Assembly: GCF_900106585.1 (NCBI RefSeq)
Contig: NZ_FNWH01000006.1
Coordinates: 124,001-188,000 of the forward strand
Reading direction: 5' to 3'
DNA length: 64,000 nt
Source: Acidaminococcus timonensis
Lineage (GTDB): Bacteria; Bacillota; Negativicutes; Acidaminococcales; Acidaminococcaceae
The notes under the pieces were generated by a model. It worked only from the letters and a program-made list of their open reading frames with translations. It searched no databases and was not told the DNA's origin. A program made the position numbers and the translations under genes. Of this stretch, positions 1 through 64,000 are shown piece by piece. Within the stretch, counting starts at the first letter, position 1. Each line of letters opens with the position of its first letter.

Positions 1-2931
1 GAACTGAAAAAATTCCGTGACCATGCGCTGAACCCGGATCATCCTGTAATCCGTGGTACCAACCAAAACCCGGATATTGACTTCCAGACCCGTGAAGCCG
101 TCAACAAATATTATCTGGCTCTGCCGGAAATCGTTGAAGGCTATATGAAAGAAATCAGCAAACTGACTGGCCGTGACTACAAACTGTTCAACTACACCGG
201 TGCTCCCGATGCAGAAAACGTTGTGGTCATCATGGGCAGCGGCGCACAGACTGTAGAAGAAGTTGTTAAGATCCTGGTTGGCCAGGGCGAAAAAGTGGGT
301 GTCCTGAACGTTCACCTGTATCGTCCGTTCTCCGCCAAACACTTCTTCGAAGCAATGCCTAAGACTGTAAAACGCATTGCCGTTATGGATCGTACCAAGG
401 AACCGGGTTCCAATGGCGAACCTCTGTACCTGGATGTCCGTGACATCTACTACAACAAGGCTGACCGTCCTCTGATCGTTGGCGGCCGTTATGGTCTGGG
501 TTCCAAGGAATTCTATCCTGGCGACGTTCTGGCTATCTTCGATAACCTGAAAGCTGCTGAACCGAAAGATCACTTCACCGTGGGCATCGTTGATGATGTG
601 ACCAACACCTCTCTGCCGAAAGAAAAGACCCTGGATATCACTCCGAAAGGCACTGTATCCTGCAAGTTCTGGGGCCTGGGCTCTGATGGTACCGTTGGTG
701 CCAACAAGATGGCCATCAAGATCATCGGCGATAAGACTGACAAATACGCTCAGGGCTACTTCGCTTATGACTCCAAGAAATCCGGCGGTATCACCGTTTC
801 CCACCTGCGTTTCGGCGACACTCCGATCCATATGCCGTTCCTGATCAACTTCGCTGACTATGTAGCTGTACACAATCCTTCTTATGTACATCGTTACAAC
901 GTAGCCAACGGCCTGAAAAAAGGCGGCGTATTCCTGCTGAACTGCCCGTGGAAAGGCGAAGAACTGGAAAAGGAACTGCCTGGTCAATTGAAGAAATACC
1001 TGGCTGAAAACAACATCCAATTCTACACCATCGATGCTGTGAAGATCGCTTCTGAAATCGGTCTGGGCGGTCGTATCAACATGATCATGCAGGCAGCCTT
1101 CTTCAAACTGGCTAACGTAATCCCTGTGGAAGATGCTGTGAAGTACCTGAAAGAATCCATTGTCACCTCCTACGGCAAGAAAGGCCAGAAGGTGGTTGAC
1201 ATGAACAACGCAGCTGTGGATCAGGGCGTAAATGCCATTGTTAAAGTTGACGTTCCTGCTTCCTGGGCTAACTGCGAATATGAACCGCTGTACAAGAAGA
1301 TCGGTGACGACTTCTATGACAACATCATGATCCCCATGACGGAACAGGAAGGCGACAGCCTGCCGGTATCCGCTCTGATGGGCCAGGCCGATGGTACCTT
1401 CCCGTCCGGTACTGCTGCTTTTGAAAAACGGGGTATCGCCATCAACGTTCCTGAATGGAACATTGAAAACTGCATCCAGTGCAACCAGTGCGCTCTGATG
1501 TGCCCGCATGCAGCTATCCGTCCGTTCCTGCTGACTGACGAAGAACTGAAGAATGCTCCGGAAGGCTTGAAAGCCAAACCGGCTCTGGGTGCAAAAGGCC
1601 TGAACTTCTGCATCACCGTAAGCCCGATGGACTGCCAAGGCTGCTCCAACTGCGTGGATGCCTGCCCGGGCATGAAAGGCAACAAGGCTCTGGCCATGAA
1701 ACCTTTCGCTACGCAGGAAGGCCGCGCTCCGATCTGGGATTACTGCGTGAAGGAAGTTTCTCCGAAACAAAACCCGATGAAGACTTCCACCATCAAAGGT
1801 TCTCAGTTCGAACAACCGCTGCTGGAATTCTCCGGCGCCTGCGCTGGTTGCGGCGAAACTCCGTATGCCAAACTGGTTACCCAGCTGGTCGGCGACCGCA
1901 TGATGATCGCCAACGCTACGGGCTGCTCCTCCATTTGGGCTGCTGCTGCTCCGTCCATGCCGTACACCACCAACCACAAGGGCCATGGTCCTGCCTGGGC
2001 TAACTCCCTGTTCGAAGACAACGCTGAATATGGTCTGGGTATGTACCTGGGCGTAAAAGCTGTCCGCGATCGTCTGGTTGATGAAATGAAGGCTGCTGAA
2101 GCTGTTGCTTCCGACGACCTGAAGGCCGCTATGGAAGACTGGATCGCCAACAAGGACGAAGGCGAAGGCTCTCGTGCCCGCGCTGAAAAACTGGTTGAAC
2201 TGCTGGAAGCTGAAAAAGCCGGCAAACCGGAACTGGAAAAACTGTATGAAAACAAACAGTTCTTCGTGAAACGTTCCCAGTGGATCTTCGGCGGCGACGG
2301 CTGGTCCTATGATATCGGTTACGGCGGTGTAGACCACGTACTGGCCTCCGGCGACGATGTAAACATCATGGTATTCGATACCGAAGTTTACTCCAACACC
2401 GGCGGACAATCCTCCAAATCTACTCCTGAAGCTGCTGTTGCTCAATTCGCTGCTTCCGGTAAGAGAACCAAGAAGAAGGATCTGGGCATGATGGCCATGA
2501 CCTATGGTTATGTCTATGTTGCTCAAATCAACCTGGGTGCCGACAAGAACCAGGCTCTGAAAGCCATCAGAGAAGCAGAAGCTTATCATGGTCCTTCCCT
2601 GATCATCTGCTACTCTCCTTGCATCAACCATGGTATCAAGAGAGGCATGCAGCACTCCTTCCTGGAAGCCAAGGCTGCTGTTGACTGTGGTTACTGGTCC
2701 TGCTACCGGTACAACCCTGAACTGAAGAAGGAAGGCAAGAAGTCCTTCTTCCTGGATAGCACCAAGACTCCGAACTTCGACGAATTCGAAAACTTCCTGA
2801 AGGGCGAAGTACGGTATGCTTCCCTGGCTAAGGGCTTCCCTGATATCGCTGAAGACCTGTATGCCAAGACCAAGAAAGACGCTGAAGAACGTCTGGCTGG
2901 TTATGTGAAACTGGACGCTGAAGACAAATAA
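1..2931 (+). CDS. nifJ: Pyruvate:ferredoxin (flavodoxin) oxidoreductase, 5'-truncated by window edge
   Basis: This enzyme oxidatively decarboxylates pyruvate to acetyl-CoA and CO2 and passes electrons to ferredoxin, a central step of anaerobic fermentation in the cytoplasm. The reading frame is open from base 1, so the gene starts upstream. About 977 residues are visible and roughly 200 N-terminal residues (pyrimidine-binding domain) are missing relative to the usual 1,170-1,200. Two 4Fe-4S motifs are seen, CIQCNQCALMCP and CQGCSNCVDACPG. They are followed by the TPP-binding domain with GACAGCGETPY, NATGCSSIW and GDGWSYDIGYGGVDHV. The first internal ATG at 145 is not the start. A strong terminator follows. 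Codon choice is biased as in highly expressed genes. Identification is very secure. Confidence 0.96.
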   Translation, partial: ELKKFRDHALNPDHPVIRGTNQNPDIDFQTREAVNKYYLALPEIVEGYMKEISKLTGRDYKLFNYTGAPDAENVVVIMGSGAQTVEEVVKILVGQGEKVGVLNVHLYRPFSAKHFFEAMPKTVKRIAVMDRTKEPGSNGEPLYLDVRDIYYNKADRPLIVGGRYGLGSKEFYPGDVLAIFDNLKAAEPKDHFTVGIVDDVTNTSLPKEKTLDITPKGTVSCKFWGLGSDGTVGANKMAIKIIGDKTDKYAQGYFAYDSKKSGGITVSHLRFGDTPIHMPFLINFADYVAVHNPSYVHRYNVANGLKKGGVFLLNCPWKGEELEKELPGQLKKYLAENNIQFYTIDAVKIASEIGLGGRINMIMQAAFFKLANVIPVEDAVKYLKESIVTSYGKKGQKVVDMNNAAVDQGVNAIVKVDVPASWANCEYEPLYKKIGDDFYDNIMIPMTEQEGDSLPVSALMGQADGTFPSGTAAFEKRGIAINVPEWNIENCIQCNQCALMCPHAAIRPFLLTDEELKNAPEGLKAKPALGAKGLNFCITVSPMDCQGCSNCVDACPGMKGNKALAMKPFATQEGRAPIWDYCVKEVSPKQNPMKTSTIKGSQFEQPLLEFSGACAGCGETPYAKLVTQLVGDRMMIANATGCSSIWAAAAPSMPYTTNHKGHGPAWANSLFEDNAEYGLGMYLGVKAVRDRLVDEMKAAEAVASDDLKAAMEDWIANKDEGEGSRARAEKLVELLEAEKAGKPELEKLYENKQFFVKRSQWIFGGDGWSYDIGYGGVDHVLASGDDVNIMVFDTEVYSNTGGQSSKSTPEAAVAQFAASGKRTKKKDLGMMAMTYGYVYVAQINLGADKNQALKAIREAEAYHGPSLIICYSPCINHGIKRGMQHSFLEAKAAVDCGYWSCYRYNPELKKEGKKSFFLDSTKTPNFDEFENFLKGEVRYASLAKGFPDIAEDLYAKTKKDAEERLAGYVKLDAEDK

Positions 2932-2948
2932 TCTTCAGGGATCCTTCA

Positions 2949-2985
2949 TAACGGGGCTGTCGAAAGACAGTCCCGTTATTTTTAT
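2949..2985 (+). terminator. Rho-independent terminator of nifJ
   Basis: A 13-bp stem (2949-2961 with 2966-2978, one G-T wobble) closes a GAAA tetraloop and is followed by a T-rich tract. It lies 18 bases after the nifJ stop codon. Confidence 0.9.
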
Positions 2986-3151
2986 GCTTTTTTGAAATTC
3001 CATGATAGATTTTGCAAAAGTGTTCAGAATGTTGCATATATCTCTTTTTTGCTGGTGTAACGGAAATAGATGTGGTAAAATTTAAAAGTATACATACTCT
3101 CTTTATCTATAATTGAAAAGGATTTATAGCGCTATCGCGGAGGAGATCATC

Positions 3152-4756
3152 TTGGTTCAGCTTTTCTTGTTTTTAGGCGGCATCTCACTTTTCCTGTACG
3201 GCATGCAGCTCATGGGCGACGGCCTGCAGCAGGCAGCCGGTGCCAGACTCCAGAAAATCCTGGGGCAGCTCACCAAAAAGACCATCTACGGGGTGGCTCT
3301 GGGGGCTGGGGTCACGGCCGTGCTCCAGTCTTCCAGCGCAACCACGGTGATGACCGTAGGCCTGGTCAATGCCGGCTTGATGAATCTGGAACAGGCATTC
3401 GGCATCGTCATGGGGGCCAATATCGGGACCACCATGACCGCACAGCTGATTGCCTTCAATCTGACTGATTACATCACCCTGATTATCGCTATCGGCTTCG
3501 TCATGCAGATCGTCTGCAAGAAACGGACCCTGAAGAACCTGGGCTATGTGCTCCTGGGATTTGGGATCCTGATGCTGGGCATGAGCATGATGAGCAATGC
3601 GGTGGTGCCTCTGCGGAGCGATCCCCGGATTGTGGAATACCTGGGCCGGTTCTCCAGCCATCCCATCCTGGGCCTCTTGACCGGTCTGTGTATGACCCTG
3701 GTGATTCAGTCTTCTTCTGCCACCATCGGGATCCTGATGGCCATGGCCAGCCAGGGGCTGATTCCCCTGGAAGGGGCCATCTCCGTCATCTTGGGGGATA
3801 ACATCGGTACCTGCATCACTGCCGTCATCGCAACCCTGCAGAGTGGCCTGAACGCCAAACGGGTGGCCTGTTCCCATGTGATGTTCAACCTGTGCGGCAG
3901 TATCATCGCTCTGTGCCTGCTGCCTTTCTTCATCGATTTTGTCCGTTCCATTTCTCCGGCAGGGAACATTGGACGGCAGATCGCCAATGCCCATACCACT
4001 TTCAACGTGGTGAACACCTGTATCTTCCTGCCCCTGGCGCCGTACTTCACCCGGTTCATCAAAAAGATCATGCCCGGGGAAGAAAACGACATTTCCTACC
4101 AGCCCAAGTACCTGGACAAAAACGTGCTGGGTACGCCGGCTGTAGCTCTGGGCCTTGCCACCAAAGAAGTGGTGCGCATGGGTGACTTGGCCCTGGAAAA
4201 CATCCGGAAATCCTTCCACTGTGTGGATGCCTATAACAAAAAGGATGTGGAATTCATCCTGGAACATGAACCGGTGATCGACAGCCTGGAAGAGGCCATT
4301 ACCGTGTACCTGACCAAGATGAGCGAAAAGAATATGACCAAGGAGATGAGTAATCTCCATACGGGTCTGCTCCATGCCTGCAACGACATCGAACGCATCG
4401 GCGACCATGCCGAAACCATCGCCAAACGGGTGCGCAGCATGCACGAGGATGGCACTACGTTCTCGCCGGAAGCCAACCGGGAAATGAAGGAACTGGAAGT
4501 GCTGGTGGTGGAAGCTGCCAGTAAGGCAATGAAAGCCCTGGAACTGGAGGACAAGGACCTGGCACGGGAATCCCTGGACTTCTCCCATCAGGTGAAGATC
4601 AAGCAGAAGGCCATGCGCAAGAGCCACGTGGAACGGCTGAATGAAGGAATCTGCACGCCGGAAACCGGCTTTGTCATGCTGGAACTGCTGATCAACATGA
4701 AGCGGGTCAGCGACCACAGCAAAAATATTTCTCAGCTGGTACTGGGAGATTTCTAA
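3152..4756 (+). CDS. Na+/phosphate cotransporter-like protein with C-terminal PhoU domain
   Basis: This is a membrane protein of the Na/Pi cotransporter II-related family, about 534 residues. The N-terminal two thirds are hydrophobic and contain the two inverted family signatures QSSSATTVMTVG and QSSSATIGILMA. The last ~200 residues form a PhoU-like helical domain (for example HACNDIERIGDHAETIAKR). It probably moves phosphate or another anion across the inner membrane. The TTG at 3152 is preferred because GGAGGA lies 7 bases upstream and the protein then begins directly with a membrane segment. An in-frame TTG at 3113 would add 13 poorly supported residues. It stands alone between terminators. 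The substrate is inferred from the family only. Confidence 0.85.
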   Translation: MVQLFLFLGGISLFLYGMQLMGDGLQQAAGARLQKILGQLTKKTIYGVALGAGVTAVLQSSSATTVMTVGLVNAGLMNLEQAFGIVMGANIGTTMTAQLIAFNLTDYITLIIAIGFVMQIVCKKRTLKNLGYVLLGFGILMLGMSMMSNAVVPLRSDPRIVEYLGRFSSHPILGLLTGLCMTLVIQSSSATIGILMAMASQGLIPLEGAISVILGDNIGTCITAVIATLQSGLNAKRVACSHVMFNLCGSIIALCLLPFFIDFVRSISPAGNIGRQIANAHTTFNVVNTCIFLPLAPYFTRFIKKIMPGEENDISYQPKYLDKNVLGTPAVALGLATKEVVRMGDLALENIRKSFHCVDAYNKKDVEFILEHEPVIDSLEEAITVYLTKMSEKNMTKEMSNLHTGLLHACNDIERIGDHAETIAKRVRSMHEDGTTFSPEANREMKELEVLVVEAASKAMKALELEDKDLARESLDFSHQVKIKQKAMRKSHVERLNEGICTPETGFVMLELLINMKRVSDHSKNISQLVLGDF

Positions 4757-4757
4757 G

Positions 4758-4787
4758 AGGATGTGAAAAATACTTTTTTCACATCCT
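4758..4787 (+). terminator. Terminator hairpin after the Na/Pi transporter
   Basis: AGGATGTGAAAAA pairs with TTTTTTCACATCCT around a very short loop, directly after the stop codon. The A/T faces of the stem could serve both directions. Confidence 0.75.
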
Positions 4788-4788
4788 G

Positions 4789-4918
4789 TCACTAGTCACT
4801 AGCCGATGGTAAAAATTTGCAAGCAAATTTTAATGATTTTGTAGCATCAAAAGGACCTGTCTTTTAGAGGCGGGTCCTTTCCATAAGCTGCAGACTAGTG
4901 ACTAGAGACTAGTGACTG
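4789..4918. repeat. Element bounded by inverted CTAGTGACTAG-type repeats
   Basis: The left end reads CACTAGTCACTAGC (4790-4803). The right end carries the inverted motif twice, GACTAGTGACTAGA and GACTAGTGACTGC (4893-4919). Between them lie an AT-rich palindrome near 4813-4832 and a 10-bp terminator-like hairpin (4850-4859 with 4871-4880). The same layout recurs at 30707-30873. No coding sequence is seen inside. Confidence 0.6.
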
Positions 4919-4935
4919 CAAAAAAGGAGGCAATC

Positions 4936-5484
4936 ATGAACATCACTGTCTATCTGGGTGCCAACCCGGGAAACCGGGCCTGCTATGCCCGGTATGCCTA
5001 TGAACTGGGCCAGTGGATCGGCCGGAACGGCCATACTTTGGTTTATGGTGGCAGCCGGACCGGCCTTATGGGTAAAATGGCCGATGGAGCACTGGAAGCC
5101 AAAGGACGGGTCATCGGGGTGGAACCCCGTTTCTTTGTGGAAAAGGAACTGCAGCACGAAGGGATCAGTGAACTGATCGTCACCGAGACCATGGGCCAGC
5201 GGAAAGCGAAAATGCTGGAGCTGGGGGAAGTGTTCCTGGCGTTTCCCGGGGGTGTGGGTACCCTGGAAGAAATCAGCGAAGTCATGAGCCGGGAAAAAAT
5301 GGGGCTGCTGTCCAAACCCTTTGCCTTTTTGGATTTCGAAGGCTATTACCAGCCCCTGAAAGTCCTGCTGGAGACCATGGCCGACGAAGGGTTTGTGTGG
5401 AAAGAATGGGCGGACAAGGTCCCCTTCCTGCCGGATGTCCAGGCTGTTGAAAAATTCATTCTTGACACATTTCCAAAACTGTAA
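4936..5484 (+). CDS. LOG family protein (cytokinin riboside 5'-monophosphate phosphoribohydrolase-like)
   Basis: A Rossmann-fold protein of 182 residues in the TIGR00730/LOG family. Members hydrolyse nucleoside 5'-monophosphates to base plus ribose 5-phosphate. The diagnostic PGGVGTLEE motif (around residues 100-108) is intact, as is the N-terminal glycine-rich VYGGSRTGLMG segment. The start at ATG 4936 follows AAAGGAGG by 6 bases. The physiological substrate in bacteria is often unknown, so no pathway is assigned. The end of this gene contains the promoter of the downstream tRNA. Confidence 0.85.
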   Translation: MNITVYLGANPGNRACYARYAYELGQWIGRNGHTLVYGGSRTGLMGKMADGALEAKGRVIGVEPRFFVEKELQHEGISELIVTETMGQRKAKMLELGEVFLAFPGGVGTLEEISEVMSREKMGLLSKPFAFLDFEGYYQPLKVLLETMADEGFVWKEWADKVPFLPDVQAVEKFILDTFPKL

Positions 5485-5490
5485 TATACT
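5462..5490 (+). promoter_or_regulatory. Sigma-70-type promoter of tRNA-Gly
   Basis: A consensus TTGACA (5462-5467) and TATACT (5485-5490) are separated by exactly 17 bases, ending 16 bases before the tRNA. The -35 box lies inside the last codons of the LOG gene. Confidence 0.85.
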
Positions 5491-5506
5491 ATATAAGTAA
5501 TCCAAT

Positions 5507-5581
5507 GCGGAAGTAGCTCAGTGGTAGAGCATCACCTTGCCAAGGTGGGGGTCGCGAGTTCGAATCTCGTTTTCCGCTCCA
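5507..5581 (+). tRNA. tRNA-Gly (anticodon GCC)
   Basis: A 75-base cloverleaf with CCA encoded. The 7-bp acceptor GCGGAAG pairs with TTTCCGC, the anticodon loop is TTGCCAA, and the T-loop is GTTCGAATC-like. It is monocistronic, between its own promoter and terminator. Confidence 0.96.
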
Positions 5582-5592
5582 GTTGAATCTTG

Positions 5593-5620
5593 ACGCTGTC
5601 ACCCGGTGACAGCGTTTTTC
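5593..5620 (+). terminator. Terminator after tRNA-Gly
   Basis: A perfect 10-bp stem ACGCTGTCAC/GTGACAGCGT with a CCG loop, followed by a T-rich run. Confidence 0.9.
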
Positions 5621-5688
5621 TTTTGCTTTTCCTTGCCATCCCTGTATCTTTACGATAAACTAGTAATGAATATGCAAAGGAGACGACC

Positions 5689-6441
5689 ATGGGAACCTGT
5701 ACCGTAGCCATTTTGACGAAAAACGAAGAAAACCATATCCTGGATGCCATCGCGTCTGCCAAACCCTGCGCTGAGCAGATCCTGGTGGTGGATTCCGGCA
5801 GTACGGATCACACCGTACCTTTGGCCCGGGAAGCAGGGGCGGACGTGGTGTTTCGGGACTGGGACAATGATTTTGCGGCCCAGAGGAATTTTGCCCTGCA
5901 GCAGGCTGCCGGTGACTGGATTCTCTATCTGGACGCAGATGAACGGATGACCCCGGAACTGGTCCGGGAAGTGAACAAAATCAAGGCCGGGGCCCTGGAC
6001 CATCAGTATTCCTTCAAACGGATCAACCGGGCTTTTGGCCATCAGTTCCATTTCGGTGCTTTCGGTCCGGATCGGGTGAAACGCCTGTTCCCCCGGGATA
6101 CTGTGGAATGGGTGGGCAAGGTCCACGAACGGCCTGAATGCCGGCTGCCGTTGAAGGAGCTGTCGGAAGCCCTGCTCCATGAGACCTATGATTCCTATCA
6201 GGAGTGGTGGGACAAGGCCGGAAAGTATACCAGCCTGTGGGCTGAAGAAGCCTGGGCCCGGGGCAGACGGGCCACAGCCGGAGCCGCGGTACGCCATGCC
6301 CTGGGGGGCATGGTAAAGGTGTATCTGCTCCAGGGCGGATTCCTGGAAGGAAGCAGAGGCTTCATCGCCATGCTGCAGCACGGTCTGTATACGGCGGTGA
6401 AGTATATGAAACTGGTGGAGAAACAGCAGGAGAAAAAATAA
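5689..6441 (+). CDS. Glycosyltransferase family 2 (LPS core WaaE-like)
   Basis: A cytoplasmic or membrane-associated GT-A fold glycosyltransferase of 250 residues. The nucleotide-sugar site shows ILVVDSGSTDHT near residue 30 and the metal-binding YLDADERMT near residue 80. The charged middle region (FKRINRAFGHQFHFG) is typical of the WaaE/KdtX-like group that decorates the LPS inner core. AAAGGAGA lies 8 bases before the ATG. It is the first gene of a tightly spaced + strand run of six envelope-sugar genes. The donor and acceptor sugars cannot be read from sequence. Confidence 0.85.
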   Translation: MGTCTVAILTKNEENHILDAIASAKPCAEQILVVDSGSTDHTVPLAREAGADVVFRDWDNDFAAQRNFALQQAAGDWILYLDADERMTPELVREVNKIKAGALDHQYSFKRINRAFGHQFHFGAFGPDRVKRLFPRDTVEWVGKVHERPECRLPLKELSEALLHETYDSYQEWWDKAGKYTSLWAEEAWARGRRATAGAAVRHALGGMVKVYLLQGGFLEGSRGFIAMLQHGLYTAVKYMKLVEKQQEKK

Positions 6442-6460
6442 AACCAAAGGGGGTGCTGGT

Positions 6461-7390
6461 ATGGAAGAAATCGCTGTAGTACTGGCAGCCGATGACAACT
6501 ATGCCCAGCATGGAGCCGTGGCCTGTGCCTCCATCCTGGCCAACCACAAGAAACCATTGCCGGTCCATTTTTATTTCTTCAGCGACGGCATCAGCGAAAA
6601 GAAGGAAGCGGCCATTGCGGCGACGGTCACCGGGCAGAAGGGAAGCATCACGTTCATTCCCACCGGGAAACTGGACATCAAGGCTCATACCAGCGGTCAT
6701 GTGAACCGGGCAGCCTATCTGCGCCTCCTGATCCCCAAACTGGTCCCTGAGACGGTGGATCGGGTGATTTACCTGGACACGGACCTGGTGGTGCTGGGGG
6801 AAATCCAGGAACTGTGGGAGATGGAATTGCAGGGGAAACCCATCGGGGCCGTTCCGGATCTGGGGATCCTGGCTTCCTCCCGGATGCGACGGCAGAAGGA
6901 AGAAACCCTGGGAATCCCGGAGGGAGAACTGTATTTCAATTCCGGCGTAATGGTCATGGATGTGGCTGCCTGGCGCAGCAGGGGATATGGCCGGCAGGTG
7001 ATGGAGTGCGTGGAAAAGGGAAATTTCCGCCACCATGACCAGGATGGGCTGAACAAGGTGTTCTACCACAACTGGCAGGTATTGCCCCTGCGCTGGAATG
7101 TGATCCCGCCGGTGTTTACCCTGCCGGTGAAAGTCCTGCGGAAATCCCGCTGGCGGAACCTGGCCCTGGAGGCCCTGGAACGGCCAGCCATCTTCCATTG
7201 GGCGGGGCGGTACAAACCTTGGGAATTTGCGCCCCGAGGACGGTTCAATGAAAAATACTATACGTATCTGGCACAGACCGCGTTTGCCGGGGCCAAGATG
7301 CCCCAACCGGGAAAGGATATGAAGGGGAAATCCATTACCCGGCAGGAAGTCCGGCTGAAGCTGGCGGAATTGTGGAAGAAGTTGTTTTGA
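6461..7390 (+). CDS. Glycosyltransferase family 8 (LPS galactosyl/glucosyltransferase-like)
   Basis: A 309-residue retaining glycosyltransferase of the GT8 family. Visible marks are the DXD motif in IYLDTDLVVLG (near residue 107), the YFNSGVMVMDVAAW segment, DQDGLN, and the C-terminal HWAGRYKPW. These bind UDP-sugar and metal. GGGGGTG precedes the ATG. It starts 20 bases after the GT2 gene, consistent with one transcript. A second, divergent GT8 closes the same cluster at 10491-11486. It probably adds a hexose to the LPS core. Confidence 0.87.
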   Translation: MEEIAVVLAADDNYAQHGAVACASILANHKKPLPVHFYFFSDGISEKKEAAIAATVTGQKGSITFIPTGKLDIKAHTSGHVNRAAYLRLLIPKLVPETVDRVIYLDTDLVVLGEIQELWEMELQGKPIGAVPDLGILASSRMRRQKEETLGIPEGELYFNSGVMVMDVAAWRSRGYGRQVMECVEKGNFRHHDQDGLNKVFYHNWQVLPLRWNVIPPVFTLPVKVLRKSRWRNLALEALERPAIFHWAGRYKPWEFAPRGRFNEKYYTYLAQTAFAGAKMPQPGKDMKGKSITRQEVRLKLAELWKKLF

Positions 7391-7413
7391 GAAAGTTGGG
7401 GGAATATTAAGAA

Positions 7414-8613
7414 ATGAATTCAGGAAATTGGTTGCAATGGATGCTTCTAACGATTCCCAACCTATATTTATTTTTTCTGTGCAGTACAAAATGGAACGCA
7501 GGAACCAGCATCAGCGCCGGATTTTTGGGGGTTCTGATTCTGGTGATGTACGGGTGGAAGAAACAGAAAATATGTTGGAACTCCCCCTTATTCCTTTTAT
7601 GCTATGTTTTTTTTATGGGAAGTGTGGTCCTTGCTTCCTGGCTGACAGGGGATAAGGCTTCTTTCCAACTGTCCATTAAGTTTTTATCCTATTCCCTTCC
7701 GTTCTGGTTATTGTATCTGATTCTGCAGCAGAGCCCTTCCCTGTTCCAGAGCACGTTCTGGGGGATGCTGACCGGCTCCTGGGTACTGCTGGCTTTGACC
7801 TGCCAGGATATCCTGCATCCGCTGAAGGATGGACGGGTCCATGCTTCCTTTGCGTCTGCCAATAATTTTGCCATGTGTCTGGAAGCCATCCTGCCTCTGC
7901 TGTGGCTGGAAACCCTGCAAGTCCGGAAGGAATACAAGAATTCGGCCCGAGGAAAGGTCCTGTTTGTGGTCGCACTACTGACCAGTCTCCTGTTGACTGG
8001 GGCCCTGGTCCTGAGCAAATCCCGGGGTGGGATTGCCGGCTTTCTGCTGGGAGCGGTGACTGTGGTTATTGCTTCCCTGCTGCAAAAAAAGAAGGATTGG
8101 CCGCTGCAGAAGAGACTGATTGTCCTGGTGGTGGCCTTGGGTGTCGTTGCCGTGGGAGTTTTCCGGGGAACCCTCGCATTCAATCAGCGGTCCTATGATG
8201 GGGAACGGCTGCTTCTAGCCCAGTCTGCTTACCATATGTGGGAGGACCATAAGCTCTACGGAGTTGGATTCCAGCAGTGGAATCGGGTTTATCAGGCGAA
8301 ATACATCCTGCCGGGAGCCAAGGAACCGACCCTGTCTCTGGCCCACAACAATGTGGCCAACTTTTTTTCCGGGACGGGGACGTTGGGAGGCCTGGGCTAT
8401 CTGTTTTTCACCTTTGGTTCTCTTGCTGTTTTACTATGTAAGCTTGATCAAACGCGTGACAATATTTATGGTAAGATGATGGTGTGGGTCTGGTTGGCTT
8501 TTTTTATCCATGGGATGGTGGATAACAGCTTATATGCCAGGTTCAATACAAGATTATACTTTGCTATGTGGGGAATTTCTTTGGCGGCATTTTTACCCCC
8601 AAAGAAAGCATAG
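7414..8613 (+). CDS. O-antigen ligase family membrane protein (WaaL/Wzy_C)
   Basis: A polytopic inner-membrane protein of 399 residues with about ten hydrophobic segments. A longer periplasmic stretch lies around residues 245-320, carrying HKLYGVGFQQW and SLAHNNVANFFSGTG, where Wzy_C proteins keep their conserved Arg/His region. Members join O-chains to lipid A-core or polymerise polysaccharide. Its setting among core glycosyltransferases favours ligase over polymerase. It is more AT-rich at both ends than its neighbours. The next gene starts about 24 bases downstream, or overlaps it if a longer start is used. Confidence 0.8.
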   Translation: MNSGNWLQWMLLTIPNLYLFFLCSTKWNAGTSISAGFLGVLILVMYGWKKQKICWNSPLFLLCYVFFMGSVVLASWLTGDKASFQLSIKFLSYSLPFWLLYLILQQSPSLFQSTFWGMLTGSWVLLALTCQDILHPLKDGRVHASFASANNFAMCLEAILPLLWLETLQVRKEYKNSARGKVLFVVALLTSLLLTGALVLSKSRGGIAGFLLGAVTVVIASLLQKKKDWPLQKRLIVLVVALGVVAVGVFRGTLAFNQRSYDGERLLLAQSAYHMWEDHKLYGVGFQQWNRVYQAKYILPGAKEPTLSLAHNNVANFFSGTGTLGGLGYLFFTFGSLAVLLCKLDQTRDNIYGKMMVWVWLAFFIHGMVDNSLYARFNTRLYFAMWGISLAAFLPPKKA

Positions 8614-8636
8614 AAAAGAATCAATGCGAAGGGAAG

Positions 8637-9437
8637 TTGTTGTACGTGGCGTATTTTTTCCATTATGTCATCAGTGCCCAACCGATGAGTAAGAGAAAAG
8701 AACGGATAATGGAACAGTTTGCCCAATGGGGAATGAAGCCGAATTTCTTTGATGCCATCATGGGGAATGAGCTATCAAAGGAAAAATTGCTGAAATTGTC
8801 AGCTTCCGAGGGCTTGCTGACCCTTGGGGAAATCGGCTGTGCCCTGTCCCATCTTGGGGTCTACCGGAAACTGCTGGAGAGCCGGGAACCTTGTGTGTAT
8901 GTATTTGAAGACGATGCAAAGTTTACGGATGCGTTCATGGAACTGCAGCCAAAAATCCAGCAATTCATGGAAGAGCAGACGAAACCCACCGTCCTGCTCC
9001 TTTACACCATCAATGGCCGGAAAAAAGTCTGCCGGAAACTCGATTCCAAAGTTTCCATTATGCGAAGTCTGGCGGGAACAAGGGCCCATGCCTATGTGCT
9101 GAATCGGTCAGCGGCCCGGAACCTGTTGAAAGCCCAGACTCCGGTGAAAATCGAACTGGATGCCTGGGCTATCTATCAGAAATTGGGATTCATTCGGTTA
9201 TACTGTCTGAACCAAAATGTGGTAGGTCTGGACAGGGAACTGGAAAAAGCTTCTACCATCGATCAAATTTCGAAGCGGGGCGGGAGAGATCAGGGAAAAA
9301 TACAGCGAATCAAAGACCGGCATATAAAAAACTGGTATAATCATCTGACGACAGCAGAAAAAATAGCCTTTTTTGAAAGACGCATCTGCCGTCATATTCA
9401 GGAACTGTATTACGAGAACAATGAAAAAAACTTATAA
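8637..9437 (+). CDS. Glycosyltransferase family 25 (LOS biosynthesis, LpsA/Lex1-like)
   Basis: About 266 residues. The N-terminus LLYVAYFFHYVISA followed by KRKERIMEQF matches the usual GT25 opening. VYVFEDDAKF carries the acidic EDD motif near residue 105, and TRAHAYVLNRSAARNLL is the typical mid-protein segment. GT25 enzymes add sugars to lipooligosaccharide. The start is uncertain. TTG 8637 or 8640 follows a purine-rich GAAGGGA and fits the family's N-terminus. An in-frame ATG at 8568 would give 289 residues but overlaps waaL by 46 bases without a ribosome binding site. The 3' end overlaps the next gene by 17 bases. Confidence 0.8.
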   Translation: MLYVAYFFHYVISAQPMSKRKERIMEQFAQWGMKPNFFDAIMGNELSKEKLLKLSASEGLLTLGEIGCALSHLGVYRKLLESREPCVYVFEDDAKFTDAFMELQPKIQQFMEEQTKPTVLLLYTINGRKKVCRKLDSKVSIMRSLAGTRAHAYVLNRSAARNLLKAQTPVKIELDAWAIYQKLGFIRLYCLNQNVVGLDRELEKASTIDQISKRGGRDQGKIQRIKDRHIKNWYNHLTTAEKIAFFERRICRHIQELYYENNEKNL

Positions 9438-10494
9438 AAATATATTTATCGACGGCATCATGCATATGGGGGATATGATCATGACCGCCTCCGTGTTTCC
9501 GGTCATTCGGAAACATTGTCCAGAGGCCCGGATCTCTTATCTGTGCAGTGCCAATCTGGCCTTTGTTGCCAATCTGCTGGAGGGGCCCGATGAAGTGATC
9601 CCCTACAGCTACCACAGCAAAGGCGGGTATATGGATGTGTACCGTCTGGGAAAGAAACTGGGCAAGCATCACTTCGACCTGGGAATTTCCCTGGACCCCC
9701 GGGAACGGGTGACCCTGATGAAATGGTTTGCTGCCATTCCGGAACGGATCAGCCTGGAACAGGCCCTGGGCTGGAAACTGGGCTGGGAACGGCTGTTCTA
9801 TACCCGGGATCTGGCGCTGCCCAGGGGATGGTCCTATCAGGAACATTCCATGGCAGCCAGCTTCCAGCGGCTCATGCGGGATTTCTTCCACGATCCGGAG
9901 ATGGCCTTTGACCCGGTGCGGCTGAAACCGGCTCCGGCAGAAGACCGGAAATGGGCTGCCCGGCTGCTGCAAAAGGAGCAGCCCCGGGGAAAGAAAATCG
10001 CCCTGTGCATCCAGACCACATCCCGCACCAAGGACTGGCCGGTGGAACGGTTCAGCGCCGTTTGTGACTGGCTGGTGGAAACCTATGACGCCACCTTGTT
10101 CCTTACGGGGATCCCGTCCCATGAGGAACGGGGCAAGGCCATCCTGCAGGGCATGGAACATGGGGAAAGGGTGGTGGATCTGATTGGAGTCACCACCTTT
10201 ACCCAGCTGGTGGGACTTTTGGAAAAAATGGATCTGCTGCTGTCCCTGGATACAGGAACAGCCCACGTCGGTGCGGCGGCAGGCTGCCCGGTGGTGACTC
10301 TCTTTACGTTCAATTCCCCGGTGATTTATCGGCCACCGGGAAAATACTGCGAGGGAGTCAGTGGCCATCTGGCCTGTTCAGGGAAGCATATCTGCATCGG
10401 TCCCAGCCGCTGTCCAAAAAATGATTGTGTAGAAGTGGTCACTGTGCCCATGGTGCAGAGGGCCATTCAGAAGATCTTTCAGGAGACAAAATGA
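9421..10494 (+). CDS. Glycosyltransferase family 9 (ADP-heptose:LPS heptosyltransferase-like)
   Basis: A GT-B fold enzyme of 357 residues. KNIFIDGIMHMGDMIMT at the N-terminus corresponds to the family's GDxxxT acceptor-side motif. LLLSLDTGTAHVGAAAGCP in the C-terminal half is the nucleotide-sugar binding signature. Members add heptose to Kdo or heptose in the LPS inner core. ATG 9421 places the family motif at the very start. An upstream in-frame ATG at 9373 lies inside the GT25 gene and adds 16 unrelated residues. Translational coupling is likely at both ends, with a 17-base overlap upstream and ATGA downstream. Confidence 0.87.
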   Translation: MKKTYKNIFIDGIMHMGDMIMTASVFPVIRKHCPEARISYLCSANLAFVANLLEGPDEVIPYSYHSKGGYMDVYRLGKKLGKHHFDLGISLDPRERVTLMKWFAAIPERISLEQALGWKLGWERLFYTRDLALPRGWSYQEHSMAASFQRLMRDFFHDPEMAFDPVRLKPAPAEDRKWAARLLQKEQPRGKKIALCIQTTSRTKDWPVERFSAVCDWLVETYDATLFLTGIPSHEERGKAILQGMEHGERVVDLIGVTTFTQLVGLLEKMDLLLSLDTGTAHVGAAAGCPVVTLFTFNSPVIYRPPGKYCEGVSGHLACSGKHICIGPSRCPKNDCVEVVTVPMVQRAIQKIFQETK

Positions 10495-11486
10495 AAACAT
10501 TTGAACTCGGCTTTTTTGATTTGGACAATTTCATCAAGAAACAGGAAACCTTTGATTTCCTGCCCACAGGGGGAAAAGAGCCCTGGCATGTGGCCTACAA
10601 TGTGAATGATCCCTTCTTCCAGATCATGGGGGCTTCCCTGGTATCCGTCCTGGAAAACAATCCGGGACAGCCCTTGGTGTTCCATCTGTTCACCGATGGC
10701 TACAGCCGGGAGAATGCGGACAAAGTGCGGCAACTGGCGGAAAAATGGCACTGCCGCTGCGTATTGTATGAACTGAATATGGAACCGTTCCAGGATTTCC
10801 ACGTGAAGGTGGCCCGGTTTTCCCGGATCACCTACGGCCGGTTGTACATGGCCAAAGTCCTGAAAAAGGAAACGGACCGGTTCCTGTATCTGGATGCGGA
10901 TACCATGGTGATCCGGCCGCTTAAGAAACTGTTTTCCCTGGATATGACGGGGAAGGCCATGGGGGCCGTTTCCGAGCGGCCCAAAGATGCGGCCTATCGG
11001 GGCGGCTATCTGAAACTAAAGAATGGGAAGTACTTCAACGATGGAATCATGATCATCAACATTCCGGAATGGGAAAAGCAGGGCATTACGGAAAAAGCAT
11101 TTTCTTTCCAGAAGGAACCCAGGGAACGGTTCCTGGGCCAGAGCCAGGACGTGCTGAATCTGACGTTCGACGGCACGAATCTGTTCCTGCCGCCGGTGTA
11201 CAACGAGTTCGGCGGGGGCGAGGACGATCAGGGCCGGGGCGTGATCATCCACTGGACCGGCCGGCGGAAGCCCTGGCAGATGGTGCTGGCACCCTTCGAT
11301 GCCCAGTGGCGGAAATACAACGAACTGTCGCCCTGGGACACCATTACGAATACGCTGCCCATCAAGAAGCCGGAGAACTACCACGACTTCAAGCAATGGG
11401 CCAAGTACCGGAAAAAAGAGAGCCTCACCGATTACCTGTGGGGCATGGGCTGGTATGCGATTTTGAAAATCAGATACAAGTTGTAA
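10491..11486 (+). CDS. Glycosyltransferase family 8, second copy
   Basis: A GT8 enzyme of 331 residues. FLYLDADTMVIRPLKKL holds the DXD motif, followed by YFNDGIMIINIPEW, QDVLNLTF and IHWTGRRKPWQ. AGGAGA precedes the ATG, which overlaps the previous stop as ATGA. An N-terminal extension of about 40 residues precedes the usual WHVAYNVNDPFFQIMGAS opening of the family. It ends the first LPS transcript, just before a strong terminator. Likely role: adding a hexose to the outer core or a repeat unit. Confidence 0.85.
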   Translation: MKTFELGFFDLDNFIKKQETFDFLPTGGKEPWHVAYNVNDPFFQIMGASLVSVLENNPGQPLVFHLFTDGYSRENADKVRQLAEKWHCRCVLYELNMEPFQDFHVKVARFSRITYGRLYMAKVLKKETDRFLYLDADTMVIRPLKKLFSLDMTGKAMGAVSERPKDAAYRGGYLKLKNGKYFNDGIMIINIPEWEKQGITEKAFSFQKEPRERFLGQSQDVLNLTFDGTNLFLPPVYNEFGGGEDDQGRGVIIHWTGRRKPWQMVLAPFDAQWRKYNELSPWDTITNTLPIKKPENYHDFKQWAKYRKKESLTDYLWGMGWYAILKIRYKL

Positions 11487-11520
11487 AAAAGAAGGGTTGC
11501 GAATGGGCAACCCTTCTTTT
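11487..11520 (+). terminator. Terminator closing the glycosyltransferase operon
   Basis: An approximately 12-bp stem, AAGAAGGGTTGC pairing with GCAACCCTTCTT, is flanked by A and T runs right after the stop codon. Confidence 0.9.
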
Positions 11521-11531
11521 TGTCATACGTT

Positions 11532-11590
11532 GTAGGGGCGGTTCGGTGAACCGCCCGCCCCAGGAAGCCCAATGCCGACCGGCATTGGGC
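11532..11590. repeat. Two adjacent palindromic intergenic hairpins
   Basis: GTAGGGGCGGTTC at 11532 opens a 9-bp hairpin (11536-11544 with 11548-11556). A separate perfect 10-bp hairpin follows, GCCCAATGCC (11567-11576) with GGCATTGGGC (11581-11590). Neither has a T tail, so they are not ordinary terminators. They begin a roughly 400-bp chain of hairpins with no credible gene. Confidence 0.6.
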
Positions 11591-11628
11591 GTTTTGGTGT
11601 CGGGGTGGAACGTTGCTGACGAAGCAGT

Positions 11629-11792
11629 CCGGGGCACCGTCCGTCGACACAACGTCGCCTCGCTACGATTTTCCGCCTCGCCGTTCCAATCCGCCTCCCG
11701 CCAACGCGCTTCGCTTGAACGAGGCTCCCGGCGGATGAGCGAAACGGGAAATTGCTTCACGCTCGGCTCCATGGTCGTCGGCCGGCGCCCCG
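11629..11792. repeat. Dispersed structured repeat, copy A (core 11643-11777)
   Basis: The 135-base core aligns without gaps to 52471-52605 with 15 differences (89% identity). The core forms a stem, 11668-11681 with 11739-11752, and an inner perfect 7-bp stem ATCCGCC (11689-11695) with GGCGGAT (11730-11736). An outer inverted repeat CCGGGGC (11629-11635) and GCCCCGG (11786-11792) encloses it. A minus-strand reading frame crosses it but is judged non-coding. Confidence 0.8.
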
Positions 11793-11828
11793 GCCTGCCT
11801 GGGTGGCAATCTCCGAAGCATAGTGCAG

Positions 11829-11940
11829 GCGGGTCGATCACAGCGATCGACCCCTACGGTGTGGCGATGCTGTCATACTCTCCGGGCGTTACGGTCGCAG
11901 TGTCCATTGCGGGGGCGGGCGTACCATTGGTACGCCCGCC
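11829..11940. repeat. Palindromic hairpins downstream of repeat copy A
   Basis: GGGTCGATC (11831-11839) pairs with GATCGACCC (11845-11853) and is followed by CCTAC, the reverse complement of the GTAGGGG start seen at 11532. Further on a perfect 12-bp hairpin, GGCGGGCGTACC (11914-11925) with GGTACGCCCGCC (11929-11940), closes an ATT loop. A degenerate version of the first unit appears at about 52658-52690. No gene is supported in 11520-12042. Confidence 0.6.
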
Positions 11941-11960
11941 TGCTTCCAGGCATGTGTTCC

Positions 11961-11990
11961 TTGCTTTTCCTTCGTACGCATTGATATAAT
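11961..11990 (+). promoter_or_regulatory. Putative promoter of the toxin-antitoxin pair
   Basis: TTGCTT (11961-11966) and TATAAT (11985-11990), 18 bases apart, lie about 50 bases before mntA. Confidence 0.6.
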
Positions 11991-12042
11991 AATGACAAAT
12001 CAGATTTGCCCTTTATGATATGAAAAGAGGAGCGAGCACATC

Positions 12043-12369
12043 ATGGATGGCACCGGAACTTTGCAGAAAACGAAAGAGATTGTTCTTAAGGCATTGGGTG
12101 ATCAAGATGTCCAGATTTATCTTTTTGGTTCCTGGGCCCGTCATGAGCAAAAACGAAGTTCAGACATCGATATTGCTATTGAAGGGAAAGAGGATATTTC
12201 TGCGTCTGTACGAAAAGTACGGGAGCAATTGGAAGATTCCACCATTCCTTTTCGCTTTGACGTGGTCGATATGGGCTTTGCCAGTGAAATATTGAAGCAG
12301 AGAATCCGCAGGGAGGGAATCTTATGGAAAAAATTCAGGAACGATTTGAACTTGCCCAGAAAGCGTTGA
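12043..12369 (+). CDS. mntA: MNT-domain nucleotidyltransferase antitoxin
   Basis: A small nucleotidyltransferase of 108 residues. It carries an exact GSX10DXD motif: GS at about residues 29-30 and SDIDIAI at about 41-47. In characterised HEPN/MNT systems this enzyme neutralises the partner toxin by adding AMP to a tyrosine next to the HEPN active site. GAGGAGCGAG lies before the ATG. Its last 46 bases overlap the HEPN gene in another frame, typical of co-translated pairs. It sits between hairpin repeats and a strong terminator inside an LPS locus, which suggests acquisition as a unit. Function is inferred from family and pairing. Confidence 0.85.
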   Translation: MDGTGTLQKTKEIVLKALGDQDVQIYLFGSWARHEQKRSSDIDIAIEGKEDISASVRKVREQLEDSTIPFRFDVVDMGFASEILKQRIRREGILWKKFRNDLNLPRKR

Positions 12370-12707
12370 ATAAACTCCATGAACTGGCTTCCAAAACGGA
12401 ATTGAATGATGTGGAACGGGATGCTTTGATCCAGCGTTTTGAATTTTCTTTTGAAATCCTCTGGAAATGTGCCAAAGAATACCTCTACACAGAAGAAGGT
12501 ATCGACGCCGCTTCTCCAAAGAAAGTTATCCGCTATTGCCGGGAACTGGGAATCCTGGACGAGGAACAGACGGTACAGGCTTTGCAGATGGCGGATGATC
12601 GGAATTTGACGACCCATACGTATGATGAATCGTTTGCCAAAGCAGTGGTGGAACGGATCCGGGAGTATGATCCCCTGCTGCAGACCTGGCTGGAAAAACT
12701 TCACTAA
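12324..12707 (+). CDS. hepT: HEPN-domain protein, HI0074/HepT family toxin
   Basis: An all-helical HEPN protein of 127 residues, of the family once named nucleotidyltransferase substrate-binding protein (HI0074). Near residue 94 the sequence RNLTTHTY matches RX4HXY. RX4H is the HEPN RNase active site and the Y is the residue AMPylated by MntA in studied homologues. GGGAGG precedes the ATG. It overlaps mntA by 46 bases and is followed by a strong terminator. Intact catalytic and target residues suggest a working module. The RNA target is unknown. Confidence 0.85.
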   Translation: MEKIQERFELAQKALNKLHELASKTELNDVERDALIQRFEFSFEILWKCAKEYLYTEEGIDAASPKKVIRYCRELGILDEEQTVQALQMADDRNLTTHTYDESFAKAVVERIREYDPLLQTWLEKLH

Positions 12708-12725
12708 TTGATTCCTTTTCGTTTC

Positions 12726-12770
12726 AAACGCAAATGCAACGCAAAAGTTTTCGTTGCATTTGCGTTTCGT
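12726..12770 (+). terminator. Strong terminator of the mntA-hepT operon
   Basis: A perfect 16-bp stem (12726-12741 with 12752-12767) encloses an AAAA/TTTT loop and is followed by a T-rich stretch. Confidence 0.85.
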
Positions 12771-12824
12771 TTGTTGTTAGAATAAAATGATACGAAAAGG
12801 AAGTCCCATAAAGGAGGTTCGACT

Positions 12825-14852
12825 TTGTTTCAAATATTCTATGAATCCATGCAGCAGGATGCGAAGCTGTTCCTGTTCTTTCCCATCCTGTGTGCGGTGT
12901 TCCGTCTGATTTTCATCAAAGTGTACAAACCCTACCGCAGCCTGAAAGGGAAGGGCAAGGTCATCTGGCACTGCTTCCGCTACGGGTTCTGGTGGGGCAT
13001 GGATTTCAATGCCTATGTGTTCCTGATCCCTCTGGTTCTCCTGTCCCTGCCCGGGGCGTTCTTCCCGGTGTGGCACAAATGGGGGGACACCCTGCGGCTG
13101 GCGGGGGGCCTGGTGTACAGCCTGGTGCTGTACCTGGCCTTTGCCGGGAAGATGATCTTCTACAAGCACTTCCACGACATCTTCAACCAGACCATGAAGC
13201 TGGGGGCCAAGGCGGAAAAACACAACCTGGCGGACATCTTCTTCCACCAGGACCACGGCGCCTGGGTCCTGCTGGGCATCCTGCCCTACCTGTGGGTGTG
13301 TGCCCAATGCATCCAGGCCCTGCTGGGGCTGCCCAGCTTCCAGTACCTGGACTTCTTCAATCCCATCCTCCATTACGGGTATAACACGGTGATCTTCCTG
13401 GGTTGCATTGCAGCTTTCTACTGGTTCCGGTACGGAGGCACCTTCTGGCATGATGACAAGCCGGAATGGGACACCATCCCCAGCGTGGTGAAAAAAGACA
13501 TCTTCTTTGCCAAGGCCACCGTGGATGATCTGGTGGCCCTGGAACAGGTGCTGAAGCATAAGCTGAATCCGGCCTATGAGCATACGGATGAGCAGGATCT
13601 GAAGGCCATCCAGCCTTTTTTGACGGAGAAGACGCCTATCGCCCAGCTGCCCAACCCGGCCTACGGGTTCAAGCGGACGGCGAAAGGACCGAAGATTACG
13701 AAACCCACCCACATCTTCCTGTTTGTGGGGGAAACGTACCTGCAGCAGTTCTTCGATCCCCAATTTGCCTGTCTGAACCTGGTGTCGGGCGGCAGGCAGC
13801 TGATGGAGGATCCCCATACGGCCAGGGTGACCAGCGCCCTGTCTGCGGGCATCATCTCCCGGCCGTCCATCGTCAGCCTCATGAGCGGCATCTTCGACGC
13901 CGGCCTGGAGCTGAACGAAAAGGAAAGCTTCTGGAAAAACAACCTGCCCACGGCCCTGCCCCGGCAGCTGAAGAAGCTGGGGTACCATTCCACGTACTGG
14001 TATGGGGGTAACGTGACCTACGGCAACTTCAACCAGTTCGCTCCGGCCTGCGGATTCGACCAGGTGATGACGGCCACGGACTTCTGCGGCCCTGATGCGC
14101 CCAAGACCTGGGTGGGGGTGTACGACAACGTGTTCCTGGAAAAGGCGGCGGAGCTGATCCAGCAGCAGGAACAGCAGAACGGGCCTTACCAGTTCCACTT
14201 TATTTACACCACCAGCTACCATGGACCGTTCAAGATCCCCTTGGCGGACTATGGGTACGACCCGGAGAAGGTCATGCCCGACGCGCCCCGGGATGTGCGG
14301 AAGGATAAGGAAATCCAGAAGAACCTGGGCACGTTCTGGTTCTCGGACCAGGCCCTGGGCAAATTCATCCGCACCATGCGGAAGGCGTACCCGGACTGCC
14401 TGTTCATCCTTACCGGGGACCATTCCATCGACATGAGCCCGGTGCTCAGCAAGACGTCGCTGATGCACCGGGATTGCAACCTGCGGGAGCGGCACAGCCC
14501 GGTGCTGCTGATGAACCACCGGGAACTGGACAAATCCAGTTTTGCCGGCAATACCATCGGCAGCCACATGAACATCGCCCCTACTCTCTTCGAACTGATC
14601 GCCCCCAAAGGGTTCACCTATTATTCCCTGTATCCGTCCCTGCTGGAACCCATCGACCATGTGGTATCGCCCTACCACTGGCTGCGCAAAGACGCCTATG
14701 GCAGTTATGGACAGGACTTCTACCAGCCCCTGGGCAGGGGCCACGGACCGGAGGAACTGGTGGAAGGGCCGAAGCCCTATATGGAGGAGCGGGAAGCCTG
14801 GCTGGATCTGACCGGCTACCTGGTCCGCCATCCGGAACTGGTGAACAGGTGA
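12825..14852 (+). CDS. Membrane sulfatase-fold transferase (LTA synthase family)
   Basis: A 675-residue inner-membrane protein with about five membrane segments in the first ~220 residues, then a large extracytoplasmic alkaline phosphatase/sulfatase-fold domain. Family-like segments include HIFLFVGETY, the catalytic-threonine region VTSALSAGIISRPSIVSLMSG cut by several small residues, FIYTTSYHGPF and FILTGDHSIDM. Relatives transfer phosphoglycerol or phosphoethanolamine from phospholipids to envelope polymers. In a diderm with an LPS locus, a phosphoethanolamine- or phosphoglycerol-type LPS modification is more likely than lipoteichoic acid synthesis. Start TTG 12825 is chosen because AAGGAGG lies 7 bases upstream. 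The exact donor and target are unknown. Confidence 0.75.
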   Translation: MFQIFYESMQQDAKLFLFFPILCAVFRLIFIKVYKPYRSLKGKGKVIWHCFRYGFWWGMDFNAYVFLIPLVLLSLPGAFFPVWHKWGDTLRLAGGLVYSLVLYLAFAGKMIFYKHFHDIFNQTMKLGAKAEKHNLADIFFHQDHGAWVLLGILPYLWVCAQCIQALLGLPSFQYLDFFNPILHYGYNTVIFLGCIAAFYWFRYGGTFWHDDKPEWDTIPSVVKKDIFFAKATVDDLVALEQVLKHKLNPAYEHTDEQDLKAIQPFLTEKTPIAQLPNPAYGFKRTAKGPKITKPTHIFLFVGETYLQQFFDPQFACLNLVSGGRQLMEDPHTARVTSALSAGIISRPSIVSLMSGIFDAGLELNEKESFWKNNLPTALPRQLKKLGYHSTYWYGGNVTYGNFNQFAPACGFDQVMTATDFCGPDAPKTWVGVYDNVFLEKAAELIQQQEQQNGPYQFHFIYTTSYHGPFKIPLADYGYDPEKVMPDAPRDVRKDKEIQKNLGTFWFSDQALGKFIRTMRKAYPDCLFILTGDHSIDMSPVLSKTSLMHRDCNLRERHSPVLLMNHRELDKSSFAGNTIGSHMNIAPTLFELIAPKGFTYYSLYPSLLEPIDHVVSPYHWLRKDAYGSYGQDFYQPLGRGHGPEELVEGPKPYMEEREAWLDLTGYLVRHPELVNR

Positions 14853-14869
14853 GCGGGGTTGTTGTTATT

Positions 14870-14925
14870 TGTCCGCCCCTGAAAGGGGCGGGGGACCGTT
14901 ACGCATCGGCGCAATGGTGGTGGGG
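14870..14925 (-). repeat. Divergent inverted copy of the 17.3-kb tandem repeat
   Basis: Read on the minus strand this stretch begins CCCCACCACCA, has a variable middle, then GGTCCCCCGCCC, a short loop and GGGCGGACA. That is the same order of conserved blocks as the 50-bp tandem repeats at 17258 and 17320. Two more hairpins follow before the terminator, ACCCGC/GCGGGT and CCCCCTTTCAGGGGG near 14949-14986. Confidence 0.6.
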
Positions 14926-15005
14926 TTTTACACCGGGTGTGAGACCCCTACCCGCAAGCGGGTCCTTTCCCCCTTTCAGGGGGACACGGCCCAAGCCTGC
15001 GACCC

Positions 15006-15037
15006 AAGGCGCTGTGAATTTTTTCACAGCGCCTTTT
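15006..15037 (+). terminator. Terminator upstream of ugd
   Basis: A 13-bp stem AAGGCGCTGTGAA with TTCACAGCGCCTT, followed by TTGTGG. A TATAAT box at 15042-15047 begins only a few bases later and probably belongs to the ugd promoter. Confidence 0.75.
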
Positions 15038-15077
15038 GTGGTATAATAAAATGATTGCAGGAAAGGAGTTGCCACTC

Positions 15078-16244
15078 ATGAAAATCGCGATTGCAGGTAC
15101 GGGGTATGTGGGCCTTTCCAACGGGCTCCTGCTGGCCCAGCACCAGGAAGTGGTGGCGCTGGACATCGTACCGGAAAAAGTACGGATGCTGAACGAAGGC
15201 AAGTCGCCCCTGGTAGATGCGGACATTACCCGCTTTTTGAAGCGGAAGGACATCCGTTTCCGGGCTACCCTGGACCCGAAGGACGCCTTCACCGGCGCAA
15301 CATATATCATCATCTCCACCCCCACGAACTACGATCCCCACAAGAACTTCTTCGACACTTCCTCCGTGGAAACGGTCATCGAAGAAGTTCTGGATATCAA
15401 CCCGGACGCCGTCATGGTCATCAAATCCACGGTGCCGGTGGGGTATACCCGACAGATACGGCAGCAGTTCCACACGGATAACATCATTTTCTCCCCGGAA
15501 TTTCTGCGGGAAGGGAAAGCGTTGTACGACAACCTCCATCCTTCCCGGATCGTGGTGGGGGAAGATTCGCCCCGGGCCCGGAAATTTGCGTCCCTTCTGG
15601 CGGAAGGCGCCGATAAAAAGGATATCCCCATGCTGTTCACCGGTTCCACGGAAGCCGAAGCCATCAAGCTGTTTGCCAACACCTATCTGGCATTGCGGGT
15701 GGCCTACTTCAATGAACTGGATTCCTATGCGGAGATGCGGGGCCTTTCCACTGCCCAGATCATCAAGGGGGTCTGCCTGGATTCCCGGATTGGCGATTTC
15801 TACAACAATCCATCCTTCGGATACGGGGGCTATTGCCTGCCCAAGGATACGAAGCAGCTGCTGGCCAACTACCAGGATGTGCCCCAGAACCTGATTTCGG
15901 CCATCGTGGACGCCAACCGCACCCGCAAGGACCATATCGCCGACGAGATCCTCTCCCGGGGACCGAAAGTGGTGGGGGTGTACCGGCTGACCATGAAGAG
16001 CGCCTCGGACAATTTCCGCTCGTCCGCCATCCAGGGGGTCATGAAACGGATCAAGGCCAAGGGAATTCCGGTGGTGGTGTACGAACCCACGCTCCACGAA
16101 CCGGAATTCTTCCACAGCAAAGTGGTGAACGACCTGGCCGCCTTCAAGGCCCAGAGCGATGTAATCGTGGCCAACCGCTGGTCCGATGACCTGGCGGATG
16201 TGAAAGACAAAGTCTATACCCGGGATCTGTTCGACCGGGACTAA
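15078..16244 (+). CDS. ugd: UDP-glucose 6-dehydrogenase (nucleotide sugar dehydrogenase)
   Basis: A cytoplasmic NAD-dependent enzyme of 388 residues that oxidises UDP-glucose to UDP-glucuronate in two steps. The N-terminal Rossmann motif [10 protein letters not shown], the STPTNYD segment, and the catalytic cysteine in [14 protein letters not shown] (near residue 255) are all present. GAAAGGAGTTG lies before ATG 15078. The in-frame ATG at 15036 lacks such a site and falls on the -10 region. It sits 9 bases before an epimerase that would use its product. Together they supply acidic sugars for the neighbouring LPS genes. Assignment of the exact sugar rests on family similarity. Confidence 0.9.
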
Positions 16245-16253
16245 GGAGAACCC

Positions 16254-17252
16254 ATGGAACCATTTGACGCCAACCAGAAAATCCTGATTACCGGAGCTGC
16301 CGGCTTCATCGGCTACCATCTGGCCAAACGGCTGCTGAGCCTGGGGGTCCGGGTGGCCGGCCTGGACAACATGAATGCCTATTACGATGTGCAGCTGAAA
16401 AAGGATCGGCTTGCCCGGCTGCAGCTGTATCCGGCCTTTTCCTTCACGGAAGGGGACCTGGCCGACGCAGCAACCGTGAATCAGATCTTCGAGGATTTCC
16501 AGCCGGACATTGTGGTGAACCTGGCCGCCCAGGCCGGGGTGCGCTACAGCATCGACCATCCCCGGGAATACATCGATTCCAACATCATTGGCTTCTTCAA
16601 CATTCTGGAGGCCTGCCGGCACCATAGGCCGAAACACCTGCTGTTCGCCTCCAGCTCGTCCGTGTACGGCAACCAGAAGAAGACACCTTTTTCCACCACG
16701 GACAATGTAGACCATCCCATCAGCCTGTACGCGGCCACGAAGAAGTCCGACGAACTGATGGCCTACACGTACTGCCACCTGTACGGCATCCCCGCCACCG
16801 GGCTCCGGTTCTTTACGGTGTACGGACCCTTCGGCCGTCCCGATATGGCCTATTTCAAATTCACCAATAAAATCATGGCCGGTGAACCCATCACCATCTT
16901 CAATCACGGAGATATGTACCGGGACTTCACCTATGTGGACGATATCGTTACCGGGATCCAGGATATGCTGTGCAATCCGCCCAAACCCAACGGAGAAGGG
17001 GACCGGTACAAAATCTATAACATCGGCAACAACCATCCGGAAAAGCTGATGACCTTTATCGAGACCCTGGAGGAAGCCATCGGGAAAAAGGCAGAAAAGG
17101 AATTCCTGCCCATGCAGCCCGGGGACGTATACCAGACCTATGCGGATGTAAGCGAACTGGAAAGGGATTTCGGGTTCAAACCCGGGACCACCATCCAGGA
17201 GGGGCTGGGCAAGTTCGCAAAGTGGTATAAGGAGTATTACCATATCAAGTGA
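16254..17252 (+). CDS. NAD-dependent sugar epimerase, UDP-glucuronate 4-epimerase-like
   Basis: An extended short-chain dehydrogenase/reductase of 332 residues. ITGAAGFIGYHLAKRL is the NAD-binding motif at residues 10-25. The catalytic YXXXK lies in SLYAATKKSDE near residue 160, preceded by FASSSSVYGNQ. The TVYGPFGRPDMA segment and overall length match bacterial UDP-glucuronate 4-epimerases. Placed immediately after ugd, the likely reaction is UDP-GlcA to UDP-GalA. GGAGAA precedes the ATG. A UDP-glucose 4-epimerase cannot be fully excluded. Confidence 0.85.
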   Translation: MEPFDANQKILITGAAGFIGYHLAKRLLSLGVRVAGLDNMNAYYDVQLKKDRLARLQLYPAFSFTEGDLADAATVNQIFEDFQPDIVVNLAAQAGVRYSIDHPREYIDSNIIGFFNILEACRHHRPKHLLFASSSSVYGNQKKTPFSTTDNVDHPISLYAATKKSDELMAYTYCHLYGIPATGLRFFTVYGPFGRPDMAYFKFTNKIMAGEPITIFNHGDMYRDFTYVDDIVTGIQDMLCNPPKPNGEGDRYKIYNIGNNHPEKLMTFIETLEEAIGKKAEKEFLPMQPGDVYQTYADVSELERDFGFKPGTTIQEGLGKFAKWYKEYYHIK

Positions 17253-17257
17253 TGGAA

Positions 17258-17369
17258 CCCACCACCAGCCTGACGGCTGGTCCCCCGCCCTTGAAAAGGG
17301 CGGATATATGGCACAGGAGCCCACCACCAGCCTGACGGCCGGTCCCCCGCCCTTGAAAAGGGCGGATAT
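17258..17369 (+). repeat. Tandem 50-bp palindrome-containing repeat, two copies
   Basis: Copies at 17258-17307 and 17320-17369 differ at a single base (49/50). Each begins CCCACCACCAGCCTGACGG, continues GGTCCCCCGCCC and ends in a CCGCCCTTGAAAAGGGCGG-type hairpin. A 12-base spacer separates them. They fill the gap between the epimerase stop and the nitrilase ribosome binding site. Confidence 0.85.
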
Positions 17370-17395
17370 CTTTGCTCCACGGAAAGGAGAACCCT

Positions 17396-18229
17396 ATGAC
17401 TTCATTCATTGCTGCTGCCATCCAGATGGATTCCCAGGATGACAAAAGGGCCAACCTGGCTGCTGCCGAAGGCTATATCCGGGAGGCGGCTGCCGAAGGG
17501 GCCCAACTGGTGGTCCTGCCGGAATCCATGAACTACATTGGCCGGAATATGGCCCAGGAAGCGGAATCCATTCCGGAAGGTCCAACGTTCCAGCGACTGT
17601 CCAGCCTGGCCAGGGAACTGGGCCTGTGGCTGGAAGCCGGAAGCATCTATGAACGCAATCCGGAAGACCCGGACCGGCCTTTCAACACCGCCTTCCTGGT
17701 GGATCCCCAGGGCCTCATGGTGGCCAAATACAGCAAGCTCCATCCCTTCGATGTGGTGCTGCCCAATGGAGTCACCAGCCGGGAAAGCGACCGGGTGGCT
17801 CCCGGCCATGCCGTGGTCACGGTGGATACGGAATGGCTTCGGACGGGAATGGCCATCTGCTACGACATCCGATTCCCGGAAATGTTCCGGCTCATGGCCC
17901 TGGAAGGGGCGAAGCTGTTTCTGGTACCGGCCAACTTCACCGTCAACACCGGGAAGGACCATTGGGAGATTCTTCTGCGGGCCCGGGCCATTGAGAACGA
18001 GTGTTATGTGGTGGCGGCCAACCAGATGGGGAAGAAACCCCGATTCACAGCCTATGGCAATTCCATGATCATCGACCCCTGGGGTACGGTAATCGCCCGG
18101 TCTTCCGACAAGCCGGGGATCATCCTGGCGGAAATCGATCCGGAATACGTGACTCGGATACGTCAGAGTACGTTTACCCTGGACAACCGGCGGCCGGATG
18201 TGTATGAACTGAACAAAAAAAGGCTGTGA
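17396..18229 (+). CDS. Carbon-nitrogen hydrolase (nitrilase superfamily, Nit/omega-amidase-like)
   Basis: A cytoplasmic amidase-type enzyme of 277 residues. The Glu-Lys-Cys triad is visible: E in VVLPESMNYIG (near residue 45), K in YSKLHPFDV (near residue 115) and C in GMAICYDIRFPEMFR (near residue 155). The CYDIRFPE context fits the Nit1/Nit2 branch, which hydrolyses deaminated glutathione or omega-amides of keto acids. GGAAAGGAGA precedes ATG 17396. The upstream in-frame ATG at 17372 is not favoured. The stop codon lies inside the stem of its own terminator. The substrate is an inference. Confidence 0.88.
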   Translation: MTSFIAAAIQMDSQDDKRANLAAAEGYIREAAAEGAQLVVLPESMNYIGRNMAQEAESIPEGPTFQRLSSLARELGLWLEAGSIYERNPEDPDRPFNTAFLVDPQGLMVAKYSKLHPFDVVLPNGVTSRESDRVAPGHAVVTVDTEWLRTGMAICYDIRFPEMFRLMALEGAKLFLVPANFTVNTGKDHWEILLRARAIENECYVVAANQMGKKPRFTAYGNSMIIDPWGTVIARSSDKPGIILAEIDPEYVTRIRQSTFTLDNRRPDVYELNKKRL

Positions 18230-18248
18230 TTTTTCACAGCCTTTTTTC
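18214..18248 (+). terminator. Terminator overlapping the nitrilase stop codon
   Basis: AAAAAAAGGCTGTGA pairs with TCACAGCCTTTTTT around a TTTT loop. The TGA stop of the gene forms part of the upstream arm. Confidence 0.9.
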
Positions 18249-18364
18249 TGTAATTTGTATAATTTTCTGCATTTCCAGTGGTTATCGTGTATAATAATAT
18301 GTACATATTATATGGTTTTTCCGATGAGGAGGGAAAAACCCCATGAAAGGGAGGACAACAATCA

Positions 18365-19771
18365 ATGTCACAACTACTCACCACAATGGATGACGTCCTG
18401 TATTACCCCATCCTGATCATCGTCCTGCTGGCGGCCGGTCTGTTCTTTACAGTTCGGACCCGTCTGATCCAGTTTCGGTGGTTCCGGGAATGCATCCGCG
18501 TCGTGATGCAGAAGCCCAGCAAAGAGGGATCTGTTTCTTCATTCCAGGCCCTGATGGTTTCCACCGCTTCCCGGGTAGGGACCGGCAACATCATCGGCAT
18601 CTCCACAGCCCTGTGCCTGGGCGGCTTCGGTGCTGTGTTCTGGATGTGGGTCATCGCCATCATCGGCGGCGCCACGGCTTTCATTGAAAGTACCCTGGCC
18701 CAGGTGTATAAACGGCGGGATGCCAATGGCGACAGCTATGGCGGACCGGCCTATTACATCGAAATCGCACTGCACAACAAACTGCTGGCCAGCGCCTTTG
18801 CTTTCTTCCTGATCATTACCTATGCCGGCGGTTTCAATGCCCTGGCTTCCTACAACCTCCAGTCCACATTCAGCGTATATGGCTTTTATGACAAGGGAAC
18901 CACGCCCTGGATCATCGGAGCCATCCTGGCACTGCTGGTGGGTTACTGCCTGGTGGGCGGCGGCAGACGGATCATGCGGGTGACGGAAATCCTGGTGCCT
19001 TTCATGGGAGTCCTGTATGTGCTGCTCAGCCTGGTGATCATCGTCATGCACCTGAACATGATCCCTTCCGTACTGGGCGCCATGTTCGCCGATGCCTTTG
19101 ACTTCCAGAAGATCCTGGGAGGCATCAGCGGTTCCTGCATGATGTATGGCATCAAACGGGGCCTGTATTCCAATGAAGCCGGTGTAGGGTCTGCCCCCAA
19201 CGCGGCAGCCGCTGCCGACGTTTCCCATCCGGCCCAGCAGGGTCTGGTGCAGATGCTGTCCGTCTTCATCGATACCCTGCTGTGCACCTCCACGGCTCTC
19301 ATGTGCATGTTCTCCGGGGTGATCCCCACCAAGGCCCTGGCCGGGGCTCCCTATGTACAGAAAGCCACCCAGGTGGACTTTGGCAATTTTGGCCCCATCA
19401 TGATCACCGTAGCCATGGTGCTGTTCGCCTTCACCACCCTGATCGGGAACCTGTTCTATGTGGACAACTGCCTGGCCTACCTGAACGGCAAGAAGACCCC
19501 CGGCAAGGGTTTCATGAAACTGTTCAGGATCGTGGCTGTGCTGGTGATCTTCGTAGGTGCCGGGATGTCCATGGACAATGCCTGGGCCGTGGCGGATATC
19601 TGCATGGCCTTCATGTGCCTGATCAACATCCCTTCCATCCTGGCCCTGAACGGAACCGCCATCGCGGTGATGGATGATTATGGCCGCCAGCTGGATGCCG
19701 GGGTGGAGAACCCGGTGTTCAAAGCCAAAAATATCGGACTGGATGATTCCGATCTGGAATTCTGGAAATAA
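18365..19771 (+). CDS. Alanine/glycine:cation symporter family (AGCS)
   Basis: A sodium-coupled amino acid symporter of the inner membrane, 468 residues with about ten membrane segments. The family signature region is clear: SSFQALMVSTASRVGTGNI near residue 60, and later GIKRGLYSNEAGVGSAPNAA near residue 265. Transported solutes are usually alanine or glycine. A TATAAT at 18290-18295 upstream may be its -10 box. It is flanked by terminators and so is probably transcribed alone. GGAGGA lies upstream of the ATG. Confidence 0.93.
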   Translation: MSQLLTTMDDVLYYPILIIVLLAAGLFFTVRTRLIQFRWFRECIRVVMQKPSKEGSVSSFQALMVSTASRVGTGNIIGISTALCLGGFGAVFWMWVIAIIGGATAFIESTLAQVYKRRDANGDSYGGPAYYIEIALHNKLLASAFAFFLIITYAGGFNALASYNLQSTFSVYGFYDKGTTPWIIGAILALLVGYCLVGGGRRIMRVTEILVPFMGVLYVLLSLVIIVMHLNMIPSVLGAMFADAFDFQKILGGISGSCMMYGIKRGLYSNEAGVGSAPNAAAAADVSHPAQQGLVQMLSVFIDTLLCTSTALMCMFSGVIPTKALAGAPYVQKATQVDFGNFGPIMITVAMVLFAFTTLIGNLFYVDNCLAYLNGKKTPGKGFMKLFRIVAVLVIFVGAGMSMDNAWAVADICMAFMCLINIPSILALNGTAIAVMDDYGRQLDAGVENPVFKAKNIGLDDSDLEFWK

Positions 19772-19790
19772 CCGGTAAAAAGGCAAAGAA

Positions 19791-19830
19791 AAAAGCTGCT
19801 TCCGATCCTCACGGAAGCGGCTTTTTCTGT
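19791..19830 (+). terminator. Terminator after the AGCS symporter
   Basis: AAAAGCTGCTTCCG (19791-19804) pairs with CGGAAGCGGCTTTT (19812-19825), 14 bp with one wobble, and a T-rich tail follows. Confidence 0.9.
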
Positions 19831-19837
19831 CTTTTTG

Positions 19838-19866
19838 TTGCTTATTTCCACCTTTTGTGCTATGCT
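19838..19866 (+). promoter_or_regulatory. Putative promoter of tig-clpP-clpX
   Basis: TTGCTT (19838-19843) and TATGCT (19861-19866) are spaced by 17 bases, about 90 bases upstream of tig. Confidence 0.5.
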
Positions 19867-19955
19867 ATATGAGCGGTTTTTTAAGCTATTACAGACAGAC
19901 TGTTAAGCATCCCATAGGAATAATGGCTGACAGCATGTGAGGAGGATTTTTTTAA

Positions 19956-21278
19956 ATGAGCGTTTCCGTTGAAAGAAAAGGTAATGAAGCAACTCTGAAA
20001 GTATCTTTGCCGGTAGAAGACGTAGCAAAAGCCTTTGAAAAAGCAGTTGCCAAGATCAATAAACAAGTGACGATCCCTGGCTTCCGTAAGGGTAAAGCAC
20101 CCCGCCGGGTCCTGGAACTGCACGTTGGTAAAGATGCCATCAAAGAAGAAGCCTTTGAAATCGCTGCCAATGAACAATATAGAGAAGCCCTGAAAGAAAA
20201 CTCCTGGGTGCCTGTTTCCGATCCTGAAATCAAAGATTCCACCTTCGAAGAAGGAAAACCCATGGAAATGACCCTGGTGGTCACCCTGCGTCCGGAACCG
20301 GAACTGGGCGAATACAAGGGCCTGGATGTGGAAAAGAAAGAAAAAGAAATCACCGACGCGGATGTGGATAAAGAAGTTGAAAATCTGCAGAAACGGGCTA
20401 CCAAGATGGTAGAAGCTCCGGAAGGCAAAGCCCTGGAAAAAGGCGATCTGGCCATCATCGATTTCGCCGGCACCATCGACGGCGAAGCTTTTGACGGCGG
20501 CGAAGGCAAGGGCTATCCCCTGGAAGTGGGCAGCGGCAGCTTCATCCCGGGCTTTGAAGACCAGCTGGTGGGCCTGAAAAAGGGCGACTCCACGGATGTA
20601 AACGTAACCTTCCCGGAAGATTACATGGCCAAGGAACTGGCCGGTAAAAAGGCTGTGTTCAAAGTGACTGTACAGGATGTCAAAGTCAAAGACGTTCCGG
20701 AAGTGACCGATGAACTGATCGCCGCCAACAGCGACAGCAAGACCGTGGCTGAATTCCGTGAAAAGACCCTGGACCGTATGAAGAAGGCCGAAGCCCAGCG
20801 CGCTCAGTCCGCTTACGAAGCTGACCTGATCAAAAAGGCTGTGGACAACGCCAAATTCGAAGTCCCTGATGTGATGGTTACCCAAAGAGCCAACCAGATG
20901 ATGGATGAACTGGCCCTGAACCTGGAACAGCATAAGATGAGCCTGCCTCTGTACCTGCAATATCTGGGCAAGGATGTAAAGACTTACCGGGATGAACAGA
21001 AACCGGTAGCTCTGGAAAACATCAAGACCGATCTGGTACTGGATGCCATTGCTCTGCAGGAAAAGATCCAGGTGACTGAAGACGAAATCCGCAAGGAAAT
21101 GGAACAACTGGGCGCTATGCATGGTGCTACCCTGAGACAGGTCGAAAAGATCGTCAAGGAAAATGGCTCCCTGGCTGTGCTGGTTGCCAACATTGCCCGC
21201 CGGAAGGCAGCCCGTCTGGTCATCGACAGCGCCAAGAACGCTCCGAAGGCTGAAGAAGCTGCTGCAGAAGAAAAATAA
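19956..21278 (+). CDS. tig: Trigger factor, ribosome-associated chaperone and peptidyl-prolyl isomerase
   Basis: Trigger factor binds the ribosome exit tunnel and shields nascent chains. At 440 residues it has the usual length. The N-terminal ribosome-binding loop is seen as GFRKGKAPRRVLE (near residue 43). The FKBP-type domain follows at about 150-240 (GDLAIIDFAGTIDGEAFDGG, IPGFEDQLVG), and then the long helical C-terminal arms rich in K and E. GAGGAGG lies before the ATG. Codon bias is of the highly expressed type, with GAA and CTG dominant, as in nifJ. It heads a tig-clpP-clpX cluster, the common bacterial order. Confidence 0.97.
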   Translation: MSVSVERKGNEATLKVSLPVEDVAKAFEKAVAKINKQVTIPGFRKGKAPRRVLELHVGKDAIKEEAFEIAANEQYREALKENSWVPVSDPEIKDSTFEEGKPMEMTLVVTLRPEPELGEYKGLDVEKKEKEITDADVDKEVENLQKRATKMVEAPEGKALEKGDLAIIDFAGTIDGEAFDGGEGKGYPLEVGSGSFIPGFEDQLVGLKKGDSTDVNVTFPEDYMAKELAGKKAVFKVTVQDVKVKDVPEVTDELIAANSDSKTVAEFREKTLDRMKKAEAQRAQSAYEADLIKKAVDNAKFEVPDVMVTQRANQMMDELALNLEQHKMSLPLYLQYLGKDVKTYRDEQKPVALENIKTDLVLDAIALQEKIQVTEDEIRKEMEQLGAMHGATLRQVEKIVKENGSLAVLVANIARRKAARLVIDSAKNAPKAEEAAAEEK

Positions 21279-21299
21279 AACCTGTTGGAGGTGGACGGC

Positions 21300-21893
21300 A
21301 TGAGCTATGTGCCTATTGTGGTGGAACAGACCAGTAAGGGCGAGCGGAGCTATGATATCTATTCCCGGCTGCTGAAAGATCGGATCATCTTTGTTACCGG
21401 TGAAATCGAAGATCATATGGCCAACCTGATCATTGCCCAGCTGCTGTTCCTGGAATCCGAGGATCCGGATAAGGATGTCCATCTCTATATCAACAGCCCC
21501 GGCGGCAGTGTCAGCGCCGGGCTGGCGATTTATGACACCATGCAGTACATCCGGCCGGATGTGTCCACCATCTGTGTAGGGATGGCGGCCTCCATGGCTT
21601 CGGTACTGCTGGCTGCCGGTACGAAGGGAAAACGCTTCGCCCTGCCTCATTCCAGAGTGATGATCCATCAGCCTCTGGGAGGTGCCCAGGGCCAGGCCAC
21701 GGACATTGAGATCCATGCCCGTGAAATCCTGCGCATCCGGGAAGAGATGAACGAAATCCTGGCGCACCACACCGGCCAGACCCCGGAACAGATCCGGAAG
21801 GATACGGAACGGGATCATTTCATGACCGCGGTGGAAGCCGAACAATACGGTCTGATCGACCAGGTGGTCCATCAGATCAAGACCCAGAAATAA
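21300..21893 (+). CDS. clpP: ATP-dependent Clp protease proteolytic subunit
   Basis: A serine peptidase of 197 residues forming the tetradecameric chamber that works with ClpX or ClpA/C. The catalytic serine is in [14 protein letters not shown] (near residue 98) and the histidine in [10 protein letters not shown] (near residue 123). The glycine-rich [14 protein letters not shown] segment marks the substrate groove. ATG 21300 is chosen because GGAGG lies 9 bases upstream. The in-frame GTG 15 bases earlier overlaps that site. The gap to tig is about 20 bases, so both are probably co-transcribed with clpX. Confidence 0.97.
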
Positions 21894-21940
21894 GGGGTAA
21901 GACCGAACCATCTTGCCCTGACTGTGAGGAGGGGATCCAG

Positions 21941-23218
21941 ATGGGATACGATGATCAAAACAATCTGGACGGACCAGATTACACCTGTTCCTTCTGCGGC
22001 AAGAAGCAGAGCCAGGTGAAGAAACTGATCGCCGGCCATAACGTTTTTATTTGTGATGAATGTGTTGCCCTGTGCAACGAAATGCTGGAAAAGGACCTGA
22101 AAGGGCCGGTGGAGGAACAAATCACCGATCTGCCCAAGCCCAAGGAAATCAAAGCCATCCTGGACGAATATGTAATCGGCCAGGAAGAGGCCAAGAAGAC
22201 CCTGGCAGTAGCGGTGTATAACCACTACAAACGGATCAACTACGAACAGGGGCAGCACCGGGACGATGTGGAACTGCAGAAGTCCAACATCCTGATGCTG
22301 GGGCCTACCGGCAGCGGCAAGACGCTGCTGGCCCAGACACTGGCCAAAATCCTGAAGGTCCCCTTTGCCATTGCCGATGCCACCAGCCTGACAGAAGCCG
22401 GGTATGTGGGTGAAGACGTGGAGAATATCCTGCTGCGGCTGATCCAGAATGCGGACTATGATATCGAGCGGGCCGAACGGGGCATCGTCTATATCGATGA
22501 AATCGATAAGATCTCCCGGAAATCGGAAAACCCCTCCATCACCCGGGATGTTTCCGGGGAGGGCGTCCAGCAGGCCCTGCTGAAGATCCTGGAAGGGACT
22601 GTGGCCAACGTACCGCCCCAGGGCGGACGGAAGCATCCCCATCAGGAACTGATCCAGATCGATACCACCAACATCCTGTTCATCTGCGGCGGTGCTTTTG
22701 CCGGACTGGAAAATGTGATCAACGCCCGTACCGGTAAGAAGAGCATGGGCTTCGGGGCTGAAATCCCCACCCAGGCCGAGAAGAAGAGTGAGAACCCGTT
22801 CCGGCATGTACTTCCCGAGGATTTCGTGAAGTACGGGCTGATTCCCGAATTCGTTGGACGGTTGCCGGTGGTGGTCACCCTGGACAACCTGGACGAAAAA
22901 GCTCTGGTGCGGATCCTGACGGAACCGAAAAATGCCCTGACCAAGCAGTATGAACACCTGCTGGCCATGGACCACGTAGAGCTGGACTTCGAGGATGATG
23001 CACTGAAAGCCATCGCCCATGAGGCCCTGGCTCGGAACGCCGGTGCCAGAGGGCTGCGGGCCATCATCGAAGGCATCATGAAAAACGTGATGTACGAGGT
23101 GCCCAGTCGGGACAATGTGCAGAAATGCATCGTAACAGCTGATGTGGTCACCAAACACAAAGACCCCAAGCTGCTGCTCAAAGAGCAAGACAATACTGAT
23201 ACAAGAAAAAAGGCCTAG
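21941..23218 (+). CDS. clpX: ATP-dependent Clp protease ATP-binding subunit ClpX
   Basis: An AAA+ unfoldase of 425 residues that feeds substrates to ClpP. The N-terminal C4 zinc-binding domain is visible (CSFCGKKQ and CDECVALC, residues 12-40). It is followed by Walker A GPTGSGKT (near residue 121), Walker [11 protein letters not shown], and the ClpP-contacting IGF-type loop region, here [18 protein letters not shown] precedes the ATG. It ends the tig-clpP-clpX unit at a terminator. Confidence 0.97.
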
Positions 23219-23224
23219 GGAAAA

Positions 23225-23260
23225 GGAAAAGGGGTGCTGGCATCCCTTTTCCCTTTTTCT
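23225..23260 (+). terminator. Terminator between clpX and lon
   Basis: A 12-bp stem with one wobble, GGAAAAGGGGTG (23225-23236) with CATCCCTTTTCC (23241-23252), a CTGG loop and a T-rich tail. It separates lon from the clp unit, at least in part. Confidence 0.85.
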
Positions 23261-23287
23261 CTATCTCGATAAGGACGGTGAAACGAT

Positions 23288-25606
<2,319 letters not shown>

Positions 25607-25607
25607 T

Positions 25608-26237
25608 ATGGCAGGGAACCAGTGGGACATCATCGGCGCCAGCTATGTGGCTTCGGCCGTAAAGGCCACCCAGTATCCCCAGGATACCATTGACGAAGTG
25701 GCCTTCATCGGCCGCAGCAATGTGGGGAAATCTTCCCTGCTGAACTCTCTGGCCCGGCGGAAAGGCCTGGCCCGGGTGAGCAGTTCGCCGGGCAAGACCC
25801 AGACCATCAACTTCTATTCCTTCCAGGGGAAGCGGACCCGGGAAGAGCAGGTGGACCGGCATACGTTCTATGCCGTGGACCTGCCCGGCTATGGATTCGC
25901 CCGGACCAGCAAGGGGAATAAGGAGCAGTGGTCGGCCTTCATCTGCAAGTACATGGAGAATTCGCCCTATTTGAAACTGGTCTGTGTACTTATGGATATC
26001 CGGCATGCGCCCATGGACAGTGATATCGACTGTTACCAGTGGCTGCTGAACCTGGGGCTGCCCATCCTGATCATCCTGACCAAGAGTGACAAGCTCAGCA
26101 GGGGAGCGGTGGCCAGTCAGACGGCACTGTACAAGAAGACCTTTGGCCTGGATGACAACCGGCTCATCGCCTACAGCTCTACCAATCACAATGCAAGAAA
26201 AGACCTGATCGGCAGGATCATGGAATATCTGGTATAA
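25608..26237 (+). CDS. ysxC: Ribosome biogenesis GTP-binding protein YsxC/EngB
   Basis: A small essential-type GTPase of 209 residues needed for assembly of the large ribosomal subunit. The G-box motifs are present: GRSNVGKSSLLN (G1, near residue 36), DLPGYGFA (G3), and TKSDKLSRG (G4), with AYSSTNHNA near the end as the G5-like region. It begins 1 base after the lon stop and its ribosome binding site lies inside lon, so translation is probably coupled. It ends at a strong terminator. Confidence 0.95.
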   Translation: MAGNQWDIIGASYVASAVKATQYPQDTIDEVAFIGRSNVGKSSLLNSLARRKGLARVSSSPGKTQTINFYSFQGKRTREEQVDRHTFYAVDLPGYGFARTSKGNKEQWSAFICKYMENSPYLKLVCVLMDIRHAPMDSDIDCYQWLLNLGLPILIILTKSDKLSRGAVASQTALYKKTFGLDDNRLIAYSSTNHNARKDLIGRIMEYLV

Positions 26238-26239
26238 GA

Positions 26240-26275
26240 AAAGCGAGGTCGTTGCAACGGCAACGACCTCGCTTT
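26240..26275 (+). terminator. Terminator of lon-ysxC
   Basis: A perfect 16-bp stem, AAAGCGAGGTCGTTGC with GCAACGACCTCGCTTT, closed by an AACG tetraloop. Confidence 0.9.
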
Positions 26276-26342
26276 ACTGTTTCTGAAAAATATTGTACAA
26301 TTTTGTCATGTTCGATACAAAATGAAAACAAGGGGGCTTACC

Positions 26343-27002
26343 ATGACACAGGAAATGAAACAAAGAAGTGCGCTCCAGTCTCTCTGGCCGGATCAGCGGC
26401 AACGGGTGGACAGGACCCTGAAGCTGTGGGAGAGCGCTGTCCTGCTGCCCCTGCGCTGGACAAAACACGGGTGGGAGATCCTGTTCGAGGTCCGTTCCGC
26501 CAAAATGCACTGGCAGCCGGGGGATATCTGTTTTCCCGGGGGCCATCGGGAGGAGACGGATGCCACCCTTCTTGCCACAGCCCTGCGGGAAACCCGGGAG
26601 GAACTGGGCATTCCGGAGCAGGACATCCAGGTGCTGGGGCCTCTGGATTACTTTTACGGGTATTCCGGACCCCTGGTCTATCCCTTTGCAGGGATCCTGT
26701 CCAACAAGGTGCCCCTGGTGGTCGATCAAAATGAAGTGGCTGAAGTGTTCGGGGTGCCCTTGAAAGACCTGCTGGCCATGGCACCGGTGGTGGGCAAGGT
26801 GGATATGGGTACCCGTCAGCAGCTGGGGTTTCCCAGACAGTGGGCCTATGGATTTCAGGAAGGCTGGAATGTGCGCAAGGCCTATGAGGTGTTCTTCTAC
26901 CCCTGGAAGGAGCGGATCATCTGGGGCATCACGGCACGGGTACTGCACCAGTTCCTGGAACGGGTGCGGACCCTGAAAGAGTTTCCCGGGAAGGCGGAGT
27001 AA
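26343..27002 (+). CDS. Nudix hydrolase, CoA pyrophosphatase-like (NUDT7/8 type)
   Basis: A cytoplasmic Nudix enzyme of 219 residues, probably cleaving CoA or its thioesters to 3',5'-ADP and 4'-phosphopantetheine. The Nudix box ends in ALRETREELGI (near residue 90). The preceding EVRSAKMHWQPGDICFPGG segment, here broken from the rest of the box, is the UPF0035 signature specific to CoA pyrophosphatases. ATG 26343 follows AAGGGGG by 6 bases, whereas the in-frame ATG 26322 lacks a site. The 3' end overlaps the convergent secretin gene by 74 bases. Confidence 0.85.
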   Translation: MTQEMKQRSALQSLWPDQRQRVDRTLKLWESAVLLPLRWTKHGWEILFEVRSAKMHWQPGDICFPGGHREETDATLLATALRETREELGIPEQDIQVLGPLDYFYGYSGPLVYPFAGILSNKVPLVVDQNEVAEVFGVPLKDLLAMAPVVGKVDMGTRQQLGFPRQWAYGFQEGWNVRKAYEVFFYPWKERIIWGITARVLHQFLERVRTLKEFPGKAE

Positions 27003-28173
27003 AGGAGAAGCGGCCGAGAGCCGGGGAGTGCCCCGGCTCACTGATGCAGGGGGTCAGCAGCATGCACACTTCCGTACGGTTCCTGGCCCTGGAACGGAAT
27101 TTGAACAGTTCTCCCAGAAGGGGAATCTTGGATAACAGGGGCACGGCCTCCAGTTTTTGCTGTTCCTGCTCGCTGATCAGGCCGCCGATGACCAGGGTCT
27201 GGCCTTCCCGCAGGCGCACCTGGGTATCGGCCGTCCGGCTGGTGATCCGATAATTCTTCAGCTCGGTGATCAGGGTGGGGGTACTGACTTCGGTGTGGAC
27301 CCGGACGGTAATCAATCCATCCCGGCTCAGGTAGGGAGTATAGGACAGCCGGATACCGGCGTCCACGTATTCCGTGGTCTGGGTGGTGGTGCTGTTGGTC
27401 ACTTTCTCCGTGACCACCGGGATGTGGTCTCCGATGAAGATGCTGGCTTCCCGGCCCGGCAGGGTGATGATGCTGGGGGTGGCCAGGACACTGGCCCTGC
27501 CCTGCTGGCACAGGGCACTGAGTGTGGCGGTCAGACCGGCAGTATACCCATGGCCCAGGTGGATCCTGGCCCCTTGATCTCTCTGGTCGCCGGAGGCCGG
27601 CAGGGTGGTCCAGTTCCATTTCAGGCCCAGCTCCCGGGAAGCTTCCTCGTTCAGGGACAGGATTCGGGCTTCCAGGGTGACCTGGCGACTGGGACGGTCC
27701 AGCAGGGACAGGGCTTCTTTCAGCCGGTCCCTTTCCCCGGCAGTACCACGGAACAGCAGTGCGTTGCTCTCCCGATCCCAGACCAGGGGGGAGTGGAACA
27801 GGGGCTTCAGTGTCTCGGCTGCCTCTTTGGCGGAAATGTATTCCAGGGGGTGGAGGGAAAGCCGGCCGAAGCGGGCATCCAGCTTCTCCGGGGTACTGAC
27901 CCAGAGGATGTTGCCTTCTTCCCGGCATTCCAGCCCGCGGCTGCGGGTGACGATGGAAAGGGCCTGGGGGAAGGGGATGTCCCGCAGTTCCAGGGAGATG
28001 GTGCCGGACAGGTCCGGATCCACCACCAGGTTCCGGTCCGCCAGCTGGGCCAGGCTCTGGAGAACATCCCGGACAGGGGCTTCTTTTACAGAAAGGGACA
28101 CCGGGTCGGCAGCCAGTACCCAGCGCACCGGGTTCAGGAGACAGAACAGGCAGGCCAACAGGAAACTTTTCAT
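26929..28173 (-). CDS. Short secretin (GspD/PilQ family outer-membrane channel)
   Basis: A 414-residue protein with a signal peptide (MKSFLLACLFCLLNPVRWVLA). An AMIN/STN-like N0 domain follows (VRDVLQSLAQLADRNLVVDPDLSG), then one N1-type domain (LEYISAKEAAETLKPLF). The C-terminal secretin domain includes ASVLATPSIITLPGREASIFIG, RLREGQTLVIGGLI and VPLLSKIPLLGELF. It should form an outer-membrane pore for type II secretion or type IV pili. ATG 28173 is chosen because GGAGG lies 7 bases upstream. It overlaps the upstream PilP-like gene by 4 bases (ATGA). The tail is Pro/Gly-rich. It is shorter than typical GspD (about 650), which carries more N domains. Confidence 0.85.
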   Translation of the reverse strand: MKSFLLACLFCLLNPVRWVLAADPVSLSVKEAPVRDVLQSLAQLADRNLVVDPDLSGTISLELRDIPFPQALSIVTRSRGLECREEGNILWVSTPEKLDARFGRLSLHPLEYISAKEAAETLKPLFHSPLVWDRESNALLFRGTAGERDRLKEALSLLDRPSRQVTLEARILSLNEEASRELGLKWNWTTLPASGDQRDQGARIHLGHGYTAGLTATLSALCQQGRASVLATPSIITLPGREASIFIGDHIPVVTEKVTNSTTTQTTEYVDAGIRLSYTPYLSRDGLITVRVHTEVSTPTLITELKNYRITSRTADTQVRLREGQTLVIGGLISEQEQQKLEAVPLLSKIPLLGELFKFRSRARNRTEVCMLLTPCISEPGHSPALGRFSFTPPSRETLSGSAPVPGTGAVPVP

Positions 28174-28679
28174 GGCCATACCTCCCCTACAGACAGCTCT
28201 CGTCCGTCACATTCCAGGGAGGAACTGTGGAAGGCCGTGACCGGTCCTTTTCCCGGCAGGGCTTCCCCCAGGGCAGCCAGGACCGTTCCCCGGGGACTGG
28301 CCACCAGTGCCCGTCTTTCACCGTTGACCGTCAGGATGCCCAGCAGGCGGTATGGAGAGGCCGGAGACGAGGATGAGACCGGTTTCCCGGGGGCGGCTGG
28401 AGGAACGGCTGCGGGAGCGGGGAGCTTCTTTTTGTGGACAGGATGGTTCAGGGGCCGGAAAGGGTCACGCCGGGGCAGGACCGGTTTCCGGGCTTTGGCT
28501 TGTTTTCCGGGAGTCCTGTCCCCATCCTGATCTGCCAGGGTGGGGACAGGAGGAAAGAGGGGAGCTTCTCCCTCCCCGGGCCAGGCCAGAGCACCGGCCA
28601 GGGCCAGAGGAAGGGGCAGCAGCACCAGGAACCGGCGGGATGCGGAAAGAGATTGGAAGGCAGGAAAAAGAGAGAACAT
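28170..28679 (-). CDS. PilP/GspC-like periplasmic linker protein
   Basis: A protein of 169 residues with one N-terminal membrane or signal segment (RFLVLLPLPLALAGALAW), a long proline- and lysine-rich linker (residues 40-105), and a small C-terminal domain starting at YRLLGILTVNGERRALV. The RRDPFRPL motif in the linker is characteristic of PilP and GspC proteins, which join the inner-membrane platform to the secretin. AGGAGG lies upstream of the ATG. It is translationally coupled to the secretin gene. No full-length family match can be claimed from sequence alone, so the name is a context-aided inference. Confidence 0.6.
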   Translation of the reverse strand: MFSLFPAFQSLSASRRFLVLLPLPLALAGALAWPGEGEAPLFPPVPTLADQDGDRTPGKQAKARKPVLPRRDPFRPLNHPVHKKKLPAPAAVPPAAPGKPVSSSSPASPYRLLGILTVNGERRALVASPRGTVLAALGEALPGKGPVTAFHSSSLECDGRELSVGEVWP

Positions 28680-28822
28680 GGGATACCTCCTTTGTGAATT
28701 ATCAGGTTATTCTTGCTTTTCCAATCCCATTATAGGGAAAAGCGGCCGGTGTTCCTACCCCAACCGGCAGCAAGTGCAAAAAGAAGGTCAAAATCGACAA
28801 TCGTGTGAAGGGAGTCCTCTTG

Positions 28823-30055
28823 ATGTTCCATTCAATCAGCCATCAATCACAGCCTTATTTCCAGTTTTCGTCTCTTTCCGGACAGCGCTGCCAGGGGGAC
28901 GCCGGGGCACCGGCGGTACGGTGGACCCACCAGATTCTGGAGACGGCCCTGGATCAGGGGGCCAGTGACATTCACCTGGAACCGGCCAAAGAGCAGCTGG
29001 GGGTGCGTTGCCGGGTAGATGGGGTCCTGCAGCCCCTGCCTCCTGTCCCGAAAAATCTCCAGGAACCGGTGTTGTCCCGGTTCAAGATCCTGGCCGGTAT
29101 GGATATCGGAGAAAAACGGCTGCCCCAGGATGGCCGCTTCCAGGGCAGCTGGCAGGGACGTCCGGTGGATGTGCGGGTGTCCTCCCTGCCTACTCTGTTC
29201 GGCGAAAAACTGGTGCTGCGGCTGCTGGACCGGGAAGCCCTCCAGCTGGAACTGGAGGGTCTGGGGTTCAGCCAGGCCAACCTGGATGCCCTGCAGCAGG
29301 TCCTGCACCAGCCTCACGGGCTGTTCCTGGTAACCGGGCCCACAGGCAGCGGGAAATCCACCACCCTGTATGCGGCCCTGGCGTCCCTGGACCGGAAGGG
29401 ACAGAACATCATTACCGTGGAGGATCCGGTGGAATATCAGATGGCAGGCATCAGCCAGGTGTCGGTGAAACCGAAGGTGGGGCTGACCTTTGCCCGCTGC
29501 CTGCGCAGCATCCTGCGGCAGGATCCGGATACCATCATGGTGGGAGAGATCCGGGATGGAGAGACGGCAGCCATCAGCATCCAGGCGGCGCTCACCGGGC
29601 ATCGGGTGTTCAGCACCCTCCATACCAATACAGCGGTGGGGGCTGTGAACCGGCTGCTTGATATGGGGATGGAACCCTATCTGGCAGCGTCTGCTCTCCA
29701 GGCGGTGGCCGGGCAGCTTTTGGTGCGCCGGCTGTGTCCCCATTGCAAAAAAGCCTATGAAGTGGGAGAATCAGACTGGGAAAGCCGGTATCTGGGGCTG
29801 GAAGGGAACCATACCCTTTATCAGGCTGCGGGCTGCGAGCAGTGCCGCCATACCGGGTACGTCGGCCGCCTTCCTCTGCAGGAAGTCCTGCTGGTGACAG
29901 ATGCCCTGCGCCAGGGCATCTGCCGTTGCCTGAGCGAAGGGGAACTGACCGCCATTGCCTGTAAGGAGGGGCTGCGGCCTCTGTGGGAAGACGGGAAAGA
30001 GAAAGTGCTGGTGGGGATGACCAGCTGCGCAGAACTGTTGCGGGTATTGGGCTAA
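28823..30055 (+). CDS. GspE/PilB-type secretion or pilus assembly ATPase
   Basis: A 410-residue traffic ATPase of the type II secretion/type IV pilus family. Walker A GPTGSGKST sits near residue 165. The Asp-box and Walker B region is LRQDPDTIMVGEIRDGETA, followed by the His box STLHTNTAVGA. The tetracysteine zinc motif is split as CPHCKK and CEQCRHTGYVGR. The usual N-terminal MshEN/N1 domain is missing, making this a short form. ATG 28823 is preferred since AAGGGAG lies 8 bases upstream. An in-frame GTG 28805 is less likely. It is divergent from the secretin pair, with which it probably works. Confidence 0.9.
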   Translation: MFHSISHQSQPYFQFSSLSGQRCQGDAGAPAVRWTHQILETALDQGASDIHLEPAKEQLGVRCRVDGVLQPLPPVPKNLQEPVLSRFKILAGMDIGEKRLPQDGRFQGSWQGRPVDVRVSSLPTLFGEKLVLRLLDREALQLELEGLGFSQANLDALQQVLHQPHGLFLVTGPTGSGKSTTLYAALASLDRKGQNIITVEDPVEYQMAGISQVSVKPKVGLTFARCLRSILRQDPDTIMVGEIRDGETAAISIQAALTGHRVFSTLHTNTAVGAVNRLLDMGMEPYLAASALQAVAGQLLVRRLCPHCKKAYEVGESDWESRYLGLEGNHTLYQAAGCEQCRHTGYVGRLPLQEVLLVTDALRQGICRCLSEGELTAIACKEGLRPLWEDGKEKVLVGMTSCAELLRVLG

Positions 30056-30065
30056 GGAGGAATTC

Positions 30066-30716
30066 ATGCTTCAGTTATGGAATCTGTTTGAAATTGCCGG
30101 GACCATTTCTTTTGCGGTCTCCGGTGCCATCGTGGGTATGGTGAAGAATATGGACGTGTTCGGCATCACCGTATTGGCTGTCCTTACCGCTGTAGGCGGG
30201 GGCATGATCCGGGATGTGCTGGCCGGGTATACGCCGCCCATGGCACTGGAGAACCCGGGGAACCTGTTATTGTCCGTATTGACGGCCCTGGCCATGTCCT
30301 GGCTGTTCGCTTCCTATCGGATCGCTGGGCGCAAGAAGCAGATTGTCACGTTTTTCTATGTAGCTGCGGATACGGTGGGGCTGGCTTCCTTTACGGTGAC
30401 CGGAACCCTGACCGGACTGTCCCAGGGGACCCTCCACACCTACGTGTATCCGGTGCTGCTGGGGCTGATCACCGCCGTGGGCGGCGGGGTGATGCGGGAC
30501 CTGATGGCCCAGCGGGTGCCCAGTGTGCTTACGGCCGATGTGTACGCCACCGCATCCCTGGCCGGCAGCCTGGTGATGTGCCTGTGCTGGCATTTCGAAA
30601 GCCAGGACCTGGCACCTTTTTTGGGAGCCTTCATGGTGATCGCCCTCCGTTTCTTCGCCATCCGCTATCGCTGGCAGCTGGTGCATCCCATGGAAAAGAG
30701 AAAAAACAGTCACTAG
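30066..30716 (+). CDS. TRIC-type cation channel / UPF0126 membrane protein
   Basis: A 216-residue inner-membrane protein with about seven hydrophobic segments. It has two homologous halves, each with a glycine-rich signature: VGGGMIRDVLAG near residue 40 and VGGGVMRDLMAQ near residue 140. That duplication is diagnostic of the bacterial trimeric intracellular cation channel family (YadS-like). It likely conducts K+ or a related cation. TAAGGAGG precedes the ATG, 10 bases after the ATPase gene. Its stop codon (TAG) lies within a CTAGTCAC repeat, so the C-terminal residues are encoded by the repeat. Confidence 0.85.
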   Translation: MLQLWNLFEIAGTISFAVSGAIVGMVKNMDVFGITVLAVLTAVGGGMIRDVLAGYTPPMALENPGNLLLSVLTALAMSWLFASYRIAGRKKQIVTFFYVAADTVGLASFTVTGTLTGLSQGTLHTYVYPVLLGLITAVGGGVMRDLMAQRVPSVLTADVYATASLAGSLVMCLCWHFESQDLAPFLGAFMVIALRFFAIRYRWQLVHPMEKRKNSH

Positions 30717-30873
30717 TCACTAGCTTACAGTCACTAGCCAAAGGAAGCCAGCTGCCAGCGACAGAAAAGATATATCTGTGTGGCTGTTGGTCCATATAAT
30801 CAAAAGAACCCGTCCTCATCATGTGAGGACGGGTTCTTTCCTTTCGCTAGTGACTAGTGACTGCAGACTAGTG
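30707..30873. repeat. Second element bounded by CTAGTGACTAG-type inverted repeats
   Basis: The left end has CAGTCACTAGTCACTAG and a further CAGTCACTAGCC (30707-30740). The right end has the inverse, GCTAGTGACTAGTGACTGC then GACTAGTGGC (30845-30873). A long terminator hairpin sits near the right end, as in the 4789-4918 element. The left end contributes the stop codon of the TRIC gene. The right end abuts the last codon of yajQ. Confidence 0.6.
30803..30839. terminator. Bidirectional terminator between convergent genes
   Basis: A perfect 16-bp stem AAAGAACCCGTCCTCA with TGAGGACGGGTTCTTT, with A and T runs on both sides. It can serve the TRIC gene on + and yajQ on -. Confidence 0.9.
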
Positions 30874-30875
30874 GC

Positions 30876-31367
30876 TTACCGCAAGTTGATGAACTGCAGA
30901 TCGATGCCGAAATCCTGGCCTCTCACCAACTGGATCACGGCCTGCAGGTCGTCCTTTTTCGGACCGGAAACCCGGACTTGATTGTCCTGCACCTGGGCCG
31001 TCACCTTGATCTTGGCTGCTTTGATGGCAGCAGTGATTTTCTTGGCTGTTTCCTTGTCGATACCCTGTTTCAGTTTTACTGTCTGGCGGACACTGCCCTT
31101 GGCGGCCGGTTCCACCTTGCCCGGTTCCAGGGCACGCAGGGATAATCCGCGCTTGGCCATCCGCTGCCGCAGGATGTCCAGGATGGCTCCCAGTTTGTAT
31201 TCATCCTCGGCCGCCAGTTTCAGTTCGTCGCCATTCAGTTCCAGGGAGGCATTGGACCCGCGGAAATCATACCGCTGGGAGATTTCCTTCCGGGTCTGGT
31301 TCAATGCATTGTCCAGTTCCTGCATGTCGATTTGGGAAACAATGTCGAAAGAGCTGTTTTTTGCCAT
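30876..31367 (-). CDS. yajQ: YajQ family nucleotide-binding protein
   Basis: A 163-residue cytoplasmic protein of the YajQ/UPF0234 family. Members bind nucleotides, in some species cyclic di-GMP, and influence transcription. The N-terminus SSFDIVSQIDMQELDNA and the internal QRYDFRGSNASLEL are strongly family-like, as are the two repeated alpha-beta halves and the C-terminal FGIDLQFINLR. GGAGGAAA lies upstream of the ATG on the minus strand. Cyclic di-GMP binding here is not demonstrated by sequence. Confidence 0.93.
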   Translation of the reverse strand: MAKNSSFDIVSQIDMQELDNALNQTRKEISQRYDFRGSNASLELNGDELKLAAEDEYKLGAILDILRQRMAKRGLSLRALEPGKVEPAAKGSVRQTVKLKQGIDKETAKKITAAIKAAKIKVTAQVQDNQVRVSGPKKDDLQAVIQLVRGQDFGIDLQFINLR

Positions 31368-31495
31368 GTTTTCCTCCTATAGGCTTTTCTTATTTTCATC
31401 AATGAGCAGGCCTGTGAAGCAGGCCTGCCTGTAACCAGTTTACAGGGACCGGGCCGCAGGGCCTGATCCGCCGCAGGGACTCAGCAGAGTTCCTG

Positions 31496-33052
31496 CTATT
31501 TGACTCTCACATCCACCTCGAACATCCGGTTCCAGGGGAATTCCACCGTATAGGATGTTCCCTTCAGGGTGGGTTCGTCTTCCACGTACTGCCGCAGCAA
31601 CCGGTTGGTCCCACTCAGGATCCGATTATAATATTTTCCCAGGTCATATTTCAACATGAAATCGTGCTGATCGATGCCCAGGCTGATCCGGTACCGCACG
31701 TTGGCCTGGTAGATCCAGTCGTCCAGCAGCCGGGTCTTCAGCAGCCGCTCCCGGTCCGTCGGTTTCATCCGCTTGCTCAGGATGCCCTGGCTGAGGGCGA
31801 ACCCGATGCTGTTGTCGGCAGTGTTCCAGCCGGAATAGGCCGTCAGGCCCAGCAGCGCTTCCGATTCGGTCATGGCCTGCATGAAGCCGTTGTCCGCTCC
31901 GTTGGCAAAGGAGATATCTGCCAGGGCCACCGGCTTCTTTTCCTCCAGATCTGCCAGTTCATTGGCGAATTCCCGGTTGGCCCGGCTGGGATAGGGCGCG
32001 TTGTCGTTGGCGGTGGAGTCCAGGCAGCTGCCGTCTTCCGGGGTATTCACGGCCAGCACCAGGTCGGCCTTTTCCAGATGGCTGGTTTCCGTGCTGCCGC
32101 TGGCCAGGATCTGGTTGCGCACGGACTCTTCCGCCCGTTCATCCGAGTACAGGGGGATGGTGCTGCCCCCTGCACCCGGTGCGAACAGGGGATAGACCCT
32201 GGGCTTTTCGCCCCGGAGTTCGTTGATGGCACGGGTCACCAGCAGGAGACCCACCTGGTCCACACCGGGCAGGATCTGGAACCGGTTCTCCGTGATCCCA
32301 TCGCCCACGTATTTCAGGTGGCGGGCTTCCATATGGGTCTGGGACAGGGGCGCATCATCATCTTTGCCCAGGGCAAAGTAGTGGAAAACGCCATTCTGGC
32401 ACAGACGGATCAGCCGCTTGTTGGTCTGGAAATTCATCAGACGGCGTGTCTTCCAGTCCTGCATCACCGAATTGGGAATCTGGGCCAGCAGGGTCTGCCG
32501 TTCCTGGTTTTCCCCATAGGTCAGGGAGCCGTCCTGGTCTTCCTTATCCTGCAGCTGGGACAACCGGAAGATTTTCGGTCCGTATTCCTGGTAGTAGCCC
32601 GGTTCCACTTTGCCGATGCTCTGTTTGGGGGTCCGCATGATGGTGCTGAATGCGTACATCTTCAGTCCCGGATTGTCCTTCTTCAGCTTTTCCAGGCGCT
32701 GGATCTTCTCTTTCAGGTATTTCTCCAGATGGTGGTGCTTTCGGGAGGCCACCAGCCCGCCATAGTTCAGGCTGTCCGTGGCAATGACCGCTGCTTCTGC
32801 ATGGGGGGCCTCCTGTTCCAGCCAGTTCCACAGGGCTTCGTTATTGCCCTCGCTTTTCTGGTCTGACAGATCCTTTTCCGGGGGTACCGTCAGGGGATAG
32901 CCGGCCGCTCTGGCCGTATCCACTGTATATTCCAGGCAGACCGGACGGTTGTCCAGGGGCACATACAGGATCTTGGGCGAAGCTTCTGCCCCGGATCCCA
33001 GCACAAAACAGAGAAAACCGGCAGTCAGAAGGGATTTTAATGAAAAATGCAT
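31496..33052 (-). CDS. DUF4127 family secreted protein
   Basis: A protein of 518 residues matching my recollection of the DUF4127 family: ILYVPLDNRPVCLEYT near the N-terminus, AVIATDSLNYGGLVASRKHH, and AYSGWNTADNSIGFALSQG near residue 400. Function is unknown in the family. A signal peptide (LKSLLTAGFLCFVLGSGAEA) predicts export to the periplasm. ATG 33052 is chosen because AAAAAAGGAGG lies 6 bases upstream. The in-frame ATG 33088 would add 12 charged residues before the signal. A TATAAT-like box on the minus strand (33080-33085) could serve it. It is divergent from uvrB. Confidence 0.85.
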   Translation of the reverse strand: MHFSLKSLLTAGFLCFVLGSGAEASPKILYVPLDNRPVCLEYTVDTARAAGYPLTVPPEKDLSDQKSEGNNEALWNWLEQEAPHAEAAVIATDSLNYGGLVASRKHHHLEKYLKEKIQRLEKLKKDNPGLKMYAFSTIMRTPKQSIGKVEPGYYQEYGPKIFRLSQLQDKEDQDGSLTYGENQERQTLLAQIPNSVMQDWKTRRLMNFQTNKRLIRLCQNGVFHYFALGKDDDAPLSQTHMEARHLKYVGDGITENRFQILPGVDQVGLLLVTRAINELRGEKPRVYPLFAPGAGGSTIPLYSDERAEESVRNQILASGSTETSHLEKADLVLAVNTPEDGSCLDSTANDNAPYPSRANREFANELADLEEKKPVALADISFANGADNGFMQAMTESEALLGLTAYSGWNTADNSIGFALSQGILSKRMKPTDRERLLKTRLLDDWIYQANVRYRISLGIDQHDFMLKYDLGKYYNRILSGTNRLLRQYVEDEPTLKGTSYTVEFPWNRMFEVDVRVK

Positions 33053-33180
33053 GTCTTCCTCCTTTTTTCGTATCGTTTTATTATACACTATCTCTCCATG
33101 GAAAAGAAAGACTCTCCGGTCAGCAGCCTTCTCTCATATGATATAATTGGATTTGAATCGATTACCAAAGGAGAAACATC

Positions 33181-35175
33181 ATGCCATTTACAATCCATGC
33201 GCCCTTTGCTCCTGCCGGGGACCAGCCGGAAGCCATCGATGCCCTGGCCAGAGGGGTGGAGAAGGGACTCCATACCCAGGTCCTGCTGGGGGCTACAGGG
33301 ACGGGCAAGACCTATACCATTGCCCAGGTGATCCAGAAGGTGCAGAAGCCCACCCTGGTCATCGCCCATAATAAGACGCTGGCTGCCCAGCTGTGCAGTG
33401 AATTCAAGGAATTCTTCCCTGACAATGCAGTGGAATATTTCGTTTCCTACTACGATTTTTACCAGCCGGAAGCTTATATACCGGCTACGGATACCTATAT
33501 CGAAAAAGATTCTTCCATCAACGATGAGATCGATAAACTGCGCCACTCGGCCACCTCGGCCCTGATGGAGCGGCGGGATGTGATCGTGGTGGCGTCCGTT
33601 TCCTGTATCTACGGCCTGGGGGCCCCGAAAGACTACTACGACAGCGTGCTGTCCCTGCGGGTGGGTCAGCAGGTAGACCGGGACGCCATCCTGGAGAAAC
33701 TGGTGAAGATCCGCTACGACCGCAACGATCTGGTGCTGGAACGGGGCAAGTTTCGGGTCCGGGGGGATGTGATCGAAGTGGTCCCCTCCAGCTATGGGGA
33801 AAAGGCCATCCGCATCGAGCTGTTCGGGGATGAGGTGGACACCATTAGCGAAATCGACATCCTGAACGGGGATGTGATCGACCGGCGGACCCATGTGGCC
33901 ATCTTCCCGGCCAGTCATTATGTAACCAGCGACGAGAACATGGAACGGGCCCGCCAGGACATCCGCAGGGAATTGAACCAGCGGCTGAAGGTCCTGAAAA
34001 GCGAGAACAAGCTGCTGGAGGCCCAGCGGCTGGAACAGCGGACCAACTACGATCTGGAAATGATGCAGGAACTGGGATACTGCAGCGGCATCGAGAATTA
34101 TTCCCGCCACCTCACGGGCCGGAAACCTGGAGAACCACCCTTTACCCTGGTGGATTATTTTCCGGAGGATTTCCTGACCGTGGTGGACGAAAGCCACGTG
34201 ACACTGCCCCAGCTGCGGGCCATGTACGCCGGGGACCAGAGCCGGAAACAGCAGCTGGTGAAGTACGGGTTCCGTCTGCCTTCCGCGCTGGACAACCGGC
34301 CTCTGACCTTTGATGAGTTCCAGGCCCGGCGGAAGCAGATCATCTACGTTTCGGCCACCCCCGGTCCCTACGAAATGGAGACCACGGACAATGTGGTGGA
34401 GCAGATCATCCGGCCCACGGGCCTTCTGGATCCCAAAATCGAAGTGCGGCCCATCAAGGGACAGATCGACGACCTGATGGGCGAAATCCATAAGGTGACG
34501 GCCCAGAAGGAACGGGTCCTGGTCACCACCCTGACGAAGAAAATGGCCGAAGACCTGACGGAATATCTGACCACTGCCGGGGTGCGGGTGCGCTACCTCC
34601 ATTCGGACATTGCCACCATCGAACGGGCGGAAATCATCCACGACCTGCGGGCCGGCAAGTTTGACGTGCTGGTGGGCATCAACCTGCTGCGGGAAGGACT
34701 GGATATGCCGGAAGTGAGCCTGGTGGCCATCCTGGATGCTGATAAGGAAGGCTTTCTGCGCAGCGATACCGCCATGGTCCAGACCATCGGACGGGCGGCG
34801 CGGAATGCCCACGGACGGGTCATCATGTATGCGGATACCATCACCGGTTCCATGGAACGGGCCATCAGCGAGACAGCCCGGCGGCGGGAAAAACAGGAGG
34901 CTTTCAACAAGGCCCATGGCATCATCCCCAAAACCATCCAGAAGAAGGTGGTGGACCTGATCAAGCTGACCAAAGTGGAAGAGGACGATACGGCTACCAA
35001 AGGGTACACGGCCAGATCCGTGAAGAAACTGACGCCCAGGGATCGGGACAAACAGATCAAACTGCTGGAAAAGAAAATGAAGGAAGCGGCCAGAGAGCTG
35101 GACTTCGAACTGGCAGCGGAATACCGGGATCAGCTGATTTTGCTGAAAGGAGAGCAGCGGAAAGCTCATGAATGA
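33181..35175 (+). CDS. uvrB: Excinuclease ABC subunit B
   Basis: The damage-verifying helicase-like subunit of nucleotide excision repair, 664 residues, normal length. Walker A GATGTGKT is near residue 39. The beta-hairpin region [20 protein letters not shown], here trimmed by flanking residues, follows near residue 95. Helicase motifs continue to [12 protein letters not shown], and the C-terminal UVR motif that contacts UvrC is at about 625-660. GGAGAAAC precedes the ATG. A TATAAT at 33142-33147 is a candidate -10. It overlaps uvrA by 8 bases. Confidence 0.97.
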
Positions 35176-37987
35176 AGACTACATTGTGATCCAGGGTGCG
35201 CGGCAGCACAACCTGAAAAATATTTCCTTGAAGATCCCCCGGAATAAGCTGGTGGTGATCACCGGCCTTTCGGGCAGCGGCAAATCCTCCCTGGCTTTTG
35301 ATACCATCTATGCAGAGGGCCAGAGACGGTATGTGGAGAGCCTGTCGGCCTATGCCCGGCAGTTCCTGGGCCAGATGGACAAACCGGATGTGGATTACAT
35401 CGGGGGCCTGTCTCCGGCAATTTCCATCGATCAGAAGACTACCAGCCGGAACCCCCGTTCCACGGTGGGGACGGTGACGGAAATCTACGACTACCTGCGG
35501 CTGCTCTTTGCCCGGATCGGGGTGCCCCATTGTCCCAGGTGCGGGAAGGTGATCGAACGCCAGAGCCCCCAGCAGATCGCTGACAAGGTTCTTGAGCTGC
35601 CGGAGGGGACCCGGTTCATGCTCCTGGCCCCGGTGGTGTGGGGCCGCAAGGGTGAGCATAAGAATGTGCTGGAACGGATCCGCCGGGCCGGCTACGTGCG
35701 GGTGAAGGTGGATGACCAGATCCTGAATCTGGACGAGGACATCGAACTGGACAAAAAGAAGAAGCACTCCATCTCCGTGGTGGTGGACCGTCTGGTGGCC
35801 CGGCCCAACCTGGGCAGCCGGCTGACGGACTCTCTGGAGACGGCTCTGAAGCTGGGGGAGGGGACTGTGGCTGTGGAGCAGGTCGGCGGTCCCACCCAGG
35901 TGTACAGTGAAAAATTCGCCTGTGCAGAATGCGGCATCAGCCTGCCGGAAATCGAACCTCGGCTGTTCTCGTTCAATGCCCCCTATGGGGCCTGCCCGGA
36001 CTGCATGGGATTGGGACAGCACATGGAATTCGATCCGGACCTGATCATCCCGGATAAGACTCGTCCTTTCGACCAGGGGGGCATTGCAGCCGTGAGCTCC
36101 AATGTGAAATCCTATTTTCTGCGGCAACTGGACGCGGTACTGAAGAGCCGCGGGTTCACGCTGCAGAATTGCTGGAAGGACCTGCCGAAGAAGTTCCAGA
36201 GGGAGCTGCTGGAGGGCATCCCTGACGAGACGTTCACCTTCACCTACGAGAATATGATGGGAGAGACCAACGAGCACCATACGCCCTTTGAGGGCATCAT
36301 CCCCCTGCTGAAACGGCGGCTGCGGGACGCCATGAGCGAAAGCCAGCGCCTGGACTACGAGTCTTTCATGACCGCCATTGAGTGTTCCACTTGCCATGGG
36401 GCCCGGCTGCGTCCGGAAGTGCTGGGCATCACCGTGGGAGATCAGAATATCCGTCAGGTGTGTGACCTGCCGGTGCGGGAATGCCTGGATTTCTTCAACA
36501 ACCTGCAGCTGTCGGACCGGGATGCGTTCATTGCCAAACAGATCTTGAAGGAGATCCGGGCCCGGCTCAGTTTTTTGAACAATGTGGGGCTGGACTACCT
36601 GACCCTGAACCGGGCGGCGGCCACCCTGTCCGGCGGTGAAGCCCAGAGGATCCGGCTGGCCACCCAGATCGGCTCCGGCCTGGTGGGGGTCCTCTACATC
36701 CTGGATGAACCCAGCATCGGCCTGCACCAGCGGGATAATGACAAGCTGCTGGAAACCTTGAAGAACCTGCGGGATATGGGCAACACTCTGATCGTGGTGG
36801 AACATGATGAGGACACCATGCGGGCTGCGGACCAGATCATCGACATCGGACCCGGCGCCGGCGAAAACGGGGGCTATGTGGTGGCCCAGGGCACAGCGGA
36901 GGAAATCAGCCAGGTGCCTGAATCCATCACAGGCCAGTACCTGAGCGGCGCCAGGAAGATCCCGGTGCCGGAAAAGAGGCGGAAGGGCAATGGCAAGAAG
37001 CTGCTCATCAAAGGGGCCCGCGCCAACAACCTGAAGGACATCGACGTGTCCATCCCTCTGGGGACCCTGACCGTGGTCACCGGGGTCAGCGGCAGCGGCA
37101 AGAGTACCCTGGTGAACGATATCCTGTACAAGGCCCTGGCCAAGAAACTCATGGGGGCCCGGGAGCGTCCGGCCCTTCACGACCGGATCCTGGGGATCCA
37201 GAACATCGATAAGGTCATCAACATCGACCAGAGCCCCATCGGGCGTACGCCCCGGTCCAACCCGGCCACCTATACAGGGACCTTCGATCTGATCCGCACC
37301 CTGTTCAGCACCACCAATGACGCCAAGCTGCGGGGCTACAAACCGGGCCGGTTCAGCTTTAATGTCAAGGGCGGCCGCTGTGAGGCCTGCCGCGGGGACG
37401 GACTGTTGAAAATCGAAATGAACTTCCTGCCCGATGTCTATGTGCCCTGCGAGGTGTGCAAAGGCACCCGCTACAACCGGGAGACCCTGGAAGTGCACTA
37501 TAAGGGCAGGAACATCGCCCAGGTCCTGGATATGACTGTCAGCGAGGCCTGCCAGTTCTTCAGCAACCAGCAGCGGATCCTGCGGAAACTTCAGGTGCTG
37601 GAGGACGTGGGACTGGGCTACATCCGACTGGGCCAGGCAGCCACCACCCTTTCGGGCGGCGAAGCCCAGCGGGTGAAACTGGCTACGGAACTGGCCAAAG
37701 TGAATACGGGACGGACCCTATATATTTTGGACGAACCCACTACGGGGCTCCACATGGCCGATGTGCACAAGCTGCTGGAAGTGCTCCAGCGGCTTGTGGA
37801 TGCAGGCAGCACGGTGGTGGTCATCGAACACAACCTGGACGTGATCAAAAGTGCCGATTACCTGATCGACCTGGGACCGGAGGGGGGCGACCGGGGTGGT
37901 ACGGTGATCGCCACCGGGACTCCGGAGGAAGTGGCCCGGGTGCCGGAATCCTATACAGGTCAGTATGTGAAGAAGGTCCTGTCATGA
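35168..37987 (+). CDS. uvrA: Excinuclease ABC subunit A
   Basis: The damage-recognition ATPase, 939 residues. It has two ABC modules: Walker [10 protein letters not shown] near residue 31 and GVSGSGKST near residue 638, with signatures [12 protein letters not shown] and [12 protein letters not shown]. Zinc-binding cysteines are seen in CPRCGK, in the CAECG/CPDCMG pair, and in the C-terminal zinc finger CEACRGDG and [10 protein letters not shown]. The start lies inside uvrB with an upstream GGAGAGCAG. It overlaps both neighbours, so the three uvr genes are surely one operon. Confidence 0.98.
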
Positions 37988-39837
37988 ACGAAGCCATCAA
38001 GGAGACCCTGGCCGTCTTGCCCAATGCGCCGGGGGTCTATATCATGCATGATGCTGAGGGCAAGGTCATCTATGTGGGCAAGGCAGTGATCCTGAAAAAC
38101 CGGGTGCGGAGCTATTTCCGTCCGGCCAGTCAGGTGTCCCCCAAGGTACGGGCCATCAACGCCCATGTGGCTTCCATCGAGACCATTGTCACCGCCAGCG
38201 AGATGGAAGCACTGATCCTGGAGTGCAACCTGATCAAGAAATACCGGCCCCGGTATAACATCGACCTGAAAGATGACAAGACCTATCCATACCTGAAAAT
38301 CACGGTGCAGGAAGCCTATCCCCGGATGGTGCTCACCCGGCGGGTGCTGAAGGACGGGGCCCGATACTACGGCCCCTTTGCGGATGCCGGTGCCCTGCGG
38401 GACACCATGAAGCTGATCCGTACCATGTTTCCCCTGCGGCACTGCCGGAACCTGAACGCCAAACGGCCCTGCCTCCAGTATCATCTCCACCGGTGTCTGG
38501 CTCCCTGCACGGGGAAAGTACCGGTCAGCGAGTACCGGCAACTGGTGGATTCTGTGCTGATGCTGCTGGATGGCAAGGTGAGCCAGCTGGAAAAGGACCT
38601 GAAGGAAAAGATGTATGCGGCTTCAGACCGCATGGAGTTTGAAGCGGCGGCACGGTACCGGGATTCCCTGCTGAACCTGAAAAAACTGGCCGAAAAACAG
38701 AAGGCCACCACGGAAAGCGGTGACCGGGATGTGGTGGGTCTGGCCATGGATGACAGCGGTGTCTGTGTGCAGGTGTTCTTCATCCGGGGCGGCAAGATCC
38801 TGGGACGGGACAGCTTCTTCCTGGACCAGGAAGTGGGGGAACCGGGCAGCGAGATCCTGGCGGATTTCCTGAAACAGTACTACCATGAGAACCATCGGCC
38901 GCCCCGGGAAATCCTGGTGAGCCAGGAGCTGGAAGACAGCGACCGGACGCTGCTCTCCCGGTGGCTGAGCACCTTGAATGAAAAGACGGTGAACCTGCTG
39001 GTACCTCAGCGGGGCCTGAAGCATGATCTGGTGCTCATGGCTGTGAACAATGCCAGAAAGAACCTGGAGGAACGGCTGCGCCGCGGCCATGCCTCCCTGG
39101 AAACGGATCTGGATGCGGCAGAACAGCTGCAGAAGGCCCTGGGGCTTACGACCCCCCTGGAGAGGATGGACTGTTTCGATATCTCCCACAATCAGGGACG
39201 GGAAACGGTGGCCTCCATGGTGGTGTTCCGCAACGGCAGCCCCAGCAAAAAGGATTACCGGCGGTACAAGCTCCGTTCGACGGAAGGGAAGCCGGACGAC
39301 TTCAAATCCATGCAGGAAGTGGTGTATCGTCGCTATAAGGACCTGGAGGATTTGCCCAGTCTGATTGTGATCGACGGCGGCAAGGGACAGCTGAGCTCGG
39401 CCCTGGAGGTGATCCGGGGGCTGGGAATCAGTGAGGTGCCGGTGATCGGCCTGGCCAAGCGGGAGGAAGAAATCTTCAAGGAAGGGGCCCATACCAGCAT
39501 CCTGCTGGATAAGATGTCCCCGGCCCTGCATCTGATCCAGCATATCCGGGATGAGGCCCACCGGTTTGCCATCACCTACCACCGGAAACGGCTGGCCAAA
39601 CGGAACCTGGTATCCGTGCTGGACCATCTGGAAGGCATGGGGCCCAAACGGAGGGCCGCTCTGTGGAAACGGTTCGGCTCCCTGGATGCCATGCGGGCAG
39701 CCGGCATCGACGACCTGGCGGCCGTGGAGGGCATGAACCGGGTGGTGGCAGAACGGGTCCATACCTTTCTTCAGGGAGATCTGCAGAAGAAACAGGAATT
39801 GCTGGTCAATGGAACCGCTGCTCCGGATAAGAAATAA
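37984..39837 (+). CDS. uvrC: Excinuclease ABC subunit C
   Basis: The dual endonuclease of nucleotide excision repair, 617 residues. The N-terminal GIY-YIG nuclease is visible ([19 protein letters not shown]). It is followed by the cysteine-containing [20 protein letters not shown], a UVR motif ([19 protein letters not shown]), the RNase H-like nuclease ([11 protein letters not shown]) and the HhH pair at the end ([18 protein letters not shown]). It starts with ATGA overlap on uvrA. The sequential B-A-C order in one operon is compact. No terminator of note was seen before the rubredoxin promoter. Confidence 0.97.
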
Positions 39838-39884
39838 TGAATATTCCTATTCAATAACTTTTACTAAAAAGTCAGGAAAACCTA

Positions 39885-39913
39885 TTGCACTCCGCAGATG
39901 ACTCTGGTATAAT
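39885..39913 (+). promoter_or_regulatory. Promoter of the rubredoxin gene
   Basis: TTGCAC (39885-39890) and a perfect TATAAT (39908-39913) are spaced by 17 bases, 40 bases before the start codon. Confidence 0.8.
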
Positions 39914-39953
39914 CCTAACCAAAAGAACAAATACCTTGAGGGGGGAAAAGATA

Positions 39954-40115
39954 ATGAAAAAATACGTTTGCGAAGTTTGCGGTTATGTGTACGATGAAGC
40001 TGCTGGTGATCCGGAACACAACATTGCTCCTGGCACCAAATTCGAAGATCTGCCGGAAGACTGGGTTTGCCCCATCTGCGGTGTAGGCAAGGATCAATTC
40101 TCTGAAGAAGCGTAA
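39954..40115 (+). CDS. Rubredoxin
   Basis: A 53-residue electron carrier with one Fe(SCys)4 centre. Both CXXCG pairs are intact: CEVCGYVYD (residues 5-13) and [11 protein letters not shown] (residues 38-48). The aromatic core ([18 protein letters not shown]) is standard. Rubredoxins commonly feed oxygen or peroxide reductases in anaerobes. No partner oxidoreductase lies nearby. GAGGGGGG precedes ATG 39954. It has its own strong promoter and a terminator, so expression is probably high and independent of uvrC. Confidence 0.97.
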
Positions 40116-40127
40116 TAGTGCCGGAAG

Positions 40128-40159
40128 GAGCTGTCGCACGAAAGCGGCAGCTCTTTTTT
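40128..40159 (+). terminator. Terminator after rubredoxin
   Basis: A 10-bp stem GAGCTGTCGC with GCGGCAGCTC, an ACGAAA loop, and six Ts. Confidence 0.9.
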
Positions 40160-40180
40160 GTTGAGAGAAGGAGGAATTCC

Positions 40181-40993
40181 ATGAGCATCAAATGCATCGC
40201 CCTGGATCTGGACGATACCCTGCTGGACAAAAATAAGGACATCGCTCCGGAGGATGCGGAAGCGGTAAAAAAAGCCATTGCTGCCGGGTACTATGTGACA
40301 TTGGCCACCGGTCGGATGTACCGGTCAGCCCTGCCCTATGCCAAAGAGCTGGGCATGACCCATCCTCTGGTGGTCTATAATGGGGCCTGGCTGAAAGATC
40401 CCCTGAGCGGAGAGGTCCTGGGGGCCTGGCCGCTGCCACTGGAAGTGGCCCAGCCTCTATTGGATGATTGCCTGAGCCGGGGTATCTACATCCAGGCCTA
40501 TGTGGACGATACATTATGGACGGAAAGAGACTGTGAGGAAGTCAGGTTCTACTCCCGGTTCTCCCGGGTACCTTATGAGGTGAAGGGGGATGCCATCCAT
40601 CATCTGCCCCAGGCACCCCACAAACTGCTGGTCATCTCGAAACAGGTGAAGGAACTGCGGGCAGAACTGGAACAGAAGTATGCCGGCCGGATCAAGATCG
40701 TCAGCTCTTCCAAAGGGTTCCTGGAAATCACGGCACCGGGCACCAACAAGTGGCATGCCCTGCAGGTGCTGGCCGGGAGAGAAGGATTTACGGACGAGGA
40801 AATCATGTGTGTGGGGGATTCGGACAATGATCTGGACATGATTACCCACGCCGGTCTGGGCGTGGCCATGGGAAACGCCAGAGACAGTGTCTGCCGGGCA
40901 GCCCGGGTGGTGACGGCTCCCAACGAACGCCACGGGGTGGCCGTCATCCTGAACAGCATCCTGACCCGGCAGGTACAGGTCCCCGTAGAATAA
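40181..40993 (+). CDS. HAD superfamily phosphatase, Cof subfamily (IIB)
   Basis: A cytoplasmic sugar-phosphate or nucleotide phosphatase of 270 residues. Motif I is ALDLDDTLLDKN with the nucleophilic aspartate near residue 8. Motif II lies around LATGRMY. The C-terminal motif GDSDNDLDMITHAGLGVAMGN is typical and split here by composition only. A large C2-type cap domain (residues 85-190) places it in the Cof group. AGAAGGAGGAATTCC precedes ATG 40181. Substrate cannot be deduced. Confidence 0.9.
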   Translation: MSIKCIALDLDDTLLDKNKDIAPEDAEAVKKAIAAGYYVTLATGRMYRSALPYAKELGMTHPLVVYNGAWLKDPLSGEVLGAWPLPLEVAQPLLDDCLSRGIYIQAYVDDTLWTERDCEEVRFYSRFSRVPYEVKGDAIHHLPQAPHKLLVISKQVKELRAELEQKYAGRIKIVSSSKGFLEITAPGTNKWHALQVLAGREGFTDEEIMCVGDSDNDLDMITHAGLGVAMGNARDSVCRAARVVTAPNERHGVAVILNSILTRQVQVPVE

Positions 40994-40996
40994 AAC

Positions 40997-41026
40997 TTTA
41001 CATACAGTTTTTTATCATTGTATAAT
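40997..41026 (+). promoter_or_regulatory. Promoter of rapZ-yvcK-whiA
   Basis: TTTACA (40997-41002) and a perfect TATAAT (41021-41026), spacing 18 bases, lie just after the HAD gene and 35 bases before rapZ. Confidence 0.75.
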
Positions 41027-41060
41027 ATTTTGTATCAATCTTTTGATTTCAGGGGGTGGA

Positions 41061-41927
41061 ATGCCAATGACGAGAACCTTACTCATCACAGGAATGTCCG
41101 GCGCGGGGAAGACGCAGGTAATGCGTACGCTGGAAGATCTGGGTTATTTTTGCGTGGACAATCTTCCCCCGACCTTTATCCCGAAATTCATCGAGTTGTG
41201 TCTCACCACCAAGAATCAGAACGCACAGCTGGCGTTGGTGGTGGATATCCGGGGCGGGAAATTCTTCAAGGATTTCAGCAAGGTGCTGGATCAACTGACC
41301 AAGGGCGGCATCCATTATGAACTGGTCTTTCTGGATGCGGACGATGCAACATTGGTGCGGCGGTATAAGGAGACCCGGAGACGGCATCCACTGGCCGGGG
41401 AGAACGGCCTCAGCGCTGATATCGCCAGAGAACGGGATATCCTGAGCCAGGTACGGCAGCGGGCCACCACCATCATCGATACCTCCCGTACCACCACCAA
41501 GCAGTTGCGCAGCAAAATCATCCAGCTGTTCGGCAAGGGAGGAGAACTGCCTCCCATGAACATCGTGGTCCAGTCCTTCGGGTTCAAATATGGTATCCCC
41601 CTGGATTGCGACATGGTTTTTGACGTCCGGTTCCTCCCCAATCCGTTCTATATCCCGGAATTGAAGAACCTGTGCGGCAATGACCAGCCGGTCATGGACT
41701 ACATCCAGGAAAAACCCGTGACGGAAGAATTCGAAAAACGGCTGTTTGCGCTGATCCAGTTCCTGCTGCCCCAATACGTACAGGAAGGAAAGAGCCAGCT
41801 GATGATCGGTGTGGGCTGTACCGGCGGACGGCACCGGAGCGTATTCATTGCCAACCAGCTGGGGAAATTCATCGAATCCTGCGGGTACGGTTCGCAGGTC
41901 ATCCATCGAGATTTGATCAAGAAATAG
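41061..41927 (+). CDS. rapZ: RapZ family nucleotide-binding protein
   Basis: A 288-residue P-loop protein (family YvcJ/RapZ). In enterobacteria RapZ is an RNase E adapter controlling GlcN6P synthase. In Firmicutes the role is less clear, though a link to competence and cell-wall metabolism is known. Walker A GMSGAGKTQ is near residue 12. The C-terminal domain carries GVGCTGGRHRSVFIANQL near residue 255. CAGGGGG precedes ATG 41061. A second ATG two codons later is possible. It opens the conserved rapZ-yvcK-whiA cluster. Confidence 0.93.
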   Translation: MPMTRTLLITGMSGAGKTQVMRTLEDLGYFCVDNLPPTFIPKFIELCLTTKNQNAQLALVVDIRGGKFFKDFSKVLDQLTKGGIHYELVFLDADDATLVRRYKETRRRHPLAGENGLSADIARERDILSQVRQRATTIIDTSRTTTKQLRSKIIQLFGKGGELPPMNIVVQSFGFKYGIPLDCDMVFDVRFLPNPFYIPELKNLCGNDQPVMDYIQEKPVTEEFEKRLFALIQFLLPQYVQEGKSQLMIGVGCTGGRHRSVFIANQLGKFIESCGYGSQVIHRDLIKK

Positions 41928-41937
41928 GTGAACGCAT

Positions 41938-43311
41938 ATGAAATGGATAAAGTGGTTATACCCGGGGCTGAACCTGAAGCGCTGGTTGTTTCTTTTTGCG
42001 CTGGGAACGGTGCTGGCTTGCGTGGGGGTCACTTTAATCTTTAACTACCAGTTCGTGGGTCTTCTGGAAACGCTGGTCCTGAATTTCATCAATTATTTCG
42101 GAGGAGAATACTACCGGTCCACCATTACGGCGCTGGGGGCTTTCAGTGTGTTCGTGGGTCTGGTGTGCATGGCACTTGGGTCCGCCCATGTGATCAAGAC
42201 GGTGATCAACGCTGTGATGCCCGGGGAAAAGGAATCTCTGCGGGAACTGATCTTCACCCAGCAGAAGCTGGATAAAGGGCCCAGCGTGGTGGTCATCGGC
42301 GGTGGTACCGGTCTTTCCGTGCTGCTTCGGGGCATCAAGCTGATCACCAACAACTGTACGGCTGTGGTGACCACCGCCGATGACGGGGGCTCTTCCGGCC
42401 GGCTGCGGAAAGAACTGGGCATCCTGCCCCCCGGGGATATGCGGAACTGTCTGGTGGCCCTGTCCGATACGGAACCCCTGATGGAAAAAGTGATGCAGTA
42501 CCGGTTCAAGAGCAGCGCCCTCAGCGGCCATAATCTGGGCAATCTGTTCATTGCGGCTATGAGCGATGTGGAAGGTGGCGATATGGAAAAAGGCATTGCT
42601 GCCACCTGTGAAATCCTGAAAGTGCGGGGCCATGTGTGGCCCAACACCACGGACAATATCCAGCTGAAGGCACTGATGGACGATGGCAGTACGGTCGTCG
42701 GGGAAAGCTCCATCACGGCTTCCCCTCATAAAATCGTGAAGCTGATGACGGAACCGGAAAACCCAAGGGCTTCCCAACGGGCGGTGGATGCCATCCTGAA
42801 GGCGGATGCCATCATCCTGGGGCCGGGCAGCTTGTACACCAGTGTGCTGGCCAGCCTGATCGTGCCCGGGATCCGGGATGCTGTGATCAAGTCCAAAGCG
42901 GTGAAGATTTATGTGTGCAACGTGATGACCCAGCCCGGGGAAACCGATGGGTATGGAGCCTACGAGCATGTACAGGCCATCATCCGGCATATGGGGTGTC
43001 AGTGCCTGGATTATGTAATCGTCAACGAACAGAAAGCGGCGCCGGACACCCTGGCCAAATACGAAAAAGAAGGAGCCATGCCGGTGACACCGGATGTGGA
43101 GAAAATCGAGAAGCTGGGCATCGATTGTGTGCCTGCCAAGCTGCTGAATGACAGCGACCTGGTGCGGCACAATCCCCTGAAGCTGGCCAAGGCCATCATC
43201 GCCCTGATCTACCGTCTGAAACTGTTCGGCAAGGGAATCCGGTTCTTTGACTATTTCTTTGCCCGGCAGACCATGCAGGAACTGCGGAAGCATGCCCATA
43301 AGGAGGGTTGA
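41938..43311 (+). CDS. yvcK: YvcK/CofD-like protein with N-terminal membrane segments
   Basis: A 457-residue protein of the gluconeogenesis factor (YvcK) group, required in Firmicutes for growth on gluconeogenic carbon and for cell shape. The CofD-like domain begins near residue 117 with VVVIGGGTGLSVLLRGIK, followed by TTADDGGSSGRLRKELG, GDMRNCLVALSD and LGPGSLYTSVLASL. Unlike the ~320-residue B. subtilis protein, about 115 extra N-terminal residues hold two membrane helices (WLFLFALGTVLACVGVTLI and ALGAFSVFVGLVCMALGSA). That anchors it to the membrane. It starts 10 bases after rapZ. Confidence 0.9.
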   Translation: MKWIKWLYPGLNLKRWLFLFALGTVLACVGVTLIFNYQFVGLLETLVLNFINYFGGEYYRSTITALGAFSVFVGLVCMALGSAHVIKTVINAVMPGEKESLRELIFTQQKLDKGPSVVVIGGGTGLSVLLRGIKLITNNCTAVVTTADDGGSSGRLRKELGILPPGDMRNCLVALSDTEPLMEKVMQYRFKSSALSGHNLGNLFIAAMSDVEGGDMEKGIAATCEILKVRGHVWPNTTDNIQLKALMDDGSTVVGESSITASPHKIVKLMTEPENPRASQRAVDAILKADAIILGPGSLYTSVLASLIVPGIRDAVIKSKAVKIYVCNVMTQPGETDGYGAYEHVQAIIRHMGCQCLDYVIVNEQKAAPDTLAKYEKEGAMPVTPDVEKIEKLGIDCVPAKLLNDSDLVRHNPLKLAKAIIALIYRLKLFGKGIRFFDYFFARQTMQELRKHAHKEG

Positions 43312-43313
43312 CC

Positions 43314-44243
43314 ATGTCATTTTCCCATGATGTGAAAAATGAGGTGGCCCGGCTGGAGGGAGAAGATCATGGCTGCGAACAGGCTGAACTGTTCGGCCTG
43401 CTGCGGATCAGCGGATCCGTCTCTCTCAGCGGCCGCAAGGTGGGCATCCACTTCACCACAGAAAATGCAGCCCTGGCTCGGCGGGTGCTGCGGCTTTTGA
43501 AAAATAACTTTCCGGTACAGACGGAGGTGATTGTCACCCGGAGCCGTCGGTTGAAGAAGAACAACCGGTACCAGGTCCACGTGATCCCTTCGGACGAAGC
43601 CCGGACCGCTCTCAGCCGGCTCCGCCTGCTGACTCCGTTGGACGAGGCCGGCCGGGTCCTGCTGCGGAAAGAAGGGGAGAAACGGTCTTTCCTGCGGGGA
43701 GTCTTCCTGGCAGGGGGATCTGTGAATAAGCCTATCAGCGATTATCATCTGGAGCTGATCTGTGACAGCATGGACATGGGCCAGTTCATCCAGAAAATCA
43801 TGAAGGGCTTCAGCCTTCCGGCCCGGATCGTGGATCGTAAGAATTCGTATATCGTATATCTGAAAGAAGGCAATGCCATTGCCTCGTTCCTGTCGCTGAT
43901 CGGAGCCCAGCATTCGTATCTGGAGTTCGAAAATGTGCGGGTATTGAAGGATATGCGCAACCAGGTGAACCGGCAGGTGAACTGTGAAACCGCCAATTTG
44001 AACAAGGTGGTGAAGGCGGCGGTGCGGACCCTGCGAGCCATCCGCGTCATCGAAGATACGGTGGGGCTTAGCACCCTGCCGGAGGCGTTGCAGGAGGCGG
44101 CCCGTCTCCGGCGGGAGCACCAGGATCTTTCGGTGGGGGAACTGGCTGCTTTGACGGAAGACAATGTGGGCAAATCCGGTTTTAACCACCGGCTGAAAAA
44201 ATTGGAACAGATAGCAGAGAAATTGAAGGATGGGGAGCAATGA
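43314..44243 (+). CDS. whiA: DNA-binding protein WhiA
   Basis: A 309-residue regulator with an N-terminal LAGLIDADG-like homing endonuclease fold and a C-terminal helix-turn-helix. Seen here are SFSHDVKNEVARLE at the start, LRGVFLAGGSVNKP (the LAGLIDADG-like segment near residue 125), YLKEGNAIASFLSLIGA, and a C-terminal HTH (SVGELAALTEDNVGKSG). WhiA affects chromosome segregation and cell division in Firmicutes. ATG 43314 is chosen for its AAGGAGG. The in-frame TTG two codons earlier is the overlap artefact. Synteny with rapZ and yvcK is the standard arrangement. Confidence 0.94.
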   Translation: MSFSHDVKNEVARLEGEDHGCEQAELFGLLRISGSVSLSGRKVGIHFTTENAALARRVLRLLKNNFPVQTEVIVTRSRRLKKNNRYQVHVIPSDEARTALSRLRLLTPLDEAGRVLLRKEGEKRSFLRGVFLAGGSVNKPISDYHLELICDSMDMGQFIQKIMKGFSLPARIVDRKNSYIVYLKEGNAIASFLSLIGAQHSYLEFENVRVLKDMRNQVNRQVNCETANLNKVVKAAVRTLRAIRVIEDTVGLSTLPEALQEAARLRREHQDLSVGELAALTEDNVGKSGFNHRLKKLEQIAEKLKDGEQ

Positions 44244-45094
44244 AAAAACTGATCATCGTGTTGGCAATTCTGGCAGTGCTGTGTGGAATCGGATATGGCG
44301 GGTATGAATATGTAAAAGCGGACTTTCCTCGCTTCTGTGAAGAATCGGTCCCGATCTTCGCCTATCATCGGGTGGAACCGGGCCATGATGACCCCTATAC
44401 CATGCCGCCGGAAGCATTTGAAGAACAGATGAAATATCTGAAAGATGAAGGCTGGAAGACCATTACCCTGGCAGACTATGTAAAGGGCCGCAAGGAAGGG
44501 AAGAAATTCCATAAGACCTGCGTCCTGATCTTCGATGACGGGTACCTGGACAACCTGACCTATGCAGCTCCCATCCTGAAGAAATATGGCTTTGTGGGCA
44601 ATATGTACATGGCTGTGAAATATGAAGGCTGGCCCGGGTATCTGGACTGGAACCAGGAACATGAACTTCTGAAGTATGGTTGGGCCCTGGGCTCCCATAC
44701 TTTCAACCACAAACCGTTGGAAAGCCTGACGCCGGAGCAGGTGGATTACGAACTGACCACCTCCATGCAGCACATGAGGGGAATCTACAATCCGCCGGAA
44801 GGGCTGACCTTCTCCTACCCCAATGGTTCTGCCAGCGAGGCCATTGCTGCCCAGGTGGCGAAAGCCGGTTACATCGCCGGAGTGGACGGCCGGGTAGGGG
44901 TGAATACCGACAAGACCCCGCTCATGCGGCTGCGCCGGGTGAATGTATTCCAGAACAAACCGGAAAATCTGGGCTGCTTCCAGTATGATCTGAAACGGGC
45001 CCAGATCCAGGGCTATATTGATCAGACCGGAATCGATTCCAACTGGATCATCACGAATTATTACAAGCTGCGGGCCAAACTGCACCTGAACTGA
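44240..45094 (+). CDS. Polysaccharide deacetylase (NodB homology domain)
   Basis: An exported or membrane-anchored carbohydrate esterase family 4-like protein of 284 residues. The N-terminal segment LIIVLAILAVLCGIGYGGY is a signal anchor. The NodB motifs are FAYHRV, the metal and catalytic FDDGYLDN (near residue 96) and GSHTFNHKPL with the two metal histidines (near residue 155). Likely substrates are peptidoglycan or a surface glycan. It overlaps whiA by 4 bases (ATGA), so it is the last gene of the rapZ operon. Confidence 0.88.
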   Translation: MKKLIIVLAILAVLCGIGYGGYEYVKADFPRFCEESVPIFAYHRVEPGHDDPYTMPPEAFEEQMKYLKDEGWKTITLADYVKGRKEGKKFHKTCVLIFDDGYLDNLTYAAPILKKYGFVGNMYMAVKYEGWPGYLDWNQEHELLKYGWALGSHTFNHKPLESLTPEQVDYELTTSMQHMRGIYNPPEGLTFSYPNGSASEAIAAQVAKAGYIAGVDGRVGVNTDKTPLMRLRRVNVFQNKPENLGCFQYDLKRAQIQGYIDQTGIDSNWIITNYYKLRAKLHLN

Positions 45095-45126
45095 AGGCAC
45101 AGAAAAAGAATATCCGGGAGAAAGAC

Positions 45127-45155
45127 TTGCGTTCTGGGCCAAAAACATATAAAAT
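45127..45155 (+). promoter_or_regulatory. Putative promoter of scfA
   Basis: TTGCGT (45127-45132) and TAAAAT (45150-45155) are 17 bases apart, about 30 bases before the start codon. Confidence 0.5.
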
Positions 45156-45185
45156 GAATTATACACTTGAGATAGGGAGGAAACG

Positions 45186-45332
45186 ATGATGGCTAAGAGA
45201 ATCAAAACTGTGAATAAAGAAATGCTGAAGAAAACTCTGAGAACCGGCGGCTGCGGCGAATGCCCGGCATCCTGCCAATCTGCCTGCAAAACTTCCTGCA
45301 CGGTAGGCAACCAGGTTTGCGAAAAAGCATAA
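45186..45332 (+). CDS. scfA: SCIFF ribosomal peptide precursor (six cysteines in forty-five residues)
   Basis: A 48-residue precursor whose C-terminal half carries six cysteines (CGECPASCQSACKTSC, then VCEKA). SCIFF peptides are converted by their partner radical SAM enzyme into sactionine/ranthipeptide-type thioether products. The family is nearly universal in Clostridia and related anaerobes, and a quorum-like or regulatory role has been proposed. AGGGAGG lies upstream of two adjacent ATGs (45186, 45189); either may be used. The maturase gene follows after a hairpin. No exporter or peptidase is adjacent. Confidence 0.93.
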   Translation: MMAKRIKTVNKEMLKKTLRTGGCGECPASCQSACKTSCTVGNQVCEKA

Positions 45333-45350
45333 TTTCGGTTATGCAATGGA

Positions 45351-45380
45351 GGCTCCCTGCATGAGCGGGGAGCCATTTTC
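45351..45380 (+). terminator. Hairpin between scfA and scfB, possible attenuator
   Basis: GGCTCCC (45351-45357) pairs with GGGAGCC (45368-45374) and is followed by CATTTTCTT. A partial terminator here would give more peptide mRNA than maturase mRNA. Confidence 0.55.
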
Positions 45381-45410
45381 TTGTAACTTGTAACAGAAGG
45401 GCGGATAATT

Positions 45411-46832
45411 TTGCTGATCCATAGAATGCATCTGGACGACAACTATGTGGTCCTGGACGTGAACAGCGGCGCCGTACACATCATCGACGCCATGATTTAT
45501 GACTTGTTGGGCTTTTACGATGGCAAGAATGTAGAGGAGACCAAGGCACACTTTGCTGGTAAATATCCTCAAAAGGATGTGGACGAAGCCATGGATGAAC
45601 TGCAGGACCTGCAGAAGGCCGGGCTGCTGTTTTCTCCGGATTTCCCGGTGCCTGATACCTTTTCGGATGAACCGGTTCTGAAATCCCTGTGCCTGCATGT
45701 GGCTCATGACTGCAACCTGCGGTGCGGCTACTGCTTTGCCGATACCGGGGATTTCGGGGGCCATCGTGCCCTCATGAGCAGGGAAGTGGCCCGGAAGGCC
45801 ATCGAATTCGCCATCAAAGGCAGCAAGCAGCGCCATAACCTGGAGCTGGACCTGTTCGGCGGCGAACCTCTGATGAACATGCCCGTGGTGAAATACATCG
45901 TGGATTATGTACGGCAGCGGGAAAAAGAAACTGGCAAGAACATCAAACTGACCCTGACCACCAACGGGACCCTGCTCACGGACGAAATCGTGAAGTACCT
46001 GAACGACAATCGGGTGATGCTGGTATTGAGCCTGGACGGCAGCAAGAAGACCCATGACCATATGCGGCCTTATCCCGGCCACGTGGGTTCCTATGACGCA
46101 GCTGTCAAAGGATTCCGGAAGGTCATCGAATCCCGTCACGGAAAGAATTACTACCTGAGAGGTACCTACACCCATTACAATCCTCACTTCTGTGAGGACG
46201 TACTGGCCATGCTGGATGTAGGTTCCGAAATCTCCATGGAACCGGTGGTGGGCACTACGGAACCCTGGGTACTGACGGAGGAAGACTGGACCATCCTGGA
46301 CAAGGAATATGAAAAACTGGCCCGGGCCTACCTGGCAAAGAAACGGGCCGGGGAACCCTTCGATTTCTTCCACTTCAACGTGGCCCTGGACAACGGACCC
46401 TGCGTAGCCAAACGGCTGGCCGGCTGCGGGGCGGGACATGAATATTTCGCCATCACACCGGAAGGGGATATCTATCCCTGCCACCAGTTCGTGGGACGGG
46501 AGAAATACAAAATGGGCACCCTGGATACGGGAATCGTGAAAAAGGATATGGTGCAGTACTTCCGTCATATGCATGTGATGAAGAAAGAAGACTGCCGTAC
46601 CTGCTGGGCACGGTTCTTCTGCAGCGGTGGCTGCCATGCCAACGCCGATCTGGTGAACGGGACCATTGAGAAGCCCTATGCCTATGGCTGCAGGATCCAG
46701 AAGAAACGGCTGGAGATGGCCATCATCGTGCAGGCACTGCTGACCGAAGATGTGAAAGAAGGTGGCACGGATCACCGTCCTGTCATCGACAATTTCAAAT
46801 TCCAGGTGGAGAAACAGGCACCTGCTAAGTGA
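45411..46832 (+). CDS. scfB: SCIFF maturase, radical SAM/SPASM thioether synthase
   Basis: A 473-residue iron-sulfur enzyme. Residues 1-95 form a PqqD-like peptide-binding domain (LDVNSGAVHIIDAMIYDLL). The radical SAM cluster motif is CNLRCGYC near residue 101. The SPASM domain has the remaining cysteines, CGAGHEYFAITPEGDIYPC and CRTCWARFFCSGGC, plus a terminal YGC. It installs thioether bonds in ScfA. Start TTG 45411 gives the family's usual LIHR opening. The in-frame ATG 45426 would cut it. It depends on Fe-S supply, which the suf operon in this window could provide. Confidence 0.94.
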   Translation: MLIHRMHLDDNYVVLDVNSGAVHIIDAMIYDLLGFYDGKNVEETKAHFAGKYPQKDVDEAMDELQDLQKAGLLFSPDFPVPDTFSDEPVLKSLCLHVAHDCNLRCGYCFADTGDFGGHRALMSREVARKAIEFAIKGSKQRHNLELDLFGGEPLMNMPVVKYIVDYVRQREKETGKNIKLTLTTNGTLLTDEIVKYLNDNRVMLVLSLDGSKKTHDHMRPYPGHVGSYDAAVKGFRKVIESRHGKNYYLRGTYTHYNPHFCEDVLAMLDVGSEISMEPVVGTTEPWVLTEEDWTILDKEYEKLARAYLAKKRAGEPFDFFHFNVALDNGPCVAKRLAGCGAGHEYFAITPEGDIYPCHQFVGREKYKMGTLDTGIVKKDMVQYFRHMHVMKKEDCRTCWARFFCSGGCHANADLVNGTIEKPYAYGCRIQKKRLEMAIIVQALLTEDVKEGGTDHRPVIDNFKFQVEKQAPAK

Positions 46833-46862
46833 TTATTGAGTAGTGGGTAGTGACAAGAGGTG

Positions 46863-46896
46863 AAAAGGTGGCGAAAATTTTTCGCCACCTTTTTTA
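46863..46896 (+). terminator. Terminator of scfAB
   Basis: AAAAGGTGGCGAA pairs with TTCGCCACCTTTT, and a T run follows, just upstream of the rRNA promoter. Confidence 0.9.
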
Positions 46897-46905
46897 ATTT
46901 TGTTG

Positions 46906-46937
46906 TTGACAAAAACAAAAACCCGTGCTATTATAAT
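46906..46937 (+). promoter_or_regulatory. rRNA operon promoter
   Basis: TTGACA (46906-46911) lies 17 bases before TATTAT (46929-46934), which overlaps a TATAAT (46932-46937). It precedes about 165 bases of rRNA leader. Confidence 0.8.
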
Positions 46938-46977
46938 CAAGTCGCCGATGAGGCGGCAAGGGTGAACCTTGAAAACT

Positions 46978-46999
46978 AAATATTGTTGACAGATGTGCG
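46978..46999 (+). other. 5' arm of the 16S rRNA processing stem
   Basis: This 22-base stretch (AAATATTGTTGACAGATGTG followed by CG) is nearly fully complementary to 48706-48729 after the 16S gene. Such stems are cut by RNase III to release pre-16S RNA. Confidence 0.8.
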
Positions 47000-47073
47000 G
47001 GTCAAGTCACTTTTAGTGATGAGATCGAGTCACCTGGATGAAAACCAGGTTAAAAAATCAAAACTAGTATTTG

Positions 47074-47095
47074 AGAGCCAAGCGGCTCTTCAAAA
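47074..47095 (+). promoter_or_regulatory. Leader hairpin and boxA-like antitermination site
   Basis: AGAGCC/GGCTCT forms a small hairpin (47074-47089). GCTCTTCAAAA (47085-47095) resembles boxA (consensus TGCTCTTTAACA) immediately before 16S. Confidence 0.5.
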
Positions 47096-47100
47096 TAATC

Positions 47101-48658
<1,558 letters not shown>

Positions 48659-48705
48659 CTATGGAGAACCGAAGGAGCCCGAGGGCTTGCTTCTATTCTC
48701 GTCGA

Positions 48706-48729
48706 CGCACATCTGTCATAACAATATTT
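48706..48729 (+). other. 3' arm of the 16S rRNA processing stem
   Basis: It is complementary to 46978-46999 in the leader, with one 2-base bulge. Confidence 0.8.
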
Positions 48730-48760
48730 GGTTTTGAGGGTTTTCCCTCAGCAATCCAAT

Positions 48761-48837
<77 letters not shown>

Positions 48838-48903
48838 ATTTTTGTGGAAATGGATTGTTCAATATGTTTTCTTCCATCGAAAGATGGTAGAAATATACAG
48901 GCT

Positions 48904-48979
48904 GGGGGCGTAGCTCAGCTGGGAGAGCACCTGCCTTGCAAGCAGGGGGTCAGGAGTTCGATTCTCCTCGTCTCCACCA
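48904..48979 (+). tRNA. tRNA-Ala (anticodon TGC)
   Basis: A 76-base cloverleaf with the GGGGGCG acceptor, CTTGCAA anticodon loop, GTTCGATTC T-loop and encoded CCA. Confidence 0.97.
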
Positions 48980-48994
48980 ACCTCATGAACCTTG

Positions 48995-49014
48995 AAAACT
49001 TCATAGAAGAGACA
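48995..49014 (+). other. 5' arm of the 23S rRNA processing stem
   Basis: AAAACTTCAT followed by AGAAGAGACA is complementary, with a small bulge, to 52221-52239 after 23S. Confidence 0.65.
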
Positions 49015-49159
49015 AAAAAGTCTTATTCGATGTGATGATCGAATAAGCACCTCTGATCTAAATGCGAATTTAGAAACGAGTAACGAGAACTAGGAACACA
49101 GCAATGTGTCTTTAGTAATTGAGAACCGGGACCAAAGATTTTTAAATCTAAGGTTCAAG

Positions 49160-49287
49160 AAAATTACGAAGAGATTTTGTGCGGATGCTAGGAGCGACGA
49201 GCACAGCGAAGGAGATTATACTAAGGTATATCGACTGAGCGGCGCGGAGGAGCGACAACGCAGGCGCCAAAATATCGAAGTAATTTT
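49160..49287 (+). other. Long imperfect hairpin directly before 23S rRNA
   Basis: AAAATTAC (49160-49167) pairs with GTAATTTT (49280-49287), and the next ~10 bases on each side also pair imperfectly. The interior holds two copies of GGAGCGAC and a TATAC/GTATA mini-hairpin. No gene is visible. It may be a processing or spacer element. Confidence 0.5.
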
Positions 49288-49288
49288 A

Positions 49289-52194
<2,906 letters not shown>

Positions 52195-52220
52195 AACCGA
52201 GTCTAGTCAATAGACAAAAA

Positions 52221-52239
52221 TGTCTCTTCATGAAGTTTT
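52221..52239 (+). other. 3' arm of the 23S rRNA processing stem
   Basis: TGTCTCTTCATGAAGTTTT pairs with 48995-49014. Confidence 0.65.
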
Positions 52240-52264
52240 GAAGGCTCATGCCTTCAATTGAAAA

Positions 52265-52380
52265 TCCGGTGGTGATAGCTAAGGGGATCCACCTGTTCCC
52301 ATGCCGAACACAGTAGTTAAGCCCTTATACGCCGAAAGTACTCGAGTGGAAACGCTCCGGGAGGATAGGGAGCTGCCGGT
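52265..52380 (+). rRNA. rrf: 5S ribosomal RNA
   Basis: About 116 bases. The terminal helix pairs CCGG at the start with CCGG at the end. The conserved CCGAACACAGTAGTTAAGC and GGGAGGATAGGGAGC-type segments are present. Confidence 0.95.
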
Positions 52381-52386
52381 TAAGAC

Positions 52387-52423
52387 AGAAAGAGCATCGC
52401 AGACGCGATGCTCTTTCTTTTTG
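52387..52423 (+). terminator. rRNA operon terminator
   Basis: A perfect 14-bp stem, AGAAAGAGCATCGC (52387-52400) with GCGATGCTCTTTCT (52405-52418), and a T-rich tail. Confidence 0.92.
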
Positions 52424-52452
52424 TGTTCTGAGGAGAAGGCTGCTTGTCGCCG

Positions 52453-52625
52453 CCGGGCAGGGCACCCCTTGCCGACGCAAAGTCGCCTCCCTGCCATTTT
52501 CTGTCTCGCCGTTCCAATCCGCCTTCTGCCAACGCGCTTCGCTTGAACGAGGCTCACGGCGGATGAGCGAAACAGAAAATGGCTTTACGCTCGGCTCCAT
52601 GGTCGGACAGCGGCACCCTGCCCGG
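52453..52625. repeat. Dispersed structured repeat, copy B (core 52471-52605)
   Basis: The core aligns base for base with 11643-11777 (120/135 identical). It is bounded by a perfect 10-bp inverted repeat, CCGGGCAGGG (52453-52462) and CCCTGCCCGG (52616-52625). The main stem (52496-52509 with 52567-52580) has only one mismatch in 14. The inner ATCCGCC/GGCGGAT stem is identical to copy A. Confidence 0.8.
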
Positions 52626-53014
52626 CTGAGGGACTACGGTATCGCTATGACCCCAACGCTGTAGGGACCGATTGCTTTGATCGACCTGCTTACCGACCTA
52701 CCCTGCGTGCAAAAAATTCTTTTCCAACCACTACTCGCTATCCACCAGCCACTGAAAAAGGGGGCTGTGTTTTTTTATTACAGTCCTTCATTTTGCATAT
52801 TTCTTCGTCCGGAAAACGCAAAGAAATCATACCATCCTTTTTTACAGGGAGAATATCCACGTTCTGCTGATTATACGGTTTGTCTTCTTTTTTTCCACTT
52901 GAAAACAGAAGTACATGATGATTTCAAAGGTAGGCATCCTGCAAAGGCTTCCTGACTCCCACATATTTTTACATATAAACAGATGTCAATCCTCAAAAAA
53001 AGCTTACAAAATCA
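52626..53014. other. Intergenic stretch with no supported gene
   Basis: A degenerate GTAGGG-type hairpin unit lies at about 52658-52690 (GTAGGGACCGATT, then GATCGACCTGC), related to the palindrome at 11829-11857. The rest is AT-richer and unremarkable. A 92-codon frame at 52677-52955 has no ribosome binding site and a low-complexity, Phe/His-rich product; it is not called. Confidence 0.5.
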
Positions 53015-53043
53015 TTGAATTTCCTTTGGAATTGTAGTATAAC
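53015..53043 (+). promoter_or_regulatory. Putative promoter of the permease-peptidase operon
   Basis: TTGAAT (53015-53020) and TATAAC (53038-53043) with a 17-base spacer, about 95 bases before the permease gene. Confidence 0.6.
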
Positions 53044-53137
53044 ATTACACGTTATCACTTTAAAAGTCAGAAGCAAAGTAGGAGAGTAACAATAGGACTT
53101 TGGTGACGGACTTTGTACAATGAGGAGGGCTTGAAGT

Positions 53138-54352
53138 ATGGCTGGGTATTATAATTTTGCGATTGCGTTTGTAGCGTGTGGCGTAGCCTTCGTCATTGGC
53201 GAAATGGTCTCGCATGCCACAAAGGCATGGATCCCTTCGGTGTTTGTCACCGCTTGTGTGATGTTGTTCGGGTATTGGACGATTTTCCCCAAGGAAATCG
53301 TAACCAATGCTGGATTGTTGCCTTTCGGCAACACCATCGGGATTTTTCTTCTGCTGGTCCACATCGGTACCATCATCAGTCTGAAGCAGTTGATGAAACA
53401 GTGGAGGACTGTTGTGATTTGTTTGTGTGGTCTGCTGGGTATGTGTGTCATAGGATATTTCGTGGGTTCCATGGTGATGGAACGGAATCTGGTGATTGCC
53501 GGCATCCCGCCGCTGACAGGCGGGATCGTTTCCACCACCATCATGCAGAAGGCAGCTATGAAGGCTGGATTGATGAAGGCTTCTGTTTTTGCCATTGCTA
53601 CCTACTGCATCCAGGGCTTTGCGGGGTATCCACTGACCGCTGCCTGCCTGCATTTTGAAGGGAAACGGCTGCTGCACCAGCTGCGGTCCAAAGAGGTGGT
53701 GCTTACGCCGGAACAGATCGAAGCCAACTCCCATGTAGGGATCACGGCTACGGCGGATGATTCGGAAACACGGAAAACCCTGTTGCCGCCTCTTCCCAAA
53801 TCCGTCAACACTCCGGTGATGATCCTGACCAAGCTGGGGCTGGTCGGATGGTTCTCTCTGCTCCTGGGAAAAGCGACGCCGGTGAATGGAGCCATCTGGG
53901 CTTTGGTCCTGGGCGTTTTCTTCACCTATATCGGATTCCTGGATCAGAATGCACTGACCCGTGCCGGTTCCCTGTGGATCACCATGTTTGCCCTGCTGAT
54001 GTTCGTATTTGACGGGCTGAAGATCTGCACCCCGGATATGCTGGTTTCCCTGCTGGCACCCATGGTGATCCTGGTTGTTGTTTCCGTTGTAGGGATGGCA
54101 CTTTTCTCTTATGTGATTTCCCATTTCATGAAAGTGTCCTTCCCGCTGGCTTTTGCCAACAGCCTGACGGCGCTGTACGGGTTCCCGGCAGATGCCATCC
54201 TGACGGAAATGACCTGCAGTTCCCTGGCTGACAATGAGGTAGAGAAGGGCTATCTGATGGCCAACATCTTCCCCAGCATGATTGTAGGCGGTTTCACTTC
54301 CGTAACCATTACTTCTGTTTTGATTGCCGGATATTTTTCCACTTTATTTTGA
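53138..54352 (+). CDS. Uncharacterised multi-pass membrane permease
   Basis: I do not recognise the exact family. The 404-residue protein has about ten membrane segments. Two similar halves are separated by a hydrophilic loop (residues 165-215). The first half has a glycine-rich IPPLTGGIVSTTIMQKA segment. The second has ANSLTALYGFPADAILTEM and a final GGFTSVTITSVLIAG. Such paired half-repeats with glycine/serine signatures occur in GltS- and CitS-like secondary transporters. GAGGAGGG precedes the ATG. The next gene, an M20 amidohydrolase, begins 24 bases later, so the substrate may be an acylated amino acid or peptide; this is inference. Confidence 0.6.
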   Translation: MAGYYNFAIAFVACGVAFVIGEMVSHATKAWIPSVFVTACVMLFGYWTIFPKEIVTNAGLLPFGNTIGIFLLLVHIGTIISLKQLMKQWRTVVICLCGLLGMCVIGYFVGSMVMERNLVIAGIPPLTGGIVSTTIMQKAAMKAGLMKASVFAIATYCIQGFAGYPLTAACLHFEGKRLLHQLRSKEVVLTPEQIEANSHVGITATADDSETRKTLLPPLPKSVNTPVMILTKLGLVGWFSLLLGKATPVNGAIWALVLGVFFTYIGFLDQNALTRAGSLWITMFALLMFVFDGLKICTPDMLVSLLAPMVILVVVSVVGMALFSYVISHFMKVSFPLAFANSLTALYGFPADAILTEMTCSSLADNEVEKGYLMANIFPSMIVGGFTSVTITSVLIAGYFSTLF

Positions 54353-54376
54353 TTGATGACAAAGGAGTGTTCAAGT

Positions 54377-55546
54377 ATGGATGTTAAAGAAGTAGCCAAA
54401 AAATATGGTGAGTATCAAGTTAAAATGAGACGGTATTTCCACGAGAATCCGGAACTCAGTGAAAAAGAATTCAACACCAGCAAAGTGGTCAAAGAGGAAC
54501 TGGATAAAATCGGAGTGCCCTGGGTTCCCTGTGGTTTGAAAACCGGTGTGCTGGCTACCATCAAAGGGAAGAAACCCGGCAAGACCATCCTGCTCCGAGG
54601 GGATATGGATGCCCTGAGTGTGACGGAAGACACCGGACTGCCTTTCACCAGCAAGAATCCTGGTGTGATGCATGCCTGTGGCCATGACTGCCACATCTCC
54701 ATGATGCTGACGGCTGCCCACATCCTGAACGACATGAAGGATGAACTGTGCGGGACTGTGAAAATGGCTTTCCAGCCGGCTGAAGAAGTGGCAACCGGTG
54801 CTCCTTCCATGGTGGAACAGGGCGCTCTGGACGGAGTGGATGGCTGCTTTGCCATGCATGTCTGGTTCGACGTGGATGCCGGGCACATTTCCTGTGATGC
54901 AGGTCCCCGGATGGGTGGTGCCAATAAATTCGTGATCAATATCACCGGGAAGGGCGGTCATGCAGCAGAACCCCAGGAATGTGTGGATGCGGCTGTGGTC
55001 CAGGCTGCTGTGGTCAACAACCTGCAGACTGTGGTCAGCCGTCATTTCTCTCCCATGGATCCGGTGGTACTGACCATTGGCGAAGTCTCCGCCGGAGAAC
55101 GGTGGAATGTGGTTCCGGAAAAGGCCCGTCTGGCAGGGACCACCCGGTATTTCAAGAAGGAAATCAATACGGAACTGCCGAAAGTCATTGACAAGATCGC
55201 CCAGGATACGGCAGCAGCTTTCGGCGCTAAGGCTGAAACGGAAAATATCGTTCTGTGCCCGCCGGTCATCAATGATGAACATATGGCTCAGGTTGTCCGG
55301 GAAGCTTCCCGCAAGGTCATCGGGAAAGACGCGCCCGTATCCCGTCCGGGGACCATGGGCGGCGAAGACTTCGCATTCTTCATGGATAAGGTCCCTGGCG
55401 CCGTTGCGCTGCTGGGGATCCGGAATGAAGCCTGTGGTGCTGTGTATGCCCAGCATTCCTGCCATTATACAGTGGATGAAAGTGCGTTGCTGGGTGGTGC
55501 CATGCTGTATGCCCAGACGGCCCTGGACTTCAACGCAGGGAAATAA
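54377..55546 (+). CDS. M20 family amidohydrolase (AbgA/hippurate hydrolase-like)
   Basis: A di-metal amidohydrolase of 389 residues. Metal-binding motifs are HACGHDCHISM (near residue 97) and FQPAEEVATGA (near residue 133), with a lid dimerisation domain at about 180-290. Relatives split acyl-amino acids such as hippurate, N-acetyl amino acids or indoleacetyl-amino acids in the cytoplasm. ATG 54377 follows AAAGGAGTG. The in-frame ATG 54353, overlapping the permease stop, is less likely. It lies between a permease and a dipeptidase, consistent with a scavenging operon. Confidence 0.87.
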   Translation: MDVKEVAKKYGEYQVKMRRYFHENPELSEKEFNTSKVVKEELDKIGVPWVPCGLKTGVLATIKGKKPGKTILLRGDMDALSVTEDTGLPFTSKNPGVMHACGHDCHISMMLTAAHILNDMKDELCGTVKMAFQPAEEVATGAPSMVEQGALDGVDGCFAMHVWFDVDAGHISCDAGPRMGGANKFVINITGKGGHAAEPQECVDAAVVQAAVVNNLQTVVSRHFSPMDPVVLTIGEVSAGERWNVVPEKARLAGTTRYFKKEINTELPKVIDKIAQDTAAAFGAKAETENIVLCPPVINDEHMAQVVREASRKVIGKDAPVSRPGTMGGEDFAFFMDKVPGAVALLGIRNEACGAVYAQHSCHYTVDESALLGGAMLYAQTALDFNAGK

Positions 55547-55563
55547 GAGTAGGAGGGGTCAAT

Positions 55564-57030
55564 ATGGTTCTCTCAGCTAAACAGGATGCAATCATCGATG
55601 GAATCGTAAAGGAATTCTCCGGGCTGGCGGCCCATCCCCGGAAATCCGGCCATGAAAAAGCGGTCAGTGATTATCTGGCAGCCCATCTCACGGAGCTGGG
55701 GGCTACGGTCCATCAGGATGCCGTGAACAACATCATTGCCGATGTACCGGCCACACCGGGATGCGAAAAAGTCCCTCTCACCCTTCTCCAGGGCCACATG
55801 GACATGGTCTGTGTAGCCAAAAGGGGTGTGGCCTATGATCCGCTGAAGGATCCCATCAAACTGGTGCGGGAAGGCAATGTGCTCCATGCAGATGGTACCA
55901 GCCTGGGGGCTGATGACGGCATGGCTGCTGCCATTTTCCTTTATCTGCTGCAGCAGGATTTTGCCCATGGCCCTCTCCGTCTGATCTTTACGGTAGATGA
56001 AGAAGTCCACATGACAGGTTCCATGAACCTGGATCCCAAATGGGTTCGGGATGCCACGTATGTCATCAACTGTGACAGTGAATCCCTGGATACGCTGGTG
56101 GTGGCTTCTGCCGGAAGCGTCCATACGGACTTTACCCGGGATGTGAAACGGGAAGCCAATCCCTATGACTGTGCACTGAAGGTTACGGCCAAGGGGTTTG
56201 CAGGTGGTCATTCCGGTGAGACCATCAACAAGGGGAAGAGCAATGCCATCAAGGCTCTGGCACGGGCCCTGGAACGGCTGCATCAGGCCGGAGTACCGTA
56301 CCGGCTGGCACAGGTGACAGGCGGGGCGGCTGCCAATGCCATTCCCAGCGAAGCAGATGCCGTGATTGTTGTTCCTGCTGCCCAGGCAGAACAGGCCAAA
56401 GAACAGGTGGCAGCCGAAGAGACCAGCCAGAAAGCTGTCTATGGTACGGTGGAAACCAACCTGTCCATGACGGCTGAAGGGACAGAACGGCCCGAACAGG
56501 TATGGTCCCAGGCCGATACGGATCATCTGGTGGATCTTCTTGTCCTGCTCCATACAGGTGTCTTTGCCATGAATCAGCATCTGGCAACCCTGCCGGATCT
56601 TTCGGCCAATATCGGTACGGTGCGGGAAACGGAAGAAGGCGTGGACGTGGAATATTTCCCCCGGTCTTCTTCCAATGAACGGCTCCAGGAATTTGTTGAA
56701 AATCTGCCGGTATTTGCCCGGGTCACTGGTTTCCAGCTGCAGGTGGGGAAGATGTTCTCCGCCTGGACGGAGAATGTCCACAGCCGTCTGCTGCCGGTCA
56801 TGGAGAAAGTCCATAAGGCTGTCCTGGGGAAGGAACCCAAAGTGGCAGCCATGCATGGGGGACTGGAAACGGGCTTTTTCTACGCCATGGATCCCCAACT
56901 GGATCTGGTCAGCGTAGGCCCCAATACCCATGCCATCCACAGTGCTGACGAATCCGTGGAACTGGACAGTTGTGCCCAGCTGGCCCGGATCATTGCCGGT
57001 ACCCTGGTGGAACTGACCATGCTCCATTGA
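55564..57030 (+). CDS. pepD: Aminoacyl-histidine dipeptidase (M20C, PepD)
   Basis: A cytoplasmic zinc dipeptidase of 488 residues, the usual length for PepD. Visible motifs are LQGHMDMVC (metal, near residue 80), DGTSLGADDGMAAA (near residue 115), FTVDEEVHMTGS (catalytic Glu and metal ligand, near residue 145) and INCDSE. The second metal half includes HGGLETGFF near the C-terminus. It cleaves dipeptides such as carnosine-like beta-Ala-His and others. GTAGGAGGGG precedes the ATG, 17 bases after the amidohydrolase gene. A strong terminator follows. Confidence 0.92.
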   Translation: MVLSAKQDAIIDGIVKEFSGLAAHPRKSGHEKAVSDYLAAHLTELGATVHQDAVNNIIADVPATPGCEKVPLTLLQGHMDMVCVAKRGVAYDPLKDPIKLVREGNVLHADGTSLGADDGMAAAIFLYLLQQDFAHGPLRLIFTVDEEVHMTGSMNLDPKWVRDATYVINCDSESLDTLVVASAGSVHTDFTRDVKREANPYDCALKVTAKGFAGGHSGETINKGKSNAIKALARALERLHQAGVPYRLAQVTGGAAANAIPSEADAVIVVPAAQAEQAKEQVAAEETSQKAVYGTVETNLSMTAEGTERPEQVWSQADTDHLVDLLVLLHTGVFAMNQHLATLPDLSANIGTVRETEEGVDVEYFPRSSSNERLQEFVENLPVFARVTGFQLQVGKMFSAWTENVHSRLLPVMEKVHKAVLGKEPKVAAMHGGLETGFFYAMDPQLDLVSVGPNTHAIHSADESVELDSCAQLARIIAGTLVELTMLH

Positions 57031-57049
57031 ATGAGATCGTGTTTTCAAA

Positions 57050-57097
57050 GGGCTGTGAAGAAATGAGGATCCATTTCTTCACAGCCTTATTTTTTTG
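57050..57097 (+). terminator. Terminator of the peptidase operon
   Basis: A 15-bp stem GGCTGTGAAGAAATG (57051-57065) with CATTTCTTCACAGCC (57072-57086) and a long T-rich tail. Confidence 0.9.
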
Positions 57098-57192
57098 TCT
57101 TTAAAAAGGAAGTTCTCCTGTCCTGACCACTTCTCACCATCCACCAGCCACGAAATAGGGGATTTCTTATAGTCTCCATCACAAAAAAATGG

Positions 57193-57220
57193 TTTACATT
57201 TGTTAAAAACAGCGTATACT
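57193..57220 (+). promoter_or_regulatory. Putative promoter of the GntP permease gene
   Basis: TTTACA (57193-57198) and TATACT (57215-57220) with a 16-base spacer, about 60 bases before the start. Confidence 0.65.
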
Positions 57221-57278
57221 ATTACATGAAACAGGCCGAATTTTGAATTTTCATTCTTTGAGAAGGGATGTGGAAGAC

Positions 57279-58679
57279 ATGACAGGTTTACCTTTGATTT
57301 TCGCTTTTGTTCTTGCCATCATTGTCATGATCGTCGCTATTTCGAAATTCCGTATCCATCCTTTCCTGGCTATCCTGGCGGTTTCCGTGATCTTCGGCCT
57401 GGTCGGCGGAATCCCTCTGGTGAAGCATGGAAAGACGTTGGGCATTGCTGATGTGGTCAGCGCCGGGTTCGCCGGCACGTTCACCAGCATCGGCATTGTC
57501 ATCATCATGGGCGCCCTGATCGGCACCCTGCTGGAAAAGACGGGGGCAGCCCTGAAGATGGCTGACTGTGTCGTCCGGCTGGTGGGGAAGAACAATACCA
57601 GCCTGGCCGTCCTGATCATGGGCTGGATCGTTTCCATCCCTGTGTTCTGCGACAGCGGGTTCGTCATTTTGAACCCTATCCGGAAAGCCCTGGTACGGCG
57701 GACCCACTGCTCGGCTGTAGCTACGGCAGTGGCCATGTCCATGGGTCTGTACATTTCCCACTGTTTCATCCCTCCGACTCCCGGACCGATTGCAGCAGCC
57801 AACACCATTTATGAAGGCATGGGAATGGAGCCCAACCTGATCCTGATCATCGGACTGGGCACGGCTTCCTCCATCCTGCCCATGATTGCCGCGTATATCT
57901 ACGCCAACTACATTGGCACGAAGGTGAAATCCAAGGAAGAAAGGGCGCAAGCCGCGGAACCGGCTGAGACCCAGCAGACCTATGAAGAACTGATCAAAAG
58001 CTATGGCAAGCTGCCCAGTGCCTTCGCCAGCTTCGCACCCATCGTGGTGCCCATCATCCTGATGGGTCTCTCCAGTGCCATGGCCATGGCCGGGACCCAG
58101 AGCGACATCATCAAGTTCCTGGGTACACCCATCATCGCCATCAGCGTGGGCGTGATCCTGGGCATCATGGTGCTGATGCAGAGCACCGTGGAAGACAAAA
58201 TGAAAGCCTTCTACGATATCACCAATGATACCCTGAAAGTGGTGGGCCCCATCCTGTTCATCACTGCTGCCGGCGGCGTCCTGGGCAAGGTCATCGCCTC
58301 TACCAGCATGGTGGCATTCATCAAGGCCAACTCCAATACCCTGGCCAGCCTGGGGATCTTCTTCCCGTTCCTGCTGTCGGCCATCCTGAAGACCGCTCAG
58401 GGTTCCTCCACCGTGGCCATCACCACCACGGCCGGTATCATGGCACCGCTGATGGGTACCCTGGGACTGGGGACTCCGATGCTGGCTGCCATCACGGTCA
58501 TTGCCATCGGCGCTGGTGCTATGACGGTATCCCACGCCAACGACTCCTATTTCTGGGTGGTCACCAACTTCGGCGATATGGAAGTGCAGGACGGCTACAA
58601 GGCACAGACCCTGGGGACCCTGGTTACCGGGATCGCTGCCATGATCAACGTGTACATCCTGTATTTGATCCTGGGATAA
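57279..58679 (+). CDS. GntP family permease (gluconate/sugar acid:H+ symporter)
   Basis: An inner-membrane secondary transporter of 466 residues with 12-14 hydrophobic segments. Family marks include ISKFRIHPFLAILAVSVIFG at the start and PVFCDSGFVILNPI and HCFIPPTPGPIAAAN in the first half. TAQGSSTVAITTTAGIMAP and SHANDSYFWVVTNFGDM lie in the second half. GntP proteins carry gluconate, glycerate, idonate or related acids. ATG 57279 is chosen for position and an upstream GAAGGGA. The TTG at 57243 would add 12 charged residues. No sugar-acid kinase is adjacent, so the substrate remains open. Confidence 0.9.
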   Translation: MTGLPLIFAFVLAIIVMIVAISKFRIHPFLAILAVSVIFGLVGGIPLVKHGKTLGIADVVSAGFAGTFTSIGIVIIMGALIGTLLEKTGAALKMADCVVRLVGKNNTSLAVLIMGWIVSIPVFCDSGFVILNPIRKALVRRTHCSAVATAVAMSMGLYISHCFIPPTPGPIAAANTIYEGMGMEPNLILIIGLGTASSILPMIAAYIYANYIGTKVKSKEERAQAAEPAETQQTYEELIKSYGKLPSAFASFAPIVVPIILMGLSSAMAMAGTQSDIIKFLGTPIIAISVGVILGIMVLMQSTVEDKMKAFYDITNDTLKVVGPILFITAAGGVLGKVIASTSMVAFIKANSNTLASLGIFFPFLLSAILKTAQGSSTVAITTTAGIMAPLMGTLGLGTPMLAAITVIAIGAGAMTVSHANDSYFWVVTNFGDMEVQDGYKAQTLGTLVTGIAAMINVYILYLILG

Positions 58680-58710
58680 GCAGCTAGTGGTTAGTGATTC
58701 GTGACTCGTG

Positions 58711-58742
58711 ACGGGGTGTGGATTTTCCACACCCCCTTTTGT
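58711..58742 (+). terminator. Terminator of the GntP gene
   Basis: GGGGTGTGGA (58713-58722) pairs with TCCACACCCC (58726-58735), followed by CCTTTT. A degenerate CTAGTGGTTAGTGATTCGTG repeat just precedes it. Confidence 0.85.
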
Positions 58743-58772
58743 ATGCTCTGAAACAGAAAATCCTAAAAAAAA

Positions 58773-58824
58773 TCCCCCATCGGCACTATGATATATTGCC
58801 GAATGGGGGAAAATCGTTTATAAT
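58773..58824 (+). promoter_or_regulatory. suf operon promoter with an overlapping hairpin
   Basis: TTGCCG (58796-58801) and TATAAT (58819-58824) have a 17-base spacer. The -35 box lies in the right arm of an inverted repeat, CCCCCATCGGCA with TGCCGAATGGGGG (about 58774-58809). That could be an operator or an antisense terminator. Confidence 0.65.
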
Positions 58825-58828
58825 AGGG

Positions 58829-59011
58829 ACAGCATTCAGGTGAATATTTTTTGGTTACAGTAGTCACCTGGAAAGACAACCCTATTTCTTATTTTCCCAC
58901 GGTCCGGTTTCCCTGCGCAGAAAGCCGGACGCGGAGTGGTAAGATACAAGAGCGATATGCTTAGATTAAATACACGGGCAATTGAGGGGCCTGTGGGTAG
59001 GAGAGGTTACG
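58829..59011 (+). ncRNA. Structured 5' leader of sufCBDSU, candidate regulatory RNA
   Basis: About 180 transcribed bases precede sufC. Three hairpins can be drawn. The first is CAGGTGA (58837-58843) with TCACCTG (58864-58870). The second is a long arm, 58890-58946, with GTCCGG/CCGGAC and CCAC/GTGG helices and an apical CCTGCGCA loop. The third is CACGGGC (58973-58979) with GCCTGTG (58989-58995), just before the ribosome binding site. No known riboswitch motif is recognised. A trans-acting RNA such as a 6S-like species cannot be excluded. Confidence 0.5.
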
Positions 59012-59749
59012 ATGAGTGAATTATTACGCGTGGAAGGATTAAAGATTGCCGTTGAAGGTAAGGAAATCCTGAAAGGCCTGGATCTGGTCATCAACAAAGG
59101 CGAAACCCATGTGATCATGGGCTCCAACGGGGCCGGCAAATCCACCCTGTTCAATGCCATCATGGGCAACCCCAAATATGTGGTGACCGCTGGTCATATT
59201 TATTTTGAAGGAAAAGACATCACCCATGCGCCGGTGAACGAAAGAGCGAAAGCCGGCATCTTTATGGCCTTCCAGTCTCCCATCTCCGTCCAGGGGATCA
59301 GTGTGGAAAACTTCATCCGCAACGCCAAAACCACCATTACCGGTGAAAAGCAGCGGATCATGCCGTTCCGCAAAGCCCTGCACAAGGAAATGGACGCCCT
59401 GAGCATGGACAGAAGTTATGCCGACCGGTATGTGAACGACGGGTTCTCCGGCGGCGAACGGAAGAAGACCGAAATCCTGCAGATGGCCATGCTGGACCCG
59501 AAACTGACCATGCTGGATGAAATCGACTCCGGCCTGGACGTGGATGCGGTACGGATCGTTTCCGAAGCCGTGAACCAGTATCATAACGAAAACAACTCCC
59601 TGCTGATCATCACCCACCACAGCGAGATCCTGCAAAAGCTGCATCCGGATGTGGTCCATGTGTTGATCAACGGCCGCATCGTGAAGACCGGGGACGCTTC
59701 CCTGATCCAGGAAATCGAAGCCAACGGCTACGACGCTTATAAGAAATAA
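59012..59749 (+). CDS. sufC: Fe-S cluster assembly ATPase SufC
   Basis: A cytoplasmic ABC-type ATPase of 245 residues that partners SufB and SufD to energise cluster assembly. Walker A GSNGAGKST is near residue 37. The signature is GFSGGERKKTEILQMAM near residue 148, and Walker B is LTMLDEIDSGLDVD. The extended SufC-specific DEIDSGLD is present. ATG 59012 is chosen because AGGAGAGG lies 6-7 bases upstream. The in-frame ATG 58982 sits inside the leader hairpin. It is the first gene of a five-gene operon. Confidence 0.97.
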   Translation: MSELLRVEGLKIAVEGKEILKGLDLVINKGETHVIMGSNGAGKSTLFNAIMGNPKYVVTAGHIYFEGKDITHAPVNERAKAGIFMAFQSPISVQGISVENFIRNAKTTITGEKQRIMPFRKALHKEMDALSMDRSYADRYVNDGFSGGERKKTEILQMAMLDPKLTMLDEIDSGLDVDAVRIVSEAVNQYHNENNSLLIITHHSEILQKLHPDVVHVLINGRIVKTGDASLIQEIEANGYDAYKK

Positions 59750-59765
59750 CAGGGCGGTGAGCGAT

Positions 59766-61232
59766 ATGACGGAAGACAAGAAAGCAGAATTCGCCCGGGA
59801 AACCCAGGCGGACGAGCAGAAACTGCAGAGTGAACGGCAGAAGATCGATGCCCTGACCGACTTCAGCAACATGTACGACTTCAAGAAGGATTCCACCCAT
59901 GAATTCAAGACCAATGCCGGCCTGACGCCGGACGTGGTGCGGGAAATCTCTGCCAAGAAAAACGAACCGAAATGGATGCTGGATGCCCGGCTGAAGGCGC
60001 TGGACATCTATTACCAGATGCCGTACCCGGAATGGGGCCCGGACATCAGCGGCCTGGATATGGACAACATTGTCACGTACGTACGGCCCAACGCCCGCAT
60101 GAGCGCCAGCTGGAACGACCTGCCCGACGACATCAAAGATACCTTTGACCGCCTGGGCATCCCCGAAGCGGAAAAGAAATCCCTGGCTGGCGTGGGCGCC
60201 CAGTACGACTCCGAAGTGGTGTACCACAGCATCCAGGACGAACTGACGAAACAGGGTGTCATCTACACGGACTTTGACACCGCTGTGAAGAAATATGAAG
60301 ACATCGTGCGGAAGCATTTTATGAAACTGATTCCGCCCACGGATCACAAGTTCGCCGCCCTGCACGGGGCAGTCTGGTCCGGCGGCTCCTTCGTGTACGT
60401 GCCGGAAGGGGTGGATGTGTCCATCCCCCTGCAGAGCTATTTCCGGCTGAACGCACCGGGGGCCGGCCAGTTCGAACACACCATGATCATCGTGGAAAAA
60501 GGGGCCAAGGTGCACTTCATCGAAGGCTGCTCCGCCCCGAAATACAATGTGGCCAACCTGCATGCCGGAGCCGTGGAACTGTTCATCGGCGACGATGCCA
60601 CCCTGACCTATTCCACCATTGAAAACTGGTCCAAGAACATGTACAACATGAACACAAAACGGGCCATCGTGGGCAAGAACGGCACCATCAACTGGGTGAC
60701 CGGGTCTTTCGGTTCCCACACCTCCTGCCTGTATCCCATGAGCATCCTGAACGGGGAAGGCGCCCACTGCGAATTCACGGGCGTGACCTTCGCCGGTAAG
60801 GGCCAGTACCTGGATACCGGGTCCAAGGTGGTGCACAACGCGCCCCATACCACCAGCAACATCAACTCCAAGTCCATTTCCAAGGACGGCGGCGTGTGCA
60901 TCTACCGGGGCAGCGTGGTCGTGAACGAATGTGCCGAAGGATCCAAATCCAACGTCAGCTGCGAATCCCTGATGCTGGATGAACAGTCCCAGTCCGATAC
61001 CATCCCGGCCATCGTCATCAAGAACGACAATGTAGACCTGGGCCACGAAGCCAAAATCGGCCGGATTTCCGACGAAGCCATCTTCTACCTGATGAGCCGC
61101 GGGCTCAGCGAGGATGAAGCACGGGCCATGCTGGTCCGCGGGTTCGTGGAACCTGTTTCCAAGGCCCTGCCTCTGGAATATGCCGTAGAAATGAACAACC
61201 TGATCAATCTGGAACTGAAAGGTTCCATGTAA
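59766..61232 (+). CDS. sufB: Fe-S cluster assembly protein SufB
   Basis: A scaffold subunit of 488 residues, the usual length. Typical segments are SVWSGGSFVYVPEGV-like AVWSGGSFVYVPEGVDV (near residue 205), FRLNAPGAGQFEHTMI, VHFIEGCSAPKY and the C-terminal IGRISDEAIFYLMSRGLSE. The conserved cysteine corresponds to NVSCESLM (near residue 400). It forms the SufBC2D complex and receives sulfur from SufS/SufU. ATG 59766 is preferred, with GGTGAG just upstream. The GTG at 59757 is an alternative. Confidence 0.97.
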   Translation: MTEDKKAEFARETQADEQKLQSERQKIDALTDFSNMYDFKKDSTHEFKTNAGLTPDVVREISAKKNEPKWMLDARLKALDIYYQMPYPEWGPDISGLDMDNIVTYVRPNARMSASWNDLPDDIKDTFDRLGIPEAEKKSLAGVGAQYDSEVVYHSIQDELTKQGVIYTDFDTAVKKYEDIVRKHFMKLIPPTDHKFAALHGAVWSGGSFVYVPEGVDVSIPLQSYFRLNAPGAGQFEHTMIIVEKGAKVHFIEGCSAPKYNVANLHAGAVELFIGDDATLTYSTIENWSKNMYNMNTKRAIVGKNGTINWVTGSFGSHTSCLYPMSILNGEGAHCEFTGVTFAGKGQYLDTGSKVVHNAPHTTSNINSKSISKDGGVCIYRGSVVVNECAEGSKSNVSCESLMLDEQSQSDTIPAIVIKNDNVDLGHEAKIGRISDEAIFYLMSRGLSEDEARAMLVRGFVEPVSKALPLEYAVEMNNLINLELKGSM

Positions 61233-61248
61233 GAGGGAGGCGGAGAAC

Positions 61249-62334
61249 ATGAGCAAAGAACAATTCAACGAACTGCCGCGTCCCACCTTCCGCTGGATGA
61301 AAGTGAATCATCTGGAACTGGACCAGGAACCGGTGACGGAACTGAAACCGGTGGAACTGGCCATCCGCACCGACGGCCAGGTGGAAGCCAAGCAGTATGA
61401 AGGGAACGCCCTGCCCGACCTGGGCGATTTCCAGGGAGCCAGCAAGGAATCCCTGGCCCGGACCCTGAAGGGCGGCAATGTGAACTGCGCCGTGACGGTG
61501 GCTGACGGGGCGGAAGCCTCTGTGTGGATCACCTACACGGTGAGCGAAGCAGCACCCCAGCTGGTGGGCCAGCTGAAGGTCACCGCCGGCAAGGGCAGCC
61601 AGGTACATGTGTACGAGCTGTTCGACGGGGATGCGGAAAATGGCCTGGTGGACCTGCTGCAATACGTGGATGCCGGGGAAGGCGCCCGGGTGCAGATCAG
61701 CAAGGTACAGATCCACGGCGACCGGGTACGGCACATCGATGCCCGTCTCACCCGGGAAGCCAAAGAAGCCAATGTGAAATACGTCAGCGCTGAAGTGGGC
61801 GGCCACCAGACGGTGGTGAACGTGGTATCCAAGCTGGATCATGACGAAGCGGAATTCGACAGCGCTTCCATGTATCTGGGCGACAAGGACCAGCTGTTCG
61901 ATTATTCCTACCTGGTACCCACCCAGGGCTGCAAGACGAAGACCAACATCCTGACCACCGGCGCCCTGATGGGCACCAGCAAGAAGTACTTCCGGGGAAC
62001 CATCGATTTCCTCCGGGGCGGCAAGAAGGCCGTGGGGGATGAATCCGATGTGTGCCTGCTGCTGAACAAGGGCGTGCACTCCATCTCCGTACCGCTGCTG
62101 CTGTGCAAGGAAGATGATGTGGTCGGCAACCACGCTTCCAGCTCCGGTCAGATCGACCAGGACATGCTGTTCTATCTGATGAGCCGCGGCTTCGATGAAG
62201 CCGGTGCCCAGCTGATTATCGTGGAAAGCAACATCCGGCCGGTCATCGACCAGCTGGGTGACAGTGATTTGGAAGATAAGGCCCTCCAGGCTGTACGCAG
62301 CAAGATGCAACAGGTCGGCCGGAAAGGAAACTGA
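61249..62334 (+). CDS. sufD: Fe-S cluster assembly protein SufD
   Basis: A paralogue of SufB, 361 residues, lacking most of the N-terminal half and completing the SufBC2D complex. The beta-helix core is seen in the region with VEFDSASMYLGDKD-like AEFDSASMYLGDKDQ and KKYFRGTIDFLRGGKKAVGD. The C-terminal SSGQIDQDMLFYLMSRGFDE matches the SufB ending. GAGGGAGG precedes the ATG, 16 bases after sufB. It is shorter than the ~420 residues of many SufD proteins, the missing part being N-terminal. Confidence 0.95.
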   Translation: MSKEQFNELPRPTFRWMKVNHLELDQEPVTELKPVELAIRTDGQVEAKQYEGNALPDLGDFQGASKESLARTLKGGNVNCAVTVADGAEASVWITYTVSEAAPQLVGQLKVTAGKGSQVHVYELFDGDAENGLVDLLQYVDAGEGARVQISKVQIHGDRVRHIDARLTREAKEANVKYVSAEVGGHQTVVNVVSKLDHDEAEFDSASMYLGDKDQLFDYSYLVPTQGCKTKTNILTTGALMGTSKKYFRGTIDFLRGGKKAVGDESDVCLLLNKGVHSISVPLLLCKEDDVVGNHASSSGQIDQDMLFYLMSRGFDEAGAQLIIVESNIRPVIDQLGDSDLEDKALQAVRSKMQQVGRKGN

Positions 62335-63563
62335 TGGCCATGTTAAAGGATATTCGCAGTGATTTTCCGATTTTGAAAAAAGTCCATAATGGGCATCCGC
62401 TGGTGTACTTCGACAACGCAGCCACCACCCAGAAACCCTACCAGGTAATCGCCGCCATGGTGGATTTTCTGGAACATCATAATGGCAACCCCCATCGGGG
62501 CGCCCATGTGCTGTCCATCGAAGCCGGCCAGGTGTACGATGAAGCCCGGGAAGCCGTCCGCAAGTTCATCAACGCCAGGCACTTCGAAGAAGTGATCTTC
62601 GTGCGGAACTCCACGGAAGGGCTGAACCTGATTGCCCGCAGCTACGGGGAAACCCATCTGCACAAGGGCGACAAAGTGGTAATCCCCATTTCTGAACACC
62701 ATTCCAACCTGGTGCCCTGGCAGAGAGCCTGCCAGAAGACCGGGGCCGAACTGGTCTACATGTACCTGGATGAAACCGGGCACTTCACGGACGAAGATCT
62801 GGCCAAGATCGACGACCGGACGAAGATCGTTTCCTTTGCTGCCGTCAGCAACGTGCTGGGCATGAAACGGCCCGTACAGGAAATCGTGGACCGGGCCCAC
62901 AAAGTGGGAGCCATCGCCATCGTGGACGGCGCCCAGTCCGTACCTCATATGAAGACGGATGTACAGGCTCTGGACTGCGACTTCTTCGTATTTTCCGGCC
63001 ACAAGATGCTGGGGTCTACCGGCACCGGCGTGGTGTATGGCAAGAAAGCCCTGCTGGAGAAAATGGAACCGTTCCTGCTGGGCGGCGACATGATCGAATA
63101 CGTCCAGGAACAGACCACCACGTTCAACGAACTGCCCTACAAGTTCGAAGCCGGTTCCCAGAACGTGGAAGGGGCTGTGGCCCTGCATGCAGCCATCGAT
63201 TACCTGGAAGCCATCGGCATGGACAATGTGGAGAAGCATGAGGAAGAGCTGACGAAGCGGTGCCTGGAAGGCATGCTGAAGCTGCCCCACATCCACATCC
63301 TGGGGTCCACCGATGAAACGGAAAAGACCGGGGTCATCTCCTTTACCATCGACGGGGTCCATCCCCACGACGCGGCTACGATCCTGGACAGCTACGGCAT
63401 CGCCATCCGCAGCGGCCACCACTGTGCCCAGCCGCTGGGAGCCCACCTCCATGTAGAGGCTTCCAACCGGGCCAGCTTCTATATCTACAATACCTTGGAA
63501 GAAGTGGATTACTTCCTGTCCAAGCTGCCGGAAGTCCGGAAAGTCATGGGCTTCAAAGATTGA
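62334..63563 (+). CDS. sufS: Cysteine desulfurase SufS
   Basis: A PLP-dependent group II cysteine desulfurase of 409 residues that takes sulfur from cysteine. The PLP lysine is in FSGHKMLGSTGTGVVYG (near residue 224). The persulfide cysteine is in IRSGHHCAQPLG (near residue 364). YFDNAATTQKP and HHSNLVPWQ are standard. It overlaps the sufD stop by one base (TGATG). A second ATG two codons later is possible. Sulfur is passed to SufU, encoded next. Confidence 0.97.
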   Translation: MAMLKDIRSDFPILKKVHNGHPLVYFDNAATTQKPYQVIAAMVDFLEHHNGNPHRGAHVLSIEAGQVYDEAREAVRKFINARHFEEVIFVRNSTEGLNLIARSYGETHLHKGDKVVIPISEHHSNLVPWQRACQKTGAELVYMYLDETGHFTDEDLAKIDDRTKIVSFAAVSNVLGMKRPVQEIVDRAHKVGAIAIVDGAQSVPHMKTDVQALDCDFFVFSGHKMLGSTGTGVVYGKKALLEKMEPFLLGGDMIEYVQEQTTTFNELPYKFEAGSQNVEGAVALHAAIDYLEAIGMDNVEKHEEELTKRCLEGMLKLPHIHILGSTDETEKTGVISFTIDGVHPHDAATILDSYGIAIRSGHHCAQPLGAHLHVEASNRASFYIYNTLEEVDYFLSKLPEVRKVMGFKD

Positions 63564-63579
63564 TGCAAAAGGGGAGTTT

Positions 63580-64000
63580 ATGATGGAAGATATGAATCAG
63601 CTGTATTCGGACATTATCCTGGAACACAACCAGGATCAGGCCAACAAGCATGAGCTGGATCCCCACAATCTGCAGGAACACGGCCATAACCCCAGCTGCG
63701 GGGATGACATCACCCTGCAGGCGGATATCGAGAACGGCATCATCAAGGATGCGGCCTACACGGGCCATGGCTGTGCCATCAGCCAGGCTTCCACGGATAT
63801 CATGATCGACCTGATCAAGGGCAAGAGCGTGAAGGAAGCCCTGCGTCTGGTGGACTTGTTCCTGGCCATGATCAAGCGGGAAGAGACCGATGACAGCAAG
63901 CTGGAAGAACTGGACGATGCCATCGCTTTGAAGAACATCTCCAATATGCCGGCCCGGGTAAAATGTGCGGTCCTGGCCTGGCATACGTTGAAGGATGCTT
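63580..64000 (+). CDS. sufU: Sulfur relay protein SufU, 3'-truncated by window edge
   Basis: A zinc-containing IscU-like protein that accepts persulfide from SufS in Firmicutes. 140 codons are visible. NPSCGDDITLQ (first conserved Cys and Asp), TGHGCAISQASTDIM (second Cys) and the last-line VKCAVLAW (third Cys) are intact. An insertion before the third cysteine (residues 95-125) is the mark of SufU against IscU. AAAGGGGAG precedes adjacent ATGs at 63580 and 63583. The frame stays open at base 64000; only a few residues should be missing. Confidence 0.95.
   Translation, partial: MMEDMNQLYSDIILEHNQDQANKHELDPHNLQEHGHNPSCGDDITLQADIENGIIKDAAYTGHGCAISQASTDIMIDLIKGKSVKEALRLVDLFLAMIKREETDDSKLEELDDAIALKNISNMPARVKCAVLAWHTLKDA

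Follow-up and report, generated by a model that had tools for sequence, protein, structure and literature searches.

In integron attC sites it is the fold that functions, and the sequence of the stem is variable; ERIC/RU repeats are conserved in sequence between copies, and MITEs share their ends with parent IS elements. ERIC/RU-1 and RU-2 are described in one account as mobile intergenic repeats of enterobacteria, 127 and 168 bp long, and are likened there to MITEs (PMC2759123). Bacterial MITEs such as QMITE2 are presented in another as short and intergenic, with terminal inverted repeats and with transcripts predicted to form stem-loops, and are thought to be mainly IS-derived (PMC10969869). 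A third source treats the GTAG-tagged REPs, dispersed palindromes for which an IS200/IS605-type transposase (RAYT/TIRYT) is there proposed as the mover (PMC3733652). The locus considered here contains members of a single family of dispersed repeats, short (about 165-200 bp) and non-coding, that is common to three species of Acidaminococcus and to another family of Negativicutes (f15, which we infer to be the Selenomonadaceae). The strand reading AACGCGCTTCGCTTGAACG folds over its full length into an interrupted hairpin, in which the apical loop and internal-loop motifs are conserved and the stems drift yet remain paired.

Two copies lie in the window, by which we mean the whole stretch of DNA analyzed, 64,000 nucleotides from Acidaminococcus timonensis; they and the associated features listed below are all read on the forward strand. 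Copy A occupies 165 bp (11629-11793; from DNA search, fold and alignment) and copy B 173 bp (52453-52625; from sequence, fold and covariance model), the latter directly downstream of an rrn operon. The window alignment places 11643-11777 against 52471-52605 (135 bases each) without a gap and with 120 of the 135 positions identical, a figure given in the original prediction with which our recount agrees. Each copy folds over the full length of the 165-173 bp element, with z values against 200 dinucleotide shuffles of -3.28 and -2.94 on the two strands of copy A and -6.12 and -6.51 on those of copy B, and not one of the 200 shuffles folds as well as either copy on either strand.

The outer arms of copy A, CCGGGGC (11629-11635) and GCCCCGG (11787-11793), pair with each other, and their counterparts in copy B are CCGGGCAGGG and CCCTGCCCGG; both pairs of inverted repeats are present as they had been reported. 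Further in, the middle stem joins 11668-11681 to 11739-11752 and contains covarying pairs in the Acidaminococcus alignment, and the inner 7-bp stem joins 11689-11695 to 11730-11736 and is indeed identical in the two copies. The conserved apical motif AACGCGCTTCGCTTGAACG is at 11703-11721 in copy A and, by motif search, at 52531-52549 in copy B. The internal-loop motif, for which sequence and alignments give the family form CTTHACGC, is CTTCACGC in copy A (11755-11762) and CTTTACGC in copy B (52586-52593). Three substitutions in the middle stem had been read as preserving its pairing, and the sequences bear this out: 11674/11746 is C-G in copy A and T-A in copy B, 11672/11748 is T-G and T-A, respectively, and 11676/11744 passes from a C-A mismatch to a T-A pair. 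Copies A and B alone thus offer one double change and two one-sided changes, which is too little for covariation, and it is the family that decides.

The surroundings of the two copies are different in kind. Copy A has a family-8 glycosyltransferase gene on one side and an MNT/HEPT-like nucleotidyltransferase pair on the other; the MNT-type nucleotidyltransferase and its HEPT-like partner (12043-12707, to the right of copy A) are a possible toxin-antitoxin pair. Short palindromes starting GTAGGGG, resembling GTAG-tagged REPs, stand beside copy A at 11532-11561 and 11829-11857. On its minus strand copy A lies within a 123-aa open frame (11470-11841), but a coding origin was rejected because locus L009 and locus L010 each have one extra apical base, so that its frame is not kept. 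Copy B is preceded by 16S-23S-5S rRNA (the adjoining 5S at 52265-52381, an Rfam match) and then by a terminator-like hairpin 3' of the 5S rRNA (52389-52422), a setting on which the original prediction is silent. To its right lies a multicopy mosaic repeat (52627-52776; DNA search) that is separate from the hairpin. A terminator-like hairpin often follows this mosaic repeat, and elsewhere solo hairpin arms are fused to it.

The source genome (2.30 Mb, 6 contigs) contains the repeat at seven places by DNA search, and a covariance model built from Acidaminococcus (R1) finds six full copies and one cut at a contig start. Comparison of the repeats also revealed solo right arms, as well as a left arm fused straight to the right-hand repeat. 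Among 61 genomes, its own and those of relatives, only three are carriers, all of them Acidaminococcus: the source genome with seven copies, G007, very probably A. fermentans VR4, with two and A. massiliensis (G003) with one; R1 returns the same three over 59 genomes of the family. The hairpin and its terminator-like neighbor are found at equal distance at four of the five rrn 3' ends read in the source genome, and the hairpin at one of the four 5S 3' ends read in A. fermentans, two further ends there being outside the count. A. fermentans VR4 is recorded in its genome description as having six rRNA operons (PMC3035267), and the 5S-linked matches in G007 equal that number. Loci L004 and L005 have 1665 bp in common on the rRNA side at 99.7% identity, hairpin included, and differ beyond, from which it follows that rRNA-linked copies travel with the operon and, spreading with it, are not independent. 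In the source genome the rRNA-linked copies may go back to a single insertion behind one operon, which gene conversion between rRNA operons or duplication of an operon would then have carried to its sisters. The original prediction had named rRNA-linked duplication as an outcome that would undo it. This applies to the copies at four of five rrn 3' ends, but as a whole explanation it fits the spread of copy B only and was rejected: copy A, L009 and L010 are flanked by something other than rRNA, and L002 has the neighboring repeats without rRNA. A rearrangement has taken place at or close to the repeat of L002, whose two flanks are side by side in A. massiliensis but at separate places, 497 kb and 1785 kb, in A. 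fermentans.

Beyond the genus the repeat is found in a single further family. Scanning 300 genomes of the class with R1 gave 12 with matches, three Acidaminococcus and nine of family f15. The stems of the f15 hairpins found in this way are unrelated to those of Acidaminococcus, the apical motif is common to both, and the internal-loop motif CTTHACGC is in six of the seven f15 loci shown (L086 is without it). Of 380 genomes of the class, 34 have exact matches to the apical motif AACGCGCTNCGCTTGAACG, at 1-46 copies each; they belong to 9 of 102 genera, and all are either Acidaminococcus or f15. These counts are lower bounds, as further copies without the motif are recovered by a second model (R2), and the reversed control of the motif gave none in the genomes listed. 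In genus g52 the motif is present in 12 of 14 genomes (1 to 46 copies). R2, built only from g52 copies, matches genera g67 and g68 strongly (69-105 bits) and g32, g44 and g97 weakly (14.6-34 bits), but in the window its match at each copy is confined to the 18 bases of the apical motif (15 bits, E 0.1), so that the link between Acidaminococcus and g52 is a chain through intermediate genera. A second scan, with a core pattern over 84,980 species genomes, matched A. massiliensis and one Rhodobacteraceae locus (L012); the printed f15 copies do not fit this pattern, and the scan does not bound the family. Spread across phyla was rejected: L012 has no long hairpin (23 cross pairs, -52.9 kcal/mol) and its match is taken as chance. 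A plasmid or phage vehicle was likewise set aside, there being no match among plasmids and phages for one query copy per family (Acidaminococcus and f15) and no exact match to the apical motif in viral contigs.

Conservation of the fold was examined in two alignments. The first (A1) has seven Acidaminococcus copies, one of them (L009) partial; L007 was left out as cut, and L003 and L004 as near-duplicates of L005. Over its 50 pairs 98.4% of cells are paired, and eight of the 50 pairs are changed on both sides, a number reached by none of 500 shuffles and compared with zero to one for slid structures; the pair of columns 50/123 is seen as U-A, C-G and G-C. The number of further pair types is unexceptional (48 of 500 shuffles reach it), and with copies few and related the covariation in A1 taken alone is moderate. 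Six of the aligned Acidaminococcus copies have an intact left end, and in all of these the outer arms pair, with only the outermost base pair of L002 failing. The second alignment (A3) comprises 34 fetched g52 copies that fit a full-length regular expression, excluding those with a nested module or a replaced half. Here double changes affect 21 of 45 pairs and 174 cells, compared with 52.1 such cells in shuffles, and again none of 500 shuffles is as high; further pair types are once more unexceptional (208 of 500 shuffles reach the observed value). The selection on a folded DNA or RNA that had been proposed from copies A and B therefore has its counterpart in the family, with covariation above every shuffle in both alignments.

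The pairing is largely specific to the individual copy. Among 74 contexts, taken as 105 bases on each side without N and with swap partners from the same group, the median number of left-right pairs with a copy's own half and with a swapped half is 59 vs 45.5 for nine Acidaminococcus copies (several of them near-duplicates), 69 vs 27 for 19 other f15 copies, and 60.5 vs 38 for 46 g52 copies, in which the low own-half values (minimum 0) belong mostly to copies with a replaced half or a nested module. Seven g52 copies (L117, L142, L156, L157, L158, L167 and L176) have such a module, about 130 bases nested at one common position of the right arm, and form a subfamily. The flanking genes of L158 (G204) and L167 (G190) are the same and the hairpin orientation is opposite, either by inversion between the arms or by independent insertion.

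Conservation along the element does not follow a simple rule that loops are conserved, as mean entropy in A3 is nearly equal in paired (0.40) and unpaired (0.38) columns. By region, entropy is 0.16 in the apical part, 0.16 in the right internal loop, 0.38 in the left internal loop, 0.66-0.75 in the middle stems and 1.07-1.20 in the outer arms. The apical and right-loop values are partly built in, since A3 copies were picked by these motifs (the apical loop is longer in a copy that was detected independently of the pattern); the comparison of loops across the two families through R1 is less affected. The ends of the element vary as well (CCGGGG, CCGGGC, CCAGTC and others).

These patterns bear on two rival explanations. 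In quasi-palindrome correction, a replication mechanism in which one hairpin arm templates the other, one arm would be copied onto its partner and stems would stay paired without selection. The common double changes and the copy-specific but paired outer arms agree with this, as does a site consisting of nothing but arms around a 15-base loop. However, such correction would leave the apical and internal-loop sequences free to diverge between two families with unrelated stems, and it leaves dispersal unexplained; we consider it quite improbable as the whole account, though it may speed stem turnover within the explanation that we prefer. An ordinary MITE, derived by deletion from an IS element with terminal inverted repeats and moved in trans by a DDE transposase, would account for the size, the intergenic sites and the terminal inverted repeats, with the compensatory changes reflecting imperfect palindromy. 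Larger repeats with ends such as ATGTTACGGA...TCCGTAACAT also enclose some g52 copies, and a 12-bp direct repeat accompanies one insertion. Yet a DDE transposase requires constant ends, and it is the ends that are least conserved here (with the reservation already made for the low apical entropy). Moreover, for 15 of the 34 g52 copies no right arm taken from another copy pairs as well as the native one (mean score 18.2 own, 9.9 swapped). No IS having such ends was noticed in passing. An ordinary MITE is thus unlikely. The g52 genomes do have a second, more uniform MITE-like repeat of about 170 bp with GGAAGCACTGATAAATTCAG... ends (e.g. L182:18263-18431 in G212), present in many copies per genome with 91-97% identity among the matches listed; it adjoins or sits inside some hairpins and is absent from G142 at one site.

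When related genomes are compared, the hairpin is present at some orthologous sites in one genome and absent in another, as between mraY and murD, which shows gain or loss; empty sites of this kind were among the checks that the original prediction asked for, as were further copies in the source genome and other Negativicutes, and both were found. The mraY-murD spacer (genes named by NCBIfam) has a full hairpin in three of 14 genomes (G212, G248 and G234) and none in ten, with what appears by eye to be a partial hairpin-like remnant in G204. The empty site of G142 retains a 9-base match to a loop motif and may represent a loss. At a second site the hairpin is present in G212 and G142, partial in G248 (65 bits), reduced in G192 to two arms with a 15-base loop, and absent in G228, G200 and G106. 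The L176 and L174 sites are empty in G190, where the flanks differ by 8-21%; L174 has the 12-bp direct repeat, GCCGTCATTATG, on both sides, seen at this one site. In A. massiliensis the L002 site is empty, a short spacer with one terminator-like hairpin, and the gene pair that flanks copy A is separated there by 240 unaligned bases, vs 632 in the window, without the element. The entire repeat cluster between these two genes is missing from A. massiliensis. Empty sites could represent losses. Insertion into a pre-existing palindrome, a possibility suggested by the copy-specific outer arms, was rejected for the mraY-murD and L176 sites; the empty relatives show no such palindrome, so that the arms come with the insert there.

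A further possibility is that the repeat is a multi-copy structured RNA, either a small RNA or an element of mRNA processing or stability, kept for its function and with copies spread by recombination. The strong covariation in A1 and A3 is what such an RNA would show, and between mraY and murD it would be transcribed, a position that also argues against a strong terminator. G.T cells exceed A.C cells on one strand: among A3 pairs with a Watson-Crick majority there are 36 G.T cells and 17 A.C cells (one pair supplies 14 of the 36, and by number of entries the two are about equal, 11 and 13), and A1 has four G.T cells and no A.C cells. This excess leans weakly towards one folded strand, that reading AACGCGC..., the lean being weak because the structure was chosen with RNA rules. 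Against a functional RNA stand the patchy presence (the 1 to 46 copies spread over 12 of 14 g52 genomes, with the same sites empty in sister species) and the mixed neighbors of 40 g52 loci, which on a rough look are co-directional in 12, convergent in nine, divergent in eight, inside a mechanical ORF in eight and unclear in three. Nor does any Rfam family reach its cut-off on the element: the six Rfam matches in the window are all rRNA or tRNA, and ten f15 loci searched at E up to 1 gave two further matches. One is a ZMP-ZTP riboswitch in L085, at a distance from the hairpin there; the other is MIR172 in L128 (159-272), which overlaps the hairpin copy at 133-301 but, at E 0.45, scores 23.6 where the cut-off is 70. 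We judge a functional RNA of this sort to be as doubtful as an ordinary MITE.

A last alternative is a single-strand recombination site of the integron attC kind, the folded form of which would be recognized by a tyrosine recombinase. Variable stems with conserved unpaired positions follow attC logic, but the copies listed are scattered in both orientations without cassette arrays, and R-box pairs were not recognized by eye; this seems very improbable. Hairpins occur in pairs of opposite orientation about 100-280 bp apart at L086, L091, L127 and L128, a REPIN-like arrangement in which the stems look unrelated in those read.

The explanation that we consider probable is a mobile hairpin repeat that is non-autonomous and is moved or copied by a factor acting in trans, which would recognize the folded single strand (RNA or DNA) through the loops and not through a fixed end sequence. 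Against it, neither a transposition event nor a transposase was observed. Recognition through loops would leave stems and ends free to diverge. The small size, the lack of a gene, the patchy presence and the empty sites fit non-autonomous spread in trans, and the lack of constant ends of the kind needed by a DDE transposase favors recognition of the folded strand. One candidate was a RAYT/IS200-type enzyme. The Y1 transposase domain PF01797 is present in 19 of 39 genomes tested, but it does not track the motif: it is absent from the richest carriers, G212 (46 motif copies) and G248 (39), and present in G200 and G106, which have none, and the apical motif was near PF01797 genes in none of 30 fetched loci. 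As a present-day association this mobilizer was rejected. Of the original proposal of a MITE/REP-type element or multi-copy small RNA, then, the general kind has held up, with more than two copies, covariation, and filled and empty sites, but the REP-type (Y1) transposase does not accompany the repeat. More tentatively, the family may represent a class of mobile sequence in which the fold is the heritable identity, the loops being kept and the stems and ends rewritten in nearly every copy, and in which a folded single strand (RNA or DNA) would guide movement via an enzyme linked to no repeat so far.

Repeats are usually recognized by sequence, and families that conserve mainly a fold are easily missed, as a repeat with 46 motif copies in one genome and no Rfam entry illustrates. 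If movement is guided by structure, this is a natural system with freely changing stems, in which what a fold-recognizing mobility enzyme reads is testable, and the filled and empty sites, including mraY-murD, allow the effect of a long hairpin on an essential operon to be measured. The original prediction did not recognize the repeat as a described family, and neither Rfam (for the element) nor the open-access literature searched contains a description of it. Among known systems, it resembles ERIC/RU in being short, intergenic and MITE-like in size, but differs in that its stems and ends vary, its loops are kept and its hosts are Negativicutes, a distinction that is by description only. In contrast to REP and REPIN elements, which in the source cited above are 20-40 bp with a constant GTAG end, it is 165-200 bp without such an end, and PF01797 does not accompany it. 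It has terminal inverted repeats as MITEs do, but its ends are the most variable part and not constant between copies. Unlike attC sites, the copies listed show no cassette arrays, and attC boxes were not found by eye. The kind is therefore known, that of a dispersed intergenic palindromic repeat; what is new, as far as we have searched, is the combination of copy-specific stems and ends with loops shared across two families.
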